Shown here in pieces: positions 1 through 33,298 of a DNA stretch of 33,298 nucleotides. The translations under genes were made by a program, and so were the position numbers. The notes under the pieces are model-generated. The model had not been told where the DNA came from. It saw only the letters and a list, made by a program, of their open reading frames with translations, and searched no databases. Numbering within the stretch: the stretch's first letter is position 1; every line of letters begins with the position of its first letter. The stretch comes from a virus, in the IMG/VR virus record IMGVR_UViG_3300033149_002167, positions 1 to 33,298 of that record. One strand, written 5' to 3'.

Positions 1-359
1 AACCAATCTCCGGCCTTGCCCGTCATGCGGCCCTCTTTGGTGTCAACATAGAATGGCTCGTGCAATTGGACAGCATGCACGACTACAGGGCGTTTGCGAA
101 CGCGCTTGAACCCCTCCCAGTTTTCCAGGCTGATCTTCGTGGCATCAAGCGTGTATGTGTCTTCCTCCTCCTTCGGCTCCCACATTTTGCACCAGTCGTC
201 ACTGGCCGTTACGGGCCACACCCGCCACATCGGCGACCAATCATCCTCATGTGGCGACTTGTGCCGATAAGGATGTGGTGGAGCAGCGCGACATTCGCCC
301 TGGGATGGACAGAACCTATTCCACCACCGGCATGTTTCACACGCCCTGCGCATGTGCAT
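1..359 (-). CDS. Cys/Trp-rich plus PGDYG-type phage protein, C-terminus cut by window edge
   Basis: The reading frame is open from an ATG at 359 to the left edge, so the C-terminus is missing. About 119 residues are visible. The N-terminal part has a Cys-rich patch (CETCRWWNRFC...GEC, residues about 7-22), then HEDDWSPMWRVWPVTASDDW, then C-K-M-W, a pattern I recognise from small phage proteins with a 'WPvT..DWC' signature. The C-terminal part (RKRPVVVHAVQ ... TKEGRMTGKAGDW) matches the phage PGDYG-type domain that ends in a G-D-W/Y motif. The four early cysteines could bind zinc. A ribosome site (GAAAGGTG) sits just before the ATG. The function is unknown. An internal ATG at 230 is possible but would drop the Cys-rich part. 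Confidence 0.75.
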   Translation of the reverse strand, partial: MHMRRACETCRWWNRFCPSQGECRAAPPHPYRHKSPHEDDWSPMWRVWPVTASDDWCKMWEPKEEEDTYTLDATKISLENWEGFKRVRKRPVVVHAVQLHEPFYVDTKEGRMTGKAGDW

Positions 360-380
360 TCACCTTTCGTACTCCGTCAA

Positions 381-396
381 TGTTCCACGTGAAACG
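381..396. promoter_or_regulatory. parS-like: parS-like ParB-binding site
   Basis: TGTTCCACGTGAAACG matches the bacterial chromosomal parS consensus TGTTNCACGTGAAACA at every specified base except the last (A to G). The core GTTcCACGTGaAAC is an imperfect palindrome. It lies in the non-coding gap between the tRNA-like gene and the start of the leftmost gene, not inside a coding region. No ParB or ParA gene is visible in the window. It could serve phage or plasmid-prophage segregation through a host or phage ParB, or act as an operator. Confidence 0.6.
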
Positions 397-433
397 GCGC
401 CTGTGTTCCACTGCTGTTATCCAAGCCTACAGA

Positions 434-570
434 GCCCCGGCCGGGATTCGAACCCGGTAGTCCGGCTCGCTGGCGCCTCCGCCTACGGCCGGACGGCTCC
501 GTCTGGACGCTACCGCGCGGACTTAACACGCCCTCCGTCTAACTGCGTGTTCCCACCACGCCGCCGAGGC
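434..570 (-). tRNA. Abnormal tRNA-Leu-like gene with enlarged variable arm
   Basis: The 3' half is textbook: a T stem-loop (CCGGG, TTCGAAT, CCCGG) at 457-441 followed by the acceptor strand CCGGGGC at 440-434. The 5' strand GCCTCGG (570-564) pairs with it over all 7 positions, one being G-U. A D-arm-like hairpin (GCGTG, GTGGGAA, CACGC) follows. An anticodon arm can be drawn as GCGTG, TTAAGTC, CGCGC, giving anticodon AAG (Leu), but base 37 would be T instead of a purine. The total of 137 nt is far above the usual 75-95. Much of the excess is about 42 nt of GC-rich hairpins inside a variable arm closed by GTCC/GGAC. No CCA is encoded. It may be a functional odd tRNA, a decayed tRNA or a tRNA-like RNA. 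Confidence 0.45.
543..570. repeat. Direct repeat, copy A (tRNA 5' half)
   Basis: This 28-base stretch recurs at 1524-1551 with 26 of 28 bases identical. It covers the acceptor 5' strand and D-arm of the tRNA-like gene. The two differences preserve pairing or fall in a loop. Confidence 0.8.
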
Positions 571-571
571 A

Positions 572-1030
572 CTAATCATTGGCCGTTTCCGTTTGCGACT
601 TTTTTCGATTGGTGTATCTAGCGACCCTCACCCGTAGTTTGAGTGCAGAACAGGCAACAGTCCCAGGCGGTGCCATAAAAAGGCACACTTTCGTTCTTGG
701 GCGTACTGAAAAGAACTCGCAGCGACTGAGTTTTCGCCAGAAATCTATGAAGTCGTTTGCGCGTCCGCAGCCCGGCAGATTGTACACGGCTTCGCAATCG
801 CGCGCCTCGCATTTCCAGATTTCAAACACATCATCTCTCTCGATCTTGGCGATGAAGCGAGTGAAATCCAGGGCAGCTTCGCGTGACTTGAAGGCCAGTA
901 GTTTCGTGCGCTTCCGCGGCCGCGTGACTTTGCCTGGCTTGTATTCGACTTGCCAGACACCATTTGTGACGGCTGACAAGCGTTTGTCGCCCTCTACGCG
1001 CACCACCTTGTAAACGATCTCGCGTTTCAT
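572..1030 (-). CDS. Phage protein of unknown function (MKREIVYKVVR family)
   Basis: About 152 residues from an ATG at 1030, chosen because AAGGA sits 9 bases upstream and the longer reading has poor N-terminal sequence. The N-terminus MKREIVYKVVRVEGDKRLSA, followed by W-x-V-E-Y-K-P-G and a basic TRPRKRTK stretch, resembles small phage proteins I have seen annotated only as hypothetical. Further on are FKSREAALDF and IWKCEARDCEAV. There is no transmembrane segment or known catalytic motif. It lies 19 bases after the gene at 1050-1481 and ends immediately before the tRNA-like gene, so it is probably co-transcribed with both. Confidence 0.75.
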   Translation of the reverse strand: MKREIVYKVVRVEGDKRLSAVTNGVWQVEYKPGKVTRPRKRTKLLAFKSREAALDFTRFIAKIERDDVFEIWKCEARDCEAVYNLPGCGRANDFIDFWRKLSRCEFFSVRPRTKVCLFMAPPGTVACSALKLRVRVARYTNRKKSQTETAND

Positions 1031-1049
1031 ACCGTCGTGTCCTTGGCCC

Positions 1050-1481
1050 TCAGCCAGACCAAATCCACAGCTCACGGGCGTTCCAAATGGCCACACTTTT
1101 CAGTCGGCGTTTCTCCGTTTTCCAGCCGTGCGGAATGGGTGCGTATATTTGTACCTCTTTCCTGTCTGCGGGAAGCGTCAGGAGGCGCCGGTAGTGTGCA
1201 TGTATGCAATACAAGTTCATAGTGAAAACATCAAACGCTTCGCAGGGCAATGTTGCCTCGTGATATACATAGCATTCAGGGCAGGCATGACAAATCACTA
1301 TTTTCCGATCATCAGTATCGACTTTCACCTCCACGTAAAGTTCTTTGTGTACGCGACACCGTTGCTTTGGGGGCTCCGGCGGCGACACGACAAGCGGCTG
1401 CTCCTCGTGCTTGGTGGTTGCTGCTAGGCAAGGCAATGTGACAATGCTTCCAAGAAATTCACGGCGTTTCACGATAAGCAC
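1050..1481 (-). CDS. Hypothetical protein with Tat-like leader and Cys motif
   Basis: About 143 residues, starting at GTG 1481 with AGAAAGG just upstream. The first residues, including K-R-R-E-F-L-G-S followed by a short hydrophobic run ending LPCLAATT, resemble a twin-arginine (Tat) signal peptide, possibly with a lipoprotein-like Cys, although LPC is a poor lipobox. A proline-rich linker follows, then CHACPECYVYHEATLPC, which could bind metal. If the leader works, the product is exported, which is unusual in an early phage operon. The family is not recognised. It is the first gene of a two-gene cassette flanked by direct repeats (543-570 and 1524-1551). Confidence 0.65.
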   Translation of the reverse strand: MLIVKRREFLGSIVTLPCLAATTKHEEQPLVVSPPEPPKQRCRVHKELYVEVKVDTDDRKIVICHACPECYVYHEATLPCEAFDVFTMNLYCIHAHYRRLLTLPADRKEVQIYAPIPHGWKTEKRRLKSVAIWNARELWIWSG

Positions 1482-1523
1482 CTTTCTGCTGTAGTCGTTT
1501 CAACGAGCTTTCCAACGCAAAAC

Positions 1524-1551
1524 CTGCGTGTCCCCACCACGCCGCCGGGGC
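1524..1551. repeat. Direct repeat, copy B (isolated tRNA 5' half)
   Basis: This is the second copy of the 543-570 sequence. Read on the minus strand it begins GCCCCGG, then the same GCGTG/CACGC hairpin. GCCCCGG is perfectly complementary to the acceptor 3' strand CCGGGGC at 434-440, better than the resident copy. No T-arm or acceptor 3' strand follows here, so it is not a complete tRNA. It lies in the gap between the genes ending at 1571 and starting at 1481. Confidence 0.8.
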
Positions 1552-1570
1552 CTGGGTGCTTTATGTCCGG

Positions 1571-1930
1571 TCAGTCTTGAATACGATCACGACAGCGAAG
1601 CCGGGCCACGGCATCTTCCAGTGCTTCCGCAATTTCGATTGCGGCTGATTCTGAAATACACCATTCGTCTGAGGCATTGCCTTGTTGGCGGATGATACAT
1701 TTTTCCAGCAGAGCTTCGCACTCATCGCAAAACTTCTCTAGACATTCATCTTTGCGATGAAACAAAGGTTTCGACTGCTTTCCCTTGAGGCAGTATGGAC
1801 AAGGCGCAACCGTAATTCTCCACTCGCTCGTGCTGTGGTTGAAGTCTATGCTCGTGATCTGCTTGTTCAGTCGGCGACCGCATTCTGCGCATTCAACGGC
1901 AATCGCTACTTCAAGCATGTGCATGTTCAT
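1571..1930 (-). CDS. Small zinc-ribbon-like protein
   Basis: About 119 residues with two CxxC pairs early (CAECGRR near residue 14 and CPYC near residue 44) and more cysteines at CDECEALLEKC, suggesting one or two zinc knuckles. The C-terminal third is helical and acidic (AAIEIAEALEDAVARL). The start ATG at 1930 shares a base with the stop of the gene upstream (TAATG), so translation is probably coupled. There is no strong ribosome site of its own. The function is unknown; small zinc ribbons of this kind are common in phage early operons. Confidence 0.7.
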   Translation of the reverse strand: MNMHMLEVAIAVECAECGRRLNKQITSIDFNHSTSEWRITVAPCPYCLKGKQSKPLFHRKDECLEKFCDECEALLEKCIIRQQGNASDEWCISESAAIEIAEALEDAVARLRCRDRIQD

Positions 1931-2133
1931 TAAAACAAACGCCCTTGGGAATGTTCGCCTACCAGACGATCTACCCTCTGTTCAAGTTTCTTCGCCTGTA
2001 TCAGCGTGTACCGGCTTTTGCCAGAAAAGAAACTCTTCTGCGCTTCACGCATCTCAGCTACGGCTTTCCGCAACTCTTCGTACTTGCAACGCCAGCACTC
2101 GCCACATTTTCCGTCCTTACAGATATCACACAT
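1930..2133 (-). CDS. Small Cys-rich protein with coiled-coil tail
   Basis: 67 residues from ATG 2133, chosen because CAAAGGATA precedes it at good spacing and the longer reading adds only a proline-rich stretch. The N-terminus MCDICKDGKCGECWRCKYEE has five cysteines in CxxC-type spacing, a likely zinc-binding cluster. The rest is charged and helical (ELRKAVAEMREAQK ... IQAKKLEQRVDRLV), consistent with a short coiled coil. The stop overlaps the next start by one base. The family and role are unknown. The 127 bases upstream (2134-2260) hold no supported gene. Confidence 0.6.
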   Translation of the reverse strand: MCDICKDGKCGECWRCKYEELRKAVAEMREAQKSFFSGKSRYTLIQAKKLEQRVDRLVGEHSQGRLF

Positions 2134-2260
2134 TGCCAGTATCCTTTGGATCACCCCGTCAGACGGCTGGCCGCAGCCCACAGCGACCACGACCAGCCGC
2201 CTTGACGGAGGGGGCGGGGGCATTCTGCGTCAATCCGCGCCTGCGTGTGCAGGGCGACTC

Positions 2261-2470
2261 CTAAACGGCTTCGTTTTTCTCGTCGGGTGCGGAGAAGCAA
2301 TTGACGATTGCTTCCAGCGATTCAGCCGCCTTTTGGGCGGCAGCAGCCACATGATCCTCGGGGGCGTAGTGTGCCAACATACGCATCAACCCGCACACTT
2401 CATTGATTCTGGTCAGCTCCTTTCGGTACAGCTTGACCTCACGCCGATCACTGTCAATGACAAGTCGCAT
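2261..2470 (-). CDS. Small hypothetical protein
   Basis: 69 residues starting at ATG 2470 after AAGGAGAGG, a strong ribosome site. The N-terminus MRLVIDSDRREVKLYRKEL is followed by a helical region with an Ala-rich segment (VAAAAQKAAESLEAIV). There are no metal or catalytic motifs and no membrane segment. It begins 10 bases after the stop of the DUF5131 gene, so it belongs to the same transcript. The family is not recognised. Confidence 0.65.
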   Translation of the reverse strand: MRLVIDSDRREVKLYRKELTRINEVCGLMRMLAHYAPEDHVAAAAQKAAESLEAIVNCFSAPDEKNEAV

Positions 2471-2480
2471 CTTCCTCTCC

Positions 2481-3296
2481 TTATTGAAAAGTGGAGACGA
2501 TTTCGGCGGGCGCCTCGCACCGCCACACGTTCGACCTTCCTTCTGTGTGCTTGACTACCCCATTTTCGGAATAGCTCAGCACCATCACCGGCACCCCGCT
2601 AGGCGCCGTGTCACACACGGCCTGCAAAAATCGGTTGTGTGATTCCGGGCACCTACGATGCCCAGCATACCGAGTCCGCAACCCAGCAATGATCCACCAG
2701 TTCTGATCCGGCTTCACGACTGGTCTGATTGGCTCCAAGATTGGCTGTAGCCGCAACATCCGTCCGGCAACGTGCAATTCGGACAATATGCTGGCCCCCA
2801 CATTAGCCTCGCCTTGCGTGGACGCCGACACCCCTACCCACACACACCCAGGCAACCTGGGGCGTTCTGATTCAACCCACTCCTTTAGCAATGCCGGCCT
2901 GCGAGTAAACACAAGGTAGCGATGTTGCGGATTGTCGGCCATGATATCGAATACCTTGCTTCGCACTTCGTCTGGCACGCCTTCGTAAAACAGGTCACTG
3001 CGAGGGCATACCTCAAAAACATGGGGGGTTCGCAAAAACACCGGCACGTTCATCTCTGGGGTACACCGCACGCTGCCTGTCCAATTGCCATGTTCGTCAA
3101 CCAAGGCATCGGCTCGTTTCGAGCGTTGCTTTTGCATTCGAGCAACCTGTTCGGCCGCTATGCAATACTCACAAGCAACGCTCACTGGCCAACAACCGAT
3201 TACCGGCTCCCACGCAAAGGCGGCTCTGCCATTGACCCAAACACATGACCGCCAATCGTTCAACTGTCGTTTTTTTCGCCACGTTCTGGGCCACAT
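2481..3296 (-). CDS. DUF5131 (phage Gp37/Gp68) family protein
   Basis: 271 residues, a usual length for this family. The N-terminal signature W-x-P-V-x-G-C ... C-x-x-C is present as AWEPVIGC (C35) and ACEYC (C42, C45), a Cys-x6-Cys-x2-Cys spacing typical of DUF5131. It is followed by the family's SDLFYEGVPDEVRSKVFDIM block, H-R-Y-L-V-F-T-R-R-P, VWVGVSAS, LRLQPILEPI and WWIIAGL blocks in the expected order. The three cysteines may bind a metal or an iron-sulfur cluster, but the activity of the family is not established. AAGAGA lies before the ATG. The start overlaps the upstream gene's end by 37 bases. Confidence 0.85.
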   Translation of the reverse strand: MWPRTWRKKRQLNDWRSCVWVNGRAAFAWEPVIGCWPVSVACEYCIAAEQVARMQKQRSKRADALVDEHGNWTGSVRCTPEMNVPVFLRTPHVFEVCPRSDLFYEGVPDEVRSKVFDIMADNPQHRYLVFTRRPALLKEWVESERPRLPGCVWVGVSASTQGEANVGASILSELHVAGRMLRLQPILEPIRPVVKPDQNWWIIAGLRTRYAGHRRCPESHNRFLQAVCDTAPSGVPVMVLSYSENGVVKHTEGRSNVWRCEAPAEIVSTFQ

Positions 3297-3466
3297 GGTT
3301 TTCTCTTGAACACCAACGTCATTGTGGCGTCCTTAGCATCCTCCACGAGACTCATCAATTCGCTGTCCACATACTCAGGCGACAAGAGCTTGACCCGCCT
3401 CATTCGTACTGCTTCCGCACCGCCAACGTAAATCCTTACACGTAATGTGATGTACCTGTCTTTCAC
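3260..3466 (-). CDS. Small basic hypothetical protein
   Basis: 68 residues from GTG 3466 with a perfect GGAGG ribosome site 7 bases upstream. The GTG overlaps the exonuclease stop as GTGA, indicating coupled translation. The sequence begins MKDRYITLRVRIYVGGAEAV and is basic (RMRRVKLL, FKRKP), with YVDSELMSLVEDAKDATMTL in the middle. The compact beta-alpha character and charge could suit nucleic acid or partner binding, but nothing shows it. The C-terminal end overlaps the DUF5131 start by 37 bases. Confidence 0.65.
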   Translation of the reverse strand: MKDRYITLRVRIYVGGAEAVRMRRVKLLSPEYVDSELMSLVEDAKDATMTLVFKRKPCGPERGEKNDS

Positions 3467-4389
3467 AATGTTTCCTCCGCAGATGGTTTGAGGCTGATGG
3501 TAACTCGCTCGTATTGGCTCTCCTTGAGCATCTTTTCGGCAATGTCTGGAAACTCTTTCCGCAAGGTTTTCGTGTCAACACGGTGTGACACAACAACCGT
3601 TCGGCGAATCGAATCTCCGCTCGGCGACATGCCGTAACCCTTGTTCCCAAGTGCCTTAATCAGTTCACGCTTCGCCCTCTGGAACTCTTCTTCGGCTATG
3701 TCACGCTCTTGCTTCCGTAAAGCGTACCGCGTAAACATTTCTTCTGGGATAACCGCCGGTGCTTCCTCGGAATCGACTTCGATCGTCGGGAACTCGACGC
3801 CGTCGGGAGGCGTGTTGCTCTTGACACATTCCCAGAACTTCTCGGCTGCGTGTCTTATGTCCAAGGCCCATTTTTCCTCCGGCGTGACGCGCCAGCGAAC
3901 CAATCCCTTTCCGGCAACCAATGCGTACACTAGGGCATACTTTGCACCAGAAACGATTAGCTGGGTTTGAACCTGAGCCATGACGTGTGGCGGCACGTCG
4001 CTGCTGTAGAAGGCCCTGTCTGCCCTCCCTACCAAACCAGTCGTCTTGACCTCGCAGACCACGCCATTCTCTTGGTCAATTCCGTCGAACGTGGCGGCCA
4101 GCAGTCCACCGCTATCCTCGACGGCAAAAAGCTGGCGATCAAACTTCAACCCCTCGGTTTCCTCAACGTGATTGAGAATGGCATCTTCGAGCATCACCCC
4201 CAGGCTCTGCGCCTCTGTCATACGCCGAGCAAGGGGCCGCTTGCCGGTTTTCTCCAGCCATAGCTCTTTGGGGCTCAGCCACTTCGTCAGCCCCATGATA
4301 ATCGGCACCTCAGACGCCGTTACGTGCTTCTTGCGACCCAACAGCCACAAGTCTTCATGTTCCCGGCAATTGTCCATCAGAACCTTCAT
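3463..4389 (-). CDS. YqaJ-type (lambda-exo-like) recombination exonuclease
   Basis: 308 residues from ATG 4389, chosen for the AAGGAGA ribosome site; the longer in-frame extension lacks one. YqaJ-fold motifs appear in order: TASEVPIIMGL (about 24-33) with SPKELWLEKTGK, GVMLEDAIL with E68, AATFDGI with D102, EVK (E113, K115), and HVMAQVQTQL (Q139, Q141). These are the metal-binding nuclease residues of the family, which digests one strand of duplex ends. The C-terminal third is a charged helical extension. The ERF annealing protein at 8517-9257 is its likely partner in a Red-like recombination pair. The stop overlaps the next start. Confidence 0.88.
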   Translation of the reverse strand: MKVLMDNCREHEDLWLLGRKKHVTASEVPIIMGLTKWLSPKELWLEKTGKRPLARRMTEAQSLGVMLEDAILNHVEETEGLKFDRQLFAVEDSGGLLAATFDGIDQENGVVCEVKTTGLVGRADRAFYSSDVPPHVMAQVQTQLIVSGAKYALVYALVAGKGLVRWRVTPEEKWALDIRHAAEKFWECVKSNTPPDGVEFPTIEVDSEEAPAVIPEEMFTRYALRKQERDIAEEEFQRAKRELIKALGNKGYGMSPSGDSIRRTVVVSHRVDTKTLRKEFPDIAEKMLKESQYERVTISLKPSAEETL

Positions 4390-4471
4390 CGGCAAGTCTC
4401 CTTTCAGCTGCCCCCACAGGTTGGCAGCACCAAAGATTGGTGTGGGGATTCTTTTGTCGTGCAATCAAGGT

Positions 4472-5062
4472 TTACGCCCCGATGTCCGCCCAGGAAGGCA
4501 GCCTTGGCTTCGGGAGCCGCCTGCGAGCCAACAGGTGCAATCTCACCCAATCCACGCTGGCCTGGTGCAATGCCCATCGGGCGCCAAGCAACAGGGCAAT
4601 GTCAATCTGGCCACCGTGCGCCTGGCGGTGCTCTTCTGGCGTCAGGGGAATGATGGCCGTCGGCGCATCGTCTCGCCCGACCGTTCCTGCAAACAGATGA
4701 TGCAACTCAACTGGAGACTTGCCACTCAGTGCCGACTTTCGCCAGAGGGCCTTGAGACCGGCCAGAATTAGCCCAGAACGCAATCGCTTGACAGTAGGCC
4801 ATTCAGACACCCTGGGGGGCAACATGGCAGGCATGGGCCTCTCTGGGGCCACAATCAAGCCATACTCGTCTATCTCTGGCACCAGAGGGGCAAAATCAAA
4901 GGGCTCCCCCCAAAGGGGCACGTTGTGACAGGGGCATCCTTGAGCCTGCAACTCAATGCTCGCCCGCTCCGCACGGGCGAAAACCACATTGGCAAATGGC
5001 ACGCCGAAACCGTCTCGGAGGGAGCCCTTGTATTCTGCGGCAATTTTCTCAACCAAGGTCAT
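4472..5062 (-). CDS. HNH/Ref-like putative nuclease
   Basis: 196 residues from ATG 5062, with AGGAG 10 bases upstream. That ribosome site lies in the loop of a 6-bp hairpin (5066-5081). The central region has GCPCHNVPLWGEP and the C-terminal half has SPVELHHLFAGTVGR...PLTPEEHRQAHGG, a His-His and later His-x3-His arrangement resembling HNH (His-Me finger) nucleases, in particular the RecA-dependent Ref-type phage nucleases. The C-terminus is basic. Position next to the exonuclease supports a recombination role. The fold assignment is by motif only. A longer start at 5188 is possible but runs through GC-rich hairpins and reads poorly. Confidence 0.6.
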   Translation of the reverse strand: MTLVEKIAAEYKGSLRDGFGVPFANVVFARAERASIELQAQGCPCHNVPLWGEPFDFAPLVPEIDEYGLIVAPERPMPAMLPPRVSEWPTVKRLRSGLILAGLKALWRKSALSGKSPVELHHLFAGTVGRDDAPTAIIPLTPEEHRQAHGGQIDIALLLGARWALHQASVDWVRLHLLARRRLPKPRLPSWADIGA

Positions 5063-5065
5063 TGA

Positions 5066-5452
5066 CCCCAGACTCCTGGGGGTGGTATTCGCTACCCCCG
5101 TTGTGTGGGGGTGTTTGGCGTACAGGGGGGCTTCCCCTGGCATAGAGTAATAGTGGCGGATGCCAGGATGCCTTGGAGTTCCCCCCAACCGGCCTATTCC
5201 TCATTCCCCCACATGTCTTCCCTTCGTTTGGGTGGAAGGGGTTCTTCTCAATTTGGGGTTGTCTATTGTGATGGCCGATTGTAGGATAGTAGTGTCAGTG
5301 CTGGCCGTCGCAGTTGCCCGGTCGGCGAGGAACCTTATACCAGGGTTTTGAAACGGGGGTGAACCCCCGGCTATGCCGGTGGACCGGGACGTAGCCCCCA
5401 ATGCTGGATCGACTACCAGCCCGTTGCCCGGAAACCAACCTGTAGGGGTTGG
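5066..5452. repeat. Cluster of short GC-rich hairpins
   Basis: There are at least seven short palindromes: 5066-5081 (CCCCAG/CTGGGG), 5094-5112 (ACCCCC/GGGGGT), 5123-5139 (CAGGGG/CCCCTG), 5354-5369 (CGGGGGT/ACCCCCG), 5367-5379 (CCGGC/GCCGG), 5376-5387 (CCGGT/ACCGG) and 5435-5452 (CCAACC/GGTTGG). Most are 5-7 bp stems with loops of 2-7 bases. They lie between the HNH-like gene and the small gene at 5800-6123. They could form mRNA structures, protein-binding sites or part of a replication origin. Confidence 0.55.
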
Positions 5453-5803
5453 ACCCTGTTTCGGTTCCTTTGGACCGCCCTGCCCGCGATCAGGGTGCTT
5501 TATTCGGGGTTTTTTAGCCGCCTCGGTGGGCTTTATGGCTTGCCCTGGACGGCCGGGGTAAAAACCCTCGAAAAAACCGGCTGGTGCCTGCGGCGGCCTT
5601 TTTAGACCTTCACAGTCCAGCAGGCCAGCACTTAGGCGGGAGGCTTTGAAAAAAGCTTCCATGCCGTTCGAGCAGCGCGATCCGTCGCGCCACTCACGAA
5701 GAGACCACCGGGTTAGCCCCTCGGTGGTCTCTTTGATTGCGCGCAGACTATGTGTGCTCCTTTCCTGTTTGAGTGAACGGATTGTGAAACACAAACCGAT
5801 CAT
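5201..5803 (-). CDS. Doubtful 200-residue reading frame
   Basis: An ATG at 5803 overlaps the stop of the gene upstream (ATGA), which favours translation, and the frame stays open for 200 codons. Against this, the product is rich in Pro, Gly, Arg, Lys, Ser and Thr with no recognisable fold, and the DNA is full of inverted repeats, including an 11-bp perfect stem at 5700-5732. A strong ribosome-site-like AGGAAAGGAG (5766-5757) has no ATG, GTG or TTG at normal distance. Only an in-frame CTG lies about 11 bases downstream. If it is not a gene, 5063-5799 is mostly non-coding. Treat as low confidence. Confidence 0.3.
   Translation of the reverse strand: MIGLCFTIRSLKQERSTHSLRAIKETTEGLTRWSLREWRDGSRCSNGMEAFFKASRLSAGLLDCEGLKRPPQAPAGFFEGFYPGRPGQAIKPTEAAKKPRIKHPDRGQGGPKEPKQGPTPTGWFPGNGLVVDPALGATSRSTGIAGGSPPFQNPGIRFLADRATATASTDTTILQSAITIDNPKLRRTPSTQTKGRHVGE
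5639..5660. repeat. 8-bp hairpin
   Basis: GGAGGCTT pairs with AAGCTTCC (one G-U) around the loop TGAAAA. It lies inside the doubtful frame between the hairpin cluster and the terminator-like stem. Confidence 0.5.
5700..5732. terminator. Terminator-like 11-bp perfect stem-loop
   Basis: AGAGACCACCG (5700-5710) pairs perfectly with CGGTGGTCTCT (5722-5732) around an 11-base loop, and flanking A/T adds another pair. On the plus strand it is followed by TTGATT and on the minus strand by TCGTG, so neither side has a long T-run. It could end minus-strand transcripts after the 5800-6123 gene, act as an attenuator, or be a protein site. Confidence 0.45.
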
Positions 5804-6123
5804 GGCCTAAGTTTGCGGCCGAAGAATGTGAGATGCCTGTTGGTCACGCCACGATAGCCCAACGTTTGGATGTTGGCATGAACTGCCAACACCTTCACAA
5901 CATCCGTCTTGCGGTTGAGATATTCGTTGGGCCACCTGTCGTCGTGGTGAAGGTTGCGGGTGCGCAGCAGAGTAAGGAACGCCTCGGTGACTGCCTTACG
6001 ATTTGGGGGGTGGAAAAGAGTGGTGATGGTTGCCTGTGAGTTCAGGCGTGCAGGCGCCATGATGCGCATCGTGAAGGCAATCAACTTTTCCCAGTTCGTC
6101 AGTCTGGTTCTTGGGCGTCCCAT
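5800..6123 (-). CDS. Small basic hypothetical protein
   Basis: 107 residues, basic and without Cys clusters or membrane segments. It begins MGRPRTRLTNWEKLIAFTMR and includes FHPPNRKAVTEAFLTLLRTR and LNRKTDVVKVLAVHANIQTLGYRGVTNRHLTFF. The composition suggests a small helical, possibly DNA-binding protein, but no family is recognised. It starts 6 bases after the primase stop with no clear ribosome site, so it is likely translated by coupling. Its stop overlaps the doubtful frame at 5803. Confidence 0.6.
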   Translation of the reverse strand: MGRPRTRLTNWEKLIAFTMRIMAPARLNSQATITTLFHPPNRKAVTEAFLTLLRTRNLHHDDRWPNEYLNRKTDVVKVLAVHANIQTLGYRGVTNRHLTFFGRKLRP

Positions 6124-6129
6124 GGTGTG

Positions 6130-6954
6130 TTACCAATTGGTGCGAACGTTGCAGCTATTGAGGTAACTCAAGCAAGAGTCAAGGGCCTCAAGGCTGTTCC
6201 CATCCTTCACCCAGTCGCTCAAGTCATACCCATCTGCTCTGGTTCTGTCAAGGTCAAAAACATAAACCGAGAGGGCATTTGGGATTAGCTCAAACAGGAC
6301 ACGTGCCATAAAGGCCCGGCCTGGGGGGTCGCAGTCGGGGACTAGGATCACCACCCTCCCCCGAAAGTATGCCCCGAAGTTTTCTGGCAGAGGACCGTTT
6401 GCCCCGCCGGCAATGCAGCTTCCGATGTATAGCCCGCTGGCGGTAACGAGGTCGGCGTCTTTCTCACCTTCCGTGAACACGACGGTTTTGCTTTTGTTGG
6501 CCGCCATCATGTCCAGGCGGTAGGGCACCCGCCGGACGCCTTCGAGGCCCTTCCGCCAGCGCTTCGACTTGCTATCATAAGCAAAGCTTTTAAAGGTCTT
6601 TGGCCTGTATCGCACGATCTTATAGAGCTTGTTGCCTTGCTCATCTGTGTAGATGTAGGACGCCACAATGCGGTAACGCTTGCGTGGCGAGCGGCGGCTG
6701 GTGTCGCGTGTGTGGGAGTTGAAGAACAGATCACGCTTTTCTATGCCCAACGCCGCGCAGATGTCGTCGATTTTGCACCCGGCAAAACATTTCAGCACGA
6801 TGCTTTGACCATCCTTTGCCAGTTTCACGCCCAGTGAGTTGCGATGGTCTTCGTGCGCCGGGCATCGCGCACTAATCCAGGTGCTTGAATCTGGCAGGCG
6901 TTTCAGCTTTAGGCTTGACGCGATGTGGTCGATAACGTGTCCAGCGGAATCCAT
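6130..6954 (-). CDS. DNA primase: CHC2 zinc finger plus Toprim domain
   Basis: 274 residues. The N-terminal zinc finger is C31-x2-H34 ... C56-x3-C60 (CPAH ... CFAGC), the CHC2 pattern of DnaG-type primases. The Toprim core follows: VVFTEGEKDADLV with E162/E164, and VILVPDCDPPG with D207 and D209, the metal-binding acidic residues. It should make RNA primers for phage replication. It lacks a C-terminal helicase domain, which here may be supplied by the separate helicase gene. The start at 6954 overlaps the helicase coding end by 83 bases in another frame. The overlap falls in residues 1-27, just before the zinc finger, so a slightly later start is conceivable. Confidence 0.88.
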   Translation of the reverse strand: MDSAGHVIDHIASSLKLKRLPDSSTWISARCPAHEDHRNSLGVKLAKDGQSIVLKCFAGCKIDDICAALGIEKRDLFFNSHTRDTSRRSPRKRYRIVASYIYTDEQGNKLYKIVRYRPKTFKSFAYDSKSKRWRKGLEGVRRVPYRLDMMAANKSKTVVFTEGEKDADLVTASGLYIGSCIAGGANGPLPENFGAYFRGRVVILVPDCDPPGRAFMARVLFELIPNALSVYVFDLDRTRADGYDLSDWVKDGNSLEALDSCLSYLNSCNVRTNW

Positions 6955-8563
6955 TTCGTATCAGGTCGTCCATTATCTGCGAGGCCATCTCGAAGGAGAT
7001 GTTCGGGTGAAAACCACGTGGCACGAGAACTTTTGCTTGCTTGTAGGTGCATAGGCCGTTTTGGCGACGCCATCGCAAGTAGTCACAGATCAGGGCTGCC
7101 TCGTTGGCTGATAGCCCGTTGGTTGGGATGCCGTTACGGGACAGGATAGCAGCGTGGTAGGGGTGAATCTGGGAAACGGCGATGGCTTTGATGCTGGTTT
7201 CTGCTGGCAGATCGAACAGCTTGAACGGGCTGGTTCGTGCCGTTTTCCATTTCACCTTGGCCTTGATTCTCTTGCGCAGCTCTGCGTCCAACTCGTAGTA
7301 TTTGCTGTGCGCGTCGCGGACGATTTCGTCAAGGTTTTTAGGCTCGTCGGTGTTGGTGGCCGCCGCGATGATGGCCGGGCGCAGGCTCTTGGGGGTTCCA
7401 GCCAGAGCATCCGCCACGGTGGCGATGGTGCGTTTACCCAATGTGCCGTAGAAGTCCAGAATCAGACAGTTCGGCTTATTGCTGGCGGCAATAGCTTGCC
7501 GGCGGGCTTCCTCTGTTTCCACGGCGTCAACCACACCCGGCAATGGCCGCAGCCCACGCCCGATCATCTGTGTGAGCAGAGCAACACTGCGGGTCGGGCG
7601 AGCGACAGCGACGCAGCGGATATTCGGCGCGTCAAATCCTTCTGTGGCAACTTGGCAGTTGACGAGGAATTGGAACTCAGAGTTACGGAATTGCTTCATC
7701 ATGGCATCGCGTTCTTCGAGCGGTGTTTCGCCCGTAACGATTCTGGCCGCCCCAGGTCGCTTGTTGTTGATTGTCTGGGCCAACAACTTGGCATGGTTGA
7801 CCGATGACGCGAAGACCAAAGTCGGGCGGTCTCCTGCGAGCGCAAGGAGTGGATGCACCACGCCATGCACTGCCTTTTCTCGCTCCATCACATTGGCGAG
7901 AATGGTTGGTGCGAAGTCGCCTGCCACCAACGGGACGTTTGTCAGGTCAACCGACTCGACCAGGATGGACTTTGCCAGCACTGGCACGAGCCATCCCTGA
8001 TTGATTGCCCGCATGGCGGACATTTCGTAAGCCACGGTGTCGAAAATGTTGCCGAGAGCCACCTTGTCGTGGCGGTGTGGAGTAGCGGTGGCGCCAAGCA
8101 AGTGTGGGGCGTTGAAGTACTCTGTTATCCGCTGATAGCTTGGCGCCACGGAGTGGTGTGCTTCATCGAAGATGATGAGGTCAAAGTGGCCTTCATCGTA
8201 GCGGGCGTGCCTGGCCCCGCGACTCATGGTTTGGACGGTCGTAACGACCACATCATCTAGCGTCCACTCAGGAGCCTTGCGCGGCCCTGAGTCCATGATT
8301 GCACGAAGCCCTGTTGCCTGCGCTCGTTCGAGCGTTTGCAACAGGATTTCGCGCCGGTGTGAGACAATGAGCGTCCTCTTTTCCAACCGTGCCATGTTGA
8401 CGGCGACTTGAAGGAAAACATGCGTTTTGCCGGTGCCGGTTGGCATGACGAGCAACACTCTGTTGCGGTCATTGTCGAACGCTTCAAGGATTGCCGAGAC
8501 TGCGTCTGCTTGGTAATCACGAAGCGGAAGGTCCGTCAGCAAGGAACTTGCGAAGAATGTCAC
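6872..8563 (-). CDS. DEAH-box superfamily 2 helicase
   Basis: 563 residues. Motif Q/I region LPLRDYQADAV precedes Walker A PTGTGKT (41-47). DEAH is at 133-136 (IIFDEAHH), motif III-like LLGATATPHRHD near 156-166, then the second RecA-like domain with PTLVFASS, VATEGFDAPNIRC and motif VI QMIGRGLRP. This is the type I restriction R/RadD-like helicase architecture common in phages. The C-terminal region (LCTYKQAKVLVPRGF ... SFEMASQIMDDLIRNG) is a small domain often seen at the end of such phage helicases. It probably unwinds DNA in replication or recombination. It overlaps the annealase end by 47 bases and the primase start by 83. Confidence 0.9.
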   Translation of the reverse strand: MTFFASSLLTDLPLRDYQADAVSAILEAFDNDRNRVLLVMPTGTGKTHVFLQVAVNMARLEKRTLIVSHRREILLQTLERAQATGLRAIMDSGPRKAPEWTLDDVVVTTVQTMSRGARHARYDEGHFDLIIFDEAHHSVAPSYQRITEYFNAPHLLGATATPHRHDKVALGNIFDTVAYEMSAMRAINQGWLVPVLAKSILVESVDLTNVPLVAGDFAPTILANVMEREKAVHGVVHPLLALAGDRPTLVFASSVNHAKLLAQTINNKRPGAARIVTGETPLEERDAMMKQFRNSEFQFLVNCQVATEGFDAPNIRCVAVARPTRSVALLTQMIGRGLRPLPGVVDAVETEEARRQAIAASNKPNCLILDFYGTLGKRTIATVADALAGTPKSLRPAIIAAATNTDEPKNLDEIVRDAHSKYYELDAELRKRIKAKVKWKTARTSPFKLFDLPAETSIKAIAVSQIHPYHAAILSRNGIPTNGLSANEAALICDYLRWRRQNGLCTYKQAKVLVPRGFHPNISFEMASQIMDDLIRNGFRWTRYRPHRVKPKAETPARFKHLD

Positions 8564-9257
8564 GTGTCGCCTCCGTAATCCAGCCTGTCACTTCCACACG
8601 AGCCTTGAGGTATTGGAGGGTTTTGGTGTCGCCGCTGCTAGAGGCGGCGTCTGCGATGTCGCAAATTCGCACATTGGCAGCACGGCTGATTTGGTCAAGT
8701 TCGCTGGCCTTGCGAATCACCTTTTGGGCGTGCTCCATGATGCGGTCCAGCTCTTGGAGACTTTGGGCGTTGTGAATGGCATTGATGGCACGAACGGCAG
8801 GAGGATCAGACGGCGATTGTTTGGCCGCAGAACCCTGGCTGTCTCGTTCGGGATCATGGAGGGTCGGCAGAGCCAGCAGCATGGCATATCCGTATTTCTT
8901 CGCGCCAGTAATGGCCTTGTAAATCCCTTTGTCGGTGGGGTCGGCACCGTAGCCGCCTGTTTCGATTTCCAACCACTGGTCCGTCGGGGCGTGGATTATA
9001 CGCATCTTGAGTTTGACCTGTGTTATCATCTGGGTGCCCCTGGGCGTTGGGCCAAGGCAGGAGCAGTCGGCCAACGAGAAGACCACGACGAGCTTGTATT
9101 CTGTGAGCAGTGCGTGAAGTGTCTGCCACCAGTCAACCTCTGTGGCGTAGTCGTACTTTTGTTCGGCGTTGAAGCCTGTGCAATTGGGTGGCTCCACATG
9201 TCGTTGCACTTCGTGGAGCATGGCAAGCAAAGCGTCAATGTTTTCGGAGTGCTGCAT
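8517..9257 (-). CDS. erf-like: ERF-family single-strand annealing protein
   Basis: 246 residues from ATG 9257, chosen for AGGGGGA at 7 bases. The longer frame to 9641 is only the Pro/Ser-rich shadow of the scaffold gene. The core matches the ERF recombinase family: N-terminal MQHSENIDALLAMLHEVQ, YDYATEVDWWQTLHALLTEY, a beta-rich middle ending WLEIETGGYGADPTDKGIYK and AITGAKKYGYAMLLALP. ERF proteins anneal complementary single strands during phage recombination and circularisation. It is the first gene of the minus-strand block, next to the divergent promoter region, and its exonuclease partner lies at 3463-4389. Confidence 0.87.
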   Translation of the reverse strand: MQHSENIDALLAMLHEVQRHVEPPNCTGFNAEQKYDYATEVDWWQTLHALLTEYKLVVVFSLADCSCLGPTPRGTQMITQVKLKMRIIHAPTDQWLEIETGGYGADPTDKGIYKAITGAKKYGYAMLLALPTLHDPERDSQGSAAKQSPSDPPAVRAINAIHNAQSLQELDRIMEHAQKVIRKASELDQISRAANVRICDIADAASSSGDTKTLQYLKARVEVTGWITEATRDILRKFLADGPSAS

Positions 9258-9287
9258 TGCAAGTCCCCCTAAAAGTGTGGAATGGGC

Positions 9288-9342
9288 TTGTGCCTTTGGT
9301 CCAACAAGTATAAAATAGCACCGCCCTAACAGGTGTTGCCAA
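9288..9342. promoter_or_regulatory. Candidate divergent promoters between early and late blocks
   Basis: The 121-base gap between the annealase and scaffold starts is the only divergent junction. Plus strand: TTGTGC (9288-9293), 15 bases, TATAAA (9309-9314). Minus strand: TTGGCA (9342-9337), 19 bases, TATTTT (9317-9312). Both are imperfect. The two -10 boxes overlap in TATAAAATA, so the promoters may compete. Confidence 0.4.
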
Positions 9343-9378
9343 GTAAGATTGGTGTGGACAAAGAAAGGGAGAACAGGC

Positions 9379-10497
9379 ATGAGCACGGGCGAAGACGACC
9401 TGGACCTTGTGGATTTGGTCGCGAGCGATGAGGGCAAAGAAGGGGTGCCTGACGGCACGGGCGAGGGCGATGAACCGGACGCGCAAGATACACCCACTGA
9501 ACCCCAGGAACCCGAAGAGCCGGAAGGGGAGCCCGGCGGCGAATCCGGGGATACGGACGTGGAAGAGCCCGATGAGGGTGAGCCGTGCGGCGAGGGTGGC
9601 GAGCCTTGTGGCGCGCCAGAACGGCCTTTCCTGGAGTACATTGCCCAGAATTACGGCGAAGAAATTGCCAATGCTCTTGGGCAGAAGTATGCCACGGACG
9701 AAGAACTGGTAAAGGGACTGCTGGAGGCCCAGAAGCTTGTCGGGCGTAGGGAACACCGCTCGCGCATGTTCGACAAGCTCGTGGAAAGGTTCGGTGAGGA
9801 AGCTGTTGCCGAGATGGTGGCGTCTGGCAAGATTCCTGATACCGTCAAACAGGAACCGACAGAGCCGAAGAAATCGGAAGACGACAAAGACGATCTACAG
9901 CCACCGGAGTTTGACCCGTCTTGGTACTACAAGGTCAAGCTGAACCCCACCACCGGAAAGTGGGAGGCGCTGCCTGGTGAAGACGACACGATACCGGCGA
10001 AGCTTGACCGTTGGATCAAATACAGGGAGGCGCTGATTGATGCGTTCGCAAAAGACCCCAAACGATTCATCACCACACTGGTGGGGGATTGGCGCGAACA
10101 GTGGCAAGCCTTCATCGACGACTTCAACAAACGCGCCCAAGAATACGCCGACCAAGCCAAGAACCTCAACTACCTCGCAGCCACCGTCCAAGCGAACAAG
10201 GAGGTGCTGTTCGTAGATGGCGACCCCCAGAAGGGGCCAACGGAGTTTGGCGAGAAGTTTGTGGAGCACCTGAACAATCTGGCGGGCAAGGTGACCGACG
10301 AAAAGCTCCGCGTAGAACTCGCCTTGAAGCTGGCTCGCGCAGACCTGGCCCCCAAAGGTGGTGCCAAGCGGCCTCTCAAGAAAACTGCTACCCGTGCCAC
10401 CTCTGCGGGGGGGCAGAGGAAGAAGCCGAGCGTCGATGACCTCGTGGATCAGGGCATGGATTTGGTCGAGGCATTTCGTCGAGCCGGCGAACTGTAG
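9379..10497 (+). CDS. Acidic scaffold-like protein
   Basis: 372 residues from ATG 9379, with AAAGGGAG upstream. The first 80 residues are extremely acidic with repeats of Gly, Glu, Pro and Asp. The middle (FLEYIAQNYGEEIANALGQK ... DEELVKGLLEAQKLVG) is helical, and the end is basic with TRATSAGGQRKKPSVDDLVD. Acidic helical proteins with a basic C-terminal tail directly before a major capsid gene are usually internal scaffolds that assemble the procapsid and then leave. No protease motif is seen. The only intervening sequence before the capsid gene is a promoter and a structured leader. Confidence 0.7.
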   Translation: MSTGEDDLDLVDLVASDEGKEGVPDGTGEGDEPDAQDTPTEPQEPEEPEGEPGGESGDTDVEEPDEGEPCGEGGEPCGAPERPFLEYIAQNYGEEIANALGQKYATDEELVKGLLEAQKLVGRREHRSRMFDKLVERFGEEAVAEMVASGKIPDTVKQEPTEPKKSEDDKDDLQPPEFDPSWYYKVKLNPTTGKWEALPGEDDTIPAKLDRWIKYREALIDAFAKDPKRFITTLVGDWREQWQAFIDDFNKRAQEYADQAKNLNYLAATVQANKEVLFVDGDPQKGPTEFGEKFVEHLNNLAGKVTDEKLRVELALKLARADLAPKGGAKRPLKKTATRATSAGGQRKKPSVDDLVDQGMDLVEAFRRAGEL

Positions 10498-10498
10498 C

Positions 10499-10525
10499 TT
10501 GACACGCTAGGTGGCGCGGTATAAT
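10499..10525 (+). promoter_or_regulatory. Promoter for the capsid transcript
   Basis: Perfect sigma70-type hexamers TTGACA (10499-10504) and TATAAT (10520-10525) are separated by 15 bases, shorter than the usual 17. It lies just after the scaffold stop and 317 bases before the capsid ATG, so the transcript would start with the structured leader. Confidence 0.7.
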
Positions 10526-10542
10526 AGAGACAGAATCCTACA

Positions 10543-10829
10543 CGAACCGGACCAAGACAATTTCTGTGAAGTGATAGCGATTGCGGCTTGGCGGCAATCG
10601 CGCTCGGGTGCATTGCTTTCCTAAGCGAACACTGGTCCGGTTCGCGTCGGTGGGATAGGGATACCCGGAAGCTGTGGCTGTCGTGGCCTGGCGATAATCC
10701 TCGTTCAGATGCACTTCCGGCCCCGTATCCCACGGGCGTTCTCGGCGGTTCGCTTGCCCGATAAGCCTTGCGCTGTTGCTTGTCGGGAATCGCGCTTGGG
10801 TACGCTGAGTTCTCTACCTGCGTTAGAAC
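10543..10829 (+). ncRNA. Triple tandem structured leader upstream of major capsid gene
   Basis: Three successive folds fill this non-coding stretch. Unit 1 (10543-10644) is closed by a perfect 12-bp stem (10543-10554 with 10633-10644) and contains an 8-bp hairpin (10577-10584 with 10594-10601) and a small GCTT/AAGC hairpin. Unit 2 (10650-10733) has an 8-bp outer stem and a 7-bp CCGGAAG/CTTCCGG inner stem. Unit 3 (10741-10809) has CTCGGCG/CGCTGAG outside and a 10-bp CCCGATAAGC/GCTTGTCGGG hairpin. Units 1 and 3 share 22 of 27 bases (from 10585 and 10777), and unit 2 shares a weaker version. A final hairpin GTTCT/AGAAC (10809-10829) ends just before AAGGAGG. No known RNA class is recognised. Confidence 0.7.
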
Positions 10830-10841
10830 AAGGAGGCTCGT

Positions 10842-11927
10842 ATGCCTGATCCTATTACGCCCAGAATCCGAACCACCACGCTCAACAAATACGTGCGCAA
10901 GAAGGTCGAGACGATCTATCCGAAGTTGCCGCTGTTGGGCGTTTTGCGTGGGTTTGGCCGCCTGTCGTTCAACAACAGCGGCCGGAAGATCGTGTGGTAT
11001 CCTCGCTATCGCCGCCGCGAACTCGAAACAGGGTTGGGTGAGGCCGTGAGTGCCACTTTTGTGGCCACCAACACCCGACTTGAGGCGGAGTCGAGTTGGC
11101 GGCATTACCACATGACTGAGCGCATTTCGCGCTTTGAGAAGTTGGTGAACAAAGGCAAGGAGGCGCTCATTCGGATCGTGCAAACGACCGTGAATGAGTT
11201 GCTGGAAGACATGGAAGTGGCGTTCAAGATGAAGTTGTACATCAACTCCGGCTCGAATCCGGAGGACATTGACGGGCTCCAGACCGTGCACGACACCAGT
11301 GCAACGGCAATCGGCAGTGCCGGCGACACGCCAGCCAAGAACCCGAGCAGCAACAAGTCATACGCCGGAATTGCGATGCAGTTGGGGGCGTTGGGTGGCA
11401 GCTGGACCGGCCACTTTCCGATTGGGTATGGCGACTCCGAGTATGCTGCTTGGACATCTCTAATCGTTGACGGGACCGACAGCAACTTCTTTGCCAATGG
11501 CACCTGGGCGGGTGACTGGCAGTCGGTTCTCCGGTTCACGCGGACGTATCTTGGTATGCGTACCGGGATCGACCCCAATATCTGCGTGATGAACGCAGAA
11601 CTGCTTCGTCAGGCGATGGATTCCCTCAAGGATGCGCAGCGACTTGAGGTCAGCAAGACGCCACAACTTCTCGACCTCGGGATTCGAGCTTTGGCGTTTG
11701 AGGGGTTGGACCTGGTGGCCGACTACGCCTGTCCGAACGGTCTGGCGTTCATGCTGAATGCTCAGCACATTGAGCTGATGTGTCTGTCACCGCAGCTCTT
11801 TTACAGGAGTGAAGACGACGACATCACCACGAGCACGCAGCTCATTCGGCTTGATTTCGACGGCCAGATGGTCTATTACTCTCCGGCTTGCGTCGGAATC
11901 ATCGACACCGTAACCAACTTCAGCTAA
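10842..11927 (+). CDS. Major capsid protein
   Basis: 361 residues from ATG 10842, with AAGGAGG 5 bases upstream. N-terminal TTTLNKYVRKKVETIYPKLP, the long helical stretch around RFEKLVNKGKEALIRIVQTT and NELLEDMEVAFKMKLYINSG, and the C-terminal FEGLDLVADYACP ... AFMLNAQHIELMCLSP followed by STQLIRLDFDGQMVYYSPACVGII are typical of HK97-fold phage capsid proteins. The C-terminal pattern of a domain describing 'target residues, then comparison to a control surface' is common in this group. It follows a scaffold gene and precedes a small head gene 12 bases on. Expected to form the capsid lattice. Expression is probably set by its own promoter and leader. Confidence 0.85.
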   Translation: MPDPITPRIRTTTLNKYVRKKVETIYPKLPLLGVLRGFGRLSFNNSGRKIVWYPRYRRRELETGLGEAVSATFVATNTRLEAESSWRHYHMTERISRFEKLVNKGKEALIRIVQTTVNELLEDMEVAFKMKLYINSGSNPEDIDGLQTVHDTSATAIGSAGDTPAKNPSSNKSYAGIAMQLGALGGSWTGHFPIGYGDSEYAAWTSLIVDGTDSNFFANGTWAGDWQSVLRFTRTYLGMRTGIDPNICVMNAELLRQAMDSLKDAQRLEVSKTPQLLDLGIRALAFEGLDLVADYACPNGLAFMLNAQHIELMCLSPQLFYRSEDDDITTSTQLIRLDFDGQMVYYSPACVGIIDTVTNFS

Positions 11928-11939
11928 CGGAGGTACGCT

Positions 11940-12524
11940 ATGGGATTGGTTCCGAACATCCTTCCCTTTCCTCGGGGCAAGACCCTGGGGGATGGGGTTT
12001 GCGATTTGAGCAGCACCTTCGGGCAGGAGTACTGGGGGCAGACCTACGAGGATTTTGACAGGTATGCTTTCTCCAATAGCCCGAAGGCCCACGTGATTCG
12101 TTTGAGAGCGGTCCAGTGTAATCAGAGTGGTGGCTTGGACTTTTCCACCGACACTCTCGCCGTGTTGGATAGCGCTGGCGAAAAGATTTCGGACGCCGGC
12201 GGTGCCGGTATCGACGGCACGCAGATCGTCAAACCTGTCGATCGTGCCATGAACGGCGCGACAGTCAGCCAGTACGACGTGTGCTACGTCGTGGACAAAG
12301 GCGTAGCAATTGCGGCTGTGGCTGGCACAGATGCCGCTGGCAATGACAGCGCTATTGCTGTTGGCGACCCGCTGTGTTGCTTTGGAAACGGCGGTGTGCC
12401 AGAGCTGCGAAAGGCAGCGTCAAGCAAGATGGTTGTGGCACTGGCCCTCGAAGCTGTCCAAAGTGGGGCCAATGCCGCAGGCAAGAAGGTGCTCGTGCTC
12501 GACGAACCTTACTTGATGCAGTGA
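11940..12524 (+). CDS. Small head protein, possibly decoration protein
   Basis: 194 residues with an AACGGAGG ribosome site 8 bases before the ATG. The product is rich in Gly, Ala, Asp and Ser and reads as beta-strand with short turns (HVIRLRAVQCNQSGG, YDVCYVVDKGVAIAAVAGT, ALALEAVQSGANAAG, KVLVLDEPYL). Small Ala/Gly-rich proteins immediately after the capsid gene often stabilise or decorate the head, and that is the inference here; no named family is recognised. It is the last gene before an intrinsic terminator, so capsid and this protein form one short unit. Confidence 0.65.
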   Translation: MGLVPNILPFPRGKTLGDGVCDLSSTFGQEYWGQTYEDFDRYAFSNSPKAHVIRLRAVQCNQSGGLDFSTDTLAVLDSAGEKISDAGGAGIDGTQIVKPVDRAMNGATVSQYDVCYVVDKGVAIAAVAGTDAAGNDSAIAVGDPLCCFGNGGVPELRKAASSKMVVALALEAVQSGANAAGKKVLVLDEPYLMQ

Positions 12525-12570
12525 GAGCCCTCCTTCTCCTCGTGCGTGGACGTGGAGGTATTATGGCCGG

Positions 12571-12614
12571 AGGGGGAATCTGCTACAATGGTTGTGGCAG
12601 GTTCCCCCTTTTTT
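12571..12614 (+). terminator. Intrinsic terminator after the capsid unit
   Basis: GGGGGAA (12572-12578) pairs with TTCCCCC (12602-12608), continuing inward with CTGC/GCAG and ACAA/TTGT around a 3-base loop. Six T residues (12609-12614) follow. This is a textbook rho-independent terminator in the 103-base gap before the next gene. Confidence 0.85.
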
Positions 12615-12627
12615 GTGGAGTGCGATC

Positions 12628-14160
12628 ATGTGGCAAGAGGCAGTCTTACCCTTTCATCCGCACACGACGTATGCAAGAAAAGAGAGATTGGTATCTTCGG
12701 ATTTTGGGTCGGGATTTGCGGGGAAACTGTTTGAGTGGCGAGCGCCCGCTGACAGTTTCTATCCACAGCGCAATATGGTGCTTCGTGCCGTCCGAAATGC
12801 CGCGGGGTTTGACATTCCCTACCATCAGGCAACGTGGGTAGAGCTTGACAGCAGCGGCAAGAATGTTGTGGGCATCGCGGACAGGTACGCTCAGCGGCCC
12901 AGGTTGTTAATTCCCGGCCGAGAACCACACCCATGGAGACAGAACGACATTGCCTTTGTGGTTGAACGGGGGCTGATTCGACTACCCAGGGCGCCCAGCG
13001 TAACGGCCGGATCGAAGTTGCGGCTTGCAGGCGCTTACCGGCGGCGAAATCGGGTGATTACAGTCAAGGGTGATAACGTTGATAGCACCCTTACCAAGTT
13101 CCCCCTTTTGGTGGCGTTTACGAACGACACGGAGATTGGTGCATACGCCCTGCCGGATGGCTCAGACATTTGCTTTTATGCCATCACGGATACTGATACA
13201 CCGCTGCCTCACGAAAAAGTCTCATTCAGTATCAGTGATGGCGCCGCCAGCGGTGCCTTTTTCGTTCAAGTACCGAGCATATCCACGAGTGGCACTCTAC
13301 TTTTGATGAAGTATGGACCACCCGCGTTGCAAGGACTGGAAAATGCGGCCAGCGTGTGGGACTCTGACTATCTGTGGGTGTCCCATATGGCCGATAAGCC
13401 TGGCGACAGCTCGAAGGTAGCGGCTACAGTGGGGATGGATGGCGCCAAGTCTGGGAAGCAGAGTCAAGAGATCGATTCATTGGTGGGCAAAGGGCAATTC
13501 TTTAACGCATTAGGGGCATTTGATGGCTGCATCGCGTGCGATCCTCTTACCAACGTGACGGCATGGACTGTCGAGTGGTTGTTTGCCACGCCGGGCGTCG
13601 GCGACAGCGGCCCGATTGCATTCAGCTTGAATACTGGTGGGACGGCGTACCTCTCGTATGGCGTTGAGACAGTGGATTTGATCTTGGGGCTCTCGCAGCG
13701 GTCATGGAACGTAGACGTGCTGAACGAGATTGAGGACACCGATTATCACTATCTGGTCGTTTCGATTCCAGGTGGCAATGATTCGGACATTAACAACAGT
13801 AGGCTGGAATTGGACGGTGTAGCAAAAGACGTTTCAGGCACCACGACGGGCGCTCAAGACTCATTGGACCAGCTATACATCGGTGACTCAGGCGAGTCGA
13901 ACACTGCAATGGGTGAAGTGGGTGAGTTCCGGCTGAGCAAGGTGCAACGCTCAGCGGCATGGACGAAGTTTGCTGCGTACAATTTCTTGTCGTCTGACAA
14001 TGAGTTGACGTTCGGCGACGGGACTGATACGTCAGTGGGTGGAGTGTCCAAAGTGGCCAGCAGTGGTGACCGTGTGTGCGCAGTAGCAGAGGCTTTGCCC
14101 GACGATGACGCAACGGGTATGTACGTGAGGATTGCAGGTGATGACTTTGGGCTTGTCTAG
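12628..14160 (+). CDS. DUF2341/LamG-like virion protein
   Basis: 510 residues from ATG 12628, with TGGAG upstream. Residues about 143-265 (ITVKGDNVDSTLTKFPLLVAF, DICFYAITDTDTPLPHE, then a strand ending in GPPALQGLENAASVWDSDYLWVSHM) match the DUF2341 domain of carbohydrate-associated and surface proteins. The second half (GAFDGCIACDPLTNVTAWTVEWLF ... YHYLVVSIPGGNDS ... DQLYIGDSGESN) has the pattern of a concanavalin A/LamG-like jelly roll. The N-terminal 140 residues are unassigned. In this position it is likely a head-surface or host-recognition fibre. Such domains bind glycans in other proteins; binding here is inferred. Confidence 0.75.
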   Translation: MWQEAVLPFHPHTTYARKERLVSSDFGSGFAGKLFEWRAPADSFYPQRNMVLRAVRNAAGFDIPYHQATWVELDSSGKNVVGIADRYAQRPRLLIPGREPHPWRQNDIAFVVERGLIRLPRAPSVTAGSKLRLAGAYRRRNRVITVKGDNVDSTLTKFPLLVAFTNDTEIGAYALPDGSDICFYAITDTDTPLPHEKVSFSISDGAASGAFFVQVPSISTSGTLLLMKYGPPALQGLENAASVWDSDYLWVSHMADKPGDSSKVAATVGMDGAKSGKQSQEIDSLVGKGQFFNALGAFDGCIACDPLTNVTAWTVEWLFATPGVGDSGPIAFSLNTGGTAYLSYGVETVDLILGLSQRSWNVDVLNEIEDTDYHYLVVSIPGGNDSDINNSRLELDGVAKDVSGTTTGAQDSLDQLYIGDSGESNTAMGEVGEFRLSKVQRSAAWTKFAAYNFLSSDNELTFGDGTDTSVGGVSKVASSGDRVCAVAEALPDDDATGMYVRIAGDDFGLV

Positions 14161-14527
14161 GGCCGTCTTTCGGCCTGATGATATACAAGAGGTCAAGGGG
14201 CTTGGTGTCACCGTGGAGTTTACTGGCGTAGTGGTGGCACCGCCGGAGTTTGCGAGGCCGTTTCGGCAGAAGGTGCCAGCGGGGCATGTAGTGTTGCAAG
14301 TCGGCCCCACTCAGCCAGAAGTGCTATATGTATATGCCACTGGCGAGCTAGTTGCCCTGATGAGCAGGCTGAAAATTGGTGATGTGGTCACGGGACGCGG
14401 GAGGTTACGAACGCTAGAATGGCAGACAAACAACAAGCCAAGAAACGAAAAACGGCTGGTGGTACACGCCGAAAAGCTGGAAAGCAATCAAAGAGTGAAC
14501 TCTTTGCCGCACTGGCTACGGAAGTGA
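14141..14527 (+). CDS. OB-fold-like small protein
   Basis: 128 residues from ATG 14141, overlapping the preceding stop by 20 bases. The middle reads as an OB-type barrel: VTVEFTGVVVAPPEFARP, GHVVLQVGP, VLYVYATGELVALMSRLKIGDVVTGRGRL, then WQTNNKPRNEKRLVVHAEKLE. The 'GDVVTGRGRLR...W' segment resembles SSB-like or replication-type OB domains, though no family match can be claimed. The C-terminal half overlaps the next gene by 109 bases. It may bind DNA in packaging or be a structural barrel. Overall assignment is by pattern only. Confidence 0.55.
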   Translation: MTLGLSRAVFRPDDIQEVKGLGVTVEFTGVVVAPPEFARPFRQKVPAGHVVLQVGPTQPEVLYVYATGELVALMSRLKIGDVVTGRGRLRTLEWQTNNKPRNEKRLVVHAEKLESNQRVNSLPHWLRK

Positions 14528-14934
14528 AGGCCGGTGTTGGCACCATCAGCCTTGGAACGGTATGCAAGGCATTCATTGAGCAATGCGGCGGGCCAGCAGC
14601 ATTTGCCCGCATGATGCTCGAAGACATGCAAGCGTGCAAGCCCGGATCGAATCCGCGGATTCGCCTGGAGAGCGCGATCCTCACAGCACTTTCTAGGATT
14701 GACGAAATCGACGATCTGAGTAGTCTGTCTGACGAGGAACTGCAAATGCTGGCGAAAGAGGCGGGGATTGTGGAGAGCGATGGCGACAGACAAGACGAGA
14801 CTGGCGATCCTGAAAGAGGTGTTGAAGCGCCGCAGGGACGCCCTGAAGCTGTACCGCCCGTTTCCTTGGGCGGTGGAATTTCACAAGCAGAGGGCGAAGT
14901 GGCGTTTGGTGGTGGGACCGAACCGCTCAGGTAA
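14419..14934 (+). CDS. Putative small terminase subunit
   Basis: 171 residues from ATG 14419. A Lys-rich N-terminus (KKRKTAGGTRRKAGKQSKSE) is followed by a helical domain (LGTVCKAFIEQCGGPAAFARMMLEDMQACKPG) and an acidic region DEIDDLSSLSDEELQMLAKEAG. The position directly before and overlapping the large terminase supports TerS, as does the small DNA-binding-like N-terminus. The C-terminal 50 residues lie inside the terminase coding sequence in another frame and look less conserved, so the true end could be functionally unimportant. The overlap with the previous gene is 109 bases and with TerL 155 bases. Confidence 0.55.
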   Translation: MADKQQAKKRKTAGGTRRKAGKQSKSELFAALATEVKAGVGTISLGTVCKAFIEQCGGPAAFARMMLEDMQACKPGSNPRIRLESAILTALSRIDEIDDLSSLSDEELQMLAKEAGIVESDGDRQDETGDPERGVEAPQGRPEAVPPVSLGGGISQAEGEVAFGGGTEPLR

Positions 14935-16384
14935 GACGTTAGTTGGGGCGGTCGAGTTCTGCCGGGCCATCCGCGGCATGGACCCCTACGGCAAGTATCC
15001 GCGCGAAGGTCGTGCTATCGTGATCGGGCTGGATACCGAACACATTGCCGAGCTATGGCGGAAGCTCAGTGAGCCTGGGGCCTTCTGGTGCGTCTACGAC
15101 AAGAAGCTGGGTCGAATGAGGGCTGTGCGGTGGGACCCCGTAACTATGACTTTGGACCCAGAAGACGCAGAGCAGAGGGATAAGTGGGTGGCGGCGGAAC
15201 CATTGCTTCCCAAGCGGGCCATCAAATCTATCAAATACGAGGACCGTCAAAGGGGGGTGCCCAAGGTAGTCGAGACTGACGGCTGGCGGATTTCGTTCCA
15301 TAGTAGCCTTGGGCGCCCCCCGCAGGGCGGGCACTATAACTTCGGCTGGATTGACGAGGCGATCTACAACGATCAATTCTATTACGAGTTGGTGCGCGGC
15401 ATTCTGGACTTCGGGCGCCCGCGATACAAGTCTGTGGCTGTATGGACGGCTACCCCCCAAAGCTTCAACATTCAGCTGTGGGAGATGATGCAGCGTGGCC
15501 GGTTGGGTGACGAGGCCATTGCCATCACAGAGATGAAGCTAGAGGGGAACCCGTTTGTGACAGACGAAGAAAAGCGCCTCTTTGCTTCAATGCTAACGGA
15601 AGAAGAATATCGCGTTCGTATCCTGGGCGAACATTCAATTGAGGGGTGGCGGATATACCCGCGGTTTGACCCTCAGACGGTCCATGGTGTAGAACCATTC
15701 GAGATTCCAGAGCACTGGACGGTTTATTGTGCTGTGGACCCCGGCACGCAATATTGCGGCACTCTGCTGGCGGCGGTGGACCCTGACGACAAGCACCTTT
15801 GGGTTTATGATGGGTGTGTGTTAAGGCAGAGCGACGCCCGCGAGTGGGCGGCTGCCGTCAAGCGAATGACCAACGGCCGGACCATCGAGGCAATTGTGAT
15901 TGACTGCGCGGCCGGCAGGCAAACGCCGATGGGCTATGGTCGCACGATTGCCAGCGAGTATTGGCGAGCACTGGAAGAATACAATGTAGAGGTTGCCACA
16001 CGAGGTCCACTACATGGTTTTTTGCCTGGCACGAACGATGTTGCGGCGAGGCAAAACCTGTTGCGGCAAATGATGTCGATTCGGGAAACGGGGCCGTTCG
16101 CTGGCACGCCGAAGCTCAAGATTTTCAAAGGCACGTTGCCTGACCTGGAAAGACAGTTATCAACAGTGCGGACTGACCCAAAGCACCCGAACAAGCGCAA
16201 GTCGGAACGGACTGACTTGCTGGATTGCCTGGAATACCTTGCGGCCGTCAACCCACGTTACGTGGACCGCATTAGCGCGAAGAAGGAAAGGGAGAGCTAT
16301 GCAGTCTGGGAAGACTATCAGCGACGCAGACGTAGTAAACGCCATCATGGACACATTGAAATCCCAGGTCTCACAGTTGGTTGA
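14780..16384 (+). CDS. terL: Large terminase subunit (DNA packaging ATPase/nuclease)
   Basis: 534 residues from ATG 14780, with GGAGA 4 bases upstream; a TTG 12 bases earlier is less likely. Walker A is GPNRSGKT (46-53) and the Walker B region is HYNFGWIDEAIYND. The motif III region SVAVWTATPQSF follows. The C-terminal nuclease domain has the acidic residues of VYCAVDPGTQYCG, TIEAIVIDCAAGRQTP and ERTDLLDCLEYL. It powers packaging and cuts the concatemer at the portal. It overlaps the next start by 86 bases. The length and motif order fit the Terminase_6-type group. Confidence 0.92.
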   Translation: MATDKTRLAILKEVLKRRRDALKLYRPFPWAVEFHKQRAKWRLVVGPNRSGKTLVGAVEFCRAIRGMDPYGKYPREGRAIVIGLDTEHIAELWRKLSEPGAFWCVYDKKLGRMRAVRWDPVTMTLDPEDAEQRDKWVAAEPLLPKRAIKSIKYEDRQRGVPKVVETDGWRISFHSSLGRPPQGGHYNFGWIDEAIYNDQFYYELVRGILDFGRPRYKSVAVWTATPQSFNIQLWEMMQRGRLGDEAIAITEMKLEGNPFVTDEEKRLFASMLTEEEYRVRILGEHSIEGWRIYPRFDPQTVHGVEPFEIPEHWTVYCAVDPGTQYCGTLLAAVDPDDKHLWVYDGCVLRQSDAREWAAAVKRMTNGRTIEAIVIDCAAGRQTPMGYGRTIASEYWRALEEYNVEVATRGPLHGFLPGTNDVAARQNLLRQMMSIRETGPFAGTPKLKIFKGTLPDLERQLSTVRTDPKHPNKRKSERTDLLDCLEYLAAVNPRYVDRISAKKERESYAVWEDYQRRRRSKRHHGHIEIPGLTVG

Positions 16385-16913
16385 CCTGCGATTGTATCGA
16401 CCCAAACCACGGTACATTTGTGGGCTGTTGGATATTGGCGACACCGTAGCAGTGGCACGGTATGCGGGTGCGCCGGAATGGATGCTGGGATGGGTGACGA
16501 GGGTTGGCACCGATTCGATTGACGCCCTTGTGGCTTTGCCTGGGCCAAGGCTGGCCGAGATGCACGGTCTGTGGCACGAGGATGATCCGCGAATCAAGGA
16601 GCACCAGCGCCTTCTGCGGCGGCGAGACATGCAAGAACGCGGCGTGTTTCGGCTAACTCGGTCATGGGAGCGCGGCTATTTCCAGCGGCGTATCTATGTA
16701 ATGCTGTTGAGGTATCTGGCGGCCAATGATGATCGGGTTGGTGTATTGCTTGACACGGTGTTTCGTCTCTGCGTTGAACTTGGGAAGGACACGCTGGCGG
16801 ACGTTCTCAGGGAGCGATCCGGTTTGCCGCAAGAAGGGCTAGTGCCTGCCACCGAAGGAGCAAACGATGCCGTGGTACAATCAGATAGTGAAGAAGTGGC
16901 TGGAGAGAATTGA
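16299..16913 (+). CDS. Hypothetical virion-associated protein with small barrel-like N-half
   Basis: 204 residues from ATG 16299, chosen for AAAGGGAG at 5 bases; a longer frame begins at 16239 with a poor N-terminus. The N-terminal half (CGLLDIGDTVAVARYAGAPE, WMLGWVTRVGTDSIDALVALPG, GLWHEDDPRI) looks like the small beta-barrel protein often found by phage portal genes. The C-terminal half is basic and helical (QRLLRRRDMQERGVFRL, IYVMLLRYLAA). The first 86 bases lie in the terminase end and the last 47 in the portal start. The role is unknown. Confidence 0.6.
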   Translation: MQSGKTISDADVVNAIMDTLKSQVSQLVDLRLYRPKPRYICGLLDIGDTVAVARYAGAPEWMLGWVTRVGTDSIDALVALPGPRLAEMHGLWHEDDPRIKEHQRLLRRRDMQERGVFRLTRSWERGYFQRRIYVMLLRYLAANDDRVGVLLDTVFRLCVELGKDTLADVLRERSGLPQEGLVPATEGANDAVVQSDSEEVAGEN

Positions 16914-18774
16914 GAATGCCAAAAAGGCCCGCGACTATTACTTTGGCGAGGTCGCGCGGACAATCGACATCCTCTACAATCGTTCGTACAAAGATGTGTA
17001 CCTTGTCAGCGAGAACGACTTGGTGGAGGGCGAGGCGTCCTGGCCCGAAATTGATACGTTCTACAAACCCAAGCTGAACAAGATTCACGAGTTTCTTGCC
17101 CTTATGGTGCCGACGGTTCTTACCAAGATTCCGCGGCGCGTGGTCATGCCTCGCTTGCAGCATATTCCTGCCAGATTGGTAGAGGCGGGAGCGTCGGACC
17201 CTAGCGGACTTCGGACCGTTCGTGACATAGCGGCGTGGATGCTTGAGGTTTACCTGAATTACACCGTACAGGAGACGGACCTTACGTATGAAGCCCGGAT
17301 GGCCGTTCAGGAAGCCTTGCTTTATGGGCGCGGGATGTTGTGGTCGGAGGTCATTGACGCCGGCAATCGTACGCTCGTCACCAGCAGCTTTGATTCGTGG
17401 CGCAATCTGTTGATTGATCCCGACGCTCAGCTGTTAAGGGATGCAGGGTACATTATCCGCCGCCGCCGGATGCCGAAGTGGCAGGCACAAGCGCGTTTGG
17501 GACTACCGGACGCCGTGCTTGAGAGTTTAGCGGATTCCTTGGACCCAGAGGACAGGCGGGCACACGAGACCGAGATCGTCGAATACTACGAGATTTACTC
17601 ACGCATTGGAATTGGTCATGTGCTGGCGGGGCCGGAAGACGAAGACCTTGGCGAACTGTGGACAGCCCTAGAGTCAATGGGGCAGTTTTGCTGGCTCGCG
17701 ATAGCCGATGGCGTCGAGTATCCACTGAACTTGCGGCCAGACATGAACTTGAAGACCGAGGGGGAGTTTCGCCAAGCTTTGGAGTGGCCTTTGCCTCTTT
17801 ACGGCGACGTGACCGATCCGTGGCCTGTGACTTTCCTGGACTTCTACCCTTGTGCGGACAATCCTTGGGCGCGATCGCCGCTGGAACCAGGCATTCCGTT
17901 TTTGGCGTTCCTGGACCATCTCTATGGGTATATCATGTCGAGGGTGCGGTGGGACGCCAAGGTAATCGTGGCTGCGCCGCGAGGATTGCAGATTGATCTT
18001 GACACGATGCAGGAGAGTATCCGGGATGTAGAGGTTGTGTATGTTGACGAGGATCAGATCGTGGACATGGCAAAGGCCATTGTTCCGATTGAGATTCCGC
18101 CGATGAAGCCAGAAATCCTGACCGTCCTGCAAATCATCAATCGGGCTTTTGAACAGGCGGTCATGCTGGACCCGATGATGTACGGACTGCCCGGTGAGAC
18201 TGAGCCACGCAGTGCTTTCGAGTCCAGGAGACGGGAGGCACACCTTTCTACCCGCCCAAAGGATATGGCGGACACAGTGGAGAAATGGATGTCGAGGGTA
18301 TCTCGCAAGGAAGGCATTCTGACGCGATTGTATGTTGGCGCGGATACCATCGCGCCTTTGGTTGGCGAACCTTTGCCCGTCGGCGAAGTTGGCGAGATTC
18401 CTGCTGGCCCGTTGACTAGGATTTGGATCGAGCAGATCAACACAGACGACCCTTTGCTGGCGGTGTCGGAGTACGAATACAGCGTAGCAACGGGCAGCGG
18501 CAGGCGGCATGACCCGGCCTATATGTCGCAGGTTGCCCAGGCTGTTGCCCAGATGTACGGAACCCTAGCCTTGCAGGAGGCGTACCAGACTGGCAACGTC
18601 CGGCCCTTTAACAAAATCGTGGAAATGCTCGGACGAATCCTGGATGTCGATCTTAGTGAGTTCATGCTGACGCCTGACGAAGTACAGGCCAGACTGGCTC
18701 AGCAGCAAGCCCAATCTGCTGCTCGGCAACAAACGCAGCAGAGAGGCGCACGTACTCGTACGGAGAGCATGTGA
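16867..18774 (+). CDS. Portal protein
   Basis: 635 residues from ATG 16867, with GAAGGAG at good spacing. N-terminal WYNQIVKKWLERIENAKKARD, then a long alpha/beta region including AWMLEVYLNYTVQETDLTYEAR, GRGMLWSEV, FDSWRNLLIDPDAQ, HRR-type basic patches, and an extended C-terminal helix ending in Gln-rich QARLAQQQAQSAARQQTQQR. These match large portal proteins that form the dodecameric DNA channel at one vertex. It directly follows the large terminase and small linker gene. The length is in the upper range for tailed phage portals. Confidence 0.85.
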   Translation: MPWYNQIVKKWLERIENAKKARDYYFGEVARTIDILYNRSYKDVYLVSENDLVEGEASWPEIDTFYKPKLNKIHEFLALMVPTVLTKIPRRVVMPRLQHIPARLVEAGASDPSGLRTVRDIAAWMLEVYLNYTVQETDLTYEARMAVQEALLYGRGMLWSEVIDAGNRTLVTSSFDSWRNLLIDPDAQLLRDAGYIIRRRRMPKWQAQARLGLPDAVLESLADSLDPEDRRAHETEIVEYYEIYSRIGIGHVLAGPEDEDLGELWTALESMGQFCWLAIADGVEYPLNLRPDMNLKTEGEFRQALEWPLPLYGDVTDPWPVTFLDFYPCADNPWARSPLEPGIPFLAFLDHLYGYIMSRVRWDAKVIVAAPRGLQIDLDTMQESIRDVEVVYVDEDQIVDMAKAIVPIEIPPMKPEILTVLQIINRAFEQAVMLDPMMYGLPGETEPRSAFESRRREAHLSTRPKDMADTVEKWMSRVSRKEGILTRLYVGADTIAPLVGEPLPVGEVGEIPAGPLTRIWIEQINTDDPLLAVSEYEYSVATGSGRRHDPAYMSQVAQAVAQMYGTLALQEAYQTGNVRPFNKIVEMLGRILDVDLSEFMLTPDEVQARLAQQQAQSAARQQTQQRGARTRTESM

Positions 18775-19205
18775 CGATGAGAGATCGAGCGTTTATTGCA
18801 AGACGACGGCGCGATCTTCGTTCCAAGAAGTTTTTGGTGAACATCGCCCCAACGGACAAACAGCTGTTTCAGGGCGGCACATACATTCCCGGTTTGGCAA
18901 GGTTTCCCGGCGACAAGCGCGCTGTGGTGAGTAGCCGCAGCGAGATTCGCCGGATACTCGAAGAAGATCAAGCAGAAGCGAGGGGAATCGTGGACTTCAC
19001 GCCACCGCAATTCGCCGACCGAGAACCGTCGAGGAAGTATCAAGTGGCTGATGACATTGTGGATCGTCACTTGGAACGACTGGAACATGAAGTTGGCCCG
19101 ATGTCCGATGACGAAAGGGCCGAAGCCCGCGAGAAAATCCGCCAGCAGCTGAGCGGTGACGATGTGCCAGAAACCAGTGGAGACGAGATATGGAACGAAG
19201 ACTGA
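18771..19205 (+). CDS. Small hypothetical protein after portal
   Basis: About 142-144 residues; the start is GTG 18771 (overlapping the portal stop) or ATG 18777, both served by GGAGAG. It is very charged: an Arg-rich N-terminus (MRDRAFIARRRRDLRSKK), a middle with SSRSEIRRILEEDQAEARG and a long acidic helix DDIVDRHLERLEHEVGPMSDDERAEAREKI. It could be a head-internal or scaffolding-type adaptor. No family is recognised. It overlaps the next start by 16 bases. Confidence 0.6.
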   Translation: MTMRDRAFIARRRRDLRSKKFLVNIAPTDKQLFQGGTYIPGLARFPGDKRAVVSSRSEIRRILEEDQAEARGIVDFTPPQFADREPSRKYQVADDIVDRHLERLEHEVGPMSDDERAEAREKIRQQLSGDDVPETSGDEIWNED

Positions 19206-20338
19206 CAACGTGGCACGACGCGCTGCTTGAGGCATCACTGGCTGCGCAAAGGCTAGGCTTGTCTTTGCACAACGAACAGCTTAGGCAAGCCACGATGAAC
19301 GCATTGAACTTTGTGTTCAGCCTTACCTGGCGTTCCCTCAAGATGCGAGAAAAGATTGTGACACCGGACGCTGTTACGAAAACCGGCGTCACATATACGG
19401 CAGCCGACAGATTGGCCACGCTAGGAACTGGCACGTGGCCCACGTGGGCGGCTGGACAGGTGGCTGTGGCTGGCACAAACGATGCGCGCATCACATGGAA
19501 TACCGGTGACACGATAAAGCTGGAGTCCGACCTATTCGGTTCGGATCAGTCTAACGCCCAAGTGACGGTAGCGAAAGGATGGTACGCTACCGCGCACCCC
19601 ATCAGCAATGTGCATTCTGTCACCTGGAACGGCAACGTGCTTGTTGGTGTGCATGACGCAAAGACAATCGAGCAGACTTTGCAATACACGCCCATCGGCA
19701 CACCGCTTTACTTTATGGTGGGGTCACATCGCGCCTTTCCCGAATGGCGACGGTTGGGGGTGTATCCTTATCCACAGACTAGTGGCACGCTGGAGGTAAT
19801 CTACACCCGCAGCTATCGCCCCCCCGTAAGAACGGGATTTGAATCAGATTTGGCTGACAAATATGTGAAATATGACAGCCAGTCGAAGGTTCAGCTGTGG
19901 GATGGTTCGCAGGCGGTGGACTGGCCGTCCGATGCCGTGGGGTGCGTGTTGCGTATCGGGACAGCCACACAGGCTCCTGGCGGCTTGTATGCCGTAGAGC
20001 AGCCGTATCATGAGTGCATGATTGAGGCCATTGACAGTGGCGACTCTACCGTGGCGATTGTCACGCCATCACCACCGTCTTGGGCGGACGCCCGGAAGTT
20101 GCTGTTGTCGAGCTGGATGGACCTGGACTTTTTGTGGCCTGTCTACGCCGCCGCGGTTGCTCAGAACGTGGGAATGTCGGTCGCTGTGAAAGACACTATC
20201 CGCCGGCAGCTTGATGTGCGGCTCAGAACAGCGCTGGCTGAGGCCCGGCGGCAGGACCGACTGTTGGCGGAAGGTCAGAAGTTGCAGGTATTGCCTGGGG
20301 GGCAATCTACTGTGGTTCTCTATTCGGAGAGTCAATGA
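19190..20338 (+). CDS. Probable neck or connector structural protein
   Basis: 382 residues from ATG 19190, with GGAGA upstream. The N-terminal helix region (TTWHDALLEASLAAQRLGLSL, LRQATMNALNFVFSLTWRS) is followed by beta-rich segments (TWNTGDTIKLESDLFGSD, VHSVTWNGNVLVGVHDAK, GTLEVIYTRSYRPP) and a helical C-terminus LAEARRQDRLLAEGQK. It sits between portal and the small connector gene at 20335-20718 and overlaps the latter's start (ATGATG), which fits a head-tail interface component. No family name is certain. Confidence 0.6.
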   Translation: MERRLTTWHDALLEASLAAQRLGLSLHNEQLRQATMNALNFVFSLTWRSLKMREKIVTPDAVTKTGVTYTAADRLATLGTGTWPTWAAGQVAVAGTNDARITWNTGDTIKLESDLFGSDQSNAQVTVAKGWYATAHPISNVHSVTWNGNVLVGVHDAKTIEQTLQYTPIGTPLYFMVGSHRAFPEWRRLGVYPYPQTSGTLEVIYTRSYRPPVRTGFESDLADKYVKYDSQSKVQLWDGSQAVDWPSDAVGCVLRIGTATQAPGGLYAVEQPYHECMIEAIDSGDSTVAIVTPSPPSWADARKLLLSSWMDLDFLWPVYAAAVAQNVGMSVAVKDTIRRQLDVRLRTALAEARRQDRLLAEGQKLQVLPGGQSTVVLYSESQ

Positions 20339-20718
20339 TGGCGTATAGCACCGTCAGCGATGTGCGCAAGATTGTCGGCGACAACGCCGACAAGTGGGCG
20401 GATGTGGGCGGCGGGCTGACTGTCGAGCAACGTATTGAATACGCTATCACGATAGCTGATGCACAGATCGACGCAGCCATGCGGAACACATGGTACAAGG
20501 TTCCGCTGCAAGATGAAAGCAGTTCGACGCCGACGCTCATTACCGAGGTTTCGGCCACGCTAGCGGCTGTATGGTTGTACGAGGCAAGGGGCAGTAGCGA
20601 CATTGATCCCAAGACAGGCGAGCCCGTACATCGAATGCTGTTCAAAAAGAAGTGGGCATGGGAGGTTATTCAGGGGATTCGCAACGGCACTCTTGACGTG
20701 GGATTGGTGAAGAAATGA
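20335..20718 (+). CDS. Head-tail connector-like protein
   Basis: 126-127 residues; ATG 20335 or ATG 20338 after CGGAGAG. The helical arrangement (VSDVRKIVGDNADKW, VEQRIEYAITIADAQIDAAM, then a W-Y-K-V-P-L motif, then TEVSATLAAVWLYEARG) resembles gp6/DUF1320-type connector proteins that bind under the portal: an N-terminal helix pair, a Y/W-x-V-P segment, then a helical bundle. The position after portal and before a tail-completion-like gene agrees. Confidence 0.65.
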   Translation: MMAYSTVSDVRKIVGDNADKWADVGGGLTVEQRIEYAITIADAQIDAAMRNTWYKVPLQDESSSTPTLITEVSATLAAVWLYEARGSSDIDPKTGEPVHRMLFKKKWAWEVIQGIRNGTLDVGLVKK

Positions 20719-21215
20719 CCAATGCCATCAAAGGAGTATGGAATCTGATTTGGGCCGAACTGGAAGATTCCAGTGCGTTCAGCGCACTTGTCAGTACACG
20801 CGGCCGACTGAAACATTGGCTGGACCCGACGGCGTCCAAGGCATACGCCGAAGAACTGCGTACTGAGGCAATCGCACCCGCGGTTGCTGTTCTGGTGAAC
20901 GAAGTGACCTTTGAGCCGTACGGGACGGTAGCCGATTCTGATATGCGTGTCAAGTATTCCGTGGTGGTGTTCGGCGGGCACGACAAGCAGTTGAGTGCCT
21001 TAGACGTGTTGTGGGCCATCTTGGCCGTCGGCAGTACCCTTGGTGAAAAGCTGCGGAATTACACCTGGAACGGCAATCCTGTTGTGTCTGGCAGTGAAGT
21101 GATTGGCGGCCAACTGCGGCGTGATGGTTTACCGGCTGGATGGGCGGTGGCCCTCGACATAGGCGTGAGGTTTCGTTTTCGGAGGGACGCCTTGTACAGC
21201 GAGGCCAGCATCTAG
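20715..21215 (+). CDS. Tail-completion/terminator-like protein
   Basis: 166 residues, start overlapping the previous stop (ATGA). It begins with a helix (MTNAIKGVWNLIWAELEDSS), followed by beta strands (APAVAVLVNEVTFEPYGTV, RVKYSVVVFGGHDKQLS) and a second helix around ALDVLWAILAVGSTLG, ending in ALDIGVRFRFRRD. This alpha-beta order is that of phage tail-terminator/completion proteins, which cap the tail tube. The call rests on position and secondary structure pattern, not on a named family. It has no strong ribosome site of its own. Confidence 0.5.
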   Translation: MTNAIKGVWNLIWAELEDSSAFSALVSTRGRLKHWLDPTASKAYAEELRTEAIAPAVAVLVNEVTFEPYGTVADSDMRVKYSVVVFGGHDKQLSALDVLWAILAVGSTLGEKLRNYTWNGNPVVSGSEVIGGQLRRDGLPAGWAVALDIGVRFRFRRDALYSEASI

Positions 21216-21223
21216 GCACAACA

Positions 21224-22057
21224 ATGGCGGGACTGTATGGCGATTTTCGAGACGCAATCGTTTCCCTGGACGGCGGCACGACAAAATACCGGCTGTCGAA
21301 TGCCGTATCGGTTGGGATCATGCGCGTATGGCAACTTACGCCATCCGCGTCGTTTTCGGCCATCGGTAAGGGGGCGGCTATTGTTATGGGGTGTGCAAAG
21401 TCATACATCACCGTGCTTTTGCAAGGTGTGGGCTTATTGCCTCTGAGTTGCGCTCCGGGGCAGGCTGTGGCCTTGTGGCTTTGCGAAGACAAGCATACGA
21501 GTGATGCCAGTCCGTGGTGGTTTGGCACTGGAGTGCTGTCTGAGTGGGAACAGGGGTACGACTGGGAGAACCAAGCCGCGGTGTGGCGGTGGGTGTGCAG
21601 TGTGCCTTCGTTGGCAAGAACAAATGAGCCGACCGGGATCAACGAGGTTGACACACCAAGGTTGGAATCAGTGGAAGGGGCGGCCTGCCAGGTGAACGGT
21701 GCCCAGTTGGGCAGCGTGGTGAAGGTAAACATTCAGATGGGCAGGCGCCCGATGTGGATCGTTGCCAGAGATGAGGTTACGTGGGTGTGCTCGCCCCTGG
21801 GTGGCGCAGCCAACGTGGTGCTGGAAGCTGATAGCATCAACGACGCAGATTCCCTGCTCGGCAGGTGCAAGATCGGGCTGACGCGTGGTGCCACCAAGTT
21901 GGTTGAGGTGGCGAACTGGGTGCCACAGACGATGAGTTACACTGCCACTCGTGGCCGCAGGTGCCGATATGCTGCCAGGTTGATATTCGATGAGACGGAT
22001 TCTGCTGGCAATTACACCGGACAAGTAACGGTCAACGGGGTACGGGTCTATGGCTGA
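21224..22057 (+). CDS. Unrecognised virion protein
   Basis: 277 residues from ATG 21224. The start is 9 bases after the previous stop with only a weak AGG upstream. The sequence begins MAGLYGDFRDAIVSLDGGTT and is rich in Gly, Val, Trp and Cys (ALWLCEDKHTSDASPWWFG, GYDWENQAAVWRWVCSV). The C-terminal part (QTMSYTATRGRRCRYAARL, FDETDSAGNYTGQVTVNG) looks like beta strands of a tail tube or fibre protein. No family is recognised. It overlaps the next start by 8 bases. Confidence 0.6.
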   Translation: MAGLYGDFRDAIVSLDGGTTKYRLSNAVSVGIMRVWQLTPSASFSAIGKGAAIVMGCAKSYITVLLQGVGLLPLSCAPGQAVALWLCEDKHTSDASPWWFGTGVLSEWEQGYDWENQAAVWRWVCSVPSLARTNEPTGINEVDTPRLESVEGAACQVNGAQLGSVVKVNIQMGRRPMWIVARDEVTWVCSPLGGAANVVLEADSINDADSLLGRCKIGLTRGATKLVEVANWVPQTMSYTATRGRRCRYAARLIFDETDSAGNYTGQVTVNGVRVYG

Positions 22058-22250
22058 CGATCTTGCCGCCCTTGCTGCCGAGCTGGATTTATTGAGACGC
22101 CGGGTCGATGAGTTAGAGCGACGGTTGGCGGCAGCAAAGAGTGTTGTGGTGTCTAACCGCATGGACGGCAGGTTGGAGGTTCGTGGGACAGACCCAGATG
22201 TGCTCGAATTGGCCGAGGAAGTCAACGCAGGGAACGTGAAATGGCGATAA
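22050..22250 (+). CDS. Short coiled-coil protein
   Basis: 66 residues. The first 30 form a heptad-repeat coiled coil (LAALAAELDLLRRRVDELER and following Leu/Ala residues), then VSNRMDGRLEVRGTDPDVLE. It overlaps both neighbours by 8-10 bases, which supports translation despite a weak ribosome site. The function is unknown; such proteins often bridge tail components or multimerise a fibre. Confidence 0.6.
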   Translation: MADDLAALAAELDLLRRRVDELERRLAAAKSVVVSNRMDGRLEVRGTDPDVLELAEEVNAGNVKWR

Positions 22251-23077
22251 CGGACCACGAAGTAGCCGGGTCTCCAAGATTCGTTTACCTAGCGAACCAA
22301 GGCATCAGCACGCCTTGGCATCCGTCCAAGAGCGCGGTACGCACATTTGAAGTCCCCCAGGATGAGCTATTCAGTACCGGCTACACGCCGAGCAGCGAAC
22401 TGAACACTCTGGTTAATACAGAGTGGGAGGGGATGTTGCCGGTGCGAGTGTCCTTGAACCCAATTGGCACACATTGCCCAGACGGGACCTATCGCCGCTG
22501 GCTGCTGGAAATCACGTACGAGGAGTTTGTGTGGTCACAGGCATTGGGCGCGTATTATCAGGAGTTGCTTGTTCCCAGGCCTTCTGTGGCACCAGTTCCG
22601 GGCGGGGGGCTGTTCATGCGGACGGCGGCCGAGGAGATGGACGGTGCCTTATTCCGAACGAAGATAGACAAGATGGTGGGGTTGGGGACCGATACCATCC
22701 CCAAACTGGTCGTAAGCAACGCCAGCTATACCGTCAGAATCGCCAAGCTGACGACGATTGGCGGCGCGATCTTTTCTCTGACTGGAGCGTGCAACGCCAC
22801 GCCTGTTACCATTTTGGGTGGTTTGGTGGTAGCCCAAAGGAGGTTGCTATATTTGGGGCCGAGGGTTGAGCGGCGGTGGCAACTTGGCACGGTGTCGCGG
22901 TACGAAGTGTCCCTGTCATTCCTGCTAAGCAGCCAACCGTTCGGTACGGTCTGGAATCCGTTTTTGGGGCAATATGACGACTTGTACGCTGGCGACAGTG
23001 CACACGCGTGGTCAAGGTTTCGCAAGGTGAGCTTGGTGCCGACGGCCGATTTGAGGATTCTCTTGCCTGCGGGATAG
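22241..23077 (+). CDS. Unrecognised tail-region protein
   Basis: 278 residues from ATG 22241 with AGGGAA upstream. The sequence alternates short beta-strand segments and turns (RFVYLANQGISTPWHPSKSA, VRVSLNPIGTHCPDGTYRRW, TLGTVSRYEVSLSFLLSSQP) and contains TNKLVVSNASYTV-like beta repeats. There are no signal peptide, membrane or enzyme motifs. It is placed with the tail structural genes by context only. It is followed within 3 bases by the next start. Confidence 0.6.
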   Translation: MAITDHEVAGSPRFVYLANQGISTPWHPSKSAVRTFEVPQDELFSTGYTPSSELNTLVNTEWEGMLPVRVSLNPIGTHCPDGTYRRWLLEITYEEFVWSQALGAYYQELLVPRPSVAPVPGGGLFMRTAAEEMDGALFRTKIDKMVGLGTDTIPKLVVSNASYTVRIAKLTTIGGAIFSLTGACNATPVTILGGLVVAQRRLLYLGPRVERRWQLGTVSRYEVSLSFLLSSQPFGTVWNPFLGQYDDLYAGDSAHAWSRFRKVSLVPTADLRILLPAG

Positions 23078-23079
23078 CC

Positions 23080-24372
23080 ATGCAAGGGATCAACGAGACA
23101 ATTCGGGAAACTCTGCTTGCCCATGAGGCAGCACTGGCCGATCATCGGTCGCGGGAAGTCACCTCTGCGTACCTTGAGGTTCCAACTTCACCGGCGCTTT
23201 CTAGTGCTATTGGCCGGACGGTCAACACGTTCAACTATCCCACGCTAGAACAGGCGATGGACACCACAAGGGATACGGGTCTTGTGTATCCCGTCGAGAT
23301 GGTGAGCTACTTGGACCCCGGGATCATCAGTGGGGGGGTAACTGTCTGGGCACCTGAATTGCCGAACAGGACTGATATTGATGGGGCTTTTGCGGCCAAA
23401 GTGGCCCCCGACGCAGCCATCCCGAAAGGCAGATTCCCGGCACGATGGGTTCCGCCTGGAACCATCGTGCAACTGGCAAATCTCGGTGGCAGATGGCTGT
23501 TGGTTGGCCCGATCTACGAAGTTTGCGCCTCACTCATCTACGGACACGTCGAGGAACATGACGGTGAAAGGCTTCTGATTGACCCGGTTATCTTGGCGCC
23601 ACCTACTGCCACGTGGGTGTATCGCATGATGCTTGCTGAACCCACCGAAGGGTGGTACGCCTTGAGGCCCTACGATGATGTGCTGCAACGCACTGGGCAG
23701 TATTCAACTGCTGTACCCGTCGACGACGCCCCAGTATTCGGCGGAACGGGGCACATTTACAGGTGGAACAGTGCCACGGCGAGTTGGAAGCTTGTCGAAC
23801 CTTTCATGCTGGATTACGTGAGGCTTACCTCTCCAGTGCTATTTGGCAGTGGTGGTGGGGTTGTCAGCGGTTTGACTAGTGGCACGAATGCACGGGTCAT
23901 GTTCAGTTATTGGCAGGGGCGTGGCGACGCCGTGGAATGGCAGCCAGCAATTGCCGAGAATGTGGACACCGGGACTGTGGTAGTCCGAAAGGGGGGCAGC
24001 TATCTGGTGGCTTGGGAGGCGAGATTTGGCTTGGGGCAAATGGCCAACGACGGATATATTACAGAGGAGAAGAAAGATTCCGGGGGTGACGATTACGAAG
24101 ACAAGTGGCTTCGGGATTGGGTGCATCCCGTGGAGGCTACGGTGCTTCATGGGGGCGTGGAGCTTGAGGGGTTGCAGTTTATGGCCTGCGTGCCGAGAAG
24201 TCAGGTCATCCAGCACGGGCACCCCATTGTTTCGGGGTCGGCAGCAGCGGTGGTGGAACTGGTAGCCGACACTGGCGTACAATTCGTTGCTGATGGGAAC
24301 GTGTACTGTGATTCCCAGAACTTTGCTACGCTTCTGGGGGGATCGGCAACTTTCGTGTACCTTGGTTTGTAA
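23080..24372 (+). CDS. Unrecognised virion protein
   Basis: 430 residues from ATG 23080, chosen because the N-terminus MQGINETIRETLLAHEAALA is a normal amphipathic helix; upstream frame reads poorly. The rest is beta-rich with many Gly, Val and Pro (GGVTVWAPELPNRTDIDGAF, GGRWLLVGPIYEVC, VLHGGVELEGLQFMACVP). It may be a baseplate or receptor-binding component. The family is not recognised. The ribosome site is weak. Confidence 0.6.
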   Translation: MQGINETIRETLLAHEAALADHRSREVTSAYLEVPTSPALSSAIGRTVNTFNYPTLEQAMDTTRDTGLVYPVEMVSYLDPGIISGGVTVWAPELPNRTDIDGAFAAKVAPDAAIPKGRFPARWVPPGTIVQLANLGGRWLLVGPIYEVCASLIYGHVEEHDGERLLIDPVILAPPTATWVYRMMLAEPTEGWYALRPYDDVLQRTGQYSTAVPVDDAPVFGGTGHIYRWNSATASWKLVEPFMLDYVRLTSPVLFGSGGGVVSGLTSGTNARVMFSYWQGRGDAVEWQPAIAENVDTGTVVVRKGGSYLVAWEARFGLGQMANDGYITEEKKDSGGDDYEDKWLRDWVHPVEATVLHGGVELEGLQFMACVPRSQVIQHGHPIVSGSAAAVVELVADTGVQFVADGNVYCDSQNFATLLGGSATFVYLGL

Positions 24373-24383
24373 GGAGAAGCACA

Positions 24384-24581
24384 ATGACCGACAATCTGAA
24401 CTTGACGCCTGAGCAAGCGGCCAAACTCGCCAAGGCCGTAGTGGCACTGGTCGAGGCTGTTGCTGAGTTGACCGGCAACAAGATCGACGACGCCGTGGCG
24501 AAGGCTCTTGCTGCCCTCGTGGAAAGTGAAGCTTTTCGTCGTATCCTGGAACTTCTGCTGAGTGGTGAAGGAGGCGAATGA
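24384..24581 (+). CDS. Small helical protein at head of lysis-like cassette
   Basis: 65 residues with AAGGAGAAG 5 bases upstream, so well translated. It is nearly all helix, rich in Ala, Leu, Glu and Lys (EQAAKLAKAVVALVEAVAEL, DDAVAKALAALVESEAFRRI) with an acidic end. No membrane segment is clear. Its stop overlaps the lipoprotein start (ATGA). The function is unknown. Confidence 0.6.
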   Translation: MTDNLNLTPEQAAKLAKAVVALVEAVAELTGNKIDDAVAKALAALVESEAFRRILELLLSGEGGE

Positions 24582-24991
24582 TGCGACCCAAACCTTTTAG
24601 AATCGCGCTCGCACTTTGGGTGCTGGCGACCTGCGGGCTATTTGTCGGCTGTCCGCCGCCGGAACCCGAACCGACGCCCGCCGAGATTCCTCTGCCAGAC
24701 AGCGCGCTCATCATCTACGAATCGAGCAGCGTCAGCTACGAGCATGTACTGGTGCTCTATTCAGACGAGGCACGCGGTGTCCTTGGCGGCAACTTGTACG
24801 TGTTTGACAAGGACATCGTGGACGCAACAGACGAGCAGCCAGAGTGGCTTGCTCGGCTGGTTGATATTGCGGTAGCTGAGGGTATGCCGCACGCGTTTGT
24901 GGTGAAGGCCAAACGACTGAAAGGGCACTTTGTGGTACCGCCGGACGCCGTGAAGTTTGCCACGAAAGTGAGGGAGGTTTACGATGAATAG
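24578..24991 (+). CDS. Phage lipoprotein
   Basis: 137 residues from ATG 24578 (ATG 24581 also possible), with AAGGAGG upstream. The leader (FRIALALWVLATCGLFVGC) is basic then hydrophobic and ends in the lipobox LFVGC, giving a mature protein starting at Cys25. A Pro/Glu-rich spacer (PPPEPEPTPAEIPLP) precedes a compact domain (HVLVLYSDEARGVLGGNLYV ... VVKAKRLKGHF). Export and anchoring in a membrane fit an accessory lysis or superinfection-exclusion protein. It overlaps its neighbours on both sides. Confidence 0.75.
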   Translation: MMRPKPFRIALALWVLATCGLFVGCPPPEPEPTPAEIPLPDSALIIYESSSVSYEHVLVLYSDEARGVLGGNLYVFDKDIVDATDEQPEWLARLVDIAVAEGMPHAFVVKAKRLKGHFVVPPDAVKFATKVREVYDE

Positions 24992-25814
24992 CCTGGACTC
25001 AAGGTCAAGGAGGCTCATTGAGCTGCGCGAGCAGTATTTAGCTCGGCCGTTCGATGAGCGGCATCTTGACGATTCTCTTGAAGACGAGCTGGACTTCTTG
25101 GGGCGGGACATGCTCGACAATCCGCCTGTTGGCAAGAGCAAGGGGCTGTTGCCGGGTGATCCTGCGGAACTGCGCACCAATCTCAAGCTGTGCCGGCTAA
25201 AAGAAGTAGTCCCAGTGATTCCCGTTGACCAATGGGGCCGGTATCTCGAAAGCAACAAGGTTGACGTAGAGAAGTTTGTGTGGTTCACCTTGGACCAAGA
25301 CGGCGTCGGCTCTTGTGCGGCCGAATCTCTGACGGGAACATGCCTGACGGTTCGGCGGTTTCAGGGTCAACCGGATGTAATGCTGAACCCGTGGGGGCTC
25401 TATCATTACTCTGGTGGTGGCGTGGATCATGGCAGTACCCTGCAATCCAATTTGCGGTACGCCAGAGCAATCGGCATTACACCAGAAAGCATGTGGCCCA
25501 GGGAAAGAGGCTATCGCCAAGAGCCGTCGGCTGAGGCGATACGCGAGGCCGCCAAGTATCGCCTGCAAGAGTTCTACGAAGTGCGAGACTGGGCGGAGTT
25601 TGGATCGGCTTTGCTGTATGGGTGGCCCGTCTATTTCGGCTACGACTCACACGCCGTATTTGCGACCCAGTTGCTCAGCCAAACCACGCTGGAGTTCAAG
25701 AATTCGTGGGGCAAAGAATGGGGCCGTGACGGATTCGGAGTGCTTCATAGCTCACGGATTCAGTTTGCTTACGGTGCTTATGCTATCCGTGTGTGGACGC
25801 TAGCGCTGGAGTAA
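24984..25814 (+). CDS. Papain-like (C1) cysteine peptidase
   Basis: 276 residues from ATG 24984 after a GGAGG site. The C1 catalytic set is complete and correctly spaced: Q105 and C111 in LDQDGVGSCAAES (Gln six residues before Cys, as in papain), H223 in YDSHAVFATQLL, and N240 in FKNSWGKEWGRDGFG. No signal peptide is seen and the first 95 residues are unlike a classic propeptide. It lies between a lipoprotein and a two-helix membrane protein, the place where an endolysin would sit. It may cut peptide cross-links or host proteins, or process virion proteins; the substrate cannot be read from sequence. Confidence 0.85.
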   Translation: MNSLDSRSRRLIELREQYLARPFDERHLDDSLEDELDFLGRDMLDNPPVGKSKGLLPGDPAELRTNLKLCRLKEVVPVIPVDQWGRYLESNKVDVEKFVWFTLDQDGVGSCAAESLTGTCLTVRRFQGQPDVMLNPWGLYHYSGGGVDHGSTLQSNLRYARAIGITPESMWPRERGYRQEPSAEAIREAAKYRLQEFYEVRDWAEFGSALLYGWPVYFGYDSHAVFATQLLSQTTLEFKNSWGKEWGRDGFGVLHSSRIQFAYGAYAIRVWTLALE

Positions 25815-25817
25815 CGC

Positions 25818-26201
25818 ATGAATGGTACGGTCACAATGGCATTGTCAATAGGCGTAGGAGCGGCAACCGGGATGTTGGTGCTAGCCCAAGGGACAGGTAT
25901 TCCGTTGTACGACACCATCTTGCAGGCTAGCGGAATGGCTCTACTTGGATTGGTGTGCTTGGTGCTTTTAATCAAGGTGTTGCCCGCCCAGAACAGGGCG
26001 ATTTCTGAGCTTGGTGAATCTGTGAAGCTGGCCCTGGACGCGATGCGGGCACAGATGGGCAGGTGGGAGGAATCGCGTCACGCCGACAGCAAAGAGTTAG
26101 TGGAGACTCTTACCAGGCTGGCCGAAATTACCCAACACTGCCGAGACCATACGCAAAAGCTGACCGAAGCAATCGCGGCAATCGAAAGAGAGAGGCCCTG
26201 A
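25818..26201 (+). CDS. Holin-like membrane protein with coiled-coil tail
   Basis: 127 residues with GGAG upstream of ATG 25818. Two hydrophobic helices are clear: about residues 5-25 (VTMALSIGVGAATGMLVLAQ) and 36-54 (ASGMALLGLVCLVLLIK). A long charged amphipathic tail follows (ISELGESVKLALDAMRAQMG ... TRLAEITQHCRDHTQKLTE), consistent with coiled coil. Two-helix membrane proteins beside the lytic enzyme are commonly holins, but the long coiled-coil tail could also fit a spanin-type or membrane-linker function. Confidence 0.65.
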   Translation: MNGTVTMALSIGVGAATGMLVLAQGTGIPLYDTILQASGMALLGLVCLVLLIKVLPAQNRAISELGESVKLALDAMRAQMGRWEESRHADSKELVETLTRLAEITQHCRDHTQKLTEAIAAIERERP

Positions 26202-26204
26202 GCC

Positions 26205-27356
26205 ATGACGGTATTGACCGATTGGCGGTATGCTGACGAGTTCGCGGGCTCTGACATGGGCGCCAAGATCAACGCCGCCATTGCGGACTTGCCGAGCAGT
26301 GGCGGTGTCGTATGGTTGCCTGCCGGTGATTATAGCATCAGCACGCCAATTGAGTACGGCACCAGGGATAATGTTCTCGTGGCTGCCTCCGGGTTTTCGG
26401 CTCGTGCTATGTTGGGTTCAGATGGGTCGGCAGCACCGACGATCCTTCGCTCGACAATCACGACGGCACCAGTGGTAACGATAGGTTCTTCTGGAGGCAC
26501 TGCCACTATTGGTTGTGGGTTGTGGGGGGTGGTCATCGACCAGATATCGACCACGGCATATCCGGCGGTGAAAATCGCCAAGTCGGTACGTGGCAGCATA
26601 CGAGATGTGGCAGTCCAAGGACGCGATGCTAGCGGATACCCGGCTTACTTGGGGACCGGCATTCAGGTTGGGGACATCTCAAACGCTTGTGATGAGTGGA
26701 CGTTGGAACGATGCGAAGTAGTGGCGGCTGGCGACGGCATCAAAGTCGTGAACTCTAGGCGTTGCGAGGTAGCTTACTGCCGCACTGCCAGGTGTCATAG
26801 TGGTATTGCTGTTGGCGATTATTGTGACGACGTGGTAGTATTGGGGGGTACGTGCCATGACAACAGGGACGCCGGGCTAGATGTAGATGGTTCTGACAAC
26901 GTAACCGTCGTTGGTTTGCGAATCGAAGGGCGGCACGAATCCGTTGGCGATGGCTACGGAATTCGTGTTGGCCAGTCTGCCCAGTGTCGCAACATCACTT
27001 TGATGGGGTGCTGCTGGGCGTCGGACCCCGCAGTTCTGAATGTGGCGGCTATCAGGGCGGACAATCTGGACGGCATGATGGTAGTCGGCGGCGAAGCGGA
27101 TAGCAATTGGCCTACGTTTCTAAGTTTGGCCGGAAGCGGCGTGGGTGGCGTCAAGGCAATGGGGGTATTGCATGACGGCACGACTTTTTGTGACAACGAG
27201 GGCGGCGTAGAAATGATTGCCGGATGTGGCAGCAATCATTGGTTGCTGGCACCCCCTACTGCGTCAACGTACATCCGGTTCAAGAATTTGCCGACATCGG
27301 CACCGGCCGTATCTGGTGCGATATGGAATGACGGTGGAACCTTGAAGGTGGTGTGA
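26205..27356 (+). CDS. Beta-helix tail fibre/spike protein
   Basis: 383 residues. N-terminal ADEFAGSDMGAKINAAIADL plus GGVVWLPAGDYSIST is the standard entry to a right-handed parallel beta-helix (pectate-lyase-like) as in phage tailspikes. Repeating short strands and Gly/Asn turns follow (WTLERCEVVAAGDGIKVVNS, VTVVGLRIEGRHESVGDGYG). The end LPTSAPAVSGAIWNDGGTLK is typical of phage fibres. It probably binds or cuts surface polysaccharide. Paralogous to the protein at 28474-29640. Confidence 0.85.
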   Translation: MTVLTDWRYADEFAGSDMGAKINAAIADLPSSGGVVWLPAGDYSISTPIEYGTRDNVLVAASGFSARAMLGSDGSAAPTILRSTITTAPVVTIGSSGGTATIGCGLWGVVIDQISTTAYPAVKIAKSVRGSIRDVAVQGRDASGYPAYLGTGIQVGDISNACDEWTLERCEVVAAGDGIKVVNSRRCEVAYCRTARCHSGIAVGDYCDDVVVLGGTCHDNRDAGLDVDGSDNVTVVGLRIEGRHESVGDGYGIRVGQSAQCRNITLMGCCWASDPAVLNVAAIRADNLDGMMVVGGEADSNWPTFLSLAGSGVGGVKAMGVLHDGTTFCDNEGGVEMIAGCGSNHWLLAPPTASTYIRFKNLPTSAPAVSGAIWNDGGTLKVV

Positions 27357-27472
27357 TGAAACGAGTGCCCAGGCGATTGCGGCGTACGCCACGGCAGTGG
27401 CGCGAGTTTTTCTTGTGGGTCATGTTGTGGATTCTCTGGAAAATCGGTGTTTGGAGGCCAACCGATGCCTAA
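27356..27472 (+). CDS. 38-residue membrane miniprotein
   Basis: ATG 27356 overlaps the previous stop (ATGA). The peptide has a strongly basic N-terminus (MKRVPRRLRRTPRQWREF) and one hydrophobic Trp-rich helix (FLWVMLWILWKIGVW). This is a positively charged single-pass membrane peptide, resembling small holin, pinholin or antiholin-type peptides. The overlap supports translation. The function is inferred only. Confidence 0.5.
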   Translation: MKRVPRRLRRTPRQWREFFLWVMLWILWKIGVWRPTDA

Positions 27473-27608
27473 AGGGACGCGAGTTCATCGCTGTGTTATG
27501 CATCTTGTTAGTCGTGGCATGGGGAAGGTGAGTGCCATTCGCATATGCCAGAAGCAGACCAAACAGGTGTATAAGACGGGGGAACCCATCAAGCAGAAAG
27601 GACGGTGA
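27465..27608 (+). CDS. 47-residue phage miniprotein
   Basis: ATG 27465 after GGAGG, overlapping the previous gene by 8 bases. The peptide is basic: PKGTRVHRCVMHLVSRGMGK then SAIRICQKQTKQVYKTGEP. The pattern 'VHRCV ... G..SAIRICQK...YKTG' recurs in small phage proteins I have seen only as hypothetical. The two cysteines (C10 and C28) are spaced as in that pattern. There is no membrane segment. Confidence 0.6.
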   Translation: MPKGTRVHRCVMHLVSRGMGKVSAIRICQKQTKQVYKTGEPIKQKGR

Positions 27609-27609
27609 C

Positions 27610-27897
27610 ATGTTGGCGATTTGGCTGGCTGTCGGCCGGCGGCTGCCGTGCCCGTCGAAGTTGTCTGATGCCGTGGCGAAGGCAGTGGTTGGTTCTCTGC
27701 GCGATGCTTATATGGACTGGCATCCGGTGTATGGTGGGTTGAAGCACCGAGACAAAGAGTTCCGAGTTGTCATGGTCGGCAAGCAAGTGCGGCTAATGTA
27801 CCGCGGAACCGAAGTGTGGCTTAGCCGCCGGTGGCACCGCCGGTTGAAGAAAGAAGCAAGGCGGTGCTTGTTGCGTCAAATCCTGCGCGCAGGCTGA
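27610..27897 (+). CDS. Small basic hypothetical protein
   Basis: 95 residues from ATG 27610, with AAAGGACGG upstream; the longer frame begins inside the preceding miniprotein and is likely a shadow. It is markedly basic (RRWHRRLKKEARRCLLRQI at the C-terminus) with FRVVMVGKQVRLMYRGTEVW before it, reading as a small alpha/beta nucleic-acid-like protein. No family is recognised. Confidence 0.55.
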   Translation: MLAIWLAVGRRLPCPSKLSDAVAKAVVGSLRDAYMDWHPVYGGLKHRDKEFRVVMVGKQVRLMYRGTEVWLSRRWHRRLKKEARRCLLRQILRAG

Positions 27898-27906
27898 GGG
27901 TTCAGT

Positions 27907-28470
27907 ATGCGGAGACAATTGGTGCCACACAATACGTTTGAGGTCGAACCACCGCCAGAGTTTAGCCTTGGCGTCATGCGCCATATGGTTCCGGTCGTGG
28001 TTGACAAGTTCATAGCGTGGTGGGGTGGTTGTCCGTACACGCATGTAGTGCTGAGGGTCAACTACGGTGGGCGACCCTATGTCTATCACAGCCACCCGAA
28101 GATCGGCAAGCCGTTTCTCAAGAGTGGCCCGCAACGACATTCATGGAGAGAATACTGCTCTGTTGTGGTGCCGCACTGGGAATCGTTACCGTGGGCCAAG
28201 TACTGGGGCGGGATTGATCACAAATGGATTGTGCCGCCGTGTGAAATACCGGGCGAAATTAAGGGCATGGCCAGAGGACTGGCAGATTGGTTGGTTGATT
28301 ACAGCGGTTTGAGATACGGCCTGTTCCTCAATTACCTGTTCCGCCTGACGGGATGGATGCACTGCTCTGAGTTCGTGGACGCCGTCGCCACGGTAATAGG
28401 GCTCGGGGTGAGGGCAGGCGGCCGCACGACGCCTTGCCATCTTCTGAACAAGTGGATGCAGGAGGCTTGA
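27907..28470 (+). CDS. YiiX-like permuted NlpC/P60 protein
   Basis: 187 residues from ATG 27907 with GAGGG upstream. A His near the N-terminal third (PYTHVVLRVN, H46) precedes a conserved C-terminal Cys block (WMHCSEFVDAVATV, C153), the reversed order typical of permuted NlpC/P60 (YiiX/YaeF-like) papain-fold proteins. No signal peptide or membrane segment is seen. Members can be amidases or acyl-transfer enzymes; the substrate here is unknown. Its place between two fibre genes makes a wall or envelope target reasonable. Confidence 0.7.
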   Translation: MRRQLVPHNTFEVEPPPEFSLGVMRHMVPVVVDKFIAWWGGCPYTHVVLRVNYGGRPYVYHSHPKIGKPFLKSGPQRHSWREYCSVVVPHWESLPWAKYWGGIDHKWIVPPCEIPGEIKGMARGLADWLVDYSGLRYGLFLNYLFRLTGWMHCSEFVDAVATVIGLGVRAGGRTTPCHLLNKWMQEA

Positions 28471-28473
28471 GTC

Positions 28474-29640
28474 ATGGCCAGGAATGCGCTCTTGAGAGCG
28501 ATGCCCAATCCGGTTAGCGAATGGCGATTCGCAACCGACTTTCCGGGCAACGACTTGGGCGCACAGATCAACGCCGCGATCGCCGATCTGCCAGTTACTG
28601 GTGGAGTCGTGTATGTGCCGTCTGGATCATCTCCGATTTACACGCCTATTGATTACGGCACGAGGTCGCGCGTAACTCTCCGCGGACTGCCATCGTTGTC
28701 GCACGTGGATGCGGCCCCCATAGAGCCAACAGCAGTGTTTTTGGAGAGCTATGTTGACAGTGCTCCTGTGGTAACGATTGGCGATCCTAATGGTAATGTG
28801 TCACGTGGATGCGGAATTGATGGCATCAGGATTGAACAGAAGGTGGCGACATCTCACCCCGTAATCTTGGTCAACAATTCAACGTGGGGTGTGTTGCGTC
28901 ACACAATGGTAAGTGCGTATAACGGCGGCGGATATGGAGGTTACGCGGCCGAGGGGATACGTTTTGGCGACGGGGCCAAGCCAAGCCACGGGTGGCACCT
29001 GGAACATGTCGTGTGCCAGTTTTGCCAAGACGGCCTGGTTTTGAACAAGGCACACGGCACTGCAATTTACGGAGGAATCCTGTACCGTTGCGAAAGAGGT
29101 ATGGTGGTTGGTCCGTCGGCGCCAAGTACAGGTGTTCGGCTACTGGGAGGCGACATTGAGGCCAACTTGGTTGCCGTTGAATTGGCTCAGGCGTACAACT
29201 TCAGTTGCCATGGCACTTACATGGAGACGATCTACGCAAACGATCCTGGGCCGACTTATCTGTTCAAGATTGGCACGCAGGGCGATGTGGTGGGTGTTAC
29301 ACTTGCCGGCGTGTATTTCCAGAATGGCGGCGGCAGCGTGGCCGGTGGGCACTACGGTATCCTGCTGAGGAAATGCTACGGATTGTGCGTTGTTGGTGGA
29401 TATGCAACGAGCGGATTGAACCGTCTGTTTGTACATGACGCAGGCTCCTCGGTTCAAGGTGTTGCGGTGTACGGAAGCCGGGTGGCATGTGACTTAACCG
29501 ACAACTACGACGGCTTCGTCGCTGTCATTGGCCACGACTCAAACCAAAGGGTAATTTTGCCAAACCTTCCAGCCAGTGATCCTGGATCAGTGGGCGCACT
29601 ATGGAGGGATTCCAATGGTTTCGTGAAAGCGTCGGGATGA
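28474..29640 (+). CDS. Second beta-helix tail fibre/spike protein
   Basis: 388 residues with AGGAGG upstream. The entry motif FATDFPGNDLGAQINAAIADL and GGVVYVPSGS, followed by PIYTPIDYGTRS, closely parallels the protein at 26205-27356. A long body of short strands follows (SRGCGIDGIRIEQKVATSHP, YLFKIGTQGDVVGVTLAGVY) and the end is LPASDPGSVGALWRDSNG. It is a paralogous beta-helix spike, so the phage carries two related receptor- or glycan-binding proteins. Sequence bodies differ more than the N-terminus, which suggests a shared attachment domain and different targets. Confidence 0.85.
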   Translation: MARNALLRAMPNPVSEWRFATDFPGNDLGAQINAAIADLPVTGGVVYVPSGSSPIYTPIDYGTRSRVTLRGLPSLSHVDAAPIEPTAVFLESYVDSAPVVTIGDPNGNVSRGCGIDGIRIEQKVATSHPVILVNNSTWGVLRHTMVSAYNGGGYGGYAAEGIRFGDGAKPSHGWHLEHVVCQFCQDGLVLNKAHGTAIYGGILYRCERGMVVGPSAPSTGVRLLGGDIEANLVAVELAQAYNFSCHGTYMETIYANDPGPTYLFKIGTQGDVVGVTLAGVYFQNGGGSVAGGHYGILLRKCYGLCVVGGYATSGLNRLFVHDAGSSVQGVAVYGSRVACDLTDNYDGFVAVIGHDSNQRVILPNLPASDPGSVGALWRDSNGFVKASG

Positions 29641-29644
29641 AGCG

Positions 29645-30736
29645 ATGGCTGACTATTATCTGACACCTGACGGCAATGACGCGAACGATGGTTTGAGCTG
29701 GGGGGGTGCCTGGCCGCTGTCCGAGACCCGGCTGCAAGATGCGGTCAACGCAGTCCAAAACGACGCTGACTCTTACGTGAACATCGCTGTGGACCCCGAT
29801 TCTGCACCTGGCATCACACTTTCGGCTCCTATTCAGTTGCCCTATGGCAGCGACGTTCGCCGAACGCTTAGAGGCTATCGCTGGGACAGCAGCTTGGGGC
29901 AAGGCGTCGAAGACGGGACCCGTGCGCGACTCGACGCCGATAACACAGCGAAGACTTGTTTGTACTATCAGGGATGGCATTGGCACTTTCGCAACCTGGA
30001 GTTTCGCAACGCGACCGATTGTGGTGTGCTTCCTGGAACAGGTGCCCACGGCTATGCCAACCACTGGTTCAACTGCCGATTCTGTTACAATGGCGCGGAG
30101 GGCTACTACAATCGGGACACTTCAACAGGATACAAGGGCTACTACAATGCGCTTGCTTACTGTCGCGGCGATCACAACGGCGCAAGCGGTTTGCGTTCCT
30201 ATGGGCAAGCCACGGCTATGTGCAGCGTCGCGGATCACAACGCAGCCAACGGTTTCGCTTGGTTCGCTGGCGTGGCTTGCTGCCTAGCTTACGCCAACCA
30301 GTACGGATTCTATGGTACTGGCGCGGGGGACTTTGCCGTACGTGCTTTTTGTGTCGCAGACGGAAATGTGTACGGCTTCATCGGATTCAACATGCTGCTT
30401 CTTGGTTGTCGTGCAACGAACAATGACCAGCATGGGTTCGTGAGTTCTGGCACTGGAACATACGTGAGTACAGCCATTGGGTGCTATGCTGCGAACAATG
30501 GGGGCGATGACTATTCTGGGGACTTTATCCGCAGCGTGAACGGCATGGATACTAGTGGTTCAGGTGGTGGCGACGGATACCGAGACAGAGACAACGGACT
30601 GTTTGAGACATTGGTACGAGCGGCGGGGTATGGTGGCCAGTTTGTCATGCCTGATGGAGCAACAATCGTTCGCCTACTGCCTGGGTTGCCGAATCTGCCC
30701 ACAACAGGGCGGTTGTTTCAAGGGGTGTTTGCCTGA
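29645..30736 (+). CDS. Third, more divergent beta-helix protein
   Basis: 363 residues. It begins MADYYLTPDGNDANDGLSWG then ARLDADNTAKTCLYYQGWHW. A repeated Gly/Asn/Tyr/Cys pattern (YYNALAYCRGDHNGASGLRS, CSVADHNAANGFAWFAGVAC, CRATNNDQHGFVSSGTGTY) is a right-handed beta-helix of the kind seen in surface glycan lyases and phage fibres. The end LPGLPNLPTTGRLFQG echoes the ends of the two upstream fibres. It lacks their 'INAAIADLP' entry motif. It probably contributes another fibre or spike element. Confidence 0.7.
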   Translation: MADYYLTPDGNDANDGLSWGGAWPLSETRLQDAVNAVQNDADSYVNIAVDPDSAPGITLSAPIQLPYGSDVRRTLRGYRWDSSLGQGVEDGTRARLDADNTAKTCLYYQGWHWHFRNLEFRNATDCGVLPGTGAHGYANHWFNCRFCYNGAEGYYNRDTSTGYKGYYNALAYCRGDHNGASGLRSYGQATAMCSVADHNAANGFAWFAGVACCLAYANQYGFYGTGAGDFAVRAFCVADGNVYGFIGFNMLLLGCRATNNDQHGFVSSGTGTYVSTAIGCYAANNGGDDYSGDFIRSVNGMDTSGSGGGDGYRDRDNGLFETLVRAAGYGGQFVMPDGATIVRLLPGLPNLPTTGRLFQGVFA

Positions 30737-31479
30737 TGTATAAGCGATCCTCTTTTACACAATCGGCCGCGAATCTTACCAGCGAGTACAGCTTCGGTGT
30801 TACGCCGAGCGGCCTTGGCGATTACGCGCCAAACGGCACACACGCCCTATTGCACCACCAGTTGGTGTTAAGCGGCCTTGATTCCGGCGGCGGCACAATT
30901 ACGGCGAGGTGGAAAGTGACGCGGAACTCGGTTGCTTACTACGGGCCGTCGGAAAGCGTGACCTATCAGCCTGGCGACACCACTTTGGTGGTTGACTTGC
31001 GGGACGTGCTATACATTTCGGGGGACAGTTTGGAGCTGCTGTTGACCAGCGACAACGCCAATGACACGGCGGTGGACATAGCCGTGGAACAGATCAACGT
31101 TCAGCAAGTCAATGTCGGAGCAATTTCCGAGAGCGAGGCCGCAGCCGATAACGTAGAGGCGAACATTCCTAAGCTGAATGCCTACGTGAGCGGTTGCGCG
31201 CAGGCGGCCCATTACACTGAAGCAAGGGCCGCATTGCTGGACAACTTGAGCAACCTTGACGCGGCCATCAGTGCCATCCTGTCGGACACGATGACTAAGC
31301 CGCAGGGACGGGCCACTACTTACAAAGAGGCCATTGCCCAACTTTACCAGCGATTCTTTGGGCCTGCCAAGAAAGGCGACTTGCTGATCGTGTATGATGA
31401 CGACGAGGAAACCGTCCTTACCAGTCAGGATGTTTATGTCACGAGCGACGGAACCGAAGTGCTGGGGAAAGCGACATGA
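30736..31479 (+). CDS. Structural protein with beta-rich N-half and helical C-half
   Basis: 247 residues from ATG 30736 with AAGGGGTG upstream. The N-terminal part reads as beta-sandwich strands (YSFGVTPSGLGDYAPNGT, ITARWKVTRNSVAYYGPS, VTYQPGDTTLVVDLRDVLYI). The middle is helical with ALLDNLSNLDAAISAILSD and the end is short beta strand. A fibre-shaft or adaptor role is plausible. It overlaps the preceding stop by one base (TGATG) and the next start by 4 bases. Confidence 0.6.
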   Translation: MYKRSSFTQSAANLTSEYSFGVTPSGLGDYAPNGTHALLHHQLVLSGLDSGGGTITARWKVTRNSVAYYGPSESVTYQPGDTTLVVDLRDVLYISGDSLELLLTSDNANDTAVDIAVEQINVQQVNVGAISESEAAADNVEANIPKLNAYVSGCAQAAHYTEARAALLDNLSNLDAAISAILSDTMTKPQGRATTYKEAIAQLYQRFFGPAKKGDLLIVYDDDEETVLTSQDVYVTSDGTEVLGKAT

Positions 31480-31661
31480 TGCTGGGACAAGTGGCGACCG
31501 AGACATGCCTGTGGCTGCCTTTCACGACTGGCGCCGACGCCCCGCCGACGGGGGAGAGAGTGGACCTGGTGGCACGCTCCACCGGCACCAACTCTGTGAT
31601 ACAATGTGAGGCCGAGGAGTCGGTTGAGTTTGACACCGAACCCGCGGAGTTTGAGGCATGA
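31476..31661 (+). CDS. 61-residue hypothetical protein
   Basis: ATG 31476 overlaps the previous stop (ATGATG) after GGGGAAAG. The peptide is acidic at the end (ECEAEESVEFDTEPAEFEA-type composition) with TETCLWLPFTTGADAP near the start. No family is recognised. It overlaps the next start by 4 bases, so it is read in a coupled run. Confidence 0.5.
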   Translation: MMLGQVATETCLWLPFTTGADAPPTGERVDLVARSTGTNSVIQCEAEESVEFDTEPAEFEA

Positions 31662-32047
31662 GCCTGGACGTAACAAAGTACCAAGACACCCTGCCTCTGC
31701 TTTACGAAGGCGAAAAACGCCTGATCGCCGTAACATTCGAGAATCGGCTTGAGGAAGGCGTAACACTTGACGATGCCACTGTGCAGGCCGGCGTCGAGTC
31801 GCTGGGGAACGACAACTTTACCGTGGGTGACGTCCAGACCAACAGCAGCACCATGACGATCGCGGGCGTTGAAACAGGGCCGGGGCGGGCGATCCTGTTT
31901 ACTTTGACTCTCACGAGCATCGACACTGGCGAGGGGAATACCCGAAAGGTAGCCGTGAAGGGAAATGACACGGGGAGTCCAGTGCAAACGCACATCGCGG
32001 AGTTTACAATAGAAGTAGCGAAACCTTCTGTCTCACAGTGGACGTAG
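31658..32047 (+). CDS. Small beta-rich structural protein
   Basis: 129 residues with CGGAG/GAGG upstream. The strands (EKRLIAVTFENRLEEGVTLD, NSSTMTIAGVETGPGRAILF, NTRKVAVKGNDTGSPVQTHI) resemble an immunoglobulin-like or Big-type beta sandwich common in phage fibres and head or tail decorations. The ending TIEVAKPSVSQWT is a plain strand. Function unknown. Confidence 0.6.
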   Translation: MSLDVTKYQDTLPLLYEGEKRLIAVTFENRLEEGVTLDDATVQAGVESLGNDNFTVGDVQTNSSTMTIAGVETGPGRAILFTLTLTSIDTGEGNTRKVAVKGNDTGSPVQTHIAEFTIEVAKPSVSQWT

Positions 32048-32310
32048 GGCGTCATTCTCGAACCGGACCAGGCACGGCGCTTTCTGAGGCGCTGGAACGT
32101 TTTGGCGTCCGAACGGCGCCAACATGCAAATGCAAGAGGCGTGCTCGGCGAATGGATCGCTGGGGGGTTGCTGGGTGCCGGAAGCACAAGCGTGTGATAG
32201 TTGACTGGCTTGCCTGGTCTGCCGCTGAACGGTGGGGTGGTCCGCCGCAGCTTTGGCGACTGGCTGCGTGGCCGGTGGTGATGGTGTTACTCTATTGTCG
32301 AGGTGAATAA
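32038..32310 (+). CDS. Small CKC-MD family protein
   Basis: About 90 residues; GTG 32038 overlaps the preceding stop by 10 bases but has no obvious ribosome site. The segment TGPGTALSEALERFGV, CKCKRRARRMDRWGVAGCRK and VDWLAWSAAERWG follows a phage pattern 'GPGTEL...CKCR..A..MD..G..WC......I..WL' that I recognise from other phages but cannot name. The cysteines suggest metal binding. Function unknown. Confidence 0.6.
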   Translation: MDVGRHSRTGPGTALSEALERFGVRTAPTCKCKRRARRMDRWGVAGCRKHKRVIVDWLAWSAAERWGGPPQLWRLAAWPVVMVLLYCRGE

Positions 32311-32312
32311 AG

Positions 32313-33298
32313 ATGCCCGGATATCTTCCAGCAGGTGAGTCAGTGCCATTGGGCGAAATGCCGTCGGCACTGCTTAGCAAAAGATTGCAGGCGGTCAAAG
32401 AAATTGACCCTACTGTTGCATTGACGGACCCCGGCCTTCTTGATAAGGAGACGCTAACATTTCACGACATTCCTACGGTGAGCGGCACGAGACAGGTGGA
32501 GGTTCCAGTATCAGCCGTAGAAGAATTTGGCGTTCGTGGTGCTCTTGCTAGACGGGGAGTTTCTAAAGAAGCATACGAGAAATGGCTGCAAAAGCATCAG
32601 GGGCCAGCGCAGAAGCAAGAACCCTCGGCAGGCCCCCAGATCGCTCCGCCTAAACAGCGCCCCCAGGATTACCTGGATTTCGTAAGAAATCTGTTTGGGC
32701 TACCAAAGTGGTATGCTGAACCCGCCGAGAAGCTCACGCCATCGGGGCTTGTCGGCGTTCAGGAGATGGCTGACCTGTACAGGTCGCGCATACCGCGCCA
32801 TCTCGAACCAGCAGAGATGGCGTCTTTCGCGGAAGGACAGGCGGGCGCTCTTGCGGGCGAGTTGGCTGGCGAGGCTGCCGCAACACGTGGCGCAATGAGT
32901 GGTGCAATCGAAAGGGCCGGGGCGGCCCAACAGAGGGCAATGGGGCCGATGGTGCCGGCGAGAATAACAGAGGCGCCATCCGGGACTGGTGGTGGCGCGC
33001 TCACGCCAGATGAGCGTCGGATGGCTGTTTTCCTCAAAGCCAACAACATTTCCCCGGCCTTGGCGCCAATCTATATGCGTGTCGCAACTGGACAGGCCAC
33101 GCCTGGCGATATTGCCATGCTGGCGGGGCCGGAGTCGGCTATGGCGCAGGCCAATTACCTGCAAGCTCTAGGACAGATTGCGCAGGAAGGACAGCGAACG
33201 ATTGGGCAGGTTGCCAGCACGTATCCAGAGGTACAACGGGCTACAGCGCCAGCAATGGCAACGACGCGGCAAGCGGCAATGACGGCGGCACTGCCTGC
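32313..33298 (+). CDS. Long Ala/Gln-rich protein, truncated at the right edge
   Basis: Open from ATG 32313 to the window end (328 codons visible), with GAGGTG upstream. The early part (PTVALTDPGLLDKETLTFHD, VEEFGVRGALARRGVSKEAY) is mixed, then EPAEKLTPSGLVGVQEMADL, and the later part is Ala, Gly, Gln and Met-rich helix (SFAEGQAGALAGELAGEAAA, GPESAMAQANYLQALGQIAQ). A long Ala/Gln-rich helical protein late in the structural block could be a tape-measure or internal virion protein. The missing C-terminus prevents a firm call. Confidence 0.6.
   Translation, partial: MPGYLPAGESVPLGEMPSALLSKRLQAVKEIDPTVALTDPGLLDKETLTFHDIPTVSGTRQVEVPVSAVEEFGVRGALARRGVSKEAYEKWLQKHQGPAQKQEPSAGPQIAPPKQRPQDYLDFVRNLFGLPKWYAEPAEKLTPSGLVGVQEMADLYRSRIPRHLEPAEMASFAEGQAGALAGELAGEAAATRGAMSGAIERAGAAQQRAMGPMVPARITEAPSGTGGGALTPDERRMAVFLKANNISPALAPIYMRVATGQATPGDIAMLAGPESAMAQANYLQALGQIAQEGQRTIGQVASTYPEVQRATAPAMATTRQAAMTAALP

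Follow-up and report, generated by a model that had tools for sequence, protein, structure and literature searches.

The major capsid gene of the analyzed phage is preceded by a leader that contains diverged tandem repeats. This orphan leader is real and unusual, and an RNA function is plausible for it. As the best explanation, to which we give about an even chance of being correct, the leader would be a noncoding, structured 5′ UTR of the capsid transcription unit, stabilizing and boosting the capsid mRNA. The analysis was performed on a window of 33,298 nt, i.e., the whole stretch of the IMG/VR record IMGVR_UViG_3300033149_002167, and the positions of the features are given in Table 1.

Table 1. 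Positions in the window of the capsid leader, its repeats, and the adjoining features; z-scores of units 1–3 refer to boundaries picked from the predicted fold.
Feature	Position	Strand	Description
Sigma-70-type promoter, TTGACA-15-TATAAT	10499..10525	+	hexamers at 10499–10504 and 10520–10525
Capsid 5′ leader, noncoding	10526..10841	+	344-nt gap; small ORFs without family match
Unit 1	10537..10650	+	12-bp closing stem, inner 8-bp hairpin, core at 10586; z −3.9
Unit 2	10645..10738	+	8-bp and 7-bp stems, weaker core copy at ~10685; z −2.95
Unit 3	10739..10812	+	7-bp outer stem, 10-bp hairpin, core copy at 10778; z −1.5
Core repeat, copy 1	10586..10609	+	GCTTGGCGGCAATCGCGCTCGGGT
Core repeat, copy 3	10778..10801	+	GCTTGTCGGGAATCGCGCTTGGGT
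Shine-Dalgarno (SD) AAGGAGG and 5-nt spacer to ATG	10830..10841	+	read from the sequence
Major capsid protein gene	10842..11927	+	phrog_9953, E 1.8e-13
Small ORF directly 3′ of the capsid gene, 194 aa	11940..12524	+	no family match
Intrinsic terminator	12572..12614	+	17-bp hairpin followed by TTTTTT; z −5.3

The window belongs to a tailed phage. Its head module was identified from PHROG matches: the terminase gave an E of 3e-20, a portal-like protein matched a head-tail adaptor PHROG with an E of 4e-9, and the major capsid protein matched phrog_9953 (Table 1). No tRNA or tmRNA genes were found in the window. A 61,191-base IMG/VR contig represents the same phage: positions 332–33298 of the window matched it with 2 mismatches, the leader being identical, and positions 1–269 also matched, as a separate piece. 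Approximately 60 bases between these pieces (about 270–331) were present in the window and missing from the 61-kb contig, with near-perfect matches on both flanks; this difference near the left end of the window is a natural or assembly variant. Both ends of the 61,191-base contig have 114 identical bases in common, and this terminal repeat is consistent with a complete genome, which is classified as linear in IMG/VR.

The gene upstream of the leader ends with a stop at 10497, and the promoter begins just after this stop codon, so that the gap from the previous ORF to the capsid gene comprises 344 nt. The sequence-only reading had placed the leader between a perfect-hexamer promoter and the major capsid gene, and both assignments were confirmed. 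TTGACA and TATAAT are each perfect and form the sole 12/12 pair in the 61-kb contig; the spacer of 15 bp is suboptimal, and for this reason the promoter was missed by the standard scan with spacers of 16–18 bp. For the 194-aa ORF that follows the capsid gene, neither a family match nor a relative in IMG/VR was found, and its position suggests a decoration or head-stabilizing protein. Since the 17-bp hairpin and T6 lie after this gene, the promoter, the leader, the capsid gene, the small gene, and the terminator form one module, which looks like a transcription unit for the capsid, set apart within the head cluster.

The terminator hairpin had the strongest fold z-score in the window and was not picked up by the automated terminator scan. 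In addition, a 16-bp hairpin (GAGACCACCG...CGGTGGTCTC) with a short T-run was observed at 5671–5780 (z −4.9) and is probably another terminator, and a further strong fold (z −5.1) was located at 8261–8370, within the helicase gene region. Beyond the window, at about 52709–53052 of the G001 contig (window numbering), there is another 344-nt gap, which contains a strong terminator-like hairpin with T6 and, after it, several imperfect direct repeats of the GGGGTGTGNRGAATC type. Attenuation by a terminator within the capsid leader was ruled out, as no hairpin with a T-run is present there.

The long stems described in the sequence-only reading were present in all three units. In unit 1, a 12-bp perfect stem (10543/10644) and an 8-bp stem (10577/10601) were predicted with a stem probability of 0.97–0.98; unit 2 contained stems of 8 bp (10650/10733) and 7 bp (10665/10720), and unit 3 a 10-bp stem with one G-U pair (10757/10787). 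Three consecutive stem-closed units were also predicted, but only units 1 and 2 folded significantly when taken alone, whereas unit 3 did not (Table 1); these z-scores belong to boundaries picked from the fold, and fixed tiles cutting across the units showed nothing. The main helices had pair probabilities of 0.9–0.99 and persisted when the coding sequence was added. A long-range pairing of the 5′ end with the SD, seen in the fold of the bare leader, was gone once the coding sequence was included. The whole leader had a folding energy of −130 kcal/mol and a z-score of about −2.5, and one of 100 shuffles was as good; this z-score is no outlier in the genome, where 13 of 97 equal-length tiles were as low. 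The GC-rich phage genome is generally well folded. At least three perfect stems of at least 8 bp occurred in 3 of the 193 genome tiles. The last hairpin, proposed to adjoin the ribosome site, is a small, weak predicted SD-ATG hairpin. The SD is predicted to be partly to mostly paired in this weak local structure; the local fold at the capsid start was among the weaker ones of 15 gene starts, and no stable long-range block of the SD was predicted.

Comparison of the units with each other showed that they are related in sequence. Core copies 1 and 3 were identical at 21 of 24 positions (22 of 27 had been claimed), and the alignment score of 39 between units 1 and 3 was not reached in any of the 2,000 shuffles, the maximum being 36. 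The proposed weaker copy in unit 2 was likewise recovered, the similarity between units 1 and 2 being reached by 10 of 2,000 shuffles; the similarity between units 2 and 3 was not significant (557 of 2,000). The copies start at 10586, ~10685, and 10778, with spacings of 99 and 93 nt, which gives a period of ~96 bases. This period looks like an old tandem duplication; most likely, a hairpin unit of ~96 nt would have been duplicated in tandem and subsequently diverged. The enclosing stems differ in sequence, while the core has been retained between units 1 and 3 and, in weaker form, in unit 2. No further core copies were found elsewhere in the phage, and a covariance model of the three cores gave no further convincing copy in it.

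The earlier description of the units as structured RNA elements was supported in the sense of a structured, repeat-built capsid leader, but not in the sense of one recurring RNA fold. In the minimum-energy folds, the core of unit 1 formed a hairpin at the apex, that of unit 2 occupied the distal portion of a long, irregular hairpin, and that of unit 3 supplied the 3′ strand of the 10-bp stem together with a single-stranded stretch. As the predicted fold of the core is different in each unit, the repeats share sequence and not demonstrably structure. RNAalifold proposed that the core folds back on itself into a G-U-rich hairpin, with 3–5 compensated pairs among just three sequences. The z-score of this consensus fold was about −1.7, and 21–25 of 400 column shuffles were as good, for a region chosen post hoc and three sequences. 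Covariation among the three copies was not significant (about 0.06, for the region chosen afterwards, with little power at n = 3). For the full units, 132 of 400 column shuffles were as good as the consensus fold.

A covariance-model search of Rfam 15 gave 0 matches in the window, in agreement with the view that the leader belongs to no known RNA class; at E up to 10, the only match was an mgtE fragment outside the leader (12.7 bits vs. 200). Searches of IMG/VR and the GTDB species genomes yielded no homologous leader. The capsid, portal, and downstream proteins matched only the same phage among 2.9 million IMG/VR contigs, and capsid searches of the GTDB species genomes and of phage records (the latter at E up to 0.01) detected no relatives. 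The terminase search for relatives yielded weak, partial matches only. A weak relative was the capsid protein of Bradyrhizobium phage ppBjS10J-1 (24% identity), and a profile of this protein and the capsid protein of our phage gave 79 relatives with 20–25% identity. In the 77 of them in which it was measurable, the gap before the capsid gene had a median of 24 and a maximum of 42 bases, according to a simple ORF-based measure that yields 344 for the window. This suggests that the long leader is an addition in the lineage of the phage. The best match of the core covariance model in 81 related loci had an E of 0.15, and the core was absent from 84,980 GTDB species genomes. In IMG/VR, the core pattern gave seven other matches, comprising three distinct sequences within or at the end of open frames, which are chance-like; the stricter and the three-unit consensus core patterns matched only the same phage there.

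It is known that 5′ secondary structure shields bacterial mRNA from RNase E and RppH, while terminator hairpins shield the other end (PMC3997798). If the leader acts as a stabilizing 5′ UTR, transcription by the host RNA polymerase would begin near 10532, and the folded units would block 5′-end-dependent RNase access and may also supply processing sites. The 3′ hairpin would shield the other mRNA end, and we propose that this combined protection would result in a long-lived, heavily translated capsid mRNA. The conserved core may additionally be bound by a protein of the host or the phage. In the predictions, the leader has stable helices, is untranslated, and is followed by a strong ribosome site. 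The stabilizing function is supported by the unique promoter, the 344-nt gap, the stems, the z-scores of units 1 and 2, the strong SD, and the terminator. Against it stand the extreme 5′ end, which is single-stranded because the first strong helix lies ~10 nt past the expected start site; the position of the SD in a weak hairpin; the unexceptional fold of the whole leader; and the promoter, which is non-ideal owing to its 15-bp spacer. Furthermore, simple stabilization does not need a conserved core sequence, so the retention of the core is not explained by it.

Similar structured untranslated leaders are found in front of the highly expressed E. coli papA and ompA genes and T4 gene 32, together with a strong ribosome site. 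The T7 gene 10 leader is likewise an mRNA-stabilizing 5′ stem-loop UTR. In contrast to these four, the phage leader is much longer, is composed of three repeated units, and has its helix off the extreme 5′ end. In the present phage, a 3′ terminator hairpin is also found.

The main rival to a stabilizing UTR is a core that binds a protein or a ligand, in which case the leader would represent three tandem binding RNA elements (a translational operator or aptamer array) with the core as the putative binding site; we consider this possible, though not likely. The retention of the core within differing stems and the ~96-nt periodicity agree with such an array, and tandem, often triple, arrays occur in the STAXI, pan, and glnA RNA classes (PMC2864571). 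STAXI RNA consists of tandem pseudoknots, usually in three copies, near DNA-handling genes. The leader resembles it in that a mobile genome carries two to three structured units in tandem, but it is not near DNA-handling genes, no pseudoknot was shown, and the scan of the window with the whole Rfam library gave no STAXI match. The pan and glnA leader motifs also consist of simple hairpins arranged in tandem in 5′ UTRs, which suggests repeated binding; however, they belong to bacterial metabolic genes with many homologs, whereas the present leader is from one phage. The array is further weakened by the lack of a common fold (the consensus z being post hoc), the different context of the core in each unit, the absence of homologs in the searches, and the lack of a clear SD-blocking partner. 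A new tandem phage RNA class, in which three copies of a binding element with the GCYTGKCGRNAATC...YGGGT core in different stems gate capsid synthesis or RNA polymerase read-through, appears rather doubtful.

The position of the leader between a promoter and a strong terminator, with co-oriented head genes beyond, also recalls the antitermination RNAs of HK022. The put RNAs are ~70 nt long and have two stem-loops; putL directly follows its promoter, and putR is located ~270 nt past the start site (PMC9378689). By analogy, the leader RNA would bind the elongating RNA polymerase, which would then pass the terminator at 12572–12614 into the terminase and portal genes. Both are phage leader RNAs with stem-loops, and only the position relative to the terminator suggests such a role. 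In addition, put is a single two-stem element of early operons and not three units, and the terminator may simply end the two-gene module; we consider put-like antitermination quite improbable. An unlikely reading, to which we give somewhat more weight, is that the leader has no RNA function and is what remains, in duplicated form, of inserted or decayed DNA, or else a site acting at the DNA level, its hairpins being typical of a GC-rich genome. The ordinary z-score of the whole leader, the absence of the insertion from relatives, and the fold of unit 3, no better than chance, agree with this. On the other hand, it is rare for phages to retain 344 nt of idle DNA, and the leader is placed exactly between the sole perfect promoter and a strong SD. 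Moreover, the folds of two units are significant, and as many 8-bp stems are rare among the genome tiles. A coding function, as a small leader peptide or a 280-aa antisense ORF (10449–11291), is highly improbable. Open frames do exist in the leader region, including a 46-aa ORF at 10709–10849 that overlaps the capsid start. No SD precedes 10709, and the antisense ORF overlaps the real capsid gene. A coding frame supported by homologs had been named in advance as evidence against an RNA element, and none emerged: at E ≤ 0.001, neither the small ORFs of the leader nor the antisense ORF matched any protein family; Pfam gave nothing up to E 1, and PHROGs gave one chance-level match (E 0.069).

DNA phages usually raise capsid synthesis through promoter strength and operon order. 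As the 77 distant capsid relatives leave no space for a leader, a folded module of 300 nt appears to have been added in this phage. If the repeated core is functional, the leader would represent a new cis-acting RNA that serves high-level or timed expression.
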